Source: Haematobacter genomosp. 1 (GTDB taxonomy: Bacteria; Pseudomonadota; Alphaproteobacteria; Rhodobacterales; Rhodobacteraceae). From it: a stretch of 64,000 nt of DNA. The notes below the pieces were generated by a model, which was not told where the DNA came from, made no database searches, and saw nothing but the letters and a program-made list of their open reading frames with translations. The position numbers and the translations under genes were made by a program. The stretch is taken from NCBI RefSeq assembly GCF_002196855.1, contig NZ_NIPW01000005.1, forward strand, positions 1-64,000. The letters are read 5' to 3'. Below are positions 1-64,000 of the stretch, in pieces. How positions within the stretch are numbered: the stretch's first letter is position 1; each line of letters begins with the position of its first letter.

Positions 1-22
1 GTCGGCAGGTCGGCAGGTCGGT
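1..22. repeat. Short 8-bp direct repeat at the window edge
   Basis: The unit GTCGGCAG occurs twice in full and a third time in part. It touches the left end of the window, so its full extent cannot be seen. The next 210 bases or so (23-233) hold no gene that I can support. Confidence 0.6.
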
Positions 23-283
23 GTGGCGTGACCTTCGGGTTGTGCAAAGGGGGGTGAGCATCAAGGTTGGACGCCCGCTGGACGGACCGGCGCGTTACTT
101 GTCGGCTTTAGTGCGGCGTGGTGACTTGAGGAGGCGGCAGCAACGGCTGTCGCGGGCTTTTCAGGGACTGGTGGAAAGCACGGTGGAACTGGACTGCTGG
201 CCGGATGTGCGAGGTCGGATGTCCAGGCTGGGCGCATCCGCTGCGGAAGGCCGGGTGTGCTATCACGAAGCCGAGGGAAGCAG

Positions 284-660
284 GGAGCCGAGCGCGGGCA
301 CGCGGAGGAACCCACCGATGACTTGCACATTGGGAGAGGCCGCAAGGCAGAGGCGCGCGCGGAGGAACCCTTCTGATTGGCAAGGAGTATGCGCGTAAGG
401 TCGGGCAGAGCCCCGCGCACACGCGGAGGAACCCCCGGCAGCAAGTCGCACACGCGCCGGTTAGGGCCGCGCGCGCGGGAGAACCCCTGCGTCTGGAATG
501 AGTGAAGAGGACCGTACGTCAGAACCGCGCGTGTGCGGAGGAACGCTTCGGTGCTGGGTGGACGAGCAGCGTCGATCCAGAGCCGCGAGCGGAGGAGCCC
601 GGTCTGCGGGTGCGTCGATCGCCCCGCGGGGGTAGGGCCGCGCGCACACGGAGGAACCTG
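284..660 (+). CRISPR. Degenerate CRISPR-like array (I-E-like repeats), no cas genes in view
   Basis: Seven related units end at about 313, 370, 434, 486, 546, 600 and 659, giving periods of 57, 64, 52, 60, 54 and 59 bases. Each is about 26-29 bases: a variable A/G-rich start, a short GC stem of the form CCGCG-loop-CGCGG, and the 3' end GCGGAGGAACCC or a close variant. The intervening 26-38 bases are unrelated to one another. Size, period, internal dyad and a 3' tail ending in AACC resemble type I-E repeats read on the plus strand, with the last eight bases as the would-be crRNA handle. No two units are identical, so the array looks decayed rather than active. Weaker traces may lie near 235-252 and 695-720. 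No cas gene is present; they could lie left of the window. The alternative is an unrelated GC-rich repeat family. Confidence 0.55.
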
Positions 661-801
661 CTTCGTGGATCAGACCGAGGGATATGCAGCCTCAATCCGA
701 GAGAGGCGGATCGGAGCGCGACGGCGTTCACAGGGGAGCCAGGCGGACCGGAGGCATGAGGCCCCCGGCCGCGGGATTTCCGGGAGGAAACCGGGGAGAG
801 A

Positions 802-1578
802 TTACCAGGCGGTGATGACCGAGCCGTGGTATTTTTCCTCGATGAAGGTCTTGATCTCCGGCGAGTGGTACGCCTCGATCAGCGCGGGCAGCCAGTCGGC
901 ATGTTCATCGGCCCGGCGGACCACGATGACATTGGCATAGGGGCTTTCGGCCTTTTCCCGCGCGATGGTGTCGGTCTTGGGGTTCAGACCGGCAGCCAGC
1001 GCGTAATTCGTGTTGATGATCGCCACGTCCGCATCGGGCAGCGAGCGGGGAAGCTGCGCCGCGTCCAGTTCGAGGAAGGTGAACTTCTTCGGGTTCTCGG
1101 TCACGTCGAGCACGGTCGGCACAAGGCCCGTGCCATCCGCCAGCTTGAGCAGCCCCAGATCCTGAAGCAGCAGGAGCGCCCGCCCGCCGTTGGTGGGATC
1201 GTTCGGGATGGCGATCTTGGCGCCGTCCTTCAGCTCATCGAGCGATTTCAGCTTGCTGGAATAGATGCCCATGGGCGTGGTGATCGTCTTGGCGACCGAG
1301 ACAAGATCGAAGCCGCGGTCCTTGATCTGGTTGTCGAGATAGGGCTGGTGCTGGAATGAGTTCGCGTTCAGGTCGCCATCGGCCAGCGCCTGGTTCGGCA
1401 CCACGTAGTCGGAGAATTCGGCCACTTCGATGTTCAGCCCCTTGGGCTTCGCGACCTTCGCGACTTCTTCCATGATCTCGGCATGTTCGCCCGGAGACAC
1501 GCCGACCTTGATGTCGGTGGCGAAGGCGGCGACCGCCGAAAGCGCGAGGGCGGAGACGAAGGTTGTGAGACGCAGCAT
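802..1578 (-). CDS. metQ: MetQ, methionine ABC transporter substrate-binding protein
   Basis: 258-residue periplasmic binding protein of the NlpA/MetQ family, which captures D/L-methionine for the MetNI importer. A Sec-type signal peptide covers about residues 1-20 (MLRLTTFVSALALSAVAAFA), and the mature part opens with DIKVGVSPGEHAEIM, typical of MetQ. There is no lipobox cysteine, so it should be freely periplasmic, unlike the enterobacterial lipoprotein. The ATG at 1576-1578 is preceded by AGAGG. It is the last gene of metN-metI-metQ, with 23 bases separating it from metI. Substrate could be another amino acid, but operon order and family favour methionine. Confidence 0.92.
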   Translation of the reverse strand: MLRLTTFVSALALSAVAAFATDIKVGVSPGEHAEIMEEVAKVAKPKGLNIEVAEFSDYVVPNQALADGDLNANSFQHQPYLDNQIKDRGFDLVSVAKTITTPMGIYSSKLKSLDELKDGAKIAIPNDPTNGGRALLLLQDLGLLKLADGTGLVPTVLDVTENPKKFTFLELDAAQLPRSLPDADVAIINTNYALAAGLNPKTDTIAREKAESPYANVIVVRRADEHADWLPALIEAYHSPEIKTFIEEKYHGSVITAW

Positions 1579-1601
1579 GGGAATACCTCTTGCGTGTGAA
1601 A

Positions 1602-2276
1602 TCAGCGGCCGCGGTTCTTTGCGGCGCGTTTGTCGAGACGGGCGGCGATGAATTCCCCCACCGTCTGCACGAGTTGCACGAGCACGATCAGGATGATGAC
1701 GACGACCAGCATCACCTCAGGCATGAAGCGCTGATAGCCGTAGCGGATGCCGAGATCGCCCAGCCCCTTGCCGCCCACCGCGCCCACCATGGCCGAATAG
1801 CCGATGAGGCTGACCACGGCGAGAGTGAGGCCGAGCGTGATCCCCGGCAACGCCTCCGGGATCAGCACCTTGCGGATGATTTGGAGGGGGGTTGCGCCCA
1901 TGGCGCGGGCGGCTTCGATCAGGCCGCTGTCGATCTCGCGGATCGCGGTTTCCACCAGCCGCGCGATGAAGGGTACGGCGGCGATCGTCAGCGGCACGAT
2001 GGCCGCGGTGGTGCCGATGGATGTGCCGACGAGCGCGCGCGTGAGGGGGATGATCGCCACGACGAGGATGATGAACGGCACCGAGCGGGTCGCGTTCACG
2101 ATGAGCCCCAGCACCCCGTTCACCGCCGGAGAGGACAGGATCTCCCCCCGCCGCGACGTGGCGAGGAAGACGCCGAGCGGCAAGCCGACGAGCGTGCCGA
2201 ACACGGTGGACATCGCCACCATGTAGAGCGTCTCCAGCGTGGACTCATAGAGAAGGTTGATCAGCACGGGAGACAT
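1602..2276 (-). CDS. metI: MetI, methionine ABC transporter permease
   Basis: 224-residue inner-membrane permease of the BPD_transp_1 family that forms the methionine channel with MetN and MetQ. Five or so hydrophobic segments are visible. The EAA loop that contacts the ATPase reads EAARAMGATPLQIIRK, about residues 140-155. The start at 2276 has a good Shine-Dalgarno (GGAGGTGC) and gives the usual MetI opening MSPVLINLLYESTLETLYMV. It overlaps the 3' end of metN by 32 bases, so translation is probably coupled. Confidence 0.93.
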   Translation of the reverse strand: MSPVLINLLYESTLETLYMVAMSTVFGTLVGLPLGVFLATSRRGEILSSPAVNGVLGLIVNATRSVPFIILVVAIIPLTRALVGTSIGTTAAIVPLTIAAVPFIARLVETAIREIDSGLIEAARAMGATPLQIIRKVLIPEALPGITLGLTLAVVSLIGYSAMVGAVGGKGLGDLGIRYGYQRFMPEVMLVVVIILIVLVQLVQTVGEFIAARLDKRAAKNRGR

Positions 2277-3348
2277 AGCCCAGCACCTCCGTCAGTAGTC
2301 CGTGGGATTCAAGAAAGCCGCGCGATGCCTCCCCCCGCTCCGCCGGAACGGAGACGATGAGGCTGCCGAAAGGATGCGGGCCGATCTCCTCGATCGCGCC
2401 GGCGAGGATGTTTACCGGCACGCCAAGCTCCACTGTGAGGCGGGCGAGCATCGGGTCCGTCGCATGGCTGCCGGTGAAGGTGATCTGCATCACCTCCTCC
2501 GCCGCGCCGGTTCCGGCCTCGGGCCGGATGCGGTCGGCGATGAACCGGGGCAGGGCGACCCCGGTGATGCCTGTCAGGAAGGAGCGCGTCGTGGCATGGG
2601 CGGGGCGGGAGAAGACGGCATAGGTTTCCCCCGTCTCCACGAGGCGGCCCTTGTCGAGCACGGCCACATGGCTCGCGATGTCGCGCACCACGGCCATTTC
2701 ATGAGTGATGAGCAGGATCGTCAGACCCAGTTCCCGGTTGATGTCGGAGAGCAGCGCCAGCACCGTGCGCGTCGTCTCCGGGTCGAGGGCGGAGGTCGCC
2801 TCGTCAGAGAGCAGCACCTTGGGGCGGGTGGCCAGCGCGCGGGCGATGCCCACCCGCTGTTTCTGCCCGCCCGAGAGTTCGGCGGGATAGCGGCTCCGCT
2901 GGTCGCCAAGGCCGACGAGGTCGATCAGCTCGTTCACCCGTGGCGCGATCTCTGCGGGACGGGTTCCGGCGATCTCCAGCGGCAGGGCGATGTTGTCGAA
3001 CACCGTGCGGGAGGCGAGCAGGTTGAAGTGCTGGAAGATCATGCCCACTTCGCGCCGGATCTGGCGCAGCTCGGCATTGCTGGCCGCGCCCACGTCCCGG
3101 CCGCCGACCAGCACCCGGCCCGTCGTCGGGCGTTCCAGCCCGTTGACCATGCGCAGCAGCGTGGATTTCCCCGCGCCGGAGCGGCCGATGATGCCGGTGA
3201 TGTCGCCGGGCGCGACGGTCAGGCTCACGTCCTCCAGTGCGGTGACGGTCCCGCTGCCGCGCTTGGGATAGGACTTGCCGACCGCGTCGAACACGATGGC
3301 GGCGCCTGCCGCTGTCGTGCTGTCTGCCGGGTGGTCGGTCGGTGCCAT
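2245..3348 (-). CDS. metN: MetN, methionine ABC transporter ATP-binding protein
   Basis: 367-residue ATPase energising methionine import. Walker A is GRSGAGKST, the signature is LSGGQKQRVGIARAL and Walker B is VLLSDEATSALD. The C-terminal about 80 residues form the NIL/ACT-like domain (ITFTGSHATDPMLARL...) that senses methionine in MetN proteins and inhibits transport allosterically. The frame stays open upstream to 3576, but I place the start at the ATG at 3348: it has AAGGGA at the right distance and the residues before it look like non-coding translation. First gene of the operon. Confidence 0.92.
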   Translation of the reverse strand: MAPTDHPADSTTAAGAAIVFDAVGKSYPKRGSGTVTALEDVSLTVAPGDITGIIGRSGAGKSTLLRMVNGLERPTTGRVLVGGRDVGAASNAELRQIRREVGMIFQHFNLLASRTVFDNIALPLEIAGTRPAEIAPRVNELIDLVGLGDQRSRYPAELSGGQKQRVGIARALATRPKVLLSDEATSALDPETTRTVLALLSDINRELGLTILLITHEMAVVRDIASHVAVLDKGRLVETGETYAVFSRPAHATTRSFLTGITGVALPRFIADRIRPEAGTGAAEEVMQITFTGSHATDPMLARLTVELGVPVNILAGAIEEIGPHPFGSLIVSVPAERGEASRGFLESHGLLTEVLGYVSRADQPSL

Positions 3349-3776
3349 CGCTTTTCCCTTCGGGTTTCGGACTGTCCGGCCATCAGCCGGTCGGCGGGGG
3401 ATAGATCGTAACTCCTCCCGCTGCAATGCCGGGCAGGGCCGAGGCGCGACGGAGGGACGGGATGCCGCGGGGAGAACGGGCGCGTTTGCCCCGCCCCGGC
3501 CCGATCCTGTCGCGACAGGGCGGGGGCCACGGGAAACAATGTTCGCCGCGGGAGGGGAAGCGGCAAACGTCATCATTTTTTACCATCCGGTCCGCTGGCC
3601 CGCGCCCCGCCGTATCTTCCCCTTCACATGCAGTGCCGCGGCCACGGCGCAAGGGTTCGTGCGCTGGAATGCGAATGAATTGTCGCAGGCAGGCCGCGCC
3701 GCGCTACTCTCCAACAGAGCCTACTTTCCAAGGACAAGCCGCAGAGGGCGCGGCGCTGACGAGGGACTGACACAGC
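3349..3776. other. 428-bp divergent intergenic region metN / amino-acid permease
   Basis: No gene is supported here. The metN-side leader is GC-rich and holds several short dyads, including CCGGC/GCCGG at about 3377-3390 just upstream of metN. I looked for SAM-II and other methionine-related riboswitch cores on the minus strand and did not recognise one. The permease-side promoter cannot be assigned with confidence. Confidence 0.5.
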
Positions 3777-5246
3777 ATGGCCGCATCCGTGCCCCTGCTC
3801 CGGCGACTGACCCGGACGAAAAGCATCGACCCGACCATCGACGGCGAAAAGACAGGGTCCGAACATCTCGGGCGGTCCATCACGCTCTTTCAGCTCATCA
3901 TGTTCGGGGTGGGAGCGACCATCGGCACCGGGATTTTCTTCGTGCTGAGCGAGCAGGTGCCGGTCGCCGGGCCTGCCGTGCTCATCTCCTTCCTGCTGGC
4001 GGGCGTCACCGCCGGGATGACGGCGCTCTGTTATGCGGAGATGAGTTCGATGATCCCGGTGTCGGGGTCGTCCTATTCCTATGCCTATGCGACGCTCGGC
4101 GAGGGGACCGCCTTTCTGGTGGCCGCCTGTCTGGTGCTGGAATACGGCATCTCCGCCTCTGCCGTGTCGGTGGGGTGGAGCGAGTATCTGCACAACCTGA
4201 TCTGGAACGTGACGGGTCATGAACTGCCGCGCTGGATGCTGTCGGCGCCGCTGCTGGCGGATGGCTATGACCTGCGCTTCGGCGGCGAAGGGCTGATCAA
4301 CCTGCCCGCGGCCGTTCTGGTGTTTCTCTGCGCGCTGCTGCTGGTCCGGGGGGCAAAGGAATCGGCGCGGCTCAACGCGATCATGGTTGTCATCAAGCTT
4401 GGCGTTCTGGTGCTTTTCATCGCCATCGCGCTGACGGCGTTCAACGCCGACAACATGACCCCCTTCGCGCCCCACGGCTTTGGCGGGATCAGCGCGGCGG
4501 CGGGTTCCATCTTCTTCACCTTCGTCGGGCTGGATGCGGTTTCCACCGCGGGGGAGGAAGTGGAGAACCCGCGCCGGAACCTGCCGCTGGCGATCATCTG
4601 CGCGCTGCTGATCGTGATCACCTTCTACGTGCTCGTCGCCTTCACGGCGATCGGGGCGCAGGCTCCCGACCAGTTCGAGGGGCAGGAAGCGGGGCTGGCG
4701 CTCATCCTTCAGAACATCACCGGATCGCGTGTTCCGGCCATCGTGCTGTCGGCGGGGGCGGTGATCTCCGTCTTTTCGGTGACGCTGATCGTGCTCTACG
4801 GCCAGACGCGGATCCTGTTCGCCATGTCGCGGGACGGGATGCTGCCGCCGATCTTCCACCGCGTCGATCCGCGCACCATGACGCCGGTGGCCAATACCTT
4901 CATCGTGGCCACGCTGGTGGCGCTGGTCGCGGCGTTCGTTCCCGCGGCGGTGCTCTGGGACATGACGAGCATGGGCACGCTGATCGCCTTCACGGTGGTG
5001 TCGCTCGGCGTCATTATCCTGCGCTACCGAAACCCCCATGCGCCGCGGGGGTTCAAGGTGCCGTTCTTTCCCGTGCTGCCGATCCTGTCCATCTGCTGCT
5101 GCCTTTACCTCATCGCGAACCTTTCATGGATCGTGTTCGAGCTGACGGCGATCTGGGGGACGCTGGCGACGATCTTCTACTTCACCTATTCCGTCCGCCA
5201 TTCGCGGCTGGAGCGCGAGCAGCAGGGGACGGAGACGGGGGAATGA
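3777..5246 (+). CDS. APC-superfamily amino-acid permease (cationic amino acid transporter type)
   Basis: 489-residue integral membrane protein with about 12 hydrophobic segments. The first carries the APC signature FGVGATIGTGIFFVLSE, and the first two segments and following loops match the bacterial CAT/YfnA group that takes up basic or other amino acids. The ATG at 3777 follows GAGGGACTGA. Its stop overlaps the start of the universal stress protein gene (ATGA at 5243), so the two form a coupled pair. Nearby arginase and ornithine cyclodeaminase make arginine or ornithine a reasonable substrate, but this is inference from context. Confidence 0.85.
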   Translation: MAASVPLLRRLTRTKSIDPTIDGEKTGSEHLGRSITLFQLIMFGVGATIGTGIFFVLSEQVPVAGPAVLISFLLAGVTAGMTALCYAEMSSMIPVSGSSYSYAYATLGEGTAFLVAACLVLEYGISASAVSVGWSEYLHNLIWNVTGHELPRWMLSAPLLADGYDLRFGGEGLINLPAAVLVFLCALLLVRGAKESARLNAIMVVIKLGVLVLFIAIALTAFNADNMTPFAPHGFGGISAAAGSIFFTFVGLDAVSTAGEEVENPRRNLPLAIICALLIVITFYVLVAFTAIGAQAPDQFEGQEAGLALILQNITGSRVPAIVLSAGAVISVFSVTLIVLYGQTRILFAMSRDGMLPPIFHRVDPRTMTPVANTFIVATLVALVAAFVPAAVLWDMTSMGTLIAFTVVSLGVIILRYRNPHAPRGFKVPFFPVLPILSICCCLYLIANLSWIVFELTAIWGTLATIFYFTYSVRHSRLEREQQGTETGE

Positions 5247-6121
5247 TGCTTCTCGTGGGTCTTTCGGCCGATGACGGCGGGCGCGAGGCGCTGGGGCTGG
5301 CGGGCATCATGGCACAGGCTTCCGGGGGGCGGATGGTCGTCTGCACCATCGCGGCAGAGGGCTGGACGACGCCCTCATCCGCGCGGGTGGATTACGAATA
5401 CGCCCGTTTCCTGCGCGAACATGCAGACCGCACCCAGGAGGCAGCGCGCGCGCTTCTCCCCGAGGGGCTGGAAGCGGAATTCGTCACGCGGACCGCTCCC
5501 TCCGCCGCCAAGGGCCTGCTGGCTACGGCGGGGGATATCGGCGCGGATTACGTGGTGCTGGGGTCTGCCGCCTCCGCCCCGCCGGGACGTTTCGCAGAGG
5601 GTCCGACTGCGACGGAAGTGCTGCACGGGGCGGGCGTCCCCGTGGCGCTGGCCCCGCGCGGCGGGCTTCTCCCGGGTGTCGCGCTTCGGCGCGTGAGTTG
5701 TGCCGTGCCCGCGACGGAGGCCGCCCATTCCATCGCGGAGCGGGCGGGCGTGGTGGCGGCGGCGCTGTCGCTGCCGCTCCGAGTGCTGACTTTCGTGACG
5801 CGGGCGAACCAGATGTATCCGACGGGGGCGGGCTATCACGCGGAGCACCTCGTCAGCGGGGAGTTCCGCCGCCATGCCGAGGCGCTTCACGCAGCGATCC
5901 GGGAGCGCTGGACATCGCCCGTGCCGCTGGAGACGCGGATCGGGCGCGGGGCGGGCTGGCAGGAGGCGCTGGACGACGTGGGCTGGGAGGAGACGGAACT
6001 GCTGGTCATCGGGTCGAGCGTGTATGGGCCGCTGCTGAAGGTCTTCATCGGGTCGAATTCGGGGCGGCTTGTGCGCCTTGCCCCCGTGCCGAGGGTGGTG
6101 TTGCCGCGCTGGATCGCGTGA
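5243..6121 (+). CDS. Two-domain universal stress protein (UspA family)
   Basis: 292 residues with two tandem Usp folds, about 1-140 and 145-292. The first begins MMLLVGLSADDGGREAL and ends in the nucleotide-loop-like ADYVVLGS...; the second ends in TELLVIGSSVYGPLLKVFIG, resembling the G-x2-G-x9-G(S/T) ATP-binding motif. The start codon overlaps the permease stop (ATGA), implying translational coupling. Usp domains co-transcribed with APC permeases are a recurring pairing and may regulate the transporter in response to nucleotide or energy state; that role is inferred here. Confidence 0.82.
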   Translation: MMLLVGLSADDGGREALGLAGIMAQASGGRMVVCTIAAEGWTTPSSARVDYEYARFLREHADRTQEAARALLPEGLEAEFVTRTAPSAAKGLLATAGDIGADYVVLGSAASAPPGRFAEGPTATEVLHGAGVPVALAPRGGLLPGVALRRVSCAVPATEAAHSIAERAGVVAAALSLPLRVLTFVTRANQMYPTGAGYHAEHLVSGEFRRHAEALHAAIRERWTSPVPLETRIGRGAGWQEALDDVGWEETELLVIGSSVYGPLLKVFIGSNSGRLVRLAPVPRVVLPRWIA

Positions 6122-6171
6122 GCCGCGCTGGCGGTTCCGTTGTCCTGCCTGCGTTCCGCTCAGCCCTCCGG

Positions 6172-6612
6172 TCAGCGCGAACTCAGCGGACGGCGCGTGG
6201 AGAGCAGCAGGTTGGTTTCGCTGGTGGTCACGCCTTCGATACGGCGGATGCGGGCGATGACCTCATCCAGCTCGGCCAGCGTCTCCGTGCCGATCTCCGC
6301 CACGATGTCCCAGCGTCCGTTGGTGGAGTGGACGGCCTGCACCTCCGCCATGCCGAGGAGCCGCCGCGTGATCCGGTCCGCGCCGCGCCCCTCGATCCCG
6401 ATGAGCATGAGGCCCCGGACAGGTGCCTGCGTCACATCGGCCCGCGTGAGCACCGTGAAACCGGCGATGTCGCCCCGCGCCACCATGCGGTCGATCCGCG
6501 CCCTCACCGTCGCCCGCGACAGGGTGAGCGCCGCGGCGATCTCCGAATGCGAGGCGCGCCCGTCGCGCCGGAGCGCCGCAAGGATATGCTGGTCGATATC
6601 GTCCATGCCCAT
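6172..6612 (-). CDS. Lrp/AsnC-family transcriptional regulator
   Basis: About 146 residues. The N-terminal winged HTH is typical (DDIDQHILAALRRDGRAS...), and the C-terminal RAM/effector domain carries GRWDIVAEIGTETLAELDEVI. The open frame extends to 6687, but the Lrp-like sequence begins at the ATGs at 6612 (MGMDDIDQ) or 6606 (MDDIDQ). A perfect TATAAT on the minus strand ends only 7 bases before 6612, so the mRNA may be leaderless. Divergent from arginase, it is the likely regulator of the arginine-ornithine genes, with the amino acid as effector. Confidence 0.88.
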   Translation of the reverse strand: MGMDDIDQHILAALRRDGRASHSEIAAALTLSRATVRARIDRMVARGDIAGFTVLTRADVTQAPVRGLMLIGIEGRGADRITRRLLGMAEVQAVHSTNGRWDIVAEIGTETLAELDEVIARIRRIEGVTTSETNLLLSTRRPLSSR

Positions 6613-6619
6613 ACTGGCG

Positions 6620-6625
6620 ATTATA
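6620..6625 (-). promoter_or_regulatory. Perfect -10 hexamer of the Lrp/AsnC gene
   Basis: TATAAT on the minus strand, with transcription expected to begin about 6-8 bases downstream, at or beside the ATG at 6612. No convincing -35 hexamer is seen at 16-18 bases. This favours a leaderless or near-leaderless message. Confidence 0.45.
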
Positions 6626-6642
6626 GTAATCAAGATGGACAG

Positions 6643-6663
6643 TTGTGCACGCGTTTCGCGCAA
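6643..6663. promoter_or_regulatory. Candidate Lrp/AsnC operator
   Basis: Half-sites TTGTGC and GCGCAA are separated by nine bases in the gap between the regulator and arginase. The centre includes the dyad CGCG-TTT-CGCG. An imperfect palindrome at this position fits autoregulation and control of arginase by the Lrp-type protein. Confidence 0.35.
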
Positions 6664-6725
6664 ATTTACAGCGGAAATTGCCATCACCCCGTTACCATAT
6701 ACAGAAAAGCGGAAGGAGACTGCTC

Positions 6726-7652
6726 GTGGCGAAACCCTGCATCCTGATCGGAGCGCCTATCGACAGCGGACAGAAGAACGCCGGTTGCCTGATGGGGCCG
6801 GCGGCCTATCGCGTCGCGGGCATTTCCCGGACGCTGGAGGATCTGGGCCGGACCGTGGTGGACCGTGGCGATGTCGTTCCCGCCGCGCCCGCGCCGGTCA
6901 GCGTGGCCAATGCCGCCGTGCATTCCCTGCCCGAGACGATCGCCTGGACCGCCGCGCTTTCCGCCGCGGTGGAGGAGGCGATGGGCGAGGGCTTTCCCAT
7001 CGTGATGGGGGGCGACCATTCGCTCGCGCTCGGATCGGTGGCAGGGGTCGCCGCCCATGCGAAAGCGGCGGGGCGGCCGCTGTTTCTGCTGTGGCTGGAT
7101 GCGCATTCGGACTTTCACACCCTGGAGACGACCGAGTCGGGCAATCTCCACGGCACGCCGGTGGCCTATATCGCCGGACGTGACGGGTTCGGGCCGTTCC
7201 CGCCGTTCCCCGCGCCCATTCCGGCGGAGCGGATCTGCCTGTTCGGCATCCGCTCTGTCGATCCCGCGGAACATGCCGCCCTCCTCCGGCATGATATCGC
7301 GATCAACGATATGCGGGTGCTGGACGAGCGGGGCATCGTGGCGCCGCTGTCCGAGTTTCTGGACCGGGTCCGGGCGGAGAACGGGCTGCTCCATGTCTCG
7401 CTGGATGTCGATTTCCTCGACCCCTCCATAGCGCCCGCAGTCGGCACCACGGTTCCCGGCGGCGCGACCTTCCGCGAGGCGCATCTCGCGATGGAGCTGC
7501 TGCATGAGTCGGGCCTCGTGACCTCGCTCGACCTTGTCGAACTCAATCCTTTCCTCGATGACCGGGGCCGCACGGCGCGGCTGATGGTCGATCTCGTCGC
7601 CAGCCTCATGGGTCGGAAGGTGTTCGACCGCCCGACCCGCAGTTTCGGATGA
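6726..7652 (+). CDS. rocF: Arginase
   Basis: 308-residue Mn-dependent arginase/ureohydrolase hydrolysing arginine to ornithine and urea. All metal-ligand motifs are present: GGDHS (His about 98), DAHSDFH (about 125-131) and SLDVDFLDP (Asp about 227 and 229). SGNLHG follows as in bacterial arginases. The frame is open upstream, but the start is taken as GTG at 6726, placed eight bases after GGAAGGAG; the family sequence begins at its third residue. Six bases separate it from ornithine cyclodeaminase, so arginine is passed through ornithine to proline. Agmatinase-type activity is less likely given this partner. Confidence 0.92.
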
Positions 7653-7658
7653 TCTGAC

Positions 7659-8705
7659 ATGACCCTTGCTCCCTCTCCCCGCGCGCTCGTTCCCTTTGTC
7701 TCCGTGGCCGACATGATGCGGCTCGTCCATGCCATCGGCGTGGAACCGATGCTGACCGGCATCGCCGGGACGATCGAGGAGGACTTTCGGCGCTGGGAGG
7801 GTTTCGAGCGGACGCCGCGTGTGGCCAGCCATTCGGATGTGGGGGTGATCGAACTCATGCCCACGTCCGACGGCGAACTCTACGGGTTCAAGTATGTCAA
7901 CGGCCATCCCAAGAACACGCGGGAGGGCCTGCAGACGGTGACCGCCTTCGGGCTGCTGGCGAAGGTCTCCAACGGCTATCCCGTCCTGCTGTCGGAGATG
8001 ACGCTGCTCACGGCGCTCAGGACCGGGGCGACATCGGCGGTGGCGGCGAAGTATCTGGCGCCGAAGGGCGCCCGGACCATGGCGATGATCGGCAACGGGG
8101 CGCAATCGGAGTTTCAGGCGCTGGCCTTCCGGGCCGTGCTCGGCATCGACACGCTGCGGCTTTACGACATAGACCCCGCGGCGACGCGGAAGTGCCGTGC
8201 CAATCTGGTGGAACAGGGCTTCCACGTTACTGCCTGCGATACGCCGGAGGCGGCAATCGAGGGCGCGGAGATCATCACCACCTGCACGGCGGACAAGCAA
8301 TATGCGACCATCCTGACCGATAACATGGTGGGCGCGGGCGTGCATCTGAACGCCATCGGCGGAGATTGTCCCGGCAAGACGGAACTCCACCGCGACATCC
8401 TGCTGCGCTCCGACATCTTTGTGGAGCACCCGGAGCAGACGCGGGTGGAGGGGGAGATCCAGCAGCTCGACCCCGACCACCCCGTCACCGAGCTGTGGCA
8501 GGTCATCACGGGCGCAGCGCCGGGGCGCCGGGAGGCCGCGCAGATCACGCTTTTTGATGGTGTGGGTTTTGCGATCGAGGATTTCTCGGCCCTGCGTTAC
8601 GTTTACGAGAAGTCCGGCGCGCTTGGAATGCGTCAGGATCTGGACCTGCTGGCCGATCCCGACGATCCGCGCGATCTTTACGGGATGCTGATGCGGAGCC
8701 GCTAA
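7659..8705 (+). CDS. ocd: Ornithine cyclodeaminase
   Basis: 348 residues of the OCD/mu-crystallin family, converting L-ornithine to L-proline and ammonia with NAD+. The NAD-binding turn reads [16 protein letters not shown] (about 146-160). The substrate region with [22 protein letters not shown] and a conserved central lysine is present, and length matches the family. It follows arginase by six bases, completing the arginine-to-proline route. Related enzymes act on other imino or amino acids (ketimine reductases), but the arginase neighbour makes ornithine the natural substrate. Confidence 0.92.
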
Positions 8706-8714
8706 TCCGCTCCG

Positions 8715-9782
8715 CTACTCCTCAGCCGTTGTCTCCGCCCGGTCATCACCGCTGAAAAGCGACCAGACCGCGATGAAGAGCGCGGCGATCAGCGGGCCGA
8801 TGACGAAACCGTTCATCCCGAAAAGTGCGAGCCCCCCCAGCGTCGAGACCAGCACCATGTAGTCCGGCATCCGCAGATCCTTGCCCACCAGCGGCGGCCG
8901 GAGCAGGTTGTCCACCAGCCCGATGACGAAGACGCCGACCCCAACCAGCAGCGCTCCTTTGAGATAATCTCCCGTCATGAAGAAATAGACGGCGACCGGC
9001 CCCCAGACGAGTGCTGCCCCCACCGCGGGCAGGAGCGAGAACACGGCCATCACCACACCCAGCAGCAACGCGGCCTCCACCCCCATGAGCCAGAGCGTGA
9101 CCCCGCCTATCGCCCCCTGAACGAGCGCGATGATGAGGTTGCCCTTCACCGTCGCCTTCACCGCGGAGGCGAAACGGCTGCCGATATATTCGGTGTGCTT
9201 GGGATTGAGCGGGCTGGAGCGGCGGAGCTGGCTGACGATTTCCGGCCCGTCGCGGAACAGAAAGAACAGGACGTAGAGCATGACGCCCAGGCTCACCGTG
9301 AACTGGAGCGTGTCCTGCCCGATGGAGACCAGACGGGTGGCGATGGTCTGGCTCGCGCTGGCAAGGAAGGAGGTCACGCGCTGCTGGATGTCCTCCAGGC
9401 TGCCGATCTGAAGCCCTTCCAGCGCCCGGTTGACGAAATCGGGCATGCTTTCGCGGAAGGTGTTGAAGACTTCGCTGAAATCGATCTGCTGGCTGGAAAG
9501 CCGCTGGTAGAGGCTGGCCGCCTCCGCCGCCAGAAGGCCAAGGATGATGACGCCCGGAATCACCACGATGCAGACGCAGACGAGCAGACTGCCCAGAGCG
9601 GCATAGCCGCGACGCTGGTTGAGCTTCGCCGTGAGCCAGCGTTGCAGCGGATTGAACAGGATGGCGAGGATCACCGCCCAGAGCACCGCGCCGTAATAGG
9701 GCAGGAGGAGCCAGGCGAAGGCGATGGTGACAAGGACGATCAGGGTGACGAAGCTGGCCCGCTGAACGGACGGCGGCGTCAT
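8715..9782 (-). CDS. AI-2E family transporter
   Basis: 355-residue membrane protein of the AI-2E/TqsA-YdiK family (PF01594) with about seven or eight hydrophobic segments. It has the usual central soluble stretch (about 95-160) and the conserved C-terminal hydrophobic pairs around GLVDNLLRPPLVGKDLRMP. Members export small molecules or act as Na+/H+ antiporters, so the family name does not fix the substrate. The gene converges on ocd with nine bases between stops and no obvious terminator. It lies downstream of the Hsp70-like gene on the same strand. Confidence 0.85.
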   Translation of the reverse strand: MTPPSVQRASFVTLIVLVTIAFAWLLLPYYGAVLWAVILAILFNPLQRWLTAKLNQRRGYAALGSLLVCVCIVVIPGVIILGLLAAEAASLYQRLSSQQIDFSEVFNTFRESMPDFVNRALEGLQIGSLEDIQQRVTSFLASASQTIATRLVSIGQDTLQFTVSLGVMLYVLFFLFRDGPEIVSQLRRSSPLNPKHTEYIGSRFASAVKATVKGNLIIALVQGAIGGVTLWLMGVEAALLLGVVMAVFSLLPAVGAALVWGPVAVYFFMTGDYLKGALLVGVGVFVIGLVDNLLRPPLVGKDLRMPDYMVLVSTLGGLALFGMNGFVIGPLIAALFIAVWSLFSGDDRAETTAEE

Positions 9783-9912
9783 CGTCCAGCCCTCGTCTGG
9801 CGGTGCATTCGCCTGTCGGCGGCTGCCGCGATCCGATCGCCGTTCGTCATCTCTGTCCCTCGCGTTTTACTTGCCATGCAGGATAGCGCGATCCCGCCCG
9901 CGAGAAAGGCCG

Positions 9913-11070
9913 TCAGGCGACGGGTTCTTCCGCGAGGGCGAGGGCGAGGCCATCCACCACCGCCGTAAAGGCATGCGAGCGTTCGATGCGGGCGGCGGGG
10001 CACAGGCGGCGGGCCTCCTCCGCCACAAGGCGCATGAGGCTGGAGCCGCCGACGAGGATGACGGTGCCGACGCTTTCCGGCGCAATGCCGGCGAGATGCA
10101 GCGTGTCTGCCGCGGCTCTGGCCAGTTCGGCGCGGTGATTTTCGAGCGCCTTGTCCAACGAGGCGCCGGTGACCACGGGGGCAAGGCCGCGCTCGATCAT
10201 GCCCATGTCGATGACGCCCGCACCCTCCGGCCCGTTTGCGGCGATCTTGCCGTGCTCTACCGCGAAGGCGAGTTCGTGGCCCAGCTCCTCCTCCAGCACA
10301 GCAGAGAGACGCTCCAGTTTCTCCGGCTCCGTCGCGAGACGGACCATCCGCGCGACCTCCCGGCGGTTCTCCGGCGTATAGACGAAGGGGATGCGGCTCC
10401 ACGTCGCCAGATCGACATAGAGCGCGTTCGGCATGGGCAATGTGCCCGGTCCGATCTCCCGCCGCAGGCTGCTGCCGTGGCCGAGTTCAGGCATCGCATG
10501 GGAGAGCGAGACGGATTCGTCGAAATCCGTGCCGCCAAGCCGAATGCCGTGGCTGGCAAGGATGCGGAGCCTTCCGTCCTCCATCCGGTAGACGGAGAAG
10601 TCGGACGTGCCGCCGCCGATATCGACGACCAGACCGACCTTCCCCGTGGCGCCAAGCCCGTGGCTGGAGAGGGCCGCGGCCTCGGGTTCCGGCATGAAAC
10701 GGACGGAGGTGAAGCCCGCCGCGGCATAACAGGCCGCGAGGTCGGCCTCCGCCCGCTCCTTCACGGTCGAGAGGAAGGCGGTGACGACATCGGCCAGCGT
10801 GCGGCGCCGCCCTCCGATGAGCCGGGAGTCATGGAACAGCGCGGTGCCGAGGACGCTTTTCAGCGCGCGCATGTAGCGCCCTTCCTCTCCGGCGATCAAC
10901 GCCTCGCCCGCCGCCTCGCCGATCTTCATCGCGCCGCCCCGCGCGGGAAAGAACACGGCGGTGGGCAGGGTGTCGCTGTCCGCTTCGAGCGGCAGGCGGC
11001 GCAGCCCCTCCGGCGTCAGGATGGCGACGGCGGAATTGGATGTCCCGAAGTCGATGGCAAGCGTCGGCAT
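9913..11070 (-). CDS. Hsp70-family ATPase (YegD-like), apparently with an internal deletion
   Basis: 385 residues consisting of an actin-like ATPase core without a substrate-binding C-terminal domain. Phosphate-1 motif is LAIDFGTSNSA (4-14), phosphate-2 VVDIGGGTSDFSV (about 147-159) and the adenosine motif VILVGGSSLM (near 340). Between the helix ending STVKERAEAD (about 101-110) and AACYAAAGF, family members normally carry about 25-30 more residues including the strand equivalent to DnaK VITVPA; here they are absent in frame. Repeated RAEA-coding sequence at the junction suggests deletion by slippage. It may be inactive or altered. The neighbouring ABC genes are 85 bases upstream on the same strand. 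Confidence 0.8.
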   Translation of the reverse strand: MPTLAIDFGTSNSAVAILTPEGLRRLPLEADSDTLPTAVFFPARGGAMKIGEAAGEALIAGEEGRYMRALKSVLGTALFHDSRLIGGRRRTLADVVTAFLSTVKERAEADLAACYAAAGFTSVRFMPEPEAAALSSHGLGATGKVGLVVDIGGGTSDFSVYRMEDGRLRILASHGIRLGGTDFDESVSLSHAMPELGHGSSLRREIGPGTLPMPNALYVDLATWSRIPFVYTPENRREVARMVRLATEPEKLERLSAVLEEELGHELAFAVEHGKIAANGPEGAGVIDMGMIERGLAPVVTGASLDKALENHRAELARAAADTLHLAGIAPESVGTVILVGGSSLMRLVAEEARRLCPAARIERSHAFTAVVDGLALALAEEPVA

Positions 11071-11154
11071 CTCTGTCTCCCGTGGCGGCGCGAAGGAGGG
11101 GAGGTATCAGAGAAGCCGGAGCGGGTTCAACCGCAGATCCCGTCAGCGCCAGGC

Positions 11155-12192
11155 TCAGCGCCAGGCAAGGAAGCGCTTCTCGATCAGGCCGATGACGAAA
11201 TTCACGATCAGCCCCATGAGCGACAGGATCGTGACGCCGGCAAAGAGCTTCTCCAGATCGTAGAGCGACCCGGCTTCGAGGATATAGGAGCCGATGCCGT
11301 ATTGCGCGCCCAGCATCTCCGCCGCGACCAGCAGGATGATGGCGATGGAGATGGATACCCGAAGCCCCGAGAGGATGGCCGGGAAGGCGCCCGGCAGCAC
11401 GATCTTGCGCACGATCGACCACCATGACAGGCCGAAGCTCTGCCCCATGCGGATGAGCGACCGGTCCACGTTATCCACCGCCCCATAGGTCGCCACCACC
11501 GTGGGAGTGAAGGTGCCGAAGGCGATCAGCGCGTATTTCGATGTCTCGTCGATGCCGAACCAGATCACGAAAAGCGGGAGCAGGGCGATCTTCGGGATCG
11601 GGAACAGCGCGGCCACCAGCGGGACCAGCCCGGCGCGGACATAGCTGAACAGCCCGATCATCACGCCGACGGAAACGCCCACGACGATGCCGAGGCTCGC
11701 CCCCACGAACAGACGGTGGAGCGAGGGCAGCAGGTGACGCCAGAGGTTTCCGCTCTGCCACAGTTGCACCAGCGTCTCCAGCACCGCGGAGGGCCGGGGC
11801 AGGGTGAGGCTGGAGATGACGCCCGTGCGGGTGCCGACTTCGGCCAGCAGGAGGATGAGCGCAAAGAGGGCGAGCGCCACGCCGCGCACTGGCATGGGCG
11901 CGAAGCCGCCGCCGCGAAACGGGACGGGCCGGGTCTCTGCCGCCGCAGTGCCGGAGCGGCCCGGGATCGCGGTTGGCGTATCGGAGCCCGCGCCCGCCGT
12001 GGCAGTATGAGGCGCAGGTTCGGAGGATGTCGCGGCCTGCAACGCGGCGGAGGAGGGCGCGTCTGTCCGTGCTGCTGCGGGCGCAAATACTCTCGGCGCG
12101 GATGCGGGCTGCGGGTTCGGGGCGCTGTGGTCGGTGGCTCCGTCGATGTCAGGCATCGGCACGGTCGTCGGGCGGCGGGTCGGATCAGCCAT
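11155..12192 (-). CDS. ABC transporter permease (SsuC/TauC/NrtB type) with long N-terminal extension
   Basis: 345-residue BPD_transp_1 permease. Six hydrophobic segments occupy about residues 95-345, including the EAA-like loop near SLIRMGQSFGLSWWSIVRKI. The first about 90 residues are an unusual Ala/Pro/Ser/Thr-rich, probably disordered extension. The start at 12192 has AAGGAG and overlaps the ATPase gene end by eight bases; an in-frame ATG at 12225 is rejected as it has no ribosome site. Third gene of a binding protein-ATPase-permease operon for sulfonates, nitrate, taurine or similar; the substrate cannot be fixed from sequence. Confidence 0.87.
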   Translation of the reverse strand: MADPTRRPTTVPMPDIDGATDHSAPNPQPASAPRVFAPAAARTDAPSSAALQAATSSEPAPHTATAGAGSDTPTAIPGRSGTAAAETRPVPFRGGGFAPMPVRGVALALFALILLLAEVGTRTGVISSLTLPRPSAVLETLVQLWQSGNLWRHLLPSLHRLFVGASLGIVVGVSVGVMIGLFSYVRAGLVPLVAALFPIPKIALLPLFVIWFGIDETSKYALIAFGTFTPTVVATYGAVDNVDRSLIRMGQSFGLSWWSIVRKIVLPGAFPAILSGLRVSISIAIILLVAAEMLGAQYGIGSYILEAGSLYDLEKLFAGVTILSLMGLIVNFVIGLIEKRFLAWR

Positions 12193-12952
12193 TGACCAGC
12201 TCCTTGTCAGCGGCGGCGGCCTCATCGCGCATGAGCGACCACAGCTGTTGCTGCTTGGCCTCCAGCGCGGGATCGCCCAAGCGGCGGTCAGCGAGGGGGG
12301 TGTCGATCTCCACGATCTCCCGGATCCGGCCGGGGCGGCGGGAGAGGACGACGACCCGGTGGCCGAGCCGCACCGCCTCGTTCAAGTTGTGCGTCACGTA
12401 AACGGAGGTGAAGGGCTGACGTGTCCAGAGCGTGACGAGATCGTCCATCAGCAATTCGCGCGTCTGGCTGTCGAGCGCGGAGAGCGGCTCGTCCATCAGC
12501 ATGACGGCCGGGCGGACGGCCAGCGCCCGCGCGATGGCGACCCGCTGGCGCATCCCGCCGGAAAGCTGCTTCGGCAGCGCCTTGCGGAAATCGCTGAGCC
12601 GGGTGCGGGCGAGCACGTCGGTCACGATCTCCTCCACCTCCCGGCGGGGCAGGCGATGATCCTCCAGCACGAGGCGGATGTTGCCCTCCACGCTCCGCCA
12701 CGGCAGCAGCGCGAAGTGCTGGAACACGTAGGTGAGGGGGTTCAGCGATCCCGCGGGCGGCGCCCCGATCTGGAGCACCTGCCCGGACGTGGGCCGCTCC
12801 AACCCGCCGAGGAAGCGCAGAAGCGTCGACTTGCCGCAGCCGGAGGGCCCGATGAGGCAGAGGATCTGTCCCTCCGGTATCTCCAGGGAGATGTCGCGCA
12901 ACACCTCCACCGGCCCGTAGGAATGGCTGATCTGGTCGAGCTTCAGGTCCAT
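12185..12952 (-). CDS. ABC transporter ATP-binding protein (SsuB/TauB type)
   Basis: 255-residue ATPase with Walker A GPSGCGKST, signature LSGGMRQRVAIARAL and Walker B VMLMDEPLSALD, in the spacing usual for the nitrate/sulfonate/taurine subfamily. It ends where the permease starts (eight-base overlap) and begins six bases after the binding-protein stop, so all three genes are one transcript. Confidence 0.9.
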   Translation of the reverse strand: MDLKLDQISHSYGPVEVLRDISLEIPEGQILCLIGPSGCGKSTLLRFLGGLERPTSGQVLQIGAPPAGSLNPLTYVFQHFALLPWRSVEGNIRLVLEDHRLPRREVEEIVTDVLARTRLSDFRKALPKQLSGGMRQRVAIARALAVRPAVMLMDEPLSALDSQTRELLMDDLVTLWTRQPFTSVYVTHNLNEAVRLGHRVVVLSRRPGRIREIVEIDTPLADRRLGDPALEAKQQQLWSLMRDEAAAADKELVNG

Positions 12953-12958
12953 GGCGGG

Positions 12959-13984
12959 TCAGAGCGTTTTGACGTAGCTGGTATCGAACAGCTGCGCTTC
13001 GGTCACGGTGTCTTTGACCATGCCCTCCGACCTGAACCAGTTGAGCTGCTCCACGCAGCTTCCGAGCGAGAGCGCGAGACCCGGGTTGATCCGCATCGCG
13101 CCGTCGATCAGGTTCTGCTTCGCCGTGTCGAACGGGCTGTCGCTTTCCACATATTTGTGAACGATCCGGGCCAGCGCGTCGCGCTCCTCCTCCGTCGCGG
13201 TATTGTCCACGAAGGCCGCGTTGTAATCGGCGATCGCGCGGGAATAGGCGGCGACGAAAGCCTCCGTCATCGCCCGCTCCTCCGCCGCGTTCCGGGTGGA
13301 GGTGAAGGCGGTCGTCACCTGGTAATCGGGCGCGTAATCGGAGACGAGGCCGATCTGCTGGGCCGCATTCTCCCGGATCATCTTGCGCGCGACGTTCGGC
13401 TGAATGGCCCAGGCGTCGATCTGCCCGGTGGAGAGCGCGCCCACGATGGCACCGAGCTTCTGGAGCGGGCGGAGCTGGATCTCGTCCATCGGGATGTTGT
13501 TGGCCTGTGCGATCTTGTGCGCCATGAAGTGGAAGGACGACCCCGCCGTGGTGATGCCGAAGCTGTGGCCCCCGAGCTTGGAAGGATCGGTCAGCCCTGC
13601 CTCATGCGCCTTGTTGGAGGCGAGGATGACGTTGCCGACAAGGCCCTTCTCCTCCGACAGCGCGCCGCCGATCACCTTGATCGCGTCCTTCTCGGCAAGG
13701 CTGATGAGCCCGCCGCTCATCGCCGTGACGCCGAAATCGGCATCGCGGGAGGCGATGGCGACCGCCATGGGCTGCGCCGCCTCGAAGAATTTCAGCTCGA
13801 TGTCGAGACCCGCGTCCTTGTAGTAGCCGCGCTCGAAGGCGATGAAGCTCGGCGCGTGGCTGGCAAGGTGCAGGACGGCAAGATTGCGTGTCTGGGCTGC
13901 CCGCGCGGGCAGGCCGACCGCTGCAGCGGTGCCAAGCGCGCCCAGGCCGATCAGCGTCTGGCGGCGGTTCAGGGTGATGGTCAT
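12959..13984 (-). CDS. ABC transporter substrate-binding protein (SsuA/NMT1-like)
   Basis: 341-residue periplasmic binding protein. It starts with a probable Tat signal peptide (NRRQTLIGLGALG, cleavage near ARA-AQT about residue 28). The mature protein has the family opening NLAVLHLASHAPSFIAFERG, followed by GYYKDAGLDIELKFF. Relatives bind aliphatic sulfonates, nitrate, taurine or thiamine precursors; ligand unknown. The ATG at 13984 follows GGAGGAGGAG, whereas the open frame upstream to 14122 lacks family sequence. Confidence 0.87.
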   Translation of the reverse strand: MTITLNRRQTLIGLGALGTAAAVGLPARAAQTRNLAVLHLASHAPSFIAFERGYYKDAGLDIELKFFEAAQPMAVAIASRDADFGVTAMSGGLISLAEKDAIKVIGGALSEEKGLVGNVILASNKAHEAGLTDPSKLGGHSFGITTAGSSFHFMAHKIAQANNIPMDEIQLRPLQKLGAIVGALSTGQIDAWAIQPNVARKMIRENAAQQIGLVSDYAPDYQVTTAFTSTRNAAEERAMTEAFVAAYSRAIADYNAAFVDNTATEEERDALARIVHKYVESDSPFDTAKQNLIDGAMRINPGLALSLGSCVEQLNWFRSEGMVKDTVTEAQLFDTSYVKTL

Positions 13985-14244
13985 CGTCTCTCCTCCTCCG
14001 GTCGTGTCGCGCGGGGAGGTCTTCCCCGGCACGGGTCGTGCGCCGCGCCTCGTCGCGGGGCCAGAGGCACGGGGGAGGGCGCAGCTTGCGTTCCCCATGC
14101 CCTCCTGCGGCAGAGAATGCAATGCCCATTGGCTTTTCGCGGGTGCAAGGGGCGGTCTCAGCTACTGTGCGGCTTGCCTTCGCGGGGTTGCGGCGGCACT
14201 GTCGCCCGACGCCGGAGGGGCGGATGCGAGAGGGAGACAAGCCG

Positions 14245-15258
14245 ATGAAAGCCATTGGATACCGGGAGCCGGGCGCCATCGACCGGGGGGACGCGTTGCA
14301 GGATATCGAGCTGCCCCGGCCCGTACCCGGCCCGCACGATCTGCTGGTGGAAGTGGCGGCGGTCTCCGTCAACCCTCTCGACACGAAGGTGCGGCGGCGG
14401 GCCGGAGCCGGGGGCGACGGCTGGAAGGTGCTGGGCTGGGATGCCGTCGGCCGCGTGGTGGAGACGGGGGCGGCCGTCACCGCCTTCAAACCGGGGGACG
14501 AGGTCTGGTATGCCGGCTCCATCACCCGTCAGGGGAGCAACGCGGAGTTCCATCTGGTCGATGAGCGGATCGTCGGGCGGAAGCCTGCCAGCCTGTCGAT
14601 GGCGGAGGCCGCGGCGCTACCGCTGACCGCGATCACGGCGTGGGAGATGCTCTTCGATCGGCTGGACGTGCGCCGTCCCGTGCCGGGGGCGGCGAATGCC
14701 ATCCTCATCATCGGCGGGGCGGGGGGCGTCGGCTCCATCGCCATCCAGCTGCTCCGCGCACTGACGGATGTGACGGTCATTGCCACCGCCTCCCGCCCCG
14801 AGACGCAGGACTGGGTGCGGCAACTCGGCGCGCACCACGTGATCGACCACCGCCAGCGGCTTGCCCCGCAGGTGGAGGCACTGGGGATCGGCGCGCCTGC
14901 ATGGGTCTTCTCCATCACCCAGAGCGGCGCGCATGCGGCGGAGGCGGCAGAGGCCATCGCGCCGCAGGGCCGCTACGGGCTGATCGACGATCCGGTCGGG
15001 TTCGACATCCTGCTGTTCAAGCCGAAGGCGGTGTCGGTCCACTGGGAATCCATGTTCGCGCGCGCCGTCTTTCAGACGCCGGATATGGGAGAGCAGGGCA
15101 AGCTGCTGACGCAAGTCGCCGACATGGTGGACGCCGGTCGCCTTCGCACCACGGTGACGGAGGTCATGCGACCGATCAACGCTGCCAATCTGAAAGCGGC
15201 ACATGCCAAGATCGAGAGCGGCACCGCGCGCGGCAAGATCGTTCTTGAGGGATTTTAG
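14245..15258 (+). CDS. Zinc-type alcohol dehydrogenase family / quinone oxidoreductase
   Basis: 337-residue MDR-superfamily NADPH oxidoreductase of the ZADH/quinone-oxidoreductase-like group. An N-terminal GroES-like domain covers about 1-130. The Rossmann motif GGAGGVGSIAIQLL lies near residues 155-168. Structural-zinc cysteines are absent, as in zinc-free quinone reductases. The ATG at 14245 follows GAGGGAGA; longer upstream frames are not supported. Its C-terminus, GKIVLEGF, is the usual family end, but the TAG stop is contributed by the terminal inverted repeat of a miniature element (15256-15412). No operon partner; substrate unknown. Confidence 0.87.
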   Translation: MKAIGYREPGAIDRGDALQDIELPRPVPGPHDLLVEVAAVSVNPLDTKVRRRAGAGGDGWKVLGWDAVGRVVETGAAVTAFKPGDEVWYAGSITRQGSNAEFHLVDERIVGRKPASLSMAEAAALPLTAITAWEMLFDRLDVRRPVPGAANAILIIGGAGGVGSIAIQLLRALTDVTVIATASRPETQDWVRQLGAHHVIDHRQRLAPQVEALGIGAPAWVFSITQSGAHAAEAAEAIAPQGRYGLIDDPVGFDILLFKPKAVSVHWESMFARAVFQTPDMGEQGKLLTQVADMVDAGRLRTTVTEVMRPINAANLKAAHAKIESGTARGKIVLEGF

Positions 15259-15412
15259 CAGGCTGCTGGAAAAGGCTTTCAGGTCTGCATTGAGGCGAAG
15301 ATCATTCGCATCTGACGAAATACAGCCGGAAATTGACGCGGTTCTGGTCATCCGGGAGCCGATTTGCCAGTTTCCAGAGTATGACAGTCAGGACTTTTAC
15401 GGCAGCCTGCTA
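15256..15412. mobile_element. Miniature inverted-repeat element, copy 1
   Basis: 157 bp bounded by perfect 10-bp termini TAGCAGGCTG...CAGCCTGCTA; the similarity continues inward (GGAAAAGGC against GTAAAAGTCC). No coding capacity. The interior aligns with copies 2 and 3, for example GGCGAAGATC shared with copy 3, and a TTCGC-N-TGAC-N-CCGG(C)GAAA block shared with copy 2. The left end provides the stop codon of the upstream oxidoreductase gene. The CAGGCTG...GAAAAA ends resemble those of some IS1182-like insertion sequences, so this may be a non-autonomous derivative; that assignment is inference. Confidence 0.65.
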
Positions 15413-15614
15413 GAGCCAGCGGACTGCCTTCGGGCCGGGCCGAACTCGGCTTCGCCCGCCTGCTGCCGCCCCGGGGAGGAGCGCGCCGCTTCCCGGGGCC
15501 TTGCAGGAGGAGCGCGAGTGCTCAACCGCCTTCCCGTTCCGATTGGACGCGCTGCGTGTTTGAAGGATGCTGCGGGGTTCCGGGAAGCACGGTTGCTGTC
15601 TGAACCGGGCTTAA
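15413..15614. other. Intergenic stretch between element copies 1 and 2
   Basis: About 200 bases of GC-rich sequence. No credible gene, hairpin terminator or RNA was recognised. Confidence 0.5.
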
Positions 15615-15764
15615 CAGGCTGCGGAAAAGGCTTTCCAATTCTGCGATGGCGCTGAAATCGTTCGCGAGGTGACCAATCCGGCCGAAAATCCATTCATTTC
15701 CGGCGAACCCGGGCCGACCTTCCGGTTGCCGGGCATGGCGCTTCAAGTCTTTTTCATCGGCCTG
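15615..15764. mobile_element. Miniature inverted-repeat element, copy 2
   Basis: About 150 bp. The left end is CAGGCTGCGGAAAAGGCTTT and the right end, read on the minus strand, CAGGCCGATGAAAAAGACTT, so the termini are imperfect inverted repeats. The interior aligns over most of its length with copy 1 (TCTGC..., ATCGTTCGC..., ATCCGGCCGAAAAT). More diverged than copy 1. Non-coding. Confidence 0.6.
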
Positions 15765-16212
15765 CCAATGGTTTCCGTGATTGCCTCAAGGGTCTGGCCT
15801 TTCCACATACCAGAAAATCCACCGCCGCCGGGCAGGACAGCTTCCGGCGGACTCGGGTCGGCCACATCCTCTCGTGTCCTCAATTCGGTGATCCGCGCGA
15901 GGGCGATCTGCGAGGAGCGGCTTGTCATCGAAACGCCTTTGCCTCCGTGGCGCGCTGGCACAGCCCCTCCCGGGGTTCCGGCGCAGGAGACTGGCGCGAG
16001 TACGCTCGCCCCGCATGGGCCGCGTGGAAGGGGTTGCCGCCAAGGGCTGCGGCGGGACGGGCGGACGGAGAATCATCGGCGCGCGCGCGTTCAACCCTTG
16101 CGGGTGGTGCAACCCTGAACTGGCGTGCGGCGAGGGCGTGCCGTTTTCAAGGCGGATCGCTGCGCGGTGCTCCTGTCGCGCGCGCAGCGGGATCCCTTCG
16201 TCATGGAGCGAC
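15765..16212. other. Intergenic region upstream of the BisC-type gene
   Basis: About 450 bases without a supported gene. A 72-codon minus-strand frame at 15743-15961 has no recognisable domain and runs into element copy 2; it may be a gene remnant but I do not call it. Confidence 0.45.
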
Positions 16213-16260
16213 GATTGTCATGGTGTTGTCGTGCCGGTTGTCATGGCGGTTGTCATGGGG
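16213..16260. repeat. 12-bp tandem repeat, four units
   Basis: Units of the form GRTTGTCATGGY, for example GGTTGTCATGGC, repeat four times without gaps. Each differs at one to three positions, with the second unit most diverged. The array lies 74 bases upstream of the molybdoenzyme start, within the promoter or leader interval. Confidence 0.7.
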
Positions 16261-16334
16261 GCCCCTTGCGGCGGCGCTTGGCGGGGTTATGGTCGTCGCA
16301 CCCGCAGGGCTGCGGGATCCAACGGGGGCCAACC

Positions 16335-18656
16335 ATGACAGACGCCATTCGCCGCGTGCCGCATTGCAGCCACTGGGGCACCTATTCGATCCTTGTAGAT
16401 GGCGGGGTCGGTGGTGGGCGCATCGTGGGGGTGGAACCTTATGGCGACGATCCCTCGCCCTCGCCCATCATCGCCTCGGTGCCGGACTGGGCAAAGCCGG
16501 AGCGCCGCATCCTGCGCCCCATGGCGCGGGAGGGCTGGCTTGCGGCGAAGCGGGCGGGCCGGGTTCCCGATGGTCTCGGGCGCGGACGCGAGCGGTTTGT
16601 GCCGCTGGACTGGGACGAGGCGCTGACGCTTGCCGCCGGAGAGATCGACCGGGTGCGGCTGGACCATGGCAATGACGCGATCTTTGCGGGTTCCTATGGC
16701 TGGACATCCTGCGGCCGCTTCCACCATGCGCCGAGCCTGCTGAAGCGGATGCTGAACCTCGTCGGCGGCTACACGGGGCATGTAGATACTTACTCTGTCG
16801 CGGCGGGGCCGGTGATCCTGCGCCATGTCCTCGGCTCGGAGGATGCCTGCGCGGGCAGGGCCAACACGCTGGACAGCGTGGCGGAGCACACAGAAACGCT
16901 CGTCGTCTTCGGCGCGCTGACGCCGCGGACGGCACAGAACGAAGCGGGTGGCATCGGCGCGCACCGGCTGGAAGGATATCTCGCGCGGATGGTCGAGCGG
17001 GGGGTGCGGATCGTGCTCGTCTCTCCTTCCCGCGATGATCTGCCGGCCTGGGTGCCCGCGGAATGGTGGCCGATCCGGCCCAATACCGATACCGCGCTGA
17101 TGCTCGGCCTGGCGGGGGAGATCGTTCTGGCGGGGGGCGAGGACAGGGACTTCCTTGCCCGCGCCACGAGCGGGTCGGAGGTCTATCTCGACTATCTGAA
17201 GGGCGCGGACGGCGTGCCCCGGAATGCCGAATGGGCGGGCGCGATCACCGGCTTGGACGCGGGCGCGATCCGGGCGCTGGCGGCGGCGCTTCCGCGGACG
17301 CGGTCCATGCTGACGGTGAGCTGGTCGCTGCAACGCGCGCATCATGGAGAGCAGCCGTTCTGGGCGGCGCTGGGGCTGGCGGCGGTCATCGGACAGATCG
17401 GATTGCCGGGGGGCGGGGTCGGCTATGGCTACGGCTCGCTCGGGGGGGTAGGCGCGCCGTTTGCCGTCTCGCGCTCGCCCGCGATCAGCCAGGGGCGCAA
17501 GCCGAACACGAGCTTCATCCCGGTCGCGCGGATCACCGATCTGCTCGAAAAACCCGGTGAGCCTTTCGACTACGAAGGCCGGACCTATCGCTACCCCGAA
17601 ACACGGCTGGTGTTCTGGGCGGGCGGCAACCCGTTCCACCATCATCAGGACCTCAACCGGCTGGCGCTGGCCTGGCAGCGGCCGGAGACGGTCATCGTGC
17701 AGGATCCGATGTGGACGGCGACCGCGCTCCGGGCGGATCTGGTGCTGCCGGCAACCACCTCCATCGAGCGGAACGATCTGGCGGGCAACCGGCGATCGGA
17801 CATCCTGGCCGCGATGAAGCAGGCCATCCCGCCGTTGGGCGAGGCACGGAACGACTACGACATCTTCGCGGCGCTTGCCGGGCGGCTGGGGGTCGGCGCG
17901 GCCTTCACCGAAGGGCGGGACGAGATGGGCTGGATCCGGCATCTCTATGAGGAGGCGCGCGCCGACGCGGCGACCCGCTTCGGCCACGAAATGCCCGGTT
18001 TCGATACCTTTTGGGAGGCAGGAACCACCAGCGTTCCCGTGCAGGCGGACCATGTCTATCTCGCCGCGTTCCGCGCGGATCCCGAGACGCACCGCCTGCC
18101 TACGGAGAGCGGACGCATCGTGCTGGGGAGCAAGCGGCTCGCCGAGCTTGGCTACGAGGATTGCCGCGCCCATCCGGCCTGGCTGCCGCCTGCCGAGTGG
18201 CTTGGGGGCGGAGCGCAAGGCTTTCACCTGATCTCGGGCCAGCCGGAGGGGCGGCTGCACAGCCAGCTTGAAAGCGCTGCCGCCAGTCGCGCTGGGAAGC
18301 GGTCGGGGCGCGAGCGGATGCGGATCCACCCCGAGGACGCGGAAGCGCTGGATATCGGCGATGGCGACGCCGTGCGTCTGTGGAACACGCGCGGCGCCTG
18401 TCTTGCCACGGCGGAGGTGACGGGACGCATCGCGCAGGGTGTCGTCTTCCTGCCGACCGGCTCCTGGCTCACGTCGCCGGATGACGGGCCGGAACTGTCG
18501 GGCAATCCCAACGTGCTCACGCTGGACATCGGCACGTCGCGCTTCGGTCAGGGCTGTTCGGCACATACCTGTGTCGTCAGGGTGGAGCCTTATCGCGGCA
18601 ATGCGCCCGACCCCGCCGAGACCTATCTGGAGGAGCTGCGTCGCCGGACGGCGTAG
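16335..18656 (+). CDS. BisC-type molybdopterin oxidoreductase (biotin/methionine sulfoxide or N-oxide reductase)
   Basis: 773-residue bis-MGD enzyme of the DMSO/TMAO/biotin-sulfoxide reductase family. No signal peptide and no N-terminal iron-sulfur cysteines, so a cytoplasmic BisC-like reductase is likelier than periplasmic TorA/DorA. The molybdenum-ligand region reads SYGWTSCGRFHHAP (about 120-133), the Ser after YGWT being the expected ligand. The cofactor-binding C-terminal domain (residues about 640-760, GIAQGVVFLP-like) is complete. Start chosen at ATG 16335 because family sequence begins at TDAIRRVPHCSHWGTY; the open frame upstream spans the tandem repeat. Likely role is reduction of S- or N-oxides. 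Confidence 0.85.
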   Translation: MTDAIRRVPHCSHWGTYSILVDGGVGGGRIVGVEPYGDDPSPSPIIASVPDWAKPERRILRPMAREGWLAAKRAGRVPDGLGRGRERFVPLDWDEALTLAAGEIDRVRLDHGNDAIFAGSYGWTSCGRFHHAPSLLKRMLNLVGGYTGHVDTYSVAAGPVILRHVLGSEDACAGRANTLDSVAEHTETLVVFGALTPRTAQNEAGGIGAHRLEGYLARMVERGVRIVLVSPSRDDLPAWVPAEWWPIRPNTDTALMLGLAGEIVLAGGEDRDFLARATSGSEVYLDYLKGADGVPRNAEWAGAITGLDAGAIRALAAALPRTRSMLTVSWSLQRAHHGEQPFWAALGLAAVIGQIGLPGGGVGYGYGSLGGVGAPFAVSRSPAISQGRKPNTSFIPVARITDLLEKPGEPFDYEGRTYRYPETRLVFWAGGNPFHHHQDLNRLALAWQRPETVIVQDPMWTATALRADLVLPATTSIERNDLAGNRRSDILAAMKQAIPPLGEARNDYDIFAALAGRLGVGAAFTEGRDEMGWIRHLYEEARADAATRFGHEMPGFDTFWEAGTTSVPVQADHVYLAAFRADPETHRLPTESGRIVLGSKRLAELGYEDCRAHPAWLPPAEWLGGGAQGFHLISGQPEGRLHSQLESAAASRAGKRSGRERMRIHPEDAEALDIGDGDAVRLWNTRGACLATAEVTGRIAQGVVFLPTGSWLTSPDDGPELSGNPNVLTLDIGTSRFGQGCSAHTCVVRVEPYRGNAPDPAETYLEELRRRTA

Positions 18657-18706
18657 AGAACGCGGGTTCCTCCCTTGCGCAGGCAGGGCAGGGGAGCGAG
18701 GCGTTC

Positions 18707-18788
18707 GGTTGCGGGTTGCGGGTTGCGGGTTGCGGGTTGCGGGTTGCGGGTTGCGGGTTGCGGGTTGCGGGTTGCGGGTTGCGGGTTG
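18707..18788. repeat. 7-bp tandem repeat, about 11-12 copies
   Basis: The heptamer GGGTTGC is repeated without interruption for about 82 bases, starting 50 bases after the BisC-type stop. Copies are essentially identical, so the array is young and prone to slippage. No gene overlaps it. The rest of the 18657-19162 interval holds element copy 3 and no gene. Confidence 0.9.
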
Positions 18789-18906
18789 GTTCCGCAATGA
18801 TCCCGGCCGGGATTGGTCCCCGGCTGGGGAAGGTGCGGATGCCGGAGGCAAAACCGCGAAAATTATGTGGAATTGTCTGTCAACTGGAGCGCCGCATCCG
18901 CTCTGG

Positions 18907-19084
18907 CAGGCTGCTGAAAAAGTATTCCGAGGTTTCTCCGGGGCGAAGATCTTCCCAACATGGTTGACGATCTCCCCGGAAACCGCAGTTTTTGTCTCGT
19001 GACCGGACCGATTTTCTGATTTTCAACGCGAGGCCGGGTAGATCCACGACTTTTTCAGCGGCTTGGTAGGGATTTTTCAGCCTG
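18907..19084. mobile_element. Miniature inverted-repeat element, copy 3
   Basis: About 178 bp, left end CAGGCTGCTGAAAAAG and right end (minus strand) CAGGCTGAAAAATCC. A second internal GCTGAAAAAGTCG lies on the minus strand near 19048-19060, so the right side seems to carry a duplicated terminus. The interior shares GGCGAAGATC and a TGACGA...CCGGAAA block with copy 1. Non-coding, lying between the BisC-type and iclR-type genes. Confidence 0.62.
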
Positions 19085-19162
19085 CCAATATGAGCGGCGG
19101 CCCCCCCCGGTCGCGTTTGGGCAGCGCGTAGCGTTCAGGGAGTATGTTGGAGCGCCGGTGAC

Positions 19163-19972
19163 TCAGCGGAAGGCCGGTGCGGAGGGCTGCTGTCCCTCCG
19201 GTTGACCCTCTGGTTGGCCGCCGAGCGCTTCCGTCAGCCTTGCGGCCGCACCGGCGACACGACGGCCGAAATCCTCCACCCGGTCGGGCGGCATTCGGGC
19301 GGCGAGGCCGGAGATGGAAAGGGCGCAGGCCGCGTCTCCGTTCGGGTCGCGCACTACGGCGGCGACGCAGCGCAGGCCGGGAACGAACTCCTCGTCATCC
19401 ACAGCGTAGCCCCGCGCGCGGATCGTCGCGATCTCCTGCATCACCGCCTTGGCAGAGGTCAGGCCCCGGGGCGTCACGGGCCTGATGCCGAAGCGGTCGA
19501 TGAAGCGGGCGATCGCCTCGTCCTCCCACGTGGCGAGGATGGCCTTTCCCATGCCGGAGGAAAGCACCGGCGTCCGCCCCCCGGGTGCGGCGGTGGCACG
19601 GGTGATTTCCCGGCTCTCCGCCTGGCAGATGGTCACGACTTCCCCCTCCTCCAGAATGCCGAGATTGGCTGTTTCGCGGGTCTGGTCGCGCAGCTGGCGG
19701 AGGAAGGGCATGGCGGGGGCGATGAAGCTCCGCCGCGCCGAATAGGCCTGTCCCACGGCAAAGCTCTGCCGTCCGACATGCCAGCGGCCAGCGGCATCCG
19801 TCTGCACATAGCGGCGGCGTTCGAGCGTGGTCAGCAGGCGGTGAACGGTGGAGGCGGCCAGCCCTGCCTCCGCCGCGAGATCGGAAAGCCGCGCGCCGTC
19901 TTCCTGACGGGCCAGCAGTTCCAGCAGGGTGAGCGCCCGCTCTACCGACTGGACGGAGCCGTGATCTGCCAT
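19163..19972 (-). CDS. IclR-family transcriptional regulator
   Basis: 269 residues. N-terminal winged HTH (SVERALTLLELLARQ... LSDLAAEAGLAASTVHRLL, about 8-60) and C-terminal IclR effector domain (FIAPAMPFLRQLRDQTRETANLG, then TPVLSSGMGKAILA). The tail holds short GQPE repeats. ATG at 19972 is preferred to 20038, because residues before it do not look like IclR sequence. It is divergent from malate synthase G, with two palindromes between, so it probably controls the glycolate/glyoxylate genes and itself, sensing a small acid such as glyoxylate. This parallels the IclR-type BhcR of glyoxylate metabolism in Paracoccus. Confidence 0.9.
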   Translation of the reverse strand: MADHGSVQSVERALTLLELLARQEDGARLSDLAAEAGLAASTVHRLLTTLERRRYVQTDAAGRWHVGRQSFAVGQAYSARRSFIAPAMPFLRQLRDQTRETANLGILEEGEVVTICQAESREITRATAAPGGRTPVLSSGMGKAILATWEDEAIARFIDRFGIRPVTPRGLTSAKAVMQEIATIRARGYAVDDEEFVPGLRCVAAVVRDPNGDAACALSISGLAARMPPDRVEDFGRRVAGAAARLTEALGGQPEGQPEGQQPSAPAFR

Positions 19973-19977
19973 TTCCA

Positions 19978-19987
19978 GAATCGATTC
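19978..19987. promoter_or_regulatory. Perfect palindrome next to the IclR-type start
   Basis: GAATCGATTC is a perfect 10-bp palindrome five bases upstream of the regulator start. With flanks included it is an imperfect 18-bp dyad. It may be a second contact site for the regulator. Confidence 0.4.
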
Positions 19988-19991
19988 CTGA

Positions 19992-20010
19992 TTTTCCGCA
20001 TCGTGGAAAA
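19992..20010. promoter_or_regulatory. Candidate IclR operator
   Basis: TTTTCC-N7-GGAAAA, a perfect inverted repeat midway between the divergent IclR-type gene and malate synthase G. AT-rich TTCC/GGAA arms are the usual form of IclR-family binding sites, and the position suits control of both promoters. Confidence 0.55.
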
Positions 20011-20078
20011 GTTTGCCGAAACCCCTGCCGCCACGCAACCCCCGGCCCTATGCTCTCCTCCAAGAGAGGGAGAGTCAC

Positions 20079-22235
20079 ATGACCAACCACCTGACCCGCG
20101 CGAACCTGAGCGTCGCGCCCGAAATCGTGTCCTTTGTCGAGGAGACGCTGCTGCCCGGTATCGGCCTGAAGGCCGAGGCGTTCTGGAAGGGCTACGGCGA
20201 GATGCTGGCCGCGCTCGCGCCGGAGAACCGCCGCCTTCTGAAGAAGCGCGAGGATATTCAGGCCAGGATCGACGCCTGGGTGCTGGAGCGCAAGGGCCAG
20301 CCGTGGGATGCCGCCGCCTATGAGGCCTTCCTGCGCGAGATCGGCTATCTGGTCCCCGAAGGCCCGGCCTTCACCATCGGCACGCCCGAGGTGGACCCGG
20401 AGATGTCTTCCGTGGCGGGGCCGCAGCTCGTCGTGCCGGTGATGAACGCGCGGTTCGCGCTCAACGCGGCCAACGCGCGCTGGGGCTCGCTCTATGACGC
20501 GCTCTACGGCACCGATGCGCTGCCCGGACAGGCAGAGGGCAAGGGCTACGACGCAAAGCGGGGCGCGCAGGCGGTGGCCTGGGCGGCGGATTTCCTCGAC
20601 CGGACCGTGCCGCTCGCGGGAGCGGCGCATAAGGATGTCACCGGCTGGAAGCGCGACGGCGCATCGCTGGTGGCGCTGGTGGGGGATGCGGAACATCCCT
20701 TCGAGAATCCGGCGGTTTTCGTGGGTTTCACCGAAGACGGTGAGAAAAAGAGCTGGCTCCTGCGTCAGAACGGTCTGCATATCGAACTGGTGATCGACCC
20801 GGCCCATCCGGTCGGCAAGGCCAGCGCCTCCGGGCTGCGCGACGTGGTGGTCGAGGCCGCGCTGACCGCCATTCAGGACTGCGAGGATTCTATCGCCGCC
20901 GTGGATGCTGCCGACAAGGCGGAGGTCTATGGCAACTGGCTGGGCCTGATGACCGGAACGCTCACCGACACCTTCCAGAAGGGCGGCGAGACGATGACCC
21001 GCCGTCTGGCGGAGGACCGGACCTTCACCGCCCCCGATGGCTCCACGCTCACCCTGCCGGGCCGCGCGGTGATGTTGGTGCGCAACGTCGGCCATCTGAT
21101 GACCACGGATGCGGTGCTGCTGGACGGGCAGGAAACGCCCGAAGGCATCATGGATGCGATCATGACCGTGGCCGCGGCGATGTATGACCTTCGCAAGAGC
21201 GAGGGGCCGCGCAACAGCCGCAAAGGCTCTGTCTATGTGGTGAAACCCAAGATGCACGGGCCGGAGGAAGTCGCCTTCGCCGACCGCACCTATGCATGGG
21301 TGGAAGATATCCTCGGCCTGCCGCGCAACACGGTGAAGCTCGGCGTCATGGATGAGGAGCGGCGCACGTCGGCCAACCTTGGCGAGTGCATCCGCGCGGT
21401 GAAGGACCGGATCGTGTTCATCAACACGGGTTTCCTCGACCGGACGGGCGACGAGATCCATACCTCCATGCAGGCCGGCCCCTTCATTCCCAAGGAGGAG
21501 ATGAAAGGCGCGGCCTGGCTCAAGGCCTATGAGGATGGCAACGTCGATGTGGCGCTGGCCGATGGTTTCGAGGGGCGCGCGCAGATCGGCAAGGGCATGT
21601 GGGCGAAGCCCGATGCCATGGCGGAGATGCTGAAGGTCAAGATCGGCCATCCCGAAGCAGGCGCCACGACGGCCTGGGTGCCTTCGCCGACCGCCGCCGT
21701 CCTGCATGCCACGCATTACCACCTGGTCAACGTGGCCGACCGTCAGGAGGCGCTGAAGTCCCGCAAGCGTCCGGCGCTCGCTACCCTCCTCACGCCGCCG
21801 CTGCTGGCGGGACGGAACCTCTCGGCGGAGGAGGTGGCGCGTGATCTGGACAACAACTGTCAGGGTATCCTTGGCTATGTCGTCCGCTGGGTGGATCAGG
21901 GGATCGGTTGCTCCAAAGTGCCGGATATCAACGACGTGCCGCTGATGGAGGACCGCGCGACCTGCCGGATTTCCTCGCAATACGTGACCAACTGGCTGGT
22001 GCACGGGCTGGTGACGAAGGCCGAGGTGGAGGACGCGCTGCGCCGCATGGCGGAGAAGGTGGACCGGCAGAACGCGGGCGATCCGGCCTATCGGCCCATG
22101 GCTCCGGCCTTCGACGGGCCTGCGTTCAAGGCCGCGCATGACCTGATCTTCAAAGGGGTGGAGCAGCCTTCGGGGTATACGGAGCCGGTGCTCCATGCCC
22201 GCCGCCGGGAGGCGAAGGCGCTGCAGGCCGCCTGA
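20079..22235 (+). CDS. glcB: Malate synthase G
   Basis: 718 residues, matching the monomeric G isoform (about 720). It condenses glyoxylate and acetyl-CoA to malate. Recognisable stretches include the N-terminal AFWKGYGEMLAALAPENR, the TIM-barrel segment YVVKPKMHGPEEVAF, MGIMDEERRTS-like GVMDEERRTSANL, and GIGCSKVPDINDVPLMEDRATCRIS near the C-terminus. The ATG at 20079 is preceded by AGGGAGAG. It leads the glycolate block glcB-glcD-glcE-glcF, so glyoxylate produced by glycolate oxidase is consumed directly. Confidence 0.95.
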   Translation: MTNHLTRANLSVAPEIVSFVEETLLPGIGLKAEAFWKGYGEMLAALAPENRRLLKKREDIQARIDAWVLERKGQPWDAAAYEAFLREIGYLVPEGPAFTIGTPEVDPEMSSVAGPQLVVPVMNARFALNAANARWGSLYDALYGTDALPGQAEGKGYDAKRGAQAVAWAADFLDRTVPLAGAAHKDVTGWKRDGASLVALVGDAEHPFENPAVFVGFTEDGEKKSWLLRQNGLHIELVIDPAHPVGKASASGLRDVVVEAALTAIQDCEDSIAAVDAADKAEVYGNWLGLMTGTLTDTFQKGGETMTRRLAEDRTFTAPDGSTLTLPGRAVMLVRNVGHLMTTDAVLLDGQETPEGIMDAIMTVAAAMYDLRKSEGPRNSRKGSVYVVKPKMHGPEEVAFADRTYAWVEDILGLPRNTVKLGVMDEERRTSANLGECIRAVKDRIVFINTGFLDRTGDEIHTSMQAGPFIPKEEMKGAAWLKAYEDGNVDVALADGFEGRAQIGKGMWAKPDAMAEMLKVKIGHPEAGATTAWVPSPTAAVLHATHYHLVNVADRQEALKSRKRPALATLLTPPLLAGRNLSAEEVARDLDNNCQGILGYVVRWVDQGIGCSKVPDINDVPLMEDRATCRISSQYVTNWLVHGLVTKAEVEDALRRMAEKVDRQNAGDPAYRPMAPAFDGPAFKAAHDLIFKGVEQPSGYTEPVLHARRREAKALQAA

Positions 22236-22252
22236 CCGTCGGAGTGACGCGG

Positions 22253-22285
22253 GGGTGGCACGGCCGAACGCGCGGTGTGCCACCC
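22253..22285 (+). terminator. Stem-loop between glcB and glcD
   Basis: GGGTGGCAC and GTGCCACCC pair perfectly over nine bases around a 15-base loop, 18 bases after the glcB stop. No T-run follows, so it may be an mRNA-stabilising or attenuating hairpin rather than a full terminator. Confidence 0.45.
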
Positions 22286-22407
22286 GCCTGACGGGAAGGG
22301 AACACCATCCCGCCGGCCCGTGAGGGTTTGGCGGATGGATTGAGGGGGTTGCGCGGTCCGCCGCGCGGCTCCACTGTGGCCTGTGGGAGCGAAGGGGAGG
22401 AGCCACC

Positions 22408-23844
22408 ATGCAGATGCCGGAACCGAATGCGGCGATCCTGTCCCGCAAGGCTGCGGTCGTGGCGGCCCTTCGCGCCGCGCTGCCTGCGGATGCGGTGATC
22501 GACGATCCGGCGGAGACGCTGGCCTATGAATGCGATGCGCTTTCGGCCTATCGCTGTCCGCCGCTCGCCGTGGTGCTGCCGCGCACGACGGCGGAGGTCG
22601 CGGCGGCGCTGAAAATCCTGCATGCCGAGGGTGTGCCGGTGGTGCCGCGGGGCGCCGGGACAAGTCTCGCGGGCGGCTCCATGCCCACGGCGGATGCGGT
22701 GGTGGTGGGCCTCGCGCGCATGAACCGGGTGCTGGAGGTCGATTACGACGACCGTTTCATCCGGGTGGAGGCAGGACGCACCAACCTCTCCGTCACCGGG
22801 GCGGTGGAGGCGGACGGGTTCTTCTATGCGCCCGACCCCTCGTCGCAGCTTGCCTGCGCGATCTCCGGCAATATCGCCATGAATTCCGGCGGGGCGCATT
22901 GCCTCAAATACGGGGTGACGACCAACAACCTGCTGGGCGTCACGCTGGTGACCATGGCGGGAGAGGTTGTGACAATCGGGGGGCCGTGGTCCGACGCACC
23001 GGGGATCGACCTGCTCGGCGTCGTCTGCGGCTCGGAGGGACAGCTCGGGATCGTGACGGAGGCGTGGCTGCGCATCCTGCCCAAGCCCGAAGGTGCGCGC
23101 CCCGTGCTGATCGGCTTTGCCGCGAACGAGGTGGCGGGGGCCTGTGTCTCCGACATCATCCGGGAGGGCGTGCTGCCCGTGGCCATCGAGTTCATGGACC
23201 GCCCCTGCATCGTGGCCACGGAAGCCTTTGCCCATGCGGGCTATCCCGACTGCGAGGCGCTCCTGATCGTGGAGGTCGAGGGGTCGGAGCCGGAGATCGC
23301 GGAGCAGATCGCGCTGATCCGGGCCATCGCGGAGCGCCACGACCCGGTCGAATTCCGCGAGGCCCGGACCGAGGATGAGGCGCGGCGCATCTGGCTTGGC
23401 CGGAAATCCGCCTTTGGCGCGATGGGCCAGATGGGCGATTACATGTGTCTCGACGGCACCATTCCCGTTAGCGCGCTGCCGGAGGTGCTCCGCCGGATCG
23501 GCGACATGTCGCGCGATTACGGGCTGGATGTGGCGAATGTGTTCCATGCGGGCGACGGCAACATGCACCCGCTGATCCTGTTCGATGCGAACAAGCCCGG
23601 CGACCTGCAGCTTTGCGAAGCGCTCGGCGCGGATATCCTGCGGCTCTGCGTGGAGGTCGGCGGTTGCCTGACCGGCGAACATGGCGTGGGTGTGGAGAAG
23701 CGCGACCTGATGGAGGCGCAGTTCAACCCCGACGATCTGGAGGCGCAGTTGCGGGTGAAGGACGTGTTCGACCCGAAATGGCTGCTGAACCCGGCCAAGG
23801 TGTTCCCGCTGCATGTCACCGCCTCGCGCCGTGTCGCGGCCTGA
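22408..23844 (+). CDS. glcD: Glycolate oxidase subunit GlcD (FAD-linked)
   Basis: 478-residue FAD-binding flavoprotein of the VAO/PCMH family and catalytic subunit of membrane-associated glycolate dehydrogenase. The FAD domain has VVPRGAGTSLAGGSMP (about 75-90) and the C-terminal FAD-oxidase domain includes VFHAGDGNMHPLI and CLTGEHGVGVEKR. The ATG at 22408 follows GGGGAGGAG. Eleven bases separate it from glcE. D-lactate dehydrogenases are similar, but the GlcE and GlcF partners define it. Confidence 0.93.
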   Translation: MQMPEPNAAILSRKAAVVAALRAALPADAVIDDPAETLAYECDALSAYRCPPLAVVLPRTTAEVAAALKILHAEGVPVVPRGAGTSLAGGSMPTADAVVVGLARMNRVLEVDYDDRFIRVEAGRTNLSVTGAVEADGFFYAPDPSSQLACAISGNIAMNSGGAHCLKYGVTTNNLLGVTLVTMAGEVVTIGGPWSDAPGIDLLGVVCGSEGQLGIVTEAWLRILPKPEGARPVLIGFAANEVAGACVSDIIREGVLPVAIEFMDRPCIVATEAFAHAGYPDCEALLIVEVEGSEPEIAEQIALIRAIAERHDPVEFREARTEDEARRIWLGRKSAFGAMGQMGDYMCLDGTIPVSALPEVLRRIGDMSRDYGLDVANVFHAGDGNMHPLILFDANKPGDLQLCEALGADILRLCVEVGGCLTGEHGVGVEKRDLMEAQFNPDDLEAQLRVKDVFDPKWLLNPAKVFPLHVTASRRVAA

Positions 23845-23855
23845 ACGGAGACGGA

Positions 23856-24941
23856 ATGCGACCTGAAAGTGAAGAAGAGCTAGCCGAGGCGATCCGCCTT
23901 GCGACCGATCCGCTGGAAATCCGCGGCGGAGGCACCAGGACGACGGGGCGGCAGGAAACCAACGCCGCCGTGCTGGAGACGGGCGGGCTGCGGGGTATCC
24001 GCCTTTATGAGCCGGGCGCGCTGACGCTGGTGGTGGGCGCGGGCACGCCGCTTGCGGAGGTCGAAGCGGCGGTGACGGCGGAGCGTCAGCGGCTGCCGTT
24101 CGAGCCTGCCGACTGGGCGGGGCTGACCGGCGCGCCGGGGATCGGCACCATCGGCGGGGTGGTTGCCGCGAATGCCTCGGGGCCGCGACGGGTGCAGGCG
24201 GGGGCCTGCCGCGACAGCCTCATCGGGGTGCGGTTCGTGGATGGCAGCGGCACGGTGGTGAAGAACGGCGGACGGGTGATGAAGAACGTCACCGGCTATG
24301 ATCTCGTCAAGCTCATGGCGGGGAGCTGGGGCACCCTCGGCGTACTGACGGAGGTGGCGTTCAAGCTGCTCCCTGCCGCGCAGGCCCAGGCCACGGTGGT
24401 GCTCCCCGATCTCGGCGCGGGAGAAGCGGTGCCGGCGCTCGCCTCCGGGCTGACCTCGCCCTATGACGTGAGCGGGGCTGGCTGGCTGCCGGGCGTCGGT
24501 GCGATGCTGCGGCTGGAGGGGCTGGAAGGCTCCGTCCGCCACAGGTCGGGCGCATTGGCGCGGCGGCTCGCGCCCTTTGGTGCCGCTGAGATCGTGGACG
24601 GGCAGGACCAGTGGCGTGCTCTGGCGGAGGTCAGGCCGTTCCACGGGCAGGCGGGTGATGTCTGGCGTTTCAACATCCGGCCCTCGGAAGCGCCGCGCCT
24701 TGTCGCGCGGCTGGATGCGCCCGTGGTGCTGGACTGGGGCGGCGGGCTGGTCTGGGCGCTGCTGCCCGAGGGAACGGACGCGCGTGCGCTTGCTGGCCCG
24801 CTAGCCGGACATGCCACGCGGATACGCGGCGCGGGAGCTGGAGCGTTCCCGCCCGAACTGCCGCCGATCGCGTCGCTGACGGCGGGTCTGCGGGCGCAGT
24901 TCGACCCGCGCGGCATTCTCAACCCCGGAAGGATGGGCTGA
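23856..24941 (+). CDS. glcE: Glycolate oxidase subunit GlcE (FAD-binding)
   Basis: 361 residues, a shorter second FAD-binding PCMH protein. It retains LEIRGGGTRTTG and the GIGTIGGVVAANASGPRR/ GGRVMKNVTGYDLVKLMAG signatures typical of GlcE. It lacks the full C-terminal oxidase domain of GlcD. The ATG at 23856 is the first start consistent with family length; the upstream open frame overlaps glcD. Its stop overlaps the glcF start (TGATG). Confidence 0.92.
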   Translation: MRPESEEELAEAIRLATDPLEIRGGGTRTTGRQETNAAVLETGGLRGIRLYEPGALTLVVGAGTPLAEVEAAVTAERQRLPFEPADWAGLTGAPGIGTIGGVVAANASGPRRVQAGACRDSLIGVRFVDGSGTVVKNGGRVMKNVTGYDLVKLMAGSWGTLGVLTEVAFKLLPAAQAQATVVLPDLGAGEAVPALASGLTSPYDVSGAGWLPGVGAMLRLEGLEGSVRHRSGALARRLAPFGAAEIVDGQDQWRALAEVRPFHGQAGDVWRFNIRPSEAPRLVARLDAPVVLDWGGGLVWALLPEGTDARALAGPLAGHATRIRGAGAGAFPPELPPIASLTAGLRAQFDPRGILNPGRMG

Positions 24942-26251
24942 TGCAGACCAATTTCACGCCCGAGCAACTGGAGGATCCGGGCACTGCCCGGGCCAATCAG
25001 GTTCTCCGCGCCTGCGTGCATTGCGGTTTCTGCACCGCGACCTGCCCGACCTATCAGGTGCTGGGCGATGAGCTGGACAGCCCGCGCGGCCGCATCTACC
25101 TCATCAAGGACATGCTGGAGCAGAACCGCCCGGCGGATGAAAAGACGGTCAAGCACTTGGACCGCTGCCTGTCCTGCCTGTCCTGCATGTCCACCTGTCC
25201 GTCCGGCGTGCATTACATGCACCTGATAGACCACGCGCGCGCGCATGTGGAAAAGACCTATCGCCGCCCGTGGATGGACCGGCTGCTGCGGGGAATGCTG
25301 GCGCGGATCCTGCCTTATCCCGGGCGCTTCCGGCTGGCGCTCAGGGGCGCGCAGCTCGCGCGGCCCTTCGCGGCGCTGATGCCGGACCGGCGGCTGCGGG
25401 CGATGCTGGACATGGCGCCCCGGACGCTGCCGAAGCCCAGCCCGAACGATGCGGCGCAGACCTTTCCGGCGGAGGGGGAGCGGCGGATGCGCGTGGCCTT
25501 GCTCATCGGCTGCGCGCAGCGGGCGCTGGACAGCGATATCAACGATGCGACGATCCGTCTGCTGACCCGGCTGGGTTGCGAGGTGGTGATCCCGCGCGGG
25601 TTGGGCTGCTGCGGCAGTCTCGTCCATCACATGGGCCGGGAGGGGGAGGCCCATGCGCAGGCCGCCGCCGCCATCCGGGCCTTCACCGGGGTGGAGGGGC
25701 TGGACGCCATCGTTATCAACACCTCCGGCTGCGGCACCACGATGAAGGACTACGGCCACATGTTCCGCAATGACCCGCTGGCGGCGGAGGCGGCGGAGGT
25801 GTCGCGCCTTGCCTGCGACATCTCCGAGCTGCTGGAGCGGCTGGGGGTGCCGGAGCAGGCCCCGCAGGGCATCCGCGTGGCCTATCACGCCGCCTGCTCG
25901 CTCCAGCACGGCCAGCAGGTGAAGACCGCGCCGAAGGCCGCCCTGAAACGCGCGGGGTTCGAGGTGGTGGAGCCTGCCGACCCGCATCTGTGCTGCGGCT
26001 CCGCCGGCACTTACAACCTGCTGCAACCCGAGATCTCGGCCGAGCTGAAGCGGCGGAAGGTTGCCACGCTGGAGGCGAAGGCGCCCGAGGTCATCGCGGC
26101 GGGCAATATCGGCTGCATGATGCAGATCGGCTCGGGCACTGCCGTGCCGGTCGTCCATACGGTGGAGCTCATCGACTGGGCGACGGGCGGGCCGATGCCG
26201 CGAAAGCTGGCGGGGCGCGATTTTCCCGGCCATTCCAGGCCCGCCGCGTGA
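24941..26251 (+). CDS. glcF: Glycolate oxidase iron-sulfur subunit GlcF
   Basis: 436 residues. Two [4Fe-4S] motifs, CVHCGFCTATCP (about 23-34) and CLSCLSCMSTCP (about 77-88), are followed by two CCG domains ending in GLGCCGSL and LCCGSAGTYNL. It transfers electrons from GlcDE to the membrane quinone pool. Start overlaps the glcE stop by one base. Completes the D-E-F set. Confidence 0.94.
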   Translation: MQTNFTPEQLEDPGTARANQVLRACVHCGFCTATCPTYQVLGDELDSPRGRIYLIKDMLEQNRPADEKTVKHLDRCLSCLSCMSTCPSGVHYMHLIDHARAHVEKTYRRPWMDRLLRGMLARILPYPGRFRLALRGAQLARPFAALMPDRRLRAMLDMAPRTLPKPSPNDAAQTFPAEGERRMRVALLIGCAQRALDSDINDATIRLLTRLGCEVVIPRGLGCCGSLVHHMGREGEAHAQAAAAIRAFTGVEGLDAIVINTSGCGTTMKDYGHMFRNDPLAAEAAEVSRLACDISELLERLGVPEQAPQGIRVAYHAACSLQHGQQVKTAPKAALKRAGFEVVEPADPHLCCGSAGTYNLLQPEISAELKRRKVATLEAKAPEVIAAGNIGCMMQIGSGTAVPVVHTVELIDWATGGPMPRKLAGRDFPGHSRPAA

Positions 26252-26336
26252 TGCGGTGCTTGATCCGCGGCGCGCTTCGCGCGATCCTCACCGGATCGCC
26301 CGCTGACCGCGGGACACTCTTGACCCGGATTGCCCC

Positions 26337-27716
26337 ATGAACCTGCCCTTCTCTCAGAACGATCTCTCCCATGTGATCGAAACCGACCGTGCCCATGTCT
26401 GGCACCACCTGTTGCAGCACAAGGCGCTGGAAACGGCCGATCCGCGCATCATCGTGGAAGGCAAGGGGATGCGCGTCTGGGACGCGGCGGGGCGGGAGTT
26501 TCTGGATGCCGTCTCCGGCGGCGTGTGGACGGTCAACGTCGGCTACGGTCGGGAGAGCATTGCCAATGCCGTGCGCGACCAGCTGATCCGCATGAACTAT
26601 TTCGCGCAGTCGGCGGGTTCCATTCCCGGTTCGCTGTTCGCCGAAAAGTTGATCGAGAAGATGCCCGGTCTGACGCGGGTCTATTACTCGAACTCCGGCT
26701 CCGAGGCGAACGAGAAGGTGTTCAAGATGGTCCGCCAGATCTCGGCGCGCCATCACAAGGGCCGCAAGAACAAGATCCTGTATCGGGAGCGCGATTATCA
26801 CGGCACCACCATCGGTGCGCTGGCCTCCGCCGGGCAGCCGGAGCGCGCGGCGCTCTACGGCCCCTTCCCGGAGGGGTTCGTGCAGGTGCCGCATTGCCTT
26901 GAATACCGCAAGCAATGGGATGTCGAGAACTACGGCCAGCGGGCCGCCGATGCCATCGAGGAAGTGATCCTGCGCGAAGGGCCGGACACGGTGGGCCTGC
27001 TCTGCCTGGAGCCGATCACCGCGGGGGGCGGGGTGATCGTGCCGCCGGAGGGCTATTGGGAGCGCGTGCAGGAAATCTGCCGTAAGTATGACGTGCTGCT
27101 GCATATCGACGAGGTGGTCTGCGGTCTTGGCCGGACGGGCACGTGGTTCGGCTATCAGAACTACGGGGTGGAGCCGGACTTCGTGACGATGGCCAAGGGT
27201 GTCGCGTCCGGCTATGCCGCCATCTCCTGCACCGTGACGACGGAGGCGGTGTTCGATCTGTTCAAGGACGATCCCGCCGATCCCCTGTCCTATTTCCGCG
27301 ACATCTCCACCTTCGGCGGCTGCGCCTCCGGCCCCGCTGCCGCGCTTGAGAACATGCGGATCATCGAAGACGAACAGCTTCTGGACAACACGCTTGCCAT
27401 GGGGGGCCGGCTGATGGCCAACCTGGAGGCGCTGAAGGAGAAGCATGCCGTCGTGGGGGACGTGCGCGGCAAGGGCTTGTTCCAGGGCGCAGAACTGGTC
27501 GCCGACCGGAAGACGAAGGAGCCGGTGGACGAGAAGCTGGCCCAGCGGGTCGTGGCGGAGGCCAATGCGCAGGGTGTCATCATCGGGGTGACGAACCGGT
27601 CGCTGCCGGGGCTGAACAATACGCTCTGTCTCAGCCCCGCGCTGATCGCCACGCCCGATGATATCGACCGGATCACCGACGCGATAGACGTGGCGCTGAC
27701 GAAGGTCTTTGGCTGA
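26337..27716 (+). CDS. Class III aminotransferase (omega-amino acid/taurine:pyruvate type)
   Basis: 459-residue PLP-dependent fold-type I aminotransferase. PLP-binding features are SNSGSEANEKVFKMVRQ, HIDEVVCGLGRTG and the Schiff-base lysine in FVTMAKGVASGYA. The opening VWHHLLQHKALETADP and overall pattern recall taurine:pyruvate and related omega-amino-acid:pyruvate transaminases of Roseobacter-group bacteria. It follows glcF by 85 bases on the same strand and could use glyoxylate or pyruvate as acceptor, with a link to glyoxylate metabolism. The donor amine is not determined by sequence. Confidence 0.82.
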   Translation: MNLPFSQNDLSHVIETDRAHVWHHLLQHKALETADPRIIVEGKGMRVWDAAGREFLDAVSGGVWTVNVGYGRESIANAVRDQLIRMNYFAQSAGSIPGSLFAEKLIEKMPGLTRVYYSNSGSEANEKVFKMVRQISARHHKGRKNKILYRERDYHGTTIGALASAGQPERAALYGPFPEGFVQVPHCLEYRKQWDVENYGQRAADAIEEVILREGPDTVGLLCLEPITAGGGVIVPPEGYWERVQEICRKYDVLLHIDEVVCGLGRTGTWFGYQNYGVEPDFVTMAKGVASGYAAISCTVTTEAVFDLFKDDPADPLSYFRDISTFGGCASGPAAALENMRIIEDEQLLDNTLAMGGRLMANLEALKEKHAVVGDVRGKGLFQGAELVADRKTKEPVDEKLAQRVVAEANAQGVIIGVTNRSLPGLNNTLCLSPALIATPDDIDRITDAIDVALTKVFG

Positions 27717-27741
27717 TCCCGTCCGTCTTGTCCGCGGCAGC

Positions 27742-27776
27742 GCTTTGGGGCGGGGCTCGATGCCCCGGCTCAAAGC
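27742..27776 (+). terminator. Stem-loop after the aminotransferase gene
   Basis: Arms GCTTTG/CAAAGC and an inner GGGGC/GCCCC stem surround a small loop, 26 bases past the stop codon. No T-run follows. Probable end of the glc/aminotransferase transcript. Confidence 0.5.
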
Positions 27777-27813
27777 ACGCACGGGCTTTGACTTTGCGCA
27801 CCATTTGTCCTAT

Positions 27814-27832
27814 CTATCTAGCCAGATAGCTA
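27814..27832. promoter_or_regulatory. Toxin-antitoxin operator/promoter
   Basis: CTATCT-AGCC-AGATAG is a perfect dyad, overlapped by a second one (TAGC-N6-GCTA), ending 12 bases before the antitoxin start. The AT-rich dyad stands out in this GC-rich genome and overlaps a likely -10. Such sites are bound by Phd-type antitoxins and their complexes for autoregulation. Confidence 0.55.
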
Positions 27833-27844
27833 GACAGGTGTGTC

Positions 27845-28090
27845 ATGTGGACGCTACAGGATGCAAAGAACCGGTTCAGCGCTGTGGTGGACGCCGCGCT
27901 TTCCGGGCGCCCTCAGGAGGTGAGCCGTCGCGGGAAGCCGGCGGTCGTCGTCCTTTCCGCTTCTGAATATCAGCGTCTGGTCCGTGATGCGCAGGCGGGA
28001 CGGCGGAGTTTCGTGTCGCATCTGCTGGATTTTCCCGGGCTGGAGGATGTCTCACGCCCGAAGGTCAGGCCGCGCGACGTGGACTTCTGA
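27845..28090 (+). CDS. Phd/YefM-family antitoxin
   Basis: 81 residues. The N-terminal Phd fold has the family pattern WTLQDAKNRFSAVVDAAL...EVSRRGKPAVVVLSASEY; the C-terminal tail (after about 55) is the toxin-neutralising part. It overlaps the PIN-toxin start by one base (TGATG), ensuring coupled synthesis. It is expected to bind the palindromes just upstream and repress the pair. Confidence 0.9.
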   Translation: MWTLQDAKNRFSAVVDAALSGRPQEVSRRGKPAVVVLSASEYQRLVRDAQAGRRSFVSHLLDFPGLEDVSRPKVRPRDVDF

Positions 28091-28491
28091 TGTATCTCCT
28101 TGATACCAATGTCATCTCCGCCGTGCGACGACCGGACAGGGCCCCGCAGGTCGCGCGCTGGCTGGCGGCCCGCCCGGAGGAGGAGCTGTTCCTCTCCGTC
28201 ATCACGCTGGGGGAGATCGAGCGCGGCATCCGTCGGCAGGAGGCGCGGAACCCCGCCTTTGCCGCCGACCTTCGCGACTGGGTGGAGCGCACGGTCCTGC
28301 TGTTCTCCGACCGGATCCTGCCCTTCGGCGCGGAGGACGCGCTGATCTGGGGGCGGCTCTCGGCGGAGATCGGCCATGACGGGGCCGATCTGATGATCGC
28401 CGCGAGCGCACTGGCTCGCGATGCGGTGGTGGTGACAGGCAATGTCGCGGATTTTCTGCCGACAGGCGTGCGGCTGGACAACCCTTTCTGA
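28090..28491 (+). CDS. VapC/FitB-like PIN-domain toxin
   Basis: 133-residue PIN nuclease. Acidic metal ligands are in place: Asp5 in LLDTNVIS, Glu42 in TLGEIERGI, Asp100 in GADLMIAA and Asp121 near VADF. PIN toxins cleave RNA, often tRNA or rRNA, when the antitoxin is degraded. Length and the LGEIERGIRR motif are closest to the FitB/VapC group. All active-site residues are intact, so the module appears functional. Confidence 0.9.
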   Translation: MYLLDTNVISAVRRPDRAPQVARWLAARPEEELFLSVITLGEIERGIRRQEARNPAFAADLRDWVERTVLLFSDRILPFGAEDALIWGRLSAEIGHDGADLMIAASALARDAVVVTGNVADFLPTGVRLDNPF

Positions 28492-28526
28492 TCATACCGG
28501 CCCTTTGGATCAGGCCAGCCCTCTGA

Positions 28527-28910
28527 TCAGACCAGCGTTTCCTCCCGTGCCTGCTGGAAGGCCGCGCGGGCTGCGCGGATGGCCGTATGGTGTTCCCCGG
28601 CCCAGCGGACCAATCCCTCAATATGCGGCAGGAAGCTCTCTCCCAAGGGGGTGAGCGCATATTCCACCGCGGGCGGCTTCAGCGGATAGACGGTGCGGGT
28701 AATCAGCCCGTCTTCCTCGAGCGCGCGCAGGGTGCGGGAAAGCATGCGCTTGGAGACATCGTCGATCGCGCGGAGCAGTTCCGAAAACCGGAGGGGTCTT
28801 TCGGCCAGATGCTGAAGGATCAGCGTGCTCCACCGATCGCCCAACCTGTCGAGAACGTCCCGGACGGGACAGTCATGTGCATAGATGGCTGTGGATCGGT
28901 GGAGCGTCAT
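28527..28910 (-). CDS. HxlR-family transcriptional regulator
   Basis: 127 residues with the HxlR winged [60 protein letters not shown]. The N-terminal Cys15 (DCPVRD) is in the position used for redox or aldehyde/quinone sensing by several HxlR proteins. It is divergent from an NAD(P)-binding oxidoreductase, the common arrangement, and probably represses it. A perfect dyad lies directly before its start. Confidence 0.9.
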
Positions 28911-28920
28911 CGGGGGTCTC

Positions 28921-28933
28921 CAAGGTTACCTTG
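28921..28933. promoter_or_regulatory. Candidate HxlR operator
   Basis: CAAGGT-T-ACCTTG is a perfect palindrome around one central base, 10 bases upstream of the hxlR-type start. A related GGTTAC / GTTACC pair lies at 28984-29000, near the start of the divergent gene, giving one site per promoter. Confidence 0.45.
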
Positions 28934-29015
28934 CAACGTTGTTGGCCCTTCTTGAGCCTGTCTCCCGTTTGCGTCAATATGCAGGTTACGTTTTGTTACC
29001 ATATGGAGACGGATC

Positions 29016-29633
29016 ATGGCGCAGATTGCTATTCTGGGCGGCACGGGGAATGTCGGACAAAGGCTGGTGGCGGAAGCGCTGCGGCGCGGCCATTCGGTCA
29101 CCGTCATCGGCCGCAAGGCGCCGGCGACAGCGCTTCCGCAGGGTGTGACTTTCGTGCAGGGCGATGTGACGGCGCAGACGGATGCGCTGGCGAAATCCCT
29201 CGCCGGCACCGACTTGCTCATCAGCGCCGCACGGTTTGCCGATGTGACGGCGGATCAGGTGCTGACCCTCGTGGGGAAGGCGGGCATTCCGCGGCTGCTG
29301 GTCGTGGGAGGGGCAGGGTCGCTGGAGGTCGCTCCCGGAAAGCGGTTGGTCGATACGCCGGAATTCCCGGATGCCTACAAGTCCGAGGCGCTGCCGGGTG
29401 CCGATTTCCTCGACACGTTGCGGGGCGTGACGGATGTGGACTGGAGCTTCCTCTCTCCTGCCGCGATGTTCGGCCCCGGGGAGCGGACCGGGACGTTCCG
29501 CCTTGGCGGGGATCAGTTGCTGGTCGATGCGGCGGGCGAAAGCAGGATTTCCTATGAGGATTTCGCTGTCGCCCTGCTGGATGAGGTGGATACTCCGCAC
29601 CACAGCCGCGCCCGCTTCACCATCGCCTACTGA
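29016..29633 (+). CDS. NAD(P)H-binding protein (atypical SDR, NmrA/YwnB-like)
   Basis: 205 residues. The N-terminal Rossmann motif is AILGGTGNVGQRLVAEALRRGHSVTVIGRK (positions 4-33), with the Arg/Lys suggesting NADPH. Members act as redox-linked reductases or NADPH sensors and are often induced by electrophiles through an adjacent HxlR repressor, as seen here. The ATG at 29016 follows GGAGAC. Substrate unknown. Confidence 0.83.
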   Translation: MAQIAILGGTGNVGQRLVAEALRRGHSVTVIGRKAPATALPQGVTFVQGDVTAQTDALAKSLAGTDLLISAARFADVTADQVLTLVGKAGIPRLLVVGGAGSLEVAPGKRLVDTPEFPDAYKSEALPGADFLDTLRGVTDVDWSFLSPAAMFGPGERTGTFRLGGDQLLVDAAGESRISYEDFAVALLDEVDTPHHSRARFTIAY

Positions 29634-29758
29634 AAGGGCGGGCCGGGGCGGCGGGGCAACACCCTGCTGCCCCCGGGCAATCACATGCGCGCCAACGGCA
29701 GTTCAGTGCTTGCCTGCGAGGGGATTTGGGAGAAGCCTGTGGCCGATAGCCAGAGGTC

Positions 29759-31798
29759 ATGATGTCCAACGATCCGCTCCTCCAGCCTTACCAGTTGAAG
29801 CATCTCACGCTTCGCAACCGCATCCTCATCACCAGCCACGAACCCGCCTATGCCGAGGACGGCATGCCGAAGGCGCGTTATCGCGCCTATCACGGCGAGC
29901 GGGCGCGGGCGGGTGTGGCCCTGACGATGACCGCCGGATCGGCCTCCGTTTCACGCGACAGCCCGCCTGCGTTCAACAACATTCTCGCCTGGAAGGATGA
30001 GGTCGTGCCGTGGATGCGCGAGCTGGCCGACGAATGCCATGAGGCAGGGGCCGCGGTGATGATCCAGCTCACCCATCTGGGGCGCCGGACACGGTGGGAC
30101 CAGGGGGACTGGCTGCCCGTCGTCTCCTCCGGCGGGGAGCGGGAGGCGGCGCACCGGGCGTTTCCGAAGCGCGTCGAGGAGTGGGACATCGCGCGGATCA
30201 TCGGAGATTATGCCGACGCGGCGGAGCGGATGCAGGCGGCGGGTCTCGACGGGATCGAACTCGAGTGCTACGGCCACCTGCTCGACCAGTTCTGGTCGCC
30301 GCTGACGAATACGCTGGAGGCGCCCTATGGCGGCGATCTGGACAACCGCCTCCGGCTGACCTTCGATGTGCTGTCGGAGATCCGAAGGCGCTGCGGCCCG
30401 GAGTTCATCGTGGGGCTGCGGGCGACTTTTGACGAGCGGCTGCCCGGCGGGATCGACGGCGAGATGGGCCTTCGGATCGCGGAGCGGCTGACGGCCTCCG
30501 GCATGGTCGATTTCCTCAACGTCATCCGGGGGCATATCGACACCGATCCGGGCCTGACCGATGTCATTCCCATACAGGGCATGCCCGCGGCGCCGCATCT
30601 GGATTTCGCGGCCCGTATCCGGGCGGCGACCGGGCTTCCGGTGTTTCACGCCGCGCGGATACCGGACCTTGCCACGGCGCGGCACGCGGTGGCGAGCGGC
30701 GCGCTCGACATGGTCGGGATGACGCGGGCCCATTTGGCCGACCCGCATCTGGTGGCCAAACTGCTGGCGGGGGAGGAGGACCGCATCCGTCCCTGTGTCG
30801 GGGCGAACTATTGCCTCGACCGCATCTATCAGGGTGGCATGGCGCTCTGCCTGCACAACCCCTCCTCCGGGCGCGAGATCGAGCTTCCGCATCGCATCGC
30901 GCCGTCGGAGCACCCGCTGCGCGTGACCGTGGTCGGCGCAGGCCCCGGGGGTCTGGAAGCGGCGCGGGTGGCGGCGGAGCGGGGTCATGCGGTGACCGTG
31001 CTGGAAGCAGCCGCCCAACCCGGGGGGCAGCTCCGCCTTGCCGCGCGCAGCGAGCGGCGGCGGGAGATGCTCTCCGTCATCGGATGGCGTATGGCGGAAT
31101 GCGAGCGGCGGGGTGTCAGCTTCCGTTTCAACACCTATGCCGAAGCGGAGACCGTGGCGGAAACCCGGCCCGATGTGGTGGTCGTGGCGACCGGGGGAAT
31201 GCCGGACGGCCCCGTCCTTGCCAGGGGCGATGACCTGACCGTCTCTGCCTGGGATATCCTGTCGGGCGACGCGGCACCGGGACGGAACGTGCTGATCTAC
31301 GACGATGCGGGCGACCATGCCGGATTGCAGGCCGCAGACATGATCGCCAGAAACGGCGGGCAGGTGGAGATCGTGTTCCCCGACCGGAACGTCGCCCCGG
31401 AGGTGATGAGCATGAACCTCGTTCCCTACGTGCGGTCCCTGCAGAAGGCAGGCGCGGTCATGACCGTGACCTGGCGCGTTCAGGAGGTGTCGCGTGACGG
31501 GAACGGCCTTATCGCGCGGCTGGGCAGCGATTATGGCGACGCGGTGCAGGAGCGGCGGGTGGATCAGGTCGTTGTCAACCATGGCACACGACCCCTTGAT
31601 GATATCTACTTCGCGCTGAAGCCAGGGTCGCTGAACGGGGGTGCCGTGGATTACGCGGCGCTTGTCACGGGTGCGCCGCAGGGGATCGTCGCGAACGCCT
31701 CCGGGGGCTACCGGCTTTACCGGATCGGCGATGCTGTGGCCGCGCGGAATGTTCACGCGGCCATCCATGATGCGCTGCGGCTGGTGCGGCTGATCTGA
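29759..31798 (+). CDS. NADH:flavin oxidoreductase of the TMADH/N-methylproline demethylase group
   Basis: 679 residues: an N-terminal FMN TIM barrel of the old-yellow-enzyme family (about 1-340), an iron-sulfur segment (about 345-365), and a C-terminal FAD/NAD(P) domain beginning VTVVGAGPGGLEAARVAAERG. The opening LKHLTLRNRILITSHEPAY and RAYHGERARAGVALTMTAGS match my recollection of N-methylproline/stachydrine demethylases (HpbA/StcD-like). The iron-sulfur motif CVGANYC...C has Ala where trimethylamine dehydrogenase has its second Cys. Followed by an SDR gene 36 bases on. Demethylation of an N-methylated amino acid is the best guess. Confidence 0.78.
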   Translation: MMSNDPLLQPYQLKHLTLRNRILITSHEPAYAEDGMPKARYRAYHGERARAGVALTMTAGSASVSRDSPPAFNNILAWKDEVVPWMRELADECHEAGAAVMIQLTHLGRRTRWDQGDWLPVVSSGGEREAAHRAFPKRVEEWDIARIIGDYADAAERMQAAGLDGIELECYGHLLDQFWSPLTNTLEAPYGGDLDNRLRLTFDVLSEIRRRCGPEFIVGLRATFDERLPGGIDGEMGLRIAERLTASGMVDFLNVIRGHIDTDPGLTDVIPIQGMPAAPHLDFAARIRAATGLPVFHAARIPDLATARHAVASGALDMVGMTRAHLADPHLVAKLLAGEEDRIRPCVGANYCLDRIYQGGMALCLHNPSSGREIELPHRIAPSEHPLRVTVVGAGPGGLEAARVAAERGHAVTVLEAAAQPGGQLRLAARSERRREMLSVIGWRMAECERRGVSFRFNTYAEAETVAETRPDVVVVATGGMPDGPVLARGDDLTVSAWDILSGDAAPGRNVLIYDDAGDHAGLQAADMIARNGGQVEIVFPDRNVAPEVMSMNLVPYVRSLQKAGAVMTVTWRVQEVSRDGNGLIARLGSDYGDAVQERRVDQVVVNHGTRPLDDIYFALKPGSLNGGAVDYAALVTGAPQGIVANASGGYRLYRIGDAVAARNVHAAIHDALRLVRLI

Positions 31799-31834
31799 GC
31801 TGGCAGCGGCGGGAGGAAGCGCTATCTCCCGCCC

Positions 31835-32512
31835 ATGAAACGCGCGATCGTGACAGGGGGTGCCGGCCTCATCGGCACGGGACTCTGCGAGGCCCTGGCC
31901 TCGGCAGGGTGGGATGTCGCCTCACTCGACCTTCGGGAGGGGGCGGGCGCTGCGCAGCAGGTGATCTGCGACGTGACGGACGAGGGTTCCGTCGCAGCGG
32001 CTTTCGACATGCTGGGCTGGGACGAGATCGACCTGCTGGTGAACAACGCCGGGATCGCGAAACCCTATGGCGGGCCTCTGGCGGAGATGTCGCTTGCCGA
32101 ATGGCGGCGGGTGGTGGACAGCCATCTGACCGGGGCCTTTCTTGTCACGCGGGCGGCCATTCCCCGGCTTCGGGCGGGCGGGTCCATCGTCAACATGGCG
32201 TCCACCCGCGCCGTCATGTCGGAGCCGGAGACCGAACCTTATGCCGCGTCCAAGGGCGCGTTGATCGCGCTGACCCACGCGCTTGCCGTGAGCCTTGGCC
32301 CGCGTATCCGGGTGAATGCGATTGCACCGGGATGGATCGCGGAGGGTGCTGGCCTTGGCCCGCGCGACCATGCCCAGCATCCGGCGGGACGGGTGGGAAC
32401 GCCTGCGGATGTAGCGGAGGCGGTCCTATATCTTGCTTCTGCCGGGTTCATGACCGGTCAGGTTCTGGTGCTTGACGGCGGCATGACCCGGAAGATGATC
32501 TACGAGGACTGA
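31835..32512 (+). CDS. Short-chain dehydrogenase/reductase
   Basis: 225-residue classical SDR. The cofactor motif is VTGGAGLIGTGLCEAL, followed by NNAG (about 69-72), catalytic Ser in NMASTRAVMSE and Tyr-x3-Lys in PYAASKGAL. Slightly shorter than usual but complete. Acidic residue after the second strand (SLDLREG) suggests NAD preference. Thirty-six bases after the flavoprotein gene on the same strand, so it probably works in the same catabolic step. Substrate unknown. Confidence 0.85.
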   Translation: MKRAIVTGGAGLIGTGLCEALASAGWDVASLDLREGAGAAQQVICDVTDEGSVAAAFDMLGWDEIDLLVNNAGIAKPYGGPLAEMSLAEWRRVVDSHLTGAFLVTRAAIPRLRAGGSIVNMASTRAVMSEPETEPYAASKGALIALTHALAVSLGPRIRVNAIAPGWIAEGAGLGPRDHAQHPAGRVGTPADVAEAVLYLASAGFMTGQVLVLDGGMTRKMIYED

Positions 32513-32521
32513 CCTGCCCTG

Positions 32522-34012
32522 CTAACCCGCCAGCCGCTTCCGGGGCAGCAGGATCGCAAGGATCAGCCCTGCGAGAGCAATGGTGGCAGAGGTGAGGTAA
32601 AGCGTGTGATAGGTCGTCGAGACGAGCGCCTCCGCCGCGAGCGCCCCCGGACCTCCACCCGCGACCTCGGCCCGCAGGCCTTCCAGCCCGGGGGATCCGG
32701 CGCTCTCCAGATGGGCGGACACGATTGCGCCGTAGATGGAAACCGCGACGGCCGCCCCGGCGATGCGGACGAGCGTAACGGCCCCGGTCGCGGCGCCTAC
32801 ATCCTTGCGCGGCGCCTCTGCCTGAACGCCGATCACCGGCGACTGCTGGACGAGTCCATTGGAAAAGCCGATTGCCATCATGACGGCGCCCACCACCCCA
32901 TAGGAAGTTTGCCCCGCCGGGAGATAGGCCAATATGCACAGCCCGAGCGAGGCAAAGCCCATGCCGATCAACAACAGTTCCCGCAGCCGTCCCGTCCGGG
33001 AGATGACCTGCCCCGCGATGAGCGAGCCTATGGCCATGCCGCAGGTGATCGCGATGAAGAACAGGCCCGCTTTCGCGGGGGCGAGACCTGTCGAAAGCTG
33101 AAGATAGATAGCGTGATAATTCACGAGACCGATGGCGATGGCCCCGTTCGCCGCCCCGATGAGGAGGAGAAGCGGGAAGCTGCGGCTCTGAAAGAGGGAC
33201 AGCGGGATGATCGGTTCCGCCGCCCGCCGCTCGAACCGCACCCAAAGCAGGATGCTCACGATCGCAAGCGTTGCAAGCCCCGCCGCGCCGAGGGCCGCGT
33301 GTCCCTCGAACACCTGCTGCACGTCCGCGAGCATGACGATACTGATGATGGCGATTGTCAGCGTCACCGCCCCCGCCACGTCGATCTTGCGCCGCACATA
33401 ATTGCGCCGCCGCGGTAGCAGGAAGGTAAGGCCCAGGATCACCACCGCGCCGATGGGAAGGTTGATGAGGAAAATGCTGCGCCAGCCCCATATCTGCGTG
33501 AGCGTTCCGCCAAGCGCCGGGCCGATGGAAGCCGCGCACATGAGCACGAGGCTGGTGAAGCTCTGATATTTCGCCCGTTCCCGCGGCTCGAAAAGGTCGG
33601 CGTTCACCGAAAAGACGCTGACCATGACGCCACCACCGCCAAGCCCCTGGAGAACGCGGGCCGCGATCAGCCAGTTTATGTCCGGCGCGAGGCCGCAGGC
33701 GAAGGAGCCGACGAGGAACAGCACAACGGCAAACAACAGCACGGGCTTCCTGCCGAACATGTCGCCGAGCTTGCCGTAGATCGGCATGGTGGCACATTGG
33801 GCAAGCATGTAGGCGGCGGTGATCCAGCCGATCCGCTCCGCCCCCTGCAGGTCGCCGATGATCGCGGGCAGCGCCGTGGAGACCACCTGCACGTCAAGCA
33901 TCGCCATGAAGATCGTGAGCATCAGGAGAGCAAAGATCGTCATCTTGCGCGAATGCGGCAGCAGCGCCGCCGGGGGCAGATCGGAGGGAGCTGCGACTGT
34001 GGTATCGCTCAT
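32522..34012 (-). CDS. MFS drug-efflux transporter (DHA2/EmrB, 14 TM)
   Basis: 496 residues with about 14 hydrophobic segments. Motif A-like GKLGDMFGRKPVLL is in the loop between segments 2 and 3 and motif C-like GPALGGTLTQIWGWRSIFLINLPIG in segment 5, the pattern of EmrB/QacA-type proton-driven exporters. It converges on the SDR gene and has no adjacent membrane-fusion partner, so it may act alone. Substrate range is not predictable. Confidence 0.88.
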   Translation of the reverse strand: MSDTTVAAPSDLPPAALLPHSRKMTIFALLMLTIFMAMLDVQVVSTALPAIIGDLQGAERIGWITAAYMLAQCATMPIYGKLGDMFGRKPVLLFAVVLFLVGSFACGLAPDINWLIAARVLQGLGGGGVMVSVFSVNADLFEPRERAKYQSFTSLVLMCAASIGPALGGTLTQIWGWRSIFLINLPIGAVVILGLTFLLPRRRNYVRRKIDVAGAVTLTIAIISIVMLADVQQVFEGHAALGAAGLATLAIVSILLWVRFERRAAEPIIPLSLFQSRSFPLLLLIGAANGAIAIGLVNYHAIYLQLSTGLAPAKAGLFFIAITCGMAIGSLIAGQVISRTGRLRELLLIGMGFASLGLCILAYLPAGQTSYGVVGAVMMAIGFSNGLVQQSPVIGVQAEAPRKDVGAATGAVTLVRIAGAAVAVSIYGAIVSAHLESAGSPGLEGLRAEVAGGGPGALAAEALVSTTYHTLYLTSATIALAGLILAILLPRKRLAG

Positions 34013-34062
34013 CGGCTTTTCCGCTATGGAGATATTGGGGGCGGGTTAAGCCTGACGACGGC

Positions 34063-34107
34063 GAGAGGCAATCCACCCTGCGACAACATGCGGCATTTTT
34101 GCCTCTC
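34063..34107. promoter_or_regulatory. Inverted repeat between the MFS and GH3 genes
   Basis: GAGAGGCAA and TTGCCTCTC pair perfectly over nine bases with 27 bases between, in the divergent MFS/GH3 gap. It could be an operator with two half-sites or a hairpin. No local regulator gene is adjacent. The rest of the 34013-34262 gap shows nothing clear. Confidence 0.35.
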
Positions 34108-34262
34108 GGCAAGGTGCGACGTGGCGGGTGCAGCCGCGCGTCAGCGCAGCAGAGCAGGGAGGTGGCCCATATGGACGTGGCCCATGGCGAGCATGGGGCG
34201 AGGCTTGCCAAGCGGCGCGCGTGAGGTCTAAATCGCGACGGACCTCCCTGAACAGCGAAACC

Positions 34263-36509
34263 ATGAGCCTCCGAATGAGCCGGCGTGATCTTCTTCTGGC
34301 TGGGGCCGCGATGCCGGTGCTGCTTTCGGTTGTTCCCGCACGGGGCGAGGCGCAGCGGATCGAGACACTGCTGGACCGTATGACCCTGGAGGAAAAGGCG
34401 GGGCAACTGACGCTCGTCAACGACCCGTTCCGCTGGCGGCCGGGAAACGTCAATCCCGACGCCTTCGATCCCGGCCAGCAGGCCGTGGCGCAGGAGATCC
34501 GTGAGGGCCGGATCGGCGCGCTTTTCAACGGAATCGGCGCGGCGCAGGCGCGGTATGCCCAGCATCTGGCCGTGCAGGAAAGCCGGCTGGGCATACCGCT
34601 GCTGCTGGCCGCCGATGTCATTCACGGGTTGCGGACGATCTTTCCCGTGCCGTTGGCGGAGACGGCGAGCTGGGATCCCGATCTCGCCGCCCGCACGGCC
34701 CGCGCCGCCGCAACGGAAGCGGGCGCTTCCGGCATCCATCAGACCTATGCCCCGATGGTGGATATCGCGCGGGATCAACGCTGGGGCCGCGTGGTGGAGG
34801 GGGCGGGAGAGGACGTCCTTCTCGGTCGCCTTTTCGCTGCAGCCCGGGTGCGCGGGTTTCAGGGAGACGAGCTGCGGGACGCCTCCTCCCTCGTCGCCAC
34901 GCCGAAGCACTTCGCGGCCTATGGCGCGGCGGAAGGCGGGCTGGATTATGCGGGGGCGGAGCTGTCAGAGCGGGCGCTGAGAGAGGTGTATCTGCCGCCC
35001 TTTCGGGCTGCGTTCGACGCGGGCGCATGTTCGGTGATGTGCGGGTTCAATACGGTCAACGGAATCCCAGCCACCGCCGACCCTTGGCTGCTGCAACAGG
35101 TGCTGCGGCGGGAATGGGGTTTCCGCGGCTATGTCGTGTCCGATTACACCGCCGATGCGGAGCTTGTCTCGCATGGTTTTGCAGAGGACGCGCGCGATGC
35201 GGTGCGTCTGGCCTTTCTGGCGGGAGTGGACATGTCGATGAACAGCCGCCTCTACCAGCGCTACCTGCCGGAGCTGGTGGCGGAAGGCGTGGTGCCGATG
35301 GCCCGGCTGGATGATGCGGTGCGCCGCGTCCTGCGGGTGAAGGAGGCGCTCGGACTGTTCGACGATCCGTGGCGGGGGATGGATTCAGAACGGGAGGCGC
35401 GGGTGGTCCGCGCGCCCGCCCATGTCGCGCTGGCGCGGGACGCGGCGCGCCGCTCTGTCGTTCTGCTCAGGAACGAGGGGGGGCTGCTGCCGCTTCGCCC
35501 CGATCTTCGGCTCGCGCTGATCGGCCCTTTCGGCGCAGATGCGGACAACGTGCTCGGCCCGTGGTCGATCTTCGGTGAGCGGGAGCATGCGGTCACGCTG
35601 GAGGCTGGTATTCGGGCGGCCATCGCCGATCCCGACCGGCTGACGGTGGTCCCCGGCTCCGGGATCGAGAGCGACCTGCCGGGCGGCATCGACGCGGCGG
35701 TTGCTGCGGCAGGCGCCGCGGATGTCGTCCTGCTGGCGGTGGGGGAAAGCCAGTGGATGTCCGCCGAGGGTCATTCCCGCACCGAAATCGACCTGCCGCC
35801 GCCGCAGGCCGCGCTGGTCGAGGCCGTCATGCAGGCCGGTCGGCCCGTTGTGGTCCTGCTCAAAACCGGGCGCGCCCTGGCCCTGACCGGCAGTGTGGCA
35901 GAGGCCGATGCCATCATGGTCACATGGTTTCTGGGGCAGGAGGAGGGGAATGCCGTGGCTGACCTGCTGTTCGGCTCGGCCGCCCCTTCCGGTCGCCTGC
36001 CGGTGAGCTTTCCGCTCAGGACGGGGCAGCAGCCCTTCTACTACGCGCGCCTGTCCACGGGCCGGCCCGCGCAGGCAGCGGATCAGGCCTATACAGCGCA
36101 TTACCGCAACCTGCCCGATGGCGCGCTCTATCCCTTCGGACATGGTCTGACCTACGGGTCGGTGCGCTATGAGCCGCCCCGGTTGACGGCGGAGCGGCTG
36201 ATGGCGGGCGGTCGGCTTACGGCCACGGCGCGGCTGGTCAATGACGGGGCCCGGGATGCGGATGAGGTGGCGCAGCTTTACCTGCGCGACAGGGCCGCCC
36301 GGGTGGTGCAACCACGGCGACTGCTGAAGGCCTTCAGTCATGTCACCGTACCCGCAGGCGGCGCGGTTGAGGTGAGCTTCGATCTGGGAGTGGGTGAATT
36401 GGCCTATCTCGGGCCGGATATGCAGCCCACCGCCGATCCGGGCTGGTTCGATCTGTGGATCGCGCCCAATGCGGAAAGCGGCGTCGCCGCCGCCTTCCGT
36501 CTCGATTAG
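34263..36509 (+). CDS. bglX: Exported GH3 beta-glucosidase-type glycoside hydrolase
   Basis: 748 residues. A Tat-like signal (MSRRDLLLAGAAMPVLLSVVPARG) precedes the GH3 N-terminal TIM barrel starting at IETLLDRMTLEEKAGQL. The nucleophile Asp is in GYVVSDYTADAEL, and the C-terminal alpha/beta sandwich and fibronectin-III-like domains are complete (VTVPAGGAVEVSFDLG near the end). Order and length match periplasmic BglX. The chosen ATG at 34263 begins the signal peptide; an in-frame ATG follows at 34275. Substrate probably beta-glucosides or xylosides. Stop codon overlaps that of the convergent iorB-type gene. Confidence 0.9.
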   Translation: MSLRMSRRDLLLAGAAMPVLLSVVPARGEAQRIETLLDRMTLEEKAGQLTLVNDPFRWRPGNVNPDAFDPGQQAVAQEIREGRIGALFNGIGAAQARYAQHLAVQESRLGIPLLLAADVIHGLRTIFPVPLAETASWDPDLAARTARAAATEAGASGIHQTYAPMVDIARDQRWGRVVEGAGEDVLLGRLFAAARVRGFQGDELRDASSLVATPKHFAAYGAAEGGLDYAGAELSERALREVYLPPFRAAFDAGACSVMCGFNTVNGIPATADPWLLQQVLRREWGFRGYVVSDYTADAELVSHGFAEDARDAVRLAFLAGVDMSMNSRLYQRYLPELVAEGVVPMARLDDAVRRVLRVKEALGLFDDPWRGMDSEREARVVRAPAHVALARDAARRSVVLLRNEGGLLPLRPDLRLALIGPFGADADNVLGPWSIFGEREHAVTLEAGIRAAIADPDRLTVVPGSGIESDLPGGIDAAVAAAGAADVVLLAVGESQWMSAEGHSRTEIDLPPPQAALVEAVMQAGRPVVVLLKTGRALALTGSVAEADAIMVTWFLGQEEGNAVADLLFGSAAPSGRLPVSFPLRTGQQPFYYARLSTGRPAQAADQAYTAHYRNLPDGALYPFGHGLTYGSVRYEPPRLTAERLMAGGRLTATARLVNDGARDADEVAQLYLRDRAARVVQPRRLLKAFSHVTVPAGGAVEVSFDLGVGELAYLGPDMQPTADPGWFDLWIAPNAESGVAAAFRLD

Positions 36510-38833
36510 ATTTTCTGTGCCGTCTGGCCGAGAGCGGCCAGAATGGCGTCCGGCATGATGGGCAGGTGCCGCATTCGGATACCGACCGCGTTGAAGATCG
36601 CATTGCCGATGGCCGGAGCCACGACCGTGGTTGCCGGCTCTCCCAGCCCCACGGGGGCTTCCGTGCTGGGCAGGAAGGCGATGTCGATCTCCGGCGTGTC
36701 GATCATCCTGAGCGGTGTATAGGTATCGAGGTTGTGATCGCGCACATTTCCGCCTTCGAACGCCGTGCCCTCATAGAGCGCCATGGACAGACCCCAAAGA
36801 GTTGCGCCCTCCGTCTGGGCCAGCGCGCCATCCGGGTCCACGATGATGCCGGCATCCGTGGCGATTGCGAGCTTCTCCACCCGGACATAGCCGGTTTTGC
36901 GGTCCACGTGCACACGCGCGCCGCAGCCCACCCATGTCGGCATGTCGCGCTCCTGCCCGAAGCTGGTCGCAAGGCCGATGCCGGTATCGGCCGGCATTTC
37001 GCTGCCCCAGCCGATCATCTCTGCCGCACGGCGGAGGGCGGCTGCCTGCCGCGAGGCACCGCCCACCGCAAGCGGCGCGCTCCCCGCGTTCCTTCCCTCC
37101 GGGCGGAGCAGCGACAGGCGGAACTCAAGCGGATCACGGCCGAGCTTGTGGGCCGCCTCATCCATGAAACTCTCCACCGCCCAGATCGTCCAGCCCGGCC
37201 CGACAGACCGGAGCCAGCCAGGCCGGAAGGTGGCATTGGCAAGATCGTTGGAAATCGCGCGGACCTTCTGCTTGCCCACGCTGTACCAATGGTCGGCGCC
37301 GGAAATCGCAAAGGGATCGTAGGGTTCCCCATTCGCGGCCTTGGGCAAGGCAGGGGGTGCCATCACCTGTGTCGGCCAGCCGGCGGCCGCGTCATGCTCC
37401 ATCGCGGTGACCTGCCCCTGCGTGTCGAAGGCCATGGCCACACGCTGCACGGAGGCGGAGCGGGGGCTGTCGAACAGCACGTCCTGTTCGCGCGTCATGA
37501 TCATCTTGACCGGTTTGCCGTTCAGCGCCTTGGAGGCGAGCGCGACCGGAACGGCATAGTCGCCGTTCAGCCGCCGTCCGAATCCGCCGCCCAGCATATA
37601 GGTGCGCATCACGATCCGATCCGCCGGCTCGCCGAGCGCGGCGGCGAGGCTTGGCAGGATCAGCGACTGCCACTGGTTGCCGGTATGGATCTCCCAGATG
37701 CCGTCGGCGTTGCGGAAGGCGGCGGCATTCAGCGGCTCCAGCTGGAAGTGAAGCACGGTCGCCGTGGTATATTCCGCCTCCAGTTTGTCCGCCGCAGCGG
37801 CAAAGGCGGGGGCTGTGTCGCTGTCACCCGTGTCGAGGATCGCACCGGTTTTCCCGTCCGCTATGAGCTTGCGCGCGTGGTCGAGAATATCGCCCTCCGT
37901 CACCTTGGCGGTCGGCCCCGCGTCCCAGGTGACCTTGACCTGTGCCGCCGCCCTTTGCGCGGCAAGGTGGCTTGAGGCGATGACCATGACCCATCCCGGA
38001 ACGGTCCCGGAGGCATCGTCGAGCGTGATGGTCTGCTGATAGCCCTTCACCGCCTTTGCGGCGCTGTCGTCAACGGCCTTGACCTTGGAGCCGACGCGCG
38101 TCGGCGGCAGGATGGGTGCAGCCCAGACCGCGCCGTCGATCTTCGCGTCGATGCCGAAGATCGTCTTGCCGGTGATCTTGTTCGGAATGTCCAGCGCCTC
38201 GACATCCTGACCGACGAGCCGCAGATCGCCGACGGGCTTCAGCGGCAGCGCCTTCAGCTCATCCTCCGTGAAAGCGCGCGTGATGCCGTCCGAGATCAGT
38301 TCTCCGTAGGAAAGGGAATTGGCGCCCGAGGTCACGCGCCCCTCCCGCGCCACGCAATCTGCCGGCGATACGTTCCAGCGGGCGGCGGCGGCTTCGGTCA
38401 GGGCGGTGCGCCCGGCGGCGCCCGCCTGCCGGTATATTCCCCAGCTCTGTGCGACGGACCAGCTTCCGCCCGTCACCATCATGCCCCACTTCGCGGCGCT
38501 GTCCACATGGGTGATGCGCACATCCGCCCATGGAACCTCCAGTTCGTCCGCGAGGATCCGGGCGATGGCGGTGCCGACATGCTGGCCCATCTCCGCCCGG
38601 ATGATGTTGACCTCCACCTTTCCCTGACTGTCGATCGTGTACCAGATCGTCGGCTCGAAGACGGCACCCACGGGCGGCACCGGCACCCCATCCGGCTGGG
38701 CCGGGTCCATCGCGGCGAATGCGTGGCGGGCATAGCCGAAAGTGACGCCCGCGGCTGTCATGGTGATGAGGAAACCGCGCCGGGTCAGGCCACGGATGCC
38801 CTCTCCCCGCGGCGGAAGACGGAGGTTACCCAT
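36506..38833 (-). CDS. IorB-like molybdopterin-binding subunit of xanthine-dehydrogenase family oxidase
   Basis: 775 residues. A Tat signal peptide (LTRRGFLITMTAAGVTFG, about 15-40) directs it to the periplasm. Two aldehyde-oxidase/xanthine-dehydrogenase molybdenum domains follow, with the catalytic Glu in GLGEPATTVVAPAIGNA near the C-terminus. This matches the single-chain beta subunits of isoquinoline 1-oxidoreductase and membrane aldehyde dehydrogenases. It overlaps the 2Fe-2S subunit gene by eight bases. With the [2Fe-2S] partner and triheme cytochrome c, it forms a periplasmic hydroxylase/aldehyde oxidase feeding the respiratory chain. Substrate unknown. Confidence 0.88.
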   Translation of the reverse strand: MGNLRLPPRGEGIRGLTRRGFLITMTAAGVTFGYARHAFAAMDPAQPDGVPVPPVGAVFEPTIWYTIDSQGKVEVNIIRAEMGQHVGTAIARILADELEVPWADVRITHVDSAAKWGMMVTGGSWSVAQSWGIYRQAGAAGRTALTEAAAARWNVSPADCVAREGRVTSGANSLSYGELISDGITRAFTEDELKALPLKPVGDLRLVGQDVEALDIPNKITGKTIFGIDAKIDGAVWAAPILPPTRVGSKVKAVDDSAAKAVKGYQQTITLDDASGTVPGWVMVIASSHLAAQRAAAQVKVTWDAGPTAKVTEGDILDHARKLIADGKTGAILDTGDSDTAPAFAAAADKLEAEYTTATVLHFQLEPLNAAAFRNADGIWEIHTGNQWQSLILPSLAAALGEPADRIVMRTYMLGGGFGRRLNGDYAVPVALASKALNGKPVKMIMTREQDVLFDSPRSASVQRVAMAFDTQGQVTAMEHDAAAGWPTQVMAPPALPKAANGEPYDPFAISGADHWYSVGKQKVRAISNDLANATFRPGWLRSVGPGWTIWAVESFMDEAAHKLGRDPLEFRLSLLRPEGRNAGSAPLAVGGASRQAAALRRAAEMIGWGSEMPADTGIGLATSFGQERDMPTWVGCGARVHVDRKTGYVRVEKLAIATDAGIIVDPDGALAQTEGATLWGLSMALYEGTAFEGGNVRDHNLDTYTPLRMIDTPEIDIAFLPSTEAPVGLGEPATTVVAPAIGNAIFNAVGIRMRHLPIMPDAILAALGQTAQKI

Positions 38834-39296
38834 TGGTCGTCTCCCGGAGTTCGGCCGCAGCCGCGCGGATGGCCTTGCGGATGCGGACATAGGTCATGCA
38901 GCGGCACAGATTGCCCGTCATCACCGCGTCTATGTCGGCATCGGTCGGGTCGGGGATGTCTTTCAGAAAGGCCGCTGCCTGCATGATCTGGCCGGGCTGG
39001 CAATAGCCGCACTGGGGCACGCGGATTGTCCGCCATGCCTTCTGCACGGGATGGGCGCCGTCGGGGTGCAAACCCTCGATCGTCGTGATCTCCGTGCCTT
39101 CCACCGACGAAAGCGGCGTGATGCAGGATCGCGTCGCGCGCCCGCCGACATGCACGGTACAGGCCCCGCACATGCCGATCCCGCAGCCGAACTTCGTCCC
39201 GGTAAGCCCGGCGATGTCACGGATCACCCAGAGGAGCGGGGTGTCATCCTCGGCATCCACTGTCACCGGCTGTCCGTTCAGGGTGAACTTGGTCAT
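38826..39296 (-). CDS. IorA-like [2Fe-2S] subunit
   Basis: 156 residues with both cluster motifs of this family: the plant-type CGIGMCGACTV...C near residues 39-60 and CGYCQPG...CRC in the C-terminal half. No signal peptide, so it is probably carried through Tat with IorB by hitchhiking. The ATG at 39296 has a near-perfect CAGGAGGTGA site. Sits between the cytochrome c gene (20 bases upstream) and iorB (overlap). Confidence 0.92.
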   Translation of the reverse strand: MTKFTLNGQPVTVDAEDDTPLLWVIRDIAGLTGTKFGCGIGMCGACTVHVGGRATRSCITPLSSVEGTEITTIEGLHPDGAHPVQKAWRTIRVPQCGYCQPGQIMQAAAFLKDIPDPTDADIDAVMTGNLCRCMTYVRIRKAIRAAAAELRETTNG

Positions 39297-39316
39297 CTGG
39301 TCACCTCCTGACCCGT

Positions 39317-40621
39317 TCAATGTGCAAGCGGCGGCTCCGCACGGATACGCGCCACGGCCTTTTCCAGATCGGGCCAAGGACGTTCCGTCGTGCGGGTCGC
39401 GCGCAGATAGGCGGCGATGGCGGCCACCTGACCGTCATCAAGCGCATGGCCGAAGGCGGGCATGACGATGCCCGTCATTCCCTGATCGGCGCGCAGCCCG
39501 TCAAGGATCACGTGGATCAGGTTGGCCGGATCGGAGAGCCGCGTGGAGGAGTTGATGCCCAGATCGGGCCGCCCCTTCACGATCTCCCCGCTGTTGTAGT
39601 GGCAGGAGGCGCAGGCCGTCGCATAGAGACGCTGCCCTTCCTGAAGCCGGTAGTCCGCCTGCGGCGCCTCCGCCTGCAAGGCGGCGAGAACAGCGGGGCT
39701 CTGCCCTTCATCTGCGGGAGGGGCGCCGACGATATCGCCCAGATAGATGCCGATGGCCCAGAGGTCGCTGTCGGGGAGCTCACGGATCCCCGCATGCACG
39801 ACAGGCGCCATCGGCCCAGCCGCCGCACCGTGGTAGGTGGTCGCCCCGGTTGCGAGGTAGTCGTGAAAGTCCGCCGCGCGCCAGGGAACGCCCGCAGGGT
39901 TCCGCGCGGTCAGGGGCGGTGCATACCAGTTGTCGATGGGCGCGCCCTCATACTGCGCGGCCCTCTGCTCCGCGCCAAGACGGTTGCGCGGCGTGTGGCA
40001 GGCGCCGCAATGGGCGATGCCTTCCGCCAGATAGGCACCACGGTTCCATTCTACGGGTTTTCCGGGGTCGGGCACAAAGGGATGCAGATCCGCAAAGAGG
40101 AGCTTCCAGCCAGCCTGAAGGAACCGCAGGTCGAGCGGGAAGGGCAGCTCATTCGTCTGCTTCACGGCCTTCACCGGCGGCACACTGCTCATGATATAGG
40201 CATAGAGCGCCGAGATATCAGCATCCGTGATGCGGGAGAAATGGTCGTAGGGAAAGGCGGGAAAGAGATGCTCCCCCTTTTGCCCGATACCTTGGCGCAT
40301 GGCGCGGGCGAAGGCCGCTTCAGACCATGTGCCGATCCCGGTCTCCGGCTCCGGCGTGATGTTGCTGGAGTAGATCGTGCCGAAATCCGTCTTCATCGCG
40401 TAGTTGCCCGCATAGGGCGCCGCATCGCGGGAGGCGGTGTGGCAGGTCGCGCAATAGCCGGCCGCAGCGAGAATTCGGCCTTTTTCAACCAGTGCCGGGT
40501 CGAAGCTGTCCGGCGCGGGCCTTGCCACCGGCGCGATGGCTGGATGCCAGGCGTAGATACCGAAGCCGATCGCGCCCACCACAGCGATCGCCGCAAGTCC
40601 ACCGAGCACGCGCCCAATCAT
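39317..40621 (-). CDS. Triheme cytochrome c (alcohol/aldehyde dehydrogenase cytochrome subunit type)
   Basis: 434 residues. An N-terminal hydrophobic segment (MIGRVLGGLAAIAVVGAIGF) anchors or exports it. Three heme-binding CxxCH motifs are present: CATCH, CGACH and CASCH, spaced as in the cytochrome subunit of quinohemoprotein and Ior-type dehydrogenases. It should take electrons from IorAB to ubiquinone or an oxidase. An alternative start at 40651 adds ten residues and also has a fair ribosome site. First gene of the cytochrome-iorA-iorB operon. Confidence 0.87.
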   Translation of the reverse strand: MIGRVLGGLAAIAVVGAIGFGIYAWHPAIAPVARPAPDSFDPALVEKGRILAAAGYCATCHTASRDAAPYAGNYAMKTDFGTIYSSNITPEPETGIGTWSEAAFARAMRQGIGQKGEHLFPAFPYDHFSRITDADISALYAYIMSSVPPVKAVKQTNELPFPLDLRFLQAGWKLLFADLHPFVPDPGKPVEWNRGAYLAEGIAHCGACHTPRNRLGAEQRAAQYEGAPIDNWYAPPLTARNPAGVPWRAADFHDYLATGATTYHGAAAGPMAPVVHAGIRELPDSDLWAIGIYLGDIVGAPPADEGQSPAVLAALQAEAPQADYRLQEGQRLYATACASCHYNSGEIVKGRPDLGINSSTRLSDPANLIHVILDGLRADQGMTGIVMPAFGHALDDGQVAAIAAYLRATRTTERPWPDLEKAVARIRAEPPLAH

Positions 40622-40754
40622 TTTCGCCTCGCTTCCGCTGGGTCCAGTCATCTTCTCACCCGCTGCGGGCGAGTGCAATCCACTTTGAAAGTAGCCTCTC
40701 CGCCGCCTGCGGCATTATGTCGGCGGAATAAGTCCTTCCTCCGCCTCAAGGTTA

Positions 40755-40769
40755 GTGTGAAGATCACAC
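40755..40769. promoter_or_regulatory. Perfect 15-bp palindrome upstream of cydD
   Basis: GTGTGA-AGA-TCACAC, 23 bases before the cydD start. Arms recall a CRP/FNR TGTGA half-site, but the three-base spacer is too short for a normal N6 CRP site. It may be an operator for another regulator or a leader hairpin. No TTGAT-N4-ATCAA Fnr box is visible in this gap. Confidence 0.4.
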
Positions 40770-40792
40770 ACGTCCATACGAGGCGGTCCGCC

Positions 40793-42430
40793 ATGACGGA
40801 AACTCTGCCGAACAAGAACAGGATCACTGCGGCCTCGGCGCTCTCCACGCTGGCGTCACTTCTGTGGTTGCCGCAGGCGGCGCTGCTTGCGGTGTGCATC
40901 GGGCGGATGGCGGCCGGTTCCGGCGACGTTCTCCTGCCGGTTGCGGGCTTTGTGCTTCTCCGCCTTGTCCAGGCGGGTGCTCAGGCGCTGTCGGAGCGGC
41001 TGGCCTTTCGCGCGGCCAGGGCGGAACTGTCCGGGCTCCGGTCGCGGGTGGTCACCTCGCTGGCCGGCCATGCCCCGTTCGATGCGGCGCGCCCCTCCTC
41101 CGGGCTCGCGGCAAGTGCGCTGGCCGAGCAGGCCGAACTGATCGTGCCCTACCTGAGCCGCTTCCGCCCCGCGCGGTTCCGGGCGACGGTGGTGCCGGTG
41201 GTGATCTTTCTGGTGATCTTTCCGCTGTCGTGGCTGGCGGCGCTGGCGCTGCTCATCGCGCTCCCGGTCATCCCGCTGTTCATGGCGCTGATCGGCTGGC
41301 GGGCAAAGGCGGCGAGCGAGGCGCAACTGGGCGCAGTCGGCACGTTCAACGGTTTCCTGCTCGACAGGTTGCGCGGCATGGCGACGATCCGGGGGCTGGG
41401 CGCCGTGGGCGGGGCGGAGGCCCGGCTGGCCGCGATGGCGGGCGATCTTCGGGACCGGACCATGGCAGTGCTGCGGATCGCGTTTCTCTCCTCCGCGGTG
41501 CTGGAGCTTTTTTCGGCTCTCGGGGTGGCGATGGTGGCGGTCTATGTGGGCTTTCACCTGTTGGGACAGTTGCCCTTCGGGGCCTGGGGGGGGCGGCTTT
41601 CGCTGCCGGAAGGGATGTTCATTCTGCTGCTCGCGCCCGCGTTCTTCGAACCGATGCGGGATCTGGCGGCGGTGTGGCACGATCGGGCGGCAGGGGAGGC
41701 GGCGCTCGACAAGCTGGGCGGGCTTGTCCCTTCCGGGATGACGTTCGCCGGTGCTCTGTCCCGGCCCATCCGGTCGGGGGAGGAGGTGAAACCGCCCTCG
41801 GTGCTGCTGGAAGCAGCACAGCCCGCACGGGAGGACAGCCGCCCGGTAAGCTTCAGCGTGGCGGCGGGTGAGCACGTCGCCCTGACCGGGCCAAGCGGGT
41901 CCGGCAAGTCCACTGCCATCGGCCTGATCGCGGGTCTCGTGCCGCTCGCCTCCGGCCGGGTGCTCCTGGGCGGGGTGCCCATGGCGGGGGAGGGCGCCGC
42001 GACGTTGCGCGCGGGGATGGCATGGCTGGGGCAGGAGCCGCACCTTCTTCCGCTGTCGCTCGCTGAGAATGTGCGGGCAGGCCGGGAGATCTCCGATGAG
42101 GACGTCGCCGCGGCGCTGTCATTGGCCGGGCTGTCACGCCTCGCCGCGTTGCGCGGTGGCACGCCGCTTGGTGAGGACGGCGCAGGGCTCTCCGGCGGGG
42201 AGGTGATGCGCCTGGCGCTGGCGCGCGCCGCCGCATCGCCTGCGGGCCTGATCCTCGCGGACGAACCAACCGCCCATCTGGACAGAGCGACCGCGGATGC
42301 AGTGACGGAGGGATTACTGAGGCTTGCCCGCGGGCGCACGCTCATCGTCGCCACCCATGATCCCCGGCTTGTCGCGCGGCTGGACCGCACCATCGCGATG
42401 GCTCCCGCAAGCAGGGAGGCTGCGGCATGA
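40793..42430 (+). CDS. cydD: CydD, thiol reductant ABC exporter subunit
   Basis: 545-residue half-transporter: N-terminal membrane domain of about six segments (to about 330) and ABC domain with Walker A GPSGSGKST, signature LSGGE and Walker B LILADEPTAHLD. With CydC it exports cysteine/glutathione needed for assembly of cytochrome bd and periplasmic c-type cytochromes. The ATG at 40793 begins the conserved sequence; the longer upstream frame runs antisense to the cytochrome c gene. Stop overlaps the cydC start (ATGA). Confidence 0.92.
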   Translation: MTETLPNKNRITAASALSTLASLLWLPQAALLAVCIGRMAAGSGDVLLPVAGFVLLRLVQAGAQALSERLAFRAARAELSGLRSRVVTSLAGHAPFDAARPSSGLAASALAEQAELIVPYLSRFRPARFRATVVPVVIFLVIFPLSWLAALALLIALPVIPLFMALIGWRAKAASEAQLGAVGTFNGFLLDRLRGMATIRGLGAVGGAEARLAAMAGDLRDRTMAVLRIAFLSSAVLELFSALGVAMVAVYVGFHLLGQLPFGAWGGRLSLPEGMFILLLAPAFFEPMRDLAAVWHDRAAGEAALDKLGGLVPSGMTFAGALSRPIRSGEEVKPPSVLLEAAQPAREDSRPVSFSVAAGEHVALTGPSGSGKSTAIGLIAGLVPLASGRVLLGGVPMAGEGAATLRAGMAWLGQEPHLLPLSLAENVRAGREISDEDVAAALSLAGLSRLAALRGGTPLGEDGAGLSGGEVMRLALARAAASPAGLILADEPTAHLDRATADAVTEGLLRLARGRTLIVATHDPRLVARLDRTIAMAPASREAAA

Positions 42431-44103
42431 CCCGTATGCGCAAGGACTTTGCCCCGGTGGTTCGCGCGCTTGCGGCAGGGCGGGAACGGCGGCTTCTGCT
42501 CGGCGCAGGGCTTGCCGCGGTTACGGCTCTGGCGGGTGTCGCGCTGCTGGGTCTTTCGGGATGGTTCATCACCGCGACGGCGCTCGCGGGGTTGTCGACG
42601 GCAACGGCGTTGAGCTTCGGTGTCCTGATGCCTGCCGCGGGAATTCGTCTGCTCGCCGTTCTCCGCACCGTGGCCCGCTATGGTGAGCGGCTGGTGACCC
42701 ACGGCGCGACGCTGGGCGCGCTGGCGGAGCTGCGGGTGCGCCTGTTCCGGGGGTGGAGCCCTGCCGAGGCGGCAGGCGCGCTTGCCACCCGCCCCTCGCG
42801 CCTGCTTTTTCGGATCAGCGCCGACAGCGAAGCGCTGGATTCCCTTTATCTGCGGGTTGCCGTCCCGCTGGCGGCGGCGGGCCTGGCGGGGCTGGCGGTC
42901 GGGCTGGCATTGTCGCTGGTCTTTCCGGTGCTGGGTGTTGGCGCCTTCATCGTGCTGATGGCGGCGATGGCGATCATTCCGCTGCTCTCGCTCCGGACGG
43001 GGTCATCCGCGATATATGCGCGCAGCCGATGGCTGGAGGGTTTGCGCGGCCATGTGATCACGCTTGTGCGAAATCAGGCGGATTACGCGATGACCGGCCG
43101 TCTTGCGGCAGAATGCAAGCGGATTGCCGTTTTGGATGACGCACTGGGGCGCGCCGACGACCGTGCCAATCGCGTCGAGGTCGCTGCCGGCGTTGGCGCG
43201 ACCGCCATCAGCGCCGTGCTGATCGCGGCTGTGACACTCGCCGTTGCAGGGATGGTGGCGGAAAACCGCATCGGTGTGCCGGTGGCGGCTTTCTGCATTC
43301 TGCTGGCCGTGGCGGCAGGTGATCCGTTGGCCGCGTTGCGGCGGGTGGGCGCGGAGGCGGCCCGCGCGCGGGTGGCGGCGCGGCGGCTTGGCCCCCGGTT
43401 GGGGATGCTGCCTTCGCCCGCGCCGCTTCCCCTCCCGCCTGAGGGGCAGGCCGTGGTGTTGCGGCATGTGGCCGCTGGTCCCGTCACGCGGGGGGAAACG
43501 CTGCATGACATCACACTGACCCTGCGGAGGGGGGAGAAGGCCGCCGTCATCGGCCCGTCAGGGGCGGGTAAATCGACGCTTCTTCTGCTGCTCGCGGGGG
43601 AGATCCGGGCGAGGCGGGGAGAGGTGGCCGCCCTGCCGTCTACCTTGCTGACCCAGCGGAACGAGCTTTTTCAGGACAGCCTCGCCGATAACCTCCGCCT
43701 TGCTGCCCCCTGCGCCGATGACGCGGCGCTGGTCCGCGGGCTGGAGGACGCAGGGCTTCATCCCTTCACCGCTCGCCTTGCCTTTCCGCTGGGCGAGGGG
43801 GGTATCGGCCTGTCGGGAGGAGAGGCCCGCCGGCTGGCCCTCGCACGGCTGTTTCTGCGCCCCGCGCCGCTCTGGCTGCTCGATGAGCCGACGGAGGGCA
43901 TAGATGCAACAACGGCACGGGATATCGCCCAGCGGCTTGAATTGCACCGGTCCGGTCACACAATGGTGATCGTGACCCATGTGCAGCGGGAGGCGGACGG
44001 CGCCGACCTGCTGATCGCGATGGAGGAGGGCCGGATCGCCCGCATCCATCGGCCAGGGGAGGCGGGCTATACCGCCGCCCTTTCGGCGCTGCGTCCCGAT
44101 TAG
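42427..44103 (+). CDS. cydC: CydC, thiol reductant ABC exporter subunit
   Basis: 558-residue partner of CydD, with ABC-exporter membrane domain and nucleotide-binding domain (Walker A GPSGAGKST, signature LSGGEARRLALARLF, Walker B LWLLDEPTEGID). N-terminal FVRALAAGRERRLLLG-like stretch and GLSGWFITATALAGL are typical CydC. ATGA overlap with cydD. Upstream of cydAB in the same operon, so exporter and oxidase are co-expressed. Confidence 0.93.
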   Translation: MTRMRKDFAPVVRALAAGRERRLLLGAGLAAVTALAGVALLGLSGWFITATALAGLSTATALSFGVLMPAAGIRLLAVLRTVARYGERLVTHGATLGALAELRVRLFRGWSPAEAAGALATRPSRLLFRISADSEALDSLYLRVAVPLAAAGLAGLAVGLALSLVFPVLGVGAFIVLMAAMAIIPLLSLRTGSSAIYARSRWLEGLRGHVITLVRNQADYAMTGRLAAECKRIAVLDDALGRADDRANRVEVAAGVGATAISAVLIAAVTLAVAGMVAENRIGVPVAAFCILLAVAAGDPLAALRRVGAEAARARVAARRLGPRLGMLPSPAPLPLPPEGQAVVLRHVAAGPVTRGETLHDITLTLRRGEKAAVIGPSGAGKSTLLLLLAGEIRARRGEVAALPSTLLTQRNELFQDSLADNLRLAAPCADDAALVRGLEDAGLHPFTARLAFPLGEGGIGLSGGEARRLALARLFLRPAPLWLLDEPTEGIDATTARDIAQRLELHRSGHTMVIVTHVQREADGADLLIAMEEGRIARIHRPGEAGYTAALSALRPD

Positions 44104-44186
44104 GACGGCCGCGCCCCTGCCAGACCGACGCCCGCGCGCCGCGGACGCCTTGGAACGGAGCAAGAGCTCGCCCGGAAAGGCCAGCC

Positions 44187-45767
44187 ATGGATTTTTTTGA
44201 CGTCGTTACCCTCTCGCGCCTGCAATTCGCCCTGACGGCGCTCTACCACTTCCTGTTCGTGCCGCTCACGCTTGGCCTGTCCGTCATGCTTGCCGCCATG
44301 GAGACCGTCTATGTCATGACGGGCCGGGTGATCTGGCGCCAGATGACCAAGTTCTGGGGCACGCTCTTCGGCATCAACTTCGCGCTCGGCGTGGCGACCG
44401 GCATCGTGATGGAATTCCAGTTCGGCATGAACTGGAGTTATTACAGCCATTACGTCGGCGACATCTTCGGCGCGCCATTGGCCATCGAGGGGCTGATGGC
44501 GTTCTTTCTGGAGGCGACCTTTGTCGGTCTGTTCTTCTTCGGCTGGGACAAGATGTCGAAGGTGGGCCACCTCATCGCAACCTATTGCGTCGCGATCGGC
44601 TCAAACTTCTCGGCCCTTTGGATCCTTATCGCCAATGGCTGGATGCAGAACCCGGTGGGCGCGCATTTCAACCCCGATACGATGCGGATGGAGGTCGGCA
44701 GCTTCTTCGAGGTGCTGATGAACCCCGTCGCGCAGGCGCGGTTCGTGCATACCGTTTCTGCGGGCTATGTCGTGGCGTCGGTATTCGTGCTGGGAGTGTC
44801 GGCCTGGTATCTGCTGCGCGGCTGGCACGTCGCCGTCGCCAAACGGTCGATCACCATCGCGGCCTCCTTCGGGCTTGCGGCTGCGCTGTCGGTCGTGGTG
44901 CTGGGCGACGAGTCGGGCTATCTCACCTCCGAGCATCAGAAGATGAAGATGGCGGCGCTGGAAGGCATGTGGGAAACGGAACCTGCGCCCGCTCCCTTCA
45001 CCCTGTTCGCCATCCCCGACATGGAGGCAAGGGAGAACCGTTACGCGATCCATATCCCGTGGGTCATGGGGCTGATCGGCACGCGCTCGCTCACCACCGA
45101 AATTCCGGGGATCCTCGATCTTGTCGAACATGCGAAGGAGCGGATCCGGTCGGGCATGATCGCCTATGACGCGCTCCAGACCATCCGGGCAGAGCCTGAC
45201 GCGGCCGCTTCCGGTGCGGCGCGTGTTTCCTTCGCCGAGAGGGAGGACGATCTCGGATATGCGCTGCTGCTCAAGCAGTATATCGACGATCCGCGGCTGG
45301 CGACGGAGGATCAGATCGACCGCGCCGCCTGGAGCACGGTGCCCAACGTGCCGGTGCTGTTCTGGGTCTTCAGGATCATGGTGGCTGTCGGGTTCTTCAA
45401 CATCCTGCTGATGGGCACCTTCTTCGTGATGAGCACGAGGCGATCACTCGATCGGCACCCCTGGTTGCTGAAAGTGGCGGTCTGGGCAATGGTTTTGCCT
45501 TGGATTGCGGCGGAATGCGGCTGGATCCTGGCCGAATACGGCCGTCAGCCCTGGGCAGTCGAAGGGGTATTGCCGGTATTCCTCAGCGTCTCCGACCTGT
45601 CGGCCGGAACGGTGCTGATGACGGTCATCGGGTTCACTCTGATCTATGCCACGCTGATCGTGATCGAGGTCAAGCTCATGCTGGCCGCCATCCGCAAGGG
45701 CCCGCAGCCGGATTACGAGCCGGAGGCGCCGCTCATCCCGAAACCCATCGTGACGCCAGCGGAGTGA
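44187..45767 (+). CDS. cydA: Cytochrome bd ubiquinol oxidase subunit I
   Basis: 526 residues, with about nine membrane segments. It has the heme b595 His in TALYHFLFVPLTLG (about residue 19-20), heme b558 His in RFVHTVSAGYV, the b558 Met in WVFRIMVAVG, and GRQPW in the C-terminal part. The long periplasmic Q-loop (about 240-330) identifies the E. coli-like long-Q-loop subfamily. Oxidises ubiquinol and reduces oxygen with high affinity. Start at 44187 follows GGAAAGG. Confidence 0.95.
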   Translation: MDFFDVVTLSRLQFALTALYHFLFVPLTLGLSVMLAAMETVYVMTGRVIWRQMTKFWGTLFGINFALGVATGIVMEFQFGMNWSYYSHYVGDIFGAPLAIEGLMAFFLEATFVGLFFFGWDKMSKVGHLIATYCVAIGSNFSALWILIANGWMQNPVGAHFNPDTMRMEVGSFFEVLMNPVAQARFVHTVSAGYVVASVFVLGVSAWYLLRGWHVAVAKRSITIAASFGLAAALSVVVLGDESGYLTSEHQKMKMAALEGMWETEPAPAPFTLFAIPDMEARENRYAIHIPWVMGLIGTRSLTTEIPGILDLVEHAKERIRSGMIAYDALQTIRAEPDAAASGAARVSFAEREDDLGYALLLKQYIDDPRLATEDQIDRAAWSTVPNVPVLFWVFRIMVAVGFFNILLMGTFFVMSTRRSLDRHPWLLKVAVWAMVLPWIAAECGWILAEYGRQPWAVEGVLPVFLSVSDLSAGTVLMTVIGFTLIYATLIVIEVKLMLAAIRKGPQPDYEPEAPLIPKPIVTPAE

Positions 45768-45771
45768 TGCC

Positions 45772-46923
45772 ATGATCCTGCATGATTTGCTAAGCTACGA
45801 CGCGCTCCGCCTCATCTGGTGGGTTCTTCTGGGCGTCCTTCTGATCGGCTTTGCGCTTTCGGACGGGTTCGACCTGGGCGTGGGGATGCTCCTGCCCTTC
45901 GCGGGTCAGAACGATGTCGAGCGGCGCATCGTCATCAACACGGTCGGGCCGGTCTGGGAGGGTAACCAGGTGTGGCTGATCCTGGGCGGCGGCGCGATCT
46001 TCGCTGCCTGGCCGCCGCTCTACGCGGTCTCGTTCTCGGGCTTCTACCTCGCGATGTTTGCGATCCTGTTCGCGCTCATCCTAAGGCCCGTCGGCTTCAA
46101 ATATCGTTCGAAGCGGGAGAGTCTGACCTGGCGCTACAACTGGGACTGGGCGTTGTTCATCGGGGGTTTCGTGCCTGCGCTCATCTTCGGCGTAGCGGTG
46201 GGCAACGTGCTTCAAGGGGTGCCCTTCCGGTTCGGCCCGGACATGCGCATCTATTACGACGGCTGGTTCATCGGCCTGCTGAACCCCTATGCGCTGCTCT
46301 GCGGCGTGCTGTCAGTCGCGATGCTCGCCATGCACGGCGCAGCGTGGCTCATCGTGAAGACTACGGGGCCGGTGCAGGCGCGGGCACGGCGGTTCGGCAC
46401 ATGGGCGGCGATAGCGACGCTGCTGCTCTACGCCCTTGGCGGGCTGCTGCTCTGGGCCTTCATCGACGGCTATGTGGTCACGAGCACCTTCCCCGAGAAC
46501 GGGCCTTCCAACCCGCTGGCCAAGACGGTGGAGGTCTATGCGGGCGCCTGGTTCACCAACTACGCCGCCCATCCGTGGATGCTGATCGCCCCGGTAGCGG
46601 GCGTCGTGGGCGCGCTCGGCGTTCTGGGCATGATCGCGGCGAAGCGGGAGGTCGGGGTGCTTCTGCTGAGCAAGCTTTCGATCTTCGGAGTGATCTCCTC
46701 CGTCGGGCTTTCCATGTTCCCGTTCATCCTGCCCTCCTCCGAAATGCCGGGGGCGAGCATAACCGTATGGGATTCATCCTCAAGCCACCTGACGCTGTTC
46801 ATCATGCTGGTGGTCACGGTGGTCTTCCTGCCGATCATCGCCCTCTACACCGCCTGGGCCTATAAGCTGCTCTGGGGCAAGGTGGAGAAAGAGGATGTGA
46901 CCGGCGACAGCCACGCTTACTGA
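45772..46923 (+). CDS. cydB: Cytochrome bd ubiquinol oxidase subunit II
   Basis: 383 residues, about eight or nine membrane segments, with the family opening LRLIWWVLLGVLLIGFALSDGFDLGVG and EGNQVWLILGGGAIFAAWP. It pairs with CydA, starts four bases after the cydA stop, and ends twelve bases before cydX. Length agrees with the E. coli-type subunit. Confidence 0.95.
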   Translation: MILHDLLSYDALRLIWWVLLGVLLIGFALSDGFDLGVGMLLPFAGQNDVERRIVINTVGPVWEGNQVWLILGGGAIFAAWPPLYAVSFSGFYLAMFAILFALILRPVGFKYRSKRESLTWRYNWDWALFIGGFVPALIFGVAVGNVLQGVPFRFGPDMRIYYDGWFIGLLNPYALLCGVLSVAMLAMHGAAWLIVKTTGPVQARARRFGTWAAIATLLLYALGGLLLWAFIDGYVVTSTFPENGPSNPLAKTVEVYAGAWFTNYAAHPWMLIAPVAGVVGALGVLGMIAAKREVGVLLLSKLSIFGVISSVGLSMFPFILPSSEMPGASITVWDSSSSHLTLFIMLVVTVVFLPIIALYTAWAYKLLWGKVEKEDVTGDSHAY

Positions 46924-46935
46924 AAGGATCGGAAT

Positions 46936-47061
46936 ATGTGGTACTTCGCCTGGATACTCGGCCTGCCGCTGGCCGTTACCTTTGCCGTGCTGAATGCAAT
47001 GTGGTTCGAGATACTCGAGGACGGTCGCGAGACGCTGGACGACGGCCGCAACCGGCGCTGA
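46936..47061 (+). CDS. cydX: CydX, small subunit of cytochrome bd oxidase
   Basis: 41-residue single-membrane-segment protein beginning MWYFAWILGLPLAVTFAVLN, followed by a charged tail (WFEILEDGRETLDDGRN). The MWYF-W-LG start, following TM helix and acidic end are those of CydX/CbdX, which stabilises the heme-containing CydAB core. The ATG at 46936 follows AAGGATCGG. It is the last gene of cydDCABX, just before a strong terminator. Confidence 0.93.
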   Translation: MWYFAWILGLPLAVTFAVLNAMWFEILEDGRETLDDGRNRR

Positions 47062-47071
47062 CGCCATGAGA

Positions 47072-47101
47072 AAGCCGGCCCGAAGCGATCCGGGCCGGCT
47101 T
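47072..47101. terminator. Bidirectional terminator between cyd operon and PQQ dehydrogenase
   Basis: AAGCCGGCCCG and CGGGCCGGCTT form a perfect 11-bp stem with an eight-base loop. A short pyrimidine run (TTCTTC) follows on the plus strand and CTTTCTC on the minus strand. It sits between the convergent cydX and gdh stops and can serve both. Confidence 0.85.
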
Positions 47102-47117
47102 CTTCGGTCGCAGCGTG

Positions 47118-49547
47118 TTACTGCTTCGGCAGGGCATAGGCGACGAGGTAGTCGCCCGGTTGCGTCTGCATGAGGTTATGACCCCCCGCAGCGATGACCA
47201 CGAACTGCCGCCCGCTCTCCTCCGAGAGATAGGTCATCGGGGTCGCATTTCCGCCCGCCGGCAGGCGTCCTTTCCACAGGATATCACCCGTCTCGAGGTC
47301 CATCGCGCGGAGCGACTGCTCCCCCGAGGCCGCGATGAACACGAGCCCCGACTTCGTGGTGATGGATCCCCCAAGCCCCGGAACGCCCAGGCTGATCGGC
47401 AGGCGCGAGCGGATGGTGCTGCCCGCAATGGTTACACCGCTGTCCTCGGCCGTGCCCGAGCGGCGCTGCCAGAGCACCTCTTTCGTCGTGAGGTCAACCG
47501 CTGTCACAAGGCCGTATGGCGGTGCGAGGCAAGGGGCCCCCAAGGGCGACATGAAGGGTTTCAGGTCCGCGGCATAGGGCGTGCCCTCCTGCGGGACCGC
47601 TCCGCCCACGCTGACACCGGGACGGCCGTCTGCAGCCCTGAGACCCGCCGCATCCGCTTCCGGCCGGGGCATCAGCCGCAGGTACATGGGCACCCGGTTC
47701 CAGTTCGCGACAAGGATCTTGCGCTCTGGGTCGAAGGAGCCCGAACCCCAGTTGTTACCGCCGAGCGAGCCGGGGAAGAAAAACACGGGATCCTCGCCCG
47801 GAGGGGTGAGCGGCCCGTCCCAGCGGGCCTCGCGGAAGCGGATGCGGCACCACATCAGATCGAAGGGTGTCGCTCCCCACATGTCCGTTTCGTCAACACC
47901 GAGGGGTTTTTTCGGATCGATGCCCGAAAACTCCGGCATCTCAACGGAGAAGGGCTGGGTCGGGGAAATCCGCTCGGCCTCTGCGCCGCCTTGCGGAACC
48001 GGGCGCTCCTGAACCTCGTAGATCGGCTCGCCTGTGCGGCGGTCGAGAACGAAATTCTGCCCGCGCTTGGTGAGCTGCACAAGAGCTGGAACGGTTTCCC
48101 CTCCGATTTGAAGATCGACGAGGCTTGGCTGAGAGCCGACATCCATGTCCCAGACATCGTAGTGAATGGTCTGGAAATGCCAGCGAAGCGCTCCGGTTTC
48201 CGCGTCGAGAGCGAGAATCGAGCCGGAGTAGCGGTTGTCGAAGTCGCGGCGGTGGCCGCCCCAATAGTCCGGCGTCGCGTTGCCGGTCGGCATATAGACC
48301 AGCCCCAGCTCATCGTCGGCTGAGATCGGCGCCCATGAGTTCGGGGTGCCGCGCGTGAACTCCTCCCCCTCCGCGGGCATGGAGTGGTCTTCCGGGCGGC
48401 CCATGTCGAATGCCCAGTCGAACGCGCCGGTAACCGCGTCGAAGGCGCGGATCACGCCCGAAGGTTCATCCGTCATCTGGCCGTCAGAGATCCAGCCGCC
48501 GATCACCACCCGTCCGCGCACGACCTGCGGGGCGGAGGAAACATAGGAGTAACCGGGGATGACATGGCCGAGACCCTGTTTGAGATCGACCTGGCCGTTC
48601 TGGCCGAAGTCCGCACAAGGCTCGCCGGTCGCCGCATCGATCGCCAGAAGGCGTGCGTCCACCGTTCCGCCGATGATGCGCGCCGCGCATGCGGCCCCGG
48701 CCGGAACCTCGCTTTCGGGCGCCTGATAATAGGCCACACCCCGACAGGCGGCCGAGCCGGTCACACCCGTCAGGTCGGTATGACTGTTGAAGCGCCAGTT
48801 TTCCTGCCCGGTTTCCTCGTCGAGCGAGACGATGTCGTTCCGCGCCGTGCAGAGATAGAGCGAGCGTCCGATCTTCAGCGGAGTGGCCTGCAGACGCCGC
48901 ACCGGTCCTTCGGGTGGTGGGTAATCTCCGGTGCGATAGGTCCAGGCGACTTGCAGATCCCGGACGTTTTCCGGGGTGATCTGCTCCAGAGGCGAAAAAC
49001 GCGTGCCATGCTGGTCGTTTCCATAATGGTGCCATTCGCCCTCGGGTGTGTCCGGGACATAGTTGGCCTTCGCCTCCGGCAGGGCCCGGGTCGCGGCGAT
49101 CTCATGGATATCGCCCTGTGCGAATCCCCAACCGAAAAGACCCAGCAGGGCGAGGGCAAAGCCACCCACTACGGCGCGGCCCAGGAGTGGGGGGCGCGGA
49201 CCCGAGATCAGGCCGCGGCGATACCAAGGGGTCAGGAAGAACAGCCCGAACAGGAACGGTCCCGACAAGCGGGGCAGCAATGTCCAGAAATCGACCCCAA
49301 CCTCGTCGACAGCCCAGACATAGGTCCAGGCGAGCATAACGGCATAGAGCCATCCGGCCCAGCCGTTGCCGCGCCAGACAAGGATACCGGACACGATCAC
49401 GGCAAGGCCGGTGATAAGGAAATAGAGTGATCCGCCCAGAAGCGCGAGCTGCGCGCCCCCCCAGACGTAGGCCAGTCCGATCAGCACGAAAAGGGTCGCA
49501 AAGACCCTCGCCGCGCCGCGATGGCGGCGTTCTGTTGTCGGTGTCAC
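47118..49547 (-). CDS. gcd: Membrane-bound PQQ-dependent dehydrogenase (glucose/quinate/shikimate family)
   Basis: 809 residues. Five N-terminal membrane helices (about 10-145) anchor it, followed by an eight-bladed PQQ propeller beginning EWHHYGNDQHGTRFSPL. Typical segments include GTVDARLLAIDAATGEPC and GGNNWGSGSFDPERKILVANWNR. It oxidises an aldose or cyclic polyol in the periplasm and passes electrons to ubiquinone. I use the GTG at 49547 with GAGGG ahead of it, rather than a TTG at 49607 that would place the operator palindrome inside the coding start. No PQQ biosynthesis genes are in view. Glucose is the default substrate but quinate/shikimate cannot be excluded. Confidence 0.9.
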   Translation of the reverse strand: MTPTTERRHRGAARVFATLFVLIGLAYVWGGAQLALLGGSLYFLITGLAVIVSGILVWRGNGWAGWLYAVMLAWTYVWAVDEVGVDFWTLLPRLSGPFLFGLFFLTPWYRRGLISGPRPPLLGRAVVGGFALALLGLFGWGFAQGDIHEIAATRALPEAKANYVPDTPEGEWHHYGNDQHGTRFSPLEQITPENVRDLQVAWTYRTGDYPPPEGPVRRLQATPLKIGRSLYLCTARNDIVSLDEETGQENWRFNSHTDLTGVTGSAACRGVAYYQAPESEVPAGAACAARIIGGTVDARLLAIDAATGEPCADFGQNGQVDLKQGLGHVIPGYSYVSSAPQVVRGRVVIGGWISDGQMTDEPSGVIRAFDAVTGAFDWAFDMGRPEDHSMPAEGEEFTRGTPNSWAPISADDELGLVYMPTGNATPDYWGGHRRDFDNRYSGSILALDAETGALRWHFQTIHYDVWDMDVGSQPSLVDLQIGGETVPALVQLTKRGQNFVLDRRTGEPIYEVQERPVPQGGAEAERISPTQPFSVEMPEFSGIDPKKPLGVDETDMWGATPFDLMWCRIRFREARWDGPLTPPGEDPVFFFPGSLGGNNWGSGSFDPERKILVANWNRVPMYLRLMPRPEADAAGLRAADGRPGVSVGGAVPQEGTPYAADLKPFMSPLGAPCLAPPYGLVTAVDLTTKEVLWQRRSGTAEDSGVTIAGSTIRSRLPISLGVPGLGGSITTKSGLVFIAASGEQSLRAMDLETGDILWKGRLPAGGNATPMTYLSEESGRQFVVIAAGGHNLMQTQPGDYLVAYALPKQ

Positions 49548-49608
49548 GGGGACAACCCTCCGAATGCTCGAACCGCAATCGGGAGACTGCGGTGAGACTT
49601 CCGTCAAA

Positions 49609-49634
49609 CATAAATGACTGGTGGGTCATTTATG
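49609..49634. promoter_or_regulatory. TetR-type operator upstream of the PQQ dehydrogenase
   Basis: CATAAATGAC-N6-GTCATTTATG, a perfect inverted repeat with 10-bp arms. It lies between the tetR-type stop (49685) and the dehydrogenase start (49547). AT-rich ATGAC/GTCAT arms are characteristic of TetR-family sites. It probably covers the dehydrogenase promoter. Confidence 0.75.
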
Positions 49635-49684
49635 AGGTTGTCGCGGTTATCACAACCCCGCGCCTTGAACGTGATCCGCCCGCG

Positions 49685-50314
49685 TCAGGAAAAGAACAGC
49701 GAGATCTGCAGCTCCAGCAGATGGGCCGCCGAGATTTCCCCGCCCGGATTCAGCACCCCGCCTTCGACCATCGCAACCCAGAGAGGCGCGACGAGCAGCT
49801 GGGGATTTTCCGCGAGCCGGGGGTCACAAACTTCGCCACGGGCAATGCCTATGCGGATCGCGGCGGAAATATAGGCGTTGGTGGGCTCGTAGATGCTGCG
49901 AAAGTAGGTCTCGGCCAGAAAGCGCGACGCGCCGCCTTCGGCGAGCACCAGCCGCGCAAGCGAGGCGCGACCGGAGGCCTCGAGCTGTTCCGCAACCGGC
50001 AGCATCACACGGCGAAAATGTTGCCCCAGCGTCTCTCCGGGCAGAAATACCGGAGTATCGCGGAGCGCGTTCCGCTCGTCCATCGCGCGCTCGACAACAC
50101 CCTCGAACAGGGCCTCTTTCGTGGGGTAATAGCGGTAGGGCGTACCCTTGGCCATTCCCGCGCGACGCGCGATTCTGTCCATACGTGCGCCCGCGACGCC
50201 GTATTCCAGAAACTCCGCCATGGCTGCATCAAGAATTGCGGTCTGGGTCCGCTGGGTCTTGGCAGGGCTTGGGCCGCGCGTGGCAGGCCGGGGGAGCGAG
50301 GCATCGGTCGGCAT
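49685..50314 (-). CDS. TetR/AcrR-family transcriptional regulator
   Basis: 209 residues. N-terminal HTH: TQTAILDAAMAEFLEYG...MDRIARRAGMAKGTPYRYYPTKEALF (about 20-70); the rest is an alpha-helical ligand domain. The open frame continues to 51010, but the ATG at 50314 is the first that gives TetR-like sequence. It lies directly upstream of the PQQ dehydrogenase on the same strand, with a perfect operator between them, so it probably represses that gene in response to a small ligand. Confidence 0.88.
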   Translation of the reverse strand: MPTDASLPRPATRGPSPAKTQRTQTAILDAAMAEFLEYGVAGARMDRIARRAGMAKGTPYRYYPTKEALFEGVVERAMDERNALRDTPVFLPGETLGQHFRRVMLPVAEQLEASGRASLARLVLAEGGASRFLAETYFRSIYEPTNAYISAAIRIGIARGEVCDPRLAENPQLLVAPLWVAMVEGGVLNPGGEISAAHLLELQISLFFS

Positions 50315-50370
50315 GAGGGATAGGAAGATAGCAGAAGAAGCGCCCCCCGGCGAGGGGCGCTGTTCTCCGA

Positions 50371-51327
50371 TCAGGCGTTTCGTGCTTTGGCGGTGGTTTC
50401 TTCGTCGGTTCTGCCGGCGAAATAATTCGCCAGCAGCGCGCCCGAGATATTGTGCCAGACGCTGAAGATCGCGCTCGGCACGGCTGCGAGGGGCGAGAAG
50501 TAGGCCGTCGCCAGCGCAGCACCAAGACCGGAGTTCTGCATCCCGACTTCGATCGCGATCGCCTTGCGCTTGGCCAGCGACAGACCCGCCGCCTTGGCGG
50601 CGAAGAAGCCGATGAGGTAGCCAAGCCCGTTGTGCAGGACGACAACCGCAAAGATCATCAGGCCCGATTGGAGGATGGAGCCGCGGGAGGCCGCGACGAC
50701 CGCCGCGACGATGAGCACGATGCCCATCACGCTCACAAGCGGCAGGGCGGGGACGGCCTTGCGCACGAGCCCGGGCATGATCTTCTGCGCCGCGAAGCCG
50801 AGGGCGAGGGGGACCAGCACGACCTTCACGATCGACAGGAACATCGCCCAGCCGTCCACGGGAAGGAATTCGCTTGCCAGCATCCACACGAGGAAAGGGG
50901 TGACTACGGGTGCAAGCAGTGTGGTCACGCTCGTGCAGGCCACCGACAGCGCCACATCGCCCTTGGAAAGATAGGTCATCACGTTGCTGGACGTGCCGCC
51001 CGGGCAGCACCCCACGAGAATCACACCCGCCGCGACCTCGGGCGGCATGGGGATGATCTTGGTAAGCAGCACCGCAAGCAGCGGCATGATGAGGAACTGC
51101 CCGATCACGCCTACGCCGACATCATAGGGGCGGCGGACAACTTCGCGAAAATCGTCGGCCGAGATCGTCAACCCCATCCCGAACATGATAATGGCGAGCA
51201 GCGTGACGATCCACGGCGTCACAAGGCGGAACACATCGGGAAGCAGGAAGCCGAGCACCGCAAACAGGATCACCCAGAGGGCGAATGTCTTGCCCACAAA
51301 GGTGGACAAACGTTCAATTGCTTTCAT
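50371..51327 (-). CDS. Bile acid:sodium symporter family (BASS) transporter
   Basis: 318 residues, about nine or ten hydrophobic segments. Conserved stretches IIMFGMGLTISADDF and VGCCPGGTSSNVMTYLSKGDVALSV fit the BASS family, whose bacterial members import organic anions with sodium (for example PanS-type ketopantoate carriers). The ATG at 51327 has a strong GGGGGGAGA site. Followed by tetR 56 bases downstream. Substrate unknown. Confidence 0.88.
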   Translation of the reverse strand: MKAIERLSTFVGKTFALWVILFAVLGFLLPDVFRLVTPWIVTLLAIIMFGMGLTISADDFREVVRRPYDVGVGVIGQFLIMPLLAVLLTKIIPMPPEVAAGVILVGCCPGGTSSNVMTYLSKGDVALSVACTSVTTLLAPVVTPFLVWMLASEFLPVDGWAMFLSIVKVVLVPLALGFAAQKIMPGLVRKAVPALPLVSVMGIVLIVAAVVAASRGSILQSGLMIFAVVVLHNGLGYLIGFFAAKAAGLSLAKRKAIAIEVGMQNSGLGAALATAYFSPLAAVPSAIFSVWHNISGALLANYFAGRTDEETTAKARNA

Positions 51328-51450
51328 CAGGTCTCCCCCCTCTCGCAACTTTATTCCGGAGGGCGATAGGCGCTTTACACGCGGGAGGCAAGCCATGGCG
51401 CATGGCAAAAGGGCCCGCTGTGGCGGACCCCTTCCTGCTGACTGTCCCGA

Positions 51451-52056
51451 TCAGGAGCGCAGGAACGCGGCCATCCGCGATATTTCTTCCTGACGCACTT
51501 CGTGGCCGCCATCATGCAGCTGAAGGTCCACATCCGCGCCTTGACCCCTGAGCCAGCCGGCGAGCTGTTCGGTTTGGGCAAGGGGGCAGATCGGATCGCG
51601 TCTGCCCGCGGTGATCAGTACCTCGCGTCCGGCGAGCCCGGCGTTCGGTTCGGGTGTCCATGGGATCAACGGATGCATGAGTACCGTGCGGTCCAGCAGT
51701 TCCGGGGCCCGGAACAAGACGGAGGCAAGAATGTTCGCCCCGTTGGAATAGCCCAAGGCATAGACCGCCGCATTTGGATGCGCTGTGCGATGGTGGCGGA
51801 TGAAGGCCGCCATCTTTTCCGTCGCCCGGTCCAGGTCGGCCATGTCATAGACGCCCTCTCCCGTGCGGCGGAAGAAGCGCGCGGCCCCGTGTTCGGACAC
51901 ATCGCCACGGGGCGAGACAAGGCCCGCGCCGGGCAGAATCTGCTCCACCAGTCCGGCGAACTGATGCTCGTCCCCGCCGGTGCCGTGCAGGGCAAGCACC
52001 AGCGGCTGGCCGGGGGCGGGAGCGCGGGCGATATGGTGATAGCTGTCGAGGGGCAT
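51451..52056 (-). CDS. Alpha/beta-hydrolase esterase (MhqD-like carboxylesterase)
   Basis: 201 residues of the phospholipase/carboxylesterase family. It has LALHGTGGDEHQF (oxyanion region), the nucleophile Ser in ALGYSNGAN, Asp in TAGRRDPICP and His in LHDGGHEV. Start at 52056 after AAAGGAGC. It lies 68 bases downstream of a ring-cleaving dioxygenase gene on the same strand. The pair resembles MhqD/MhqO, which detoxify quinones in Bacillus. Confidence 0.87.
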   Translation of the reverse strand: MPLDSYHHIARAPAPGQPLVLALHGTGGDEHQFAGLVEQILPGAGLVSPRGDVSEHGAARFFRRTGEGVYDMADLDRATEKMAAFIRHHRTAHPNAAVYALGYSNGANILASVLFRAPELLDRTVLMHPLIPWTPEPNAGLAGREVLITAGRRDPICPLAQTEQLAGWLRGQGADVDLQLHDGGHEVRQEEISRMAAFLRS

Positions 52057-52124
52057 GGAATGCTCCTTTCGTGTGGAGCGCGCCGCCGCCCTGTGGCCTG
52101 CGGCGCGCCGTGAAACGGGATGGC

Positions 52125-53057
52125 TCAATCCGTGATAGGCGTCAGGAGCCGCTCGATCTGCGGGCGGAGATGGGCGTGCTGCGTCGGCAGTTTCAGGGCT
52201 TCGCCGAGATGCGCGGTATCCTCGTCCCGGTCAAAACCCGGCTCGTTGGTCGCCACCTCGAACAGCACACCGCCCGGGGTACGGAAGTAGATCGCCCAGA
52301 AGTAGTCCCGGTCGATCACCGGCGTCACGTGATAGCCCGTGTCCATCAACGCCTTGCGCACCTCAAGCTGCGCGGCACGGTCCGGCACGGCGAAGGCCAC
52401 GTGGTGTACGGAACCGGCACCTTGACGGGCGGGCGGTGCGCCGGGCAGCACTTCAAGGTCGATGAAATCGGCGCCGTTGCCGTCCTTCACACCAAAGCGC
52501 GTGATGTCGCCCTGCCGGTCTATTTCCTCATAGCCCATGAAACGGAGCAGCTCGCTCGTCGCCCCTCCGTCGCGGAGCCGCATGGAAACGCTGTGGAAGC
52601 CGTGAACGCCCTCATCCGCGGCGACCGGGCCCCCCGCCCAAGGGGCGCGACTGTCGTCTGCCACTTCGACCAGAACGAACCCATCGCCATCAGGCCCCTG
52701 GAAGCGCAGGCGTTTCTCACCGAAGACCTCTTCCTCCTTCATGCCGCCGATATTGTAACCCGACAGCCGCTCCTTCCAGTAGGGGAGCGATCCTTTGGGC
52801 ACGGAGAAGACCGTTTCGCCCACTTCTCCCGTGCCGGGACGACCGCGCACGATATGGGGGAAGGGAAAATAGGTCATAACCGAACCGGGCGTGCCCACTT
52901 CGTCACCATAGTAGAGGTGATAGACATCGGGCGCGTCGAAGTTCACCGTTTTCTTCACCCGACGCAGGCCGAGTGTCTTGGTGAAGAAATCGTTGTTCTG
53001 CTGGGCATCCGCGGCCATGGAGGTGACGTGGTGAAGCCCTTTGATCTGTTTCAGCAT
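52125..53057 (-). CDS. Ring-cleaving dioxygenase, VOC family (MhqO-like)
   Basis: 310 residues with two VOC (glyoxalase/extradiol) domains. Metal ligands are plausible in GLHHVTSMAAD (about 7-17), SVHHVAFAVPD (about 180-190) and LFEVATNEPGF (Glu, about 250). Family name is MhqO, a putative hydroquinone dioxygenase. The ATG at 53057 follows AAAGGGA. Divergent from a LysR regulator with a clear LysR box in the gap. Function on quinone-like electrophiles is inferred from family. Confidence 0.87.
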   Translation of the reverse strand: MLKQIKGLHHVTSMAADAQQNNDFFTKTLGLRRVKKTVNFDAPDVYHLYYGDEVGTPGSVMTYFPFPHIVRGRPGTGEVGETVFSVPKGSLPYWKERLSGYNIGGMKEEEVFGEKRLRFQGPDGDGFVLVEVADDSRAPWAGGPVAADEGVHGFHSVSMRLRDGGATSELLRFMGYEEIDRQGDITRFGVKDGNGADFIDLEVLPGAPPARQGAGSVHHVAFAVPDRAAQLEVRKALMDTGYHVTPVIDRDYFWAIYFRTPGGVLFEVATNEPGFDRDEDTAHLGEALKLPTQHAHLRPQIERLLTPITD

Positions 53058-53163
53058 GGTCGATCCCTTTCCGAGAACGGAGGGCCGATGGAGCACCTCC
53101 TGCTGTCTTGGGAACAAGATGGGTCGGATCACCCCACAAGAGAACATTCATAATATTGCATTG

Positions 53164-53186
53164 ATTATTGCATGTGACGTAATAAT
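53164..53186. promoter_or_regulatory. LysR-type box between dioxygenase and lysR genes
   Basis: ATTATT-N11-AATAAT, a perfect dyad with the T-N11-A architecture of LysR-family sites, seven bases before the lysR start. An AT-rich direct repeat (ATTGCATTGATTATTGCAT) overlaps it. Fits autorepression and control of the divergent dioxygenase-esterase genes. Confidence 0.65.
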
Positions 53187-53192
53187 GAAGAT

Positions 53193-54092
53193 ATGGGCGA
53201 ACTCGAATCCCTCCGCACCTTCCTGACCGTCGCAGAGACGCGGAGCTTTACCGGCGCAGCGCGGTTGCTTGGCACCACACCCGCCTCCGTCACCCGGACG
53301 ATTGCCGCGCTGGAAGATCGGCTGGGCGTCCAACTTTTGCTGAGGACGACCCGGCAGGTGTCGCTGACATCGGCGGGAGCAGGCTATCTTGAGCGCGTGG
53401 CGCCACTCGTCAGGCAGATCGAAGTCGCGACGGAGGAGACACGTTCCCAGCATGGGGTGACTGCCGGAACGTTGCGCATCGCCGCGCCGATGTCGCTCGG
53501 TCAGCGGGTATTGCCTGCCGTGCTGTCACAGTTTGCGGCGCGTCACGGCGGCACGCATGTCTCCGTCGTTCTGTCGGATCGTTTCATCGATATTGTCGGA
53601 GAAGATTTCGATCTCGCCATCCGAATCTCTGGGCCACCGGCGGATAAATCCACTGTCTGGCGAAAGCTCTGCGATGTCCCCCGGCTGTTGGTGGCCTCCC
53701 CCCGTTATCTCGCCGCGCGGGGCACGCCACAGGAACCGGAAGACTTAACGGAGCATGACTGCCTTGGATATGCCGAGGATGCACGCGAACCGATCTGGGA
53801 TTTGTCTTCGGGCGCCCGTCGCAGGAGCCACCGCGCAAAAGGCATATTCAGCGCGAACAACGGTGATCTGCTGGCCGATCTTGCGTTGAGCGGAGAGGGG
53901 ATCGCGCTCCTCCCCCGCTTCATTGTCGCCCAGTCGCTGGCCGAGGGCCGGTTGAGACCGGTTCTGCCGGATTGGCGGCCTCCCCCGGTCTGGCTCACGC
54001 TCTATTACCCGCCCTATGAGCGGTTGCCGGTGCGAGTCGCGACGTTCTCGGACTTCTTCGAGGTCTATGTGAAGGAGACGCGTCCCCTGTAA
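53193..54092 (+). CDS. LysR-family transcriptional regulator
   Basis: 299 residues. N-terminal HTH: ESLRTFLTVAETRSFTGAARLLGTTPASVTRTIAALEDRLGVQLL, followed by a LysR substrate domain (GTLRIAAPMSLGQRVLPAVL, about 90 onward). Divergent from the MhqO/MhqD-like pair, with a LysR box in the 135-base gap, so it likely controls them. Effector unknown. Confidence 0.92.
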   Translation: MGELESLRTFLTVAETRSFTGAARLLGTTPASVTRTIAALEDRLGVQLLLRTTRQVSLTSAGAGYLERVAPLVRQIEVATEETRSQHGVTAGTLRIAAPMSLGQRVLPAVLSQFAARHGGTHVSVVLSDRFIDIVGEDFDLAIRISGPPADKSTVWRKLCDVPRLLVASPRYLAARGTPQEPEDLTEHDCLGYAEDAREPIWDLSSGARRRSHRAKGIFSANNGDLLADLALSGEGIALLPRFIVAQSLAEGRLRPVLPDWRPPPVWLTLYYPPYERLPVRVATFSDFFEVYVKETRPL

Positions 54093-54108
54093 GCCTCTGG
54101 GGCCACAG

Positions 54109-54747
54109 TCATCGCGCGGCGTCAAGCTCTCGCTTCTTCGGGAAATACCAGCGCATCACCTTGCGCAGCTCATCCGAATTGGGCCGTGCCCAGTTCCGCA
54201 TGAGTTCGCAGCCGAAAGCGATGGCAGTGGTCGGCTGGGCACCCGCAGCTTCGATCCTGCGAAGGGCGCTTTCATGCGAAACGGGGGAAATCCCGCCGAC
54301 CGCATCGACCACCGGATAGACCTCGTATCCCTCCCTGAGCATGTCGAGGGTGGGGAAGGCAAGACAGACCTCAGTCCAGAGGGCTGCGATCACGACCTTC
54401 TTTCGGCCCGTCGCCTCCACTGCGGCACGGAAGTCCGCGTCCTCCCACGCGTTCACGCCCGTTCGATCAATCTCCGGCACTCCCGGCAGGACATCGAGGA
54501 TTTCCTGCGCCGTCCCCTCGTTCACGCCCATATCCACCGCTACGGTCGAAAGGATGACGGGAACGTCAAATTCCCTTGCCAGCTTCGCCGCCGCGACGAC
54601 GTTCATCATCACCACCTCCTGCGGGGCGGATTTCACGGTCCGCACCTGCTCGGGTTGGTAATCGATGATGACGAGCACACAGTTCTCCGGCGTCAGAAGG
54701 CTGTCGGCCTTCGGATCGCGGATCGGTTCGGGATCGAGTTTCGGCAT
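54109..54747 (-). CDS. Isochorismatase-family hydrolase (YcaC-like)
   Basis: 212-residue cysteine hydrolase. Expected triad: Asp in LVIIDYQPEQ (about 29), Lys in GRKKVVIAAL (about 115) and Cys in WTEVCLAF (about 126). YcaC/nicotinamidase-like proteins hydrolyse amides or isochorismate-like ethers; substrate unknown. The ATG at 54747 begins with a charged N-terminal extension. Nine bases separate it from the small GNAT gene upstream on the same strand. Converges on lysR. Confidence 0.87.
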   Translation of the reverse strand: MPKLDPEPIRDPKADSLLTPENCVLVIIDYQPEQVRTVKSAPQEVVMMNVVAAAKLAREFDVPVILSTVAVDMGVNEGTAQEILDVLPGVPEIDRTGVNAWEDADFRAAVEATGRKKVVIAALWTEVCLAFPTLDMLREGYEVYPVVDAVGGISPVSHESALRRIEAAGAQPTTAIAFGCELMRNWARPNSDELRKVMRWYFPKKRELDAAR

Positions 54748-54756
54748 GGTCGCACC

Positions 54757-55080
54757 TCAGATTTGCGGCATTTCGCCCGGCGCCACTGACATGACATCGG
54801 ACCATTCGGGATGTTTCTCATATTGCGCACGGACATAGGGGCAGAGCGGAATGATCCGGGTGCCGCTTGCCCGCGCATCGTCAATCATATGTGCCACGAG
54901 GGCCGCCGCCGCGCCGGTCCCGCGGAGGCTGTCTGGCGCGCCGGTATGATCGGCCGAGATCACCCCATTGCCCCGGCGGGTATAGGTGATCTCCGCCACG
55001 CCATCATGGTCTGCCAGACTGGCGGTGAACCGCCCGTGACGGGCATCGCGCTCTTCCCGGCCGAAAATGAAATCGTTCAT
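54757..55080 (-). CDS. Small GNAT N-acetyltransferase (YjdJ type)
   Basis: 107 residues, matching the short GNAT-like domain (PF14542). Segments: AEITYTRRGNGVISADHT, DSLRGTGAAAALVAHMIDDARASG with the acetyl-CoA loop RGTGAA, and IIPLCPYVRAQYEKHPEW. Function of the family is unclear. Shares a probable transcript with the isochorismatase-like gene. Confidence 0.88.
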   Translation of the reverse strand: MNDFIFGREERDARHGRFTASLADHDGVAEITYTRRGNGVISADHTGAPDSLRGTGAAAALVAHMIDDARASGTRIIPLCPYVRAQYEKHPEWSDVMSVAPGEMPQI

Positions 55081-55154
55081 GCAGTGCTTCCCCCTCTCCC
55101 GGAAGATGGGTCTTTGGACAGTTCTTCAAGTGCTGCTCTTCGGGTGCCGGTCCT

Positions 55155-56114
55155 TCAACTTTGCGGATCCGGGGAGAGAACGTTGAGGATGTCGATGAGT
55201 TTCCGGTCCCGCTCCGCCGCAAGATCGGCGATGCTGCGGTCGCCCACTTCCTGCTGCACGCCTTCGACAAGCTGCTCACGGAGCGCGGCATCCATCACCG
55301 GCGTACCCAGATCGGCCCACCATGTCTGCATCGCGGGCACGAGGTGGTCGTAGAAATGGGCCATGCCGCCCGTGCCGCCGCCAAGATGAAAGGTCAGATG
55401 CGGCCCCATGATTGCCCATCGGAGGCCCGGCCCCTCGCTGATCGCGAGGTCCACATCCTCAACGCTCGCCACACCGGATTGCACGAGATAGGCGGCCTCT
55501 TTCCAGAGCGCGGCCTGTAGGCGGTTGGCGATATGCCCCGGCACCTCCTTGCGGACGCGGATCGCGCGCTTGCCATGCGCATTGAAGAAGGCGACCGCCC
55601 AATCCGCCGCCGCCTCCTCGGAGGTTTGCTGCCCTCCGACGATCTCCACCAGTGGAATGAGATGCGGGGGGTTGAACGGATGCGCGACGACCAGCCGTTG
55701 AGGATGCGCCATGCCGGTCTGCATGTCGCTCGCCTTCAGGCCGGAAGTGGAGGAGCCGATGACCCGATCGACCGGCAGCGCGGCGTCGATTTCGGACAGC
55801 AGTTTCTGTTTCAGCTCCAACCGCTCCGGCGCGTTCTCCTGAACGTAGTCAGCCCCCTCGACGGCCTGAATATGGCTCTCCCAGATGGAGAAGCGGGCCA
55901 GAGCCTCCTGCGCACTGCCGCTCGCGCCAAGTGCCGCAAGCTGGGGCCAGCAGGCGGCCACCAGTCCGGGTGCTGCCTCCCGAGCGGCGGGCGAGGGGTC
56001 GCTGCACCGAACTGTGAAACCCTGGGCCAGAAACCATGCGGACCAGGACGCGCCGATCGTGCCGCCGCCGATCACCGCTACTGTTTTTACATTCTCAAGA
56101 TCGATCAACGGCAT
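55155..56114 (-). CDS. 3-hydroxyacyl-CoA/L-carnitine dehydrogenase family protein
   Basis: 319 residues. The NAD motif is VAVIGGGTIGASWSAWFLAQG near the N-terminus, followed by the 3HCDH signature VAHPFNPPHLIPLVEIVGG and a C-terminal helical domain with GPGLRWAIMGPHLTFHLGGG. Length and WAIMGP pattern fit carnitine 3-dehydrogenase without the fused thioesterase seen in some homologues. No carnitine-pathway neighbours are present, so a hydroxyacid or hydroxyacyl-CoA substrate remains possible. ATG at 56114 follows GGAGGGG. Confidence 0.83.
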   Translation of the reverse strand: MPLIDLENVKTVAVIGGGTIGASWSAWFLAQGFTVRCSDPSPAAREAAPGLVAACWPQLAALGASGSAQEALARFSIWESHIQAVEGADYVQENAPERLELKQKLLSEIDAALPVDRVIGSSTSGLKASDMQTGMAHPQRLVVAHPFNPPHLIPLVEIVGGQQTSEEAAADWAVAFFNAHGKRAIRVRKEVPGHIANRLQAALWKEAAYLVQSGVASVEDVDLAISEGPGLRWAIMGPHLTFHLGGGTGGMAHFYDHLVPAMQTWWADLGTPVMDAALREQLVEGVQQEVGDRSIADLAAERDRKLIDILNVLSPDPQS

Positions 56115-56269
56115 AAGGCCCCTCCCGTGCATGATGCACTGCGGAGGCTAGCGGTGTAATGGTTGCCCTGCAACGGCAGAGGAGAGAGAGGAATTGTCGG
56201 CATTGCCATCTGCCCCCTCCATGCCATATCCCTCACGGGCAGCGATCCTCCGTGGAGCTTCTTTCCGGC

Positions 56270-59200
56270 ATGCAGGAACCCAAGACCCAGAACCCGCACC
56301 TCCGCAGTGAAATCGAAGCGTTCCTGTCTGATCTCCTGATGATCGAGGACGAGGCGCGGCTCGGTGCAACACTGTCGGCAGCCAATGAAGCCATGCGGCA
56401 GGCGGGCGAGAATTCCGGCTGGCCTCTCGGCGGCGGCGCCTGCGGCGAGATATTGCGCCGGGGGGCTTTCTCGACGGAGCTGGCGGGTCCGGTGTCGGAC
56501 TGGGGCGCCGCGATGCGCATGACTGTGGCGAACATGCTGGAGACACCCGTCCCGACGGCGCTGATGTGGGGGACGGCCGGCGCCCTTTTCTATAACGACA
56601 GCTATGCGCCGCTGCTCGGCTCGCGGCATCCTGTGGCGATGGGGCGCTCTGCTCTCTCCGTGTTGCCGGAGGTTGCTGACTGGAACGGTGACATTCTGCG
56701 CCGGGTCTTTGCGGGAGAGACGCCTGCCTACCGGAACCAGCGTCTTCGGCTGCATGATGGAGACCATGAGACGGAACATGTGTTCGACCTGTTCTATGCG
56801 CCGGTGCGGGACTTCGGCGGCGAGATCAGGGGTGCATTGTGCAAGGTGGTGGAAAATACCGCCCGGATTAACGCGGAAACCGCCCTTGCGCGGCGCGAAG
56901 CGGAGCTCGCCTCGCTGACCAATGCCATGCCTGCGCTTGTCGCGCTCGTGGATACCGATCTGACCTATCGCTTCGCCAACGACTACTACCGACAGCTTCT
57001 GGGTCATGACCCGGCGGCGATGATCGGCCGGACCATCCCCGAAATGATCGGGCCCGCGCTGATGGAGGACCGGGAACCCGGACTGCGGAGAGCCTTGCAG
57101 GGCGAAGACGTGCAGGACTATTTCCACCTGCGCGATCTCAAGGGGGAACTGCATTACTTTGCCGTGAGGTATCTGCCTCAGCGGGATGCTACGACGGGTG
57201 AGATCATGGGGATCATGATTCTCGCCTTTGACGAAACGGATCGTGTTGCCCGGCAGGAAGAGCTGACCTATTCCAACCACCGCTTCAGGCGCGCCATCGA
57301 TGCGGTTCATGGAGTGCTGTGGACCAACAGCGCCGATGGGCGGATGGTCGGGGAGCAACCCGGCTGGGCCAGCCTGACCGGTCAGTCCGAGGGTGAGTAT
57401 CAGGGCTATGGCTGGGCCAACGCGCTGCATCCCGACGATGTGGAGCCGAGCATCGCGGCATGGCAACGGGCCGTGGCGACAAGGGGTGTGTTCGAATACG
57501 AGCACCGCGTCCGCCGTCACGATGACGTCTGGCGGACCTTCGCGGTCCGTGCCGTGCCGGTCATCGGTTCGGACGGGCAGATTCGCGAATGGGTGGGCGT
57601 CCATACCGACATCACCCATCAGCGGGCTGCCGAGGCTGCATTGCGCGAGCAGGCCGAGACGCTTGCCGCCGAGGTCCGTCAGCGCGAGCGCGCCGAGGCC
57701 GATCTTCGCCTGCTGAACGAAGCGTTGGAAGCACGCGTCATCAGCGAGATCTCCGAACGGCGCGATGCGGAAAAGAAGCTCGCCCATGCGCAGAAAATGG
57801 AGTCGCTGGGCAAGCTCACCGGCGGGGTCGCGCATGATTTCAACAACCTGTTGCAGGTGGTTTCCGGCAATCTGCAGCTGCTTGCCCGCGATGTCGGCGG
57901 CATTCCGCGCGCGGAAACGCGTGTGGCAAGCGCCATGGCCGGGCTGCAGCGGGGGGCGAAGCTTGCCGCTCAGCTTCTTGCCTTCGGGCGGAGGCAGGCG
58001 CTGGAGCCGAAAGTGGTCAATGTCGGCAGGTTCATCAGTGGAATGGACGAGCTGCTCCGTCGTGCCCTTGGCGAAGGGGTGGAGGTGGAAACGATCCTTG
58101 GCGGCGGGTTGTGGAACACGTTCATCGATCAGGCGCAGGTGGAGAATGCTCTCCTCAACCTTGCCATCAACGCGCGGGACGCGATGGAGGGAAGCGGGCG
58201 GCTGACGATCGAGGTGGCCAACGCACATCTGGATGACGATTATGCCCGGCAGCATGACGAAGTGACCCCGGGTCAATACGTGATGATCGCCGTCTCGGAC
58301 ACCGGCTGCGGCATTCCGCCCGAGATCGCGGAGAAGGTGTTCGAGCCGTTCTTCACGACCAAGGGGGAGGGCAAGGGCTCCGGCCTTGGCCTTTCCATGG
58401 TCTATGGATTCGTCAAACAGTCCGGGGGCCATGTGAAGCTCTATTCGGAGCAGGGGCATGGCACCACGATCAAGCTCTATCTGCCGCGTTCGCTGGAGGC
58501 GGAGGATATCGCGGTCCTGCGCGATGAGGGCCAGATCGTCGGCGGTCATGAGACTGTGCTGGTGGTCGAGGATGATGACGAGGTGCGCGCCATCGTCGTG
58601 GATATGCTGAAAGACCTCGGCTATCGCGTGCTGAAGGCGCCAGACGCCTCTGCCGCGCTGAATGTCGTCGAAAGTGGTGTGCCCATCGACCTTATCTTTA
58701 CCGATGTCGTCATGCCGGGACCGCTGAAAAGCCCCGATCTCGCCCGCAAGGCGCGGGAGCGCATACCGGGCGTCGCAGTGCTGTTCACCTCCGGCTATAC
58801 GGAGAACTCCATCGTGCATGGGGGGCGGCTCGACGCGGGCGTGGAGCTGCTTTCCAAGCCCTACACCCGCGAGGCTCTGGCCCGGAAGCTCCGCCATGTG
58901 CTTGCCAACCGCGATCAGCAGGCGGGTGGAGGGCGCAGCGGCAGTGCCGACACCCGTGCAACGGCACGCTCCGCTCTCCGGGTGCTTCTCGTGGAGGACG
59001 ACCCGTTGATCCGCATGGACACGGCGGAAATCCTGCGGGAAGAAGGCATGACCGTTGAAGAGGCGGGGAGCGCGGAAGCCGCGTTGCGGCTGCTCTCCTC
59101 CCAATCGTTCGATGTGCTGGTGAGCGACTATCACCTGCCCGGGCTGTCCGGGGCGGCGTTGGCGCGGCAGGCGGCTGAGCTTCAGAAGACCATCAGGGTG

Positions 59201-59323
59201 GTCTTCGCCACGGGAGACGCAGCGGCCGTGGCGCCGGGTGCGGCGGAAAGCGTGCTGGCCAAGCCATATACGGTAGAGGCGCTGGTGAATGCCGTCAGGG
59301 GGCAGGGGGCGGTCGAGAGCTGA
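56270..59323 (+). CDS. Soluble hybrid histidine kinase (PAS-PAS-HisKA-HATPase-REC-REC)
   Basis: 1017 residues with no membrane segment. An N-terminal sensory region (about 1-200, GAF/PAS-like), PAS about 215-340 ([22 protein letters not shown]), PAS/PAC about 345-470 ([10 protein letters not shown]), coiled coil, HisKA with His522 ([12 protein letters not shown]), HATPase with [19 protein letters not shown] and GSGLGLSM. Two receiver domains follow, Asp812 (IFTDVVMPG) and Asp953 (LVSDYHLPG). The G-H-DFNNLL kinase type often works with redox or light-sensing PAS domains. Start at ATG 56270; earlier in-frame codons lack conserved sequence. The partner regulator is not in the window. Confidence 0.88.
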
Positions 59324-59335
59324 CTTCCCACCATG

Positions 59336-59743
59336 TCAGCCGGAGAGGGCGGCGAGGTAAAGCCTCACCGCCTCCTGAACATGCCGGAACCGGTCACCGC
59401 CCAGGTGCTTGCCGCCATACCACCGCGTCACGACGATCAGGTGATCGCGGAGCTCTGCCCGCTCGAGCATCCGCAGGATGACCATGCCAGCCCCGCTTTC
59501 GCCGTCATCGTTCTTGAGCGGGCCCCCCGCCGTCAGAAGCCCCCATGTGTTGTGGGTGGCCTTGGCGAATTTCCGGTGGCGCTTCAACTCGGTGAGCAAA
59601 GCGGTCGCCTCCGCCGCCGAGTGACAGGGCGCGCCGGAGACGGCGTAGCGGGAGCCGCGGTCTGAGATGATGTTGTCGAGCGTCAGCACAGGGAGGGGGT
59701 GACCCGTCCTTGGCCCCGCGTCAAGTGGCGCTGTCGATGACAT
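59336..59743 (-). CDS. IMPACT/YigZ-family (UPF0029) protein
   Basis: 135 residues corresponding to the N-terminal UPF0029 domain only: SRYAVSGAPCHSAAEATALLTELKRHRKFAKATHNTWG, KNDDGESGAGMVILRML and IVVTRWYGGKHLGGDRF. The C-terminal DUF1949 half of typical YigZ is missing, as in other short forms. Family members bind ribosomes or RNA-related factors; role unclear. The start overlaps the transaminase gene end by 23 bases. No clear ribosome site, so coupled translation is likely. Confidence 0.8.
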   Translation of the reverse strand: MSSTAPLDAGPRTGHPLPVLTLDNIISDRGSRYAVSGAPCHSAAEATALLTELKRHRKFAKATHNTWGLLTAGGPLKNDDGESGAGMVILRMLERAELRDHLIVVTRWYGGKHLGGDRFRHVQEAVRLYLAALSG

Positions 59744-60911
59744 CGAGGGCGGCGGTCACGGCGCTGCCCAGATCCCACTTCCGCCCCGTGACACGGCCGA
59801 GCGCCCCCGCGAGTGCGGTGAGGGCAAGCGGTACGTAAATCGGCTCTGCCGTCGGACCCATATGTCCGACCCGGACAAGCCGGTTCCAGGTATCCGCGCG
59901 CCCGGCGGAGATGACGACCCCATAGTGCTGCCGCATTGCGCTCCGCAGCGCCGTTTCCTCCACGCCGTCCGGCAGGCGGATGGCGGTGCAGGTCGCGGCG
60001 GCGGTTTCCTCCCGTGCGGGCCACAGGGCAAGGCCCATCGCCTTTACCCCCGCCCGCATGGCAGCGCCGGTGAGCGCATGACGCGCCCACACCGCCCGGG
60101 GCCCTTCGGCAAGGTAGCGGTCCAGCCCCGCGGCGAGGCCGTGAACTTCCGCGACCGAGGGGGAGAACGGGAAGGCGCGCGCCGGGTCCTCCATACCCTC
60201 CCAGTCGAGAATCGAGAGGAAGGATCCGCGAGGGCTCGCCGGATTGGCCCGCATCTTCTCCCATGCCCGCGGGGATACACCCAGCAACGTGAGCCCCGGC
60301 GGACACCCCAGACATTTGTTCGAGCCGGTAACCAGCAGGTCGATCCCCCAGCCTGCCATGTCCACTTCCATTCCGCCCCAGGACGACACCGCATCCACCA
60401 CAAGGAGTGCGCCATGCTCCCGAACCACCGCGCCGATCTCTGGCAACGGGTTCACCGTCCCGGAAGGGGTGTCGTGATGGCAGACCGCGACGACAGCGGT
60501 TTCGGGATGGCGGAGAAGGGTCTGCCGGACGGTCTCCGGGTCGATCACGGCGTCGAAGGCCGTGCGGATCTCTCTCACCACCCCGGCGTTGCGCGATAGC
60601 CACTGGCTGTAACCCGCCCCGTAAACGCCCGATGCTAGGTTCAGCACCGCGTCTCCCGGCGCGACCAGCGACAGCGCCGCAGCTTCCAGCCCAAGCACGG
60701 GTTCACCTTGCAGGATCACGGCCGTCGGGGCAGGCAGCGCGCGGCGCAGTTTCTCCAGCGTCGCAGTGTAAAGGGCACGAAAGGCCGGGTCGGCATCGGA
60801 AAGCACAGGCCGGGCGAGAGCCGAAAGCACTTCCGGGTAGCAGGTGACAGGGCCGGTCGTCAGGGTGAAAAGACTGCCGGCCTCTGGGGGAAGGGGCATC
60901 TTGATCTCCAT
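59721..60911 (-). CDS. Class V aminotransferase, probable pyridoxamine-pyruvate transaminase
   Basis: 396-residue fold-type I PLP enzyme. The PLP lysine is in SNKCLGCPPG. Several residues reported for Mesorhizobium loti PPAT appear conserved: Glu in QGEPVLGLEAA, Tyr in SGVYGAG, Cys directly after the lysine, and the Arg pair in AGRADTWNRLVRVGHMGPT. CHHDTPSGTVNPLPEIG and SWGGMEVD also match. It would convert pyridoxamine plus pyruvate to pyridoxal and alanine, the first step of vitamin B6 degradation. The rest of that pathway is not in this window. Alanine-glyoxylate aminotransferase is the alternative. Confidence 0.82.
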   Translation of the reverse strand: MEIKMPLPPEAGSLFTLTTGPVTCYPEVLSALARPVLSDADPAFRALYTATLEKLRRALPAPTAVILQGEPVLGLEAAALSLVAPGDAVLNLASGVYGAGYSQWLSRNAGVVREIRTAFDAVIDPETVRQTLLRHPETAVVAVCHHDTPSGTVNPLPEIGAVVREHGALLVVDAVSSWGGMEVDMAGWGIDLLVTGSNKCLGCPPGLTLLGVSPRAWEKMRANPASPRGSFLSILDWEGMEDPARAFPFSPSVAEVHGLAAGLDRYLAEGPRAVWARHALTGAAMRAGVKAMGLALWPAREETAAATCTAIRLPDGVEETALRSAMRQHYGVVISAGRADTWNRLVRVGHMGPTAEPIYVPLALTALAGALGRVTGRKWDLGSAVTAALDVIDSAT

Positions 60912-61039
60912 CAGGTCACGCCGACCCTAGACCCGGCGCGACGGGCAGGCAATGCACATGACACAGGCGGCGCCTCCGCTTGACAACGCTGGCGCCCCGG
61001 CTCACTCCGGCCGCGTGATGGAGAGTAGCGGAGCAGGTG

Positions 61040-61642
61040 ATGACCGGCACACTCGAGGATGGCTATACCCCCGTGCCGAAAGGCAAGCTGGCGACAGTGG
61101 TGACCTGGCTGGAGATGACGTCCCCTCCTCCCGTCGCGTCGCCGGACTGGCCGCAGGGCGTCACGTTCCAGAAGATCGCCCCGCCCGCTCCTGCCGAGTA
61201 CCGCACGCTGTTCCGGGCGATCGGGCAGAACCTGCTGTGGGTGTCCCGGCTGAAGATGCCGGACGAAACGCTGGCAGCCACGCTCTCCCACCCGGAGGTG
61301 GAGCTGTTCCACCTGCTGCGGGACGGTGTGCCGATCGGGCTGGTGGAGCTGAACTTCCGCACGCCGGGTGTTTGCGAACTGGCCTTCTTCGGACTGGTGG
61401 AGGGGGAAACCGGCCGCGGTCTTGGCAAGCCGATGATGCGCGCGGCGCTCACCGCCGCCTGGTCGCACCCGGTGAGCAAGGTGTGGCTGCACACCTGCCA
61501 TTTCGACCATCCCTCCGCTCTGGCCTTTTATCAGCGGATGGGGTTCCGGCCCGTGGAGATCCGGGTCGAGGTGCTCGACGATCCACGCCTGTCCGGCCTG
61601 CTGCCCCGCGAAGCCGCCCCGCAGGTTCCCCTGATCGACTGA
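61040..61642 (+). CDS. GNAT-family N-acetyltransferase
   Basis: 200 residues. The acetyl-CoA loop reads ETGRGLGKPMMRAALTAAW, after the beta-strand ELAFFGLVEG, and the C-terminal motif is HPSALAFYQRMGFRPVE. ATG at 61040 after GGAGCA is preferred to the GTG three bases earlier. It stands alone, 128 bases from the divergent transaminase start, with the GntR gene 57 bases downstream. Substrate unknown. Confidence 0.87.
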   Translation: MTGTLEDGYTPVPKGKLATVVTWLEMTSPPPVASPDWPQGVTFQKIAPPAPAEYRTLFRAIGQNLLWVSRLKMPDETLAATLSHPEVELFHLLRDGVPIGLVELNFRTPGVCELAFFGLVEGETGRGLGKPMMRAALTAAWSHPVSKVWLHTCHFDHPSALAFYQRMGFRPVEIRVEVLDDPRLSGLLPREAAPQVPLID

Positions 61643-61699
61643 TGCCTTTTCACGACGCACGCGCTCGGTTAGGACCGGAAGCGCGATGTGGAGGACGAC

Positions 61700-62332
61700 A
61701 TGGCCAGCGAGGAAGCAAAGGGCGCGCCGGACATGCTTGTCCGTGCCATCATCCGTGCGATCTATGATGGCGACCTTGTCATGGGGCAGCGATTGGTAGA
61801 GGCGCAGGTGATGGCGCGCCACGGTGTCAGCCGCTCCACCGTGCGGGAGGCGTTTCGCCGCCTCGCCGCCGAAGGGGTGGTCGATATCGTGCTGCACAAG
61901 GGCGCGACCATCCGCCGCCCCGGTCAGGAGGAGATGATCGACCTTCTCCGCGTCACGGAGGCGCTGGTGGGCCTGAACGCCCGCCTGGCGGCCGAGCGGA
62001 TGAGCGATCCCGGCATCCGTCTTGCTTTTGCCGAGGAGACGGCCGCGATGCTGGATGCTGCTCCCGACAGCGAGGGCGTGGATTATGCGCGACTCAGGAC
62101 GCGCTTCCACCGCGCGTTGCTTCGGGCGGGCGGCAGCGTCGAACTGGGGCGTAGCCTGCCGAAGCTGCAACTCCATCTCATTCGCGCCTACACCGCCATT
62201 CCGCGCGCGGCGCATGTGTCGTCCTACCGCGCGATACGGGAGGCCGTGCTCTCGGGAAATGGCGAAGCCGCGGAGGAGGCGGGGCGGCGGCATGTGGGCC
62301 TGCTGATCGACGCCGTGCGCGCCGGGGCATGA
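61700..62332 (+). CDS. GntR-family transcriptional regulator (FadR/FCD type)
   Basis: 210 residues. N-terminal winged HTH: LVRAIIRAIYDGDLVMGQRLVEAQVMARHGVSRSTVREAFRRLAAEGVVDIVLHKGATI (about 12-70), then an all-helical FCD ligand domain with metal-ligand-like RLRTRFHRALLRAGGS. The ATG at 61700 follows GGAGGAC. Could act on nearby transaminase or acetyltransferase genes, but no operator was recognised. Confidence 0.87.
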   Translation: MASEEAKGAPDMLVRAIIRAIYDGDLVMGQRLVEAQVMARHGVSRSTVREAFRRLAAEGVVDIVLHKGATIRRPGQEEMIDLLRVTEALVGLNARLAAERMSDPGIRLAFAEETAAMLDAAPDSEGVDYARLRTRFHRALLRAGGSVELGRSLPKLQLHLIRAYTAIPRAAHVSSYRAIREAVLSGNGEAAEEAGRRHVGLLIDAVRAGA

Positions 62333-62413
62333 AGGCGTAAAACCCGGCTAAAGGGCGGATTGCCGTCTTCTGCCCGCTGCGTCAGTGTCGGGGCAGGAGA
62401 GAGGGACATACCA

Positions 62414-63694
62414 ATGCCGGAACTGGCCGACCATCCGCTTCGCCGTACTTTGAGCGATGAGCTGCATGCGCGGCCCTCGCCCCCTGTGCCGGTGCCGGCG
62501 GAGGCATTCTACATCGCGCTGACGCCTGCAAGCCCCATCGGCCCGCGTGACCGGACAGCCGAACGGGCCCATCTTGCCGAATTGCTGGCCCGGTACGACC
62601 TGCCCGCCCCGCCGCCCGGTGCGACCCATTTCACCGGCCAGATCGGCGATGCGGTGCTGAAGTGGGAAAGCCATGCCGAGGTATTCAGTTATACCGTCAT
62701 CATGCCGCGGCTCGGGGCCGTGCCCTTTTCGCCAGAGGCCTTGATACCGGCCGAGTGGTTGGCGTCGGCCCCAGGGCTGCGTCTCGTTTCCGCCTGCTTC
62801 CGGGTGGAGGAGATGCCGGAGACGGAGGCCGCGCTTTCCCAGAAGCTCTCGAACTGGTTTGTGGCCGAGAGCCTTGCCGCCGCGCGGGTGATCGACCGTC
62901 ATGCCGTGGCGGCCAGCGATTTCCGCCTGGATGAGGCAGGCCATACACGCTTTGCGCTTTTCGTGGAGCATGGCACCGGGCCGCGACGTGTGGGGCGGTT
63001 GCTGCAGCGCCTGTGCGAGATCGAACTCTATGCCACCCTCTCGCTTCTGGGTTTTGCGGCGGCGCAGCGGATCGCGGCCCCGATGGCGGAGATCGACGCG
63101 CGGCTCACCGCCATCGTCTCCGGCCTTGCCACGGGCGGGACGAGCGCAGAGGAAACGCTGGGGCAGCTACTCTCCGTGTCGTCCGAGCTGGAAGGGCTGA
63201 TCGCGGGCGAAAGCTTCCGCTTCGGCGCGACGGGCGCTTATGAGGCGATCGTTCATCATCGGGTGACTGCGCTTCGCGAGGAGCGGATACCCGGCTACCA
63301 GACTTTCGCGGAGTTCATGCAGCGTCGTTATGACCCGGCCATGCGTACGGCGCGTTCGGCAGAAAGGCGGCTGACCTCCATGGCGGATCGCGCGGAGCGG
63401 GCGGGTGACCTGCTGCGCACGCGGGTGGATGTCGGCCGTTCCGCGCAGAGCCAGGCCCTGCTTGCCAGCATGGACCGCCGCTCGGATCAGCAACTGCGCC
63501 TGCAGCACACCGTGGAGGGTCTGTCCATCGCCGCCATCAGCTATTACGCGGTGAGCCTCGCCTCATATCTCCTGCTGCCCTTCGCCGAGATGTGGCATCT
63601 GCCAAAATCCCTGCTGACGGCAGGGCTGGTGCCGGTCATCATGTTGGGTGTGGCCCTGATGCTTCGTCGCATCAGGGCCGGTTTTCACGACTGA
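62414..63694 (+). CDS. DUF3422 family membrane protein
   Basis: 426 residues. Opening HPLRRTLSDELHARPSPPVPVPA and central LFVEHGTGPRRVGRLLQRLCEIELYATLSLLGF are diagnostic of DUF3422 (PF11902). A coiled-coil region (about 320-370) precedes two C-terminal hydrophobic segments (GLSIAAISYYAVSLASYLLL and LLTAGLVPVIMLGVALML), like the CorA-type end arrangement. Function unknown; the domain is common in proteobacteria, often near metal or redox genes. Start at 62414 after GAGAGAGGGAC. Confidence 0.9.
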   Translation: MPELADHPLRRTLSDELHARPSPPVPVPAEAFYIALTPASPIGPRDRTAERAHLAELLARYDLPAPPPGATHFTGQIGDAVLKWESHAEVFSYTVIMPRLGAVPFSPEALIPAEWLASAPGLRLVSACFRVEEMPETEAALSQKLSNWFVAESLAAARVIDRHAVAASDFRLDEAGHTRFALFVEHGTGPRRVGRLLQRLCEIELYATLSLLGFAAAQRIAAPMAEIDARLTAIVSGLATGGTSAEETLGQLLSVSSELEGLIAGESFRFGATGAYEAIVHHRVTALREERIPGYQTFAEFMQRRYDPAMRTARSAERRLTSMADRAERAGDLLRTRVDVGRSAQSQALLASMDRRSDQQLRLQHTVEGLSIAAISYYAVSLASYLLLPFAEMWHLPKSLLTAGLVPVIMLGVALMLRRIRAGFHD

Positions 63695-63699
63695 AGATC

Positions 63700-64000
63700 T
63701 CAATCGGCGGGCTTGCGGAACACGACCAGCTTGGCGGTGAGCACCTGTACCTCCTCACCCTTCTGGTTGAGCGTCCGGCTTCTCAAGGTGATCATTCCAC
63801 GATCCGGTCGCGACCGGGACGGTGCGACGTCAAGCACTTCGGATTCCACATGAAGCACGTCGCCGGGACGGGTCGCCTGCGGCCAGCGTATCTCGCCGCC
63901 CGCGCCGATGATCCCCCCTGCGAGCGGTGCCCCGCCGCCGACGAGGAGCCGCATCGTGACAGCCGCGGTATGCCATCCGCTCGCCGCCAGCCCGCCGAAA
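63700..64000 (-). CDS. MaoC-family dehydratase (3' part, continues past the window)
   Basis: The visible C-terminal 99 or so residues read FGGLAASGWHTAAVTMRLLV then IGAGGEIRWPQATRPGDVLHVESEV, a hot-dog fold enoyl-hydratase/MaoC domain. The true start lies beyond base 64000. The conserved IGAGGEIRWPQPVRPGD pattern is typical of (R)-hydratase-like MaoC proteins acting on enoyl-CoA or mesaconyl-type substrates. Converges on the DUF3422 gene with five bases between stops. Confidence 0.85.
   Translation of the reverse strand, partial: FGGLAASGWHTAAVTMRLLVGGGAPLAGGIIGAGGEIRWPQATRPGDVLHVESEVLDVAPSRSRPDRGMITLRSRTLNQKGEEVQVLTAKLVVFRKPAD

Follow-up and report, generated by a model that had tools for sequence, protein, structure and literature searches.

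CRISPR repeats span about 23 to 47 nt, and those of type I-E are 28 to 29 nt long, strongly palindromic, and marked by a 3' end resembling ATGAACCG. Arrays without cognate cas genes also occur, as orphan arrays. In the genus Haematobacter, H. massiliensis CCUG 47968 carries a type I-E locus (L007:375-17000) in which searches detected cas3, cse1, cas7e, cas5, and cas1; the locus holds more than 60 repeats on a contig with nearby ParA- and RPA-type replicon genes, and a ATGAACCG-like 3' end is seen in its array. In the accessible text of PMC8616872, orphan arrays lacking cognate cas genes are taken to suggest degeneration of a CRISPR-Cas system, and the type I-F remnant of Escherichia coli described there is an array without cognate cas genes, as is the one described here. 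Among orphan arrays, remnants as well as false predictions are mentioned in the accessible text of PMC6737040. Here we describe a locus of Haematobacter genomosp. 1 (the host) that is, in our judgment, probably a fossil CRISPR array without cas genes, most compatible with type I-E; this reading was first proposed in an initial annotation of the DNA, and we retain it as the best one.

We analyzed the first 64,000 nucleotides (here, the window) of contig C42 of the host draft genome, which comprises 4.2 Mb in 81 contigs. A CRISPR-like array of seven copies of a short repeat (U1 to U7) lies on the plus strand at 284-659, between two ordinary genes (Table 1). The shared pattern, CAGAG or TAGGG, then a CG/CA-rich middle of changing length, and then a 12-base tail, is roughly CAGAGCC-(CG/CA)n-GCGGAGGAACCC. 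The tail is exact in three of the seven units and has at most two mismatches in all seven. Tail-to-tail spacings are 57, 64, 52, 60, 54, and 59 bases (mean period, 57.7). The boundaries between units and interspaces are a hand-drawn partition, under which four of the seven units measure 28 to 30 nt. All seven units differ from one another, with a mean pairwise identity of 0.84 over aligned bases (range, 0.64 to 0.96) plus length differences, and in sequence U3 is the best preserved.

Table 1. Features at the left end of the window. Lengths follow the hand-drawn partition; R1 is a sequence model built from U1 to U7 themselves, for which re-finding all seven units is expected.
Feature	Position	Strand	Length (nt)	R1 score in bits (position)	Tail GCGGAGGAACCC	Remark
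End of 8-bp tandem repeat GTCGGCAG	1-21	+				Assembly breaks here; context, outside the array
U1	284-313	+	30	19.0 (285-313)	Exact	
U2	348-370	+	23	21.4 (346-370)	Exact	
U3	406-434	+	29	24.2 (404-434)	Exact	
U4	461-486	+	26	19.1	2 mismatches	
U5	519-546	+	28	24.9 (518-545)	1 mismatch	
U6	578-600	+	23	16.1	1 mismatch	
U7	632-659	+	28	26.2 (631-658)	2 mismatches	
Six interspaces (within 314-631)	314-347, 371-405, 435-460, 487-518, 547-577, 601-631	+	34, 35, 26, 32, 31, 31			Mutually unrelated
metQ-like NlpA lipoprotein gene	802-1578	-				Right neighbor of the array; context

An unfiltered R1 search of positions 1-800 gave no credible copy beyond these seven. Two extra units drawn by eye at about 222-256 and 684-717 were dropped; the former aligned poorly, and R1 matches neither. 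The initial annotation had described seven recurring units with a 3' tail, each different from the others and spaced 52 to 64 bases apart, all of which was borne out by the measured tails and by alignment of the units. Its span of 235-720 is corrected to 284-659 by the R1 search, and its unit length of 26 to 29 bases becomes 23 to 30 nt in the hand partition.

We compared the array with several chance expectations. When the whole window was scanned on both strands for the 12-mer tail with up to two mismatches, 26 places were found versus a shuffle mean of 14.7, and seven of them are the array tails. The best recurring 12-mer, with two mismatches allowed, has seven copies within 241-670, limits chosen to frame the array, versus six copies in one, five in three, and at most four in the rest of 148 fixed 430-base tiles of the window. 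The tile scoring six contains a 7-bp tandem repeat, and the two of the 148 tiles that cut across the array have three copies each. As a side observation, a perfect 7-bp tandem repeat, GGTTGCG, occupies window positions 18707-18788 in 11.7 copies and reads as intergenic. Regarding evenness, all six gaps fell within 52 to 64 bases in 9 of 200,000 random placements, and an equal or smaller spread was obtained in 13. Besides, repeat-to-repeat similarity was above that of all 500 shuffles, whereas interspace-to-interspace similarity was matched by 137 of 500 shuffles for the sum score and by 44 of 500 for the best single pair. The repeats are real and regularly spaced, and their interspaces are mutually unrelated, in agreement with the initial annotation; spacers shared as one repeated block, which would have pointed to an ordinary repeat, were not found.

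We further compared the array with the known features of CRISPR arrays and of type I-E. In the hand partition, direct repeats alternate with spacers that are similar in length but unrelated in sequence, and the interspaces of 26 to 35 nt agree with the spacer length of about 32 nt expected of type I-E. Near-identity of the repeats, by which CRISPR arrays are also recognized, was not observed (mean identity, 0.84), and because the repeats are far from identical, the array is not a working one but at most a decayed one. The type I-E array of H. massiliensis resembles it in its 29-nt repeat (as in U3), a 3' end with GAACC, and a period of 61; an ungapped comparison of U3 with the intact repeat, both 29 nt long, gave 20 of 29 identical bases. 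The differences are also clear: the H. massiliensis array has more than 60 copies, those printed being nearly identical, whereas only seven diverged copies are present here, and it has the tail GGGGATGAACCG and adjoining cas genes, whereas the host array has the tail GCGGAGGAACCC, no cas genes, and a period of 52 to 64. No CRISPR family was assigned to the array by Rfam, which equally missed the true type I-E array of H. massiliensis, so that this result is uninformative.

The likeness in sequence was then weighed against controls. R1 was run over the window and over 16 loci selected from 132. Of its 139 non-self matches, 134 were H. massiliensis type I-E repeats, each of them weak (6.6 to 8.9 bits; E of about 1 to 5), and these fell on both strands. 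The best non-self match was a lone place at window positions 14920-14942 (12.2 bits; E, 0.084), not a type I-E array. In the opposite comparison, of the type I-E repeat against the seven units, its own shuffles scored as well in 1 of 5,000 trials and random GC hairpins in none of 5,000. With the stem kept and the flanks shuffled, 111 of 5,000 (107 in a separate run) were as good in the forward orientation and 463 of 5,000 if either orientation was allowed; the reverse complement of the repeat scored 162 versus 157 for the forward strand. Judged from these sequence comparisons, the likeness to the type I-E repeat comes mostly from the GC stem, and the assignment to subtype I-E and the orientation of the array are tentative. 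Thus, of the type I-E layout seen by the initial annotation, the geometry stands as the nearest match, whereas the likeness in sequence is mostly that of the stem and is scored as well in the reverse orientation.

The initial annotation had also given every unit an internal GC dyad. This was not confirmed for the units as a group: 221 of 300 shuffles equaled or undercut the mean folding energy of the pooled units. Unit by unit, U3 alone stood out, with 13 of 300 shuffles folding as low, a result similar to that of the H. massiliensis type I-E repeat in the same test (11 of 300). Since dyad folding is seen in U3 only, any ancestral stem would have worn away in most copies.

In searches for Cas7e, Cse1, Cas9, and Cas1, no cas gene cognate to the array was found near it or elsewhere in the host genome. 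A whole-genome search of the host draft gave no match for Cas7e or Cse1, and none for Cas9, the last being a weaker negative because that family reached its cutoff in 0 of 14 control genomes. The Cas1 search returned one broken fragment, at 1015-1257 of contig C16. On the same contig, a Cas2 frame matched TIGR01573 above its cutoff (45 bits), and the best family of the truncated Cas1 frame was the type II family TIGR03639 (102 bits, below the cutoff of 120). By these family matches, the cas1/cas2 frames at C16:407-1377 are a separate dead CRISPR remnant, of type II and unlinked to the array units; like the array it would be a relic, although of another type. The left end of contig C16 (298-1377) also holds, beside the Cas2 and Cas1 frames, one 36-nt sequence at about 301-336, which we take to resemble a type II-C repeat. 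The absence of cas genes noted in the initial annotation for its field of view therefore extends to the genome for Cas7e, Cse1, and Cas9, but does not cover the broken type II Cas1 fragment on another contig.

The array lies close to an assembly break, since the window begins at base 1 of contig C42. The contig opens within the GTCGGCAG tandem repeat, and the GC-rich stretch from base 22 to the metQ-like gene holds the array. Elsewhere in the host genome, the 21-base form of the repeat was found only where contig C54 ends; the last gene of that contig codes for a DUF2218/siderophore-interacting protein. The order siderophore-interacting protein gene and then metQ is found in both sister species, H. 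missouriensis and H. massiliensis, and contigs C54 and C42 are likely joined across the GTCGGCAG repeat, with the gap between them unread. In H. missouriensis CCUG 52307, 64.6 copies of GTCGGCAG (L011:8158-8674) come after the siderophore-interacting protein gene and before metQ; in H. massiliensis CCUG 47968, that position is taken by 57 copies of GTCAGCAC (gene strand; L012:5718-6173). One intergenic site in two sister species carries perfect 8-bp tandem repeats of 57 to 65 copies built from different 8-mers.

The stretch between the tandem repeat and metQ differs among the three species. Apart from the 8-mer, the host and H. missouriensis share DNA only from base 716 on, and the host and H. 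massiliensis are alike only at the edges, with a middle that aligns no better than shuffles. No comparable array-like recurrence was found at this site in the two sister species, in which the best motif had four and three copies. The H. missouriensis stretch contains a fragment with an LPD3 domain (L011:8894-9298), which we take to be a domain of large polyvalent proteins of phages and mobile elements. Because the stretches of the sister species differ and hold no array, the site appears to turn over quickly, and in this comparison the array was seen in the host genome only.

Relatives of the array were sought more widely. In the host genome, two further places carry the 12-mer tail without mismatch, both apparently coding by eye, and R1 finds the seven units and one other weak place (17.4 bits). 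Over 61 relatives, R1 gave matches with E of at most 0.1 in nine genomes; the eight genomes other than the host had one match each, and those of both sister species equal the extra match of the host in score and in model span. A dispersed repeat family was rejected: the unit is not scattered singly over the host genome, which the initial annotation would have taken as the sign of such a family. The units cluster nowhere else in that genome. We also searched with a pattern demanding two exact tails. Among 394 family genomes it matched three, including the host, and yielded no relative of the array: of the two others, one has a lone pair that is no array by eye and one has short-period repeats. 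Among 289 class genomes, a set partly overlapping the family set, the host genome alone matched. In viral contigs the same pattern matched 12 stretches, none of them a CRISPR array by eye. Three tails within 200 bases were not found at 80 metQ loci of other genomes, in a scan that had no positive control.

Possible sources of the spacers were also examined. A BLAST search of 222-720 against the 61 family genomes gave, beyond the host, three matches of 25 to 30 bases with E of 0.004 to 0.01 per genome, for which the expectation over 61 genomes is about 0.6. Two of these run across the border between a repeat and an interspace; the third, with 25 of 28 bases, covers the interspace between U3 and U4. 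This last match lies in a frame with repeated ELW..DGT motifs, which reads by eye as a repeat-protein gene of the ordinary chromosomal kind, and it was taken as chance. Against phages, the spacers gave no match at E of at most 1, a search by which decayed spacers would be missed, so that the idea that the spacers record past phages drew no match from this comparison. Five plasmid matches were obtained at chance level (E, 0.2 to 0.7), none confined to one spacer, and U3 gave only scattered matches with plasmids and phages, all with E of at least 0.6 (for phages, among the best 15 of 32 records). Neither an intact parent array nor a protospacer was found in the genomes, plasmids, and phages searched, and no leader was recognized.

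The geometry, the evenness, the alikeness of the repeats next to unrelated interspaces, the likeness of U3 to the H. massiliensis repeat, and the presence of a type I-E locus in the genus together argue for a fossil array, and we hold with moderate confidence that the array is CRISPR-derived. The most compatible ancestor is a type I-E array, with a 29-nt repeat and a spacer near 32 nt, that has since lost its cas genes. Once Cas1-Cas2 were missing, repeats would no longer be added or copied, and crRNA processing would no longer be under selection; once-identical repeats would then drift through substitutions and through changes in the length of the CG/CA-rich middle, and spacers would gain or lose a few bases. 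The array is probably nonfunctional, its cas genes having been lost or never present and its growth having stopped, and the repeats, which seem too diverged for uniform processing, are unlikely to be processed. In this it would differ from the type I-F orphan arrays of E. coli, which still elicit interference once type I-F Cas proteins arrive, as stated in the accessible text of PMC8616872.

The extent of divergence gives a rough indication of age. The tail copies differ mutually by 14% on average, and at four-fold sites of metQ the host differs from H. missouriensis by 12.8% (18/141) and from H. massiliensis by 20.9% (29/139). The tail divergence is close to the metQ divergence from the nearest species, as neutral decay that set in at about the time of their separation would give. 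Provided that the copies started out identical and have drifted freely, decay would have begun roughly at the split from H. missouriensis, a consistency check based on few sites. Several observations count against a fossil array of type I-E. None of the length changes falls within the 12-base tail, a restriction that uniform decay alone does not predict. The likeness to type I-E is mostly that of the GC stem and is scored as well in the reverse orientation, the type I-E matches of R1 lie on both strands and are not its best, the pooled units fold at the level of shuffles, and no parent, protospacer, or leader was found.

The restriction of length changes would be explained if the units were not of CRISPR origin but repeated sites under selection, in which CAGAG and GCGGAGGAACCC are protein-binding blocks or function at the RNA level, the CG-rich middle can vary without constraint, and the sites are positioned by their even spacing. 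This agrees with a tail that shows no length change in any of the seven units after a preceding part of 11 to 18 bases, and with the R1 alignments, in which both unit ends are conserved around a middle of variable length. By substitutions alone, however, the tail is scarcely more conserved than the repeat as a whole (mean pairwise identity over aligned bases, 0.857 versus 0.837), the spacing varies from 52 to 64, both sister species lack such an array at the same site, and the exact tail-pair pattern detected no relative among the 394 family and 289 class genomes, so we regard selected sites, the main alternative, as rather unlikely. A regularly spaced repeat that has no name as yet, with CAGAG and GCGGAGGAACCC ends and a variable CG core, sitting at a fast-changing site by the 8-bp repeat and offering putative binding sites for protein or in RNA, is an unlikely description as well.

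A decayed minisatellite, in which tandem duplication of a unit with a period of about 58 bp was followed by divergence, would account for the even spacing and would suit an intergenic site where the sister species carry a perfect 8-bp tandem repeat. It would nevertheless require similarity to have vanished from one half of each period and to have persisted in the other, and the interspaces resemble one another no more than shuffles do, by the sum score or by the best pair; we consider this origin quite improbable. As for a false array, in which similar words arose by chance and local slippage in a GC-rich intergenic stretch, the sequence does alternate CG and CA motifs, and some orphan arrays were later reclassified as false predictions (accessible text of PMC6737040), but the recurrence above the 148 tiles, the evenness, and the repeat similarity above every shuffle largely exclude this reading, which is very improbable. 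The degenerate trailer of a live array beyond the window, suggested by the initial annotation and favored by the contig edge with its unread gap, is scarcely credible, as no R1 unit lies in the left 283 bases, Cas7e and Cse1 are unmatched in the host genome, and extension to the left through the likely join with contig C54, which ends in the same 8-mer, leads to the conserved siderophore-interacting protein gene.

Orphan and fossil arrays are a known kind, and the array is most likely a modest curiosity and no new system; in the accessible parts of the records returned by a literature search for Haematobacter and CRISPR, no description of it was found. The practical weight of the finding is small. 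If the array is a fossil, it shows how CRISPR repeats age after the loss of cas genes, with a GC-rich middle that changes length and a 3' end that lasts, and programs demanding near-identical repeats may miss such remains. Furthermore, taken together with the type II relic and the plasmid-like contig that carries the type I-E locus in the sister species, a fossil array would imply that Haematobacter has gained and lost CRISPR more than once.
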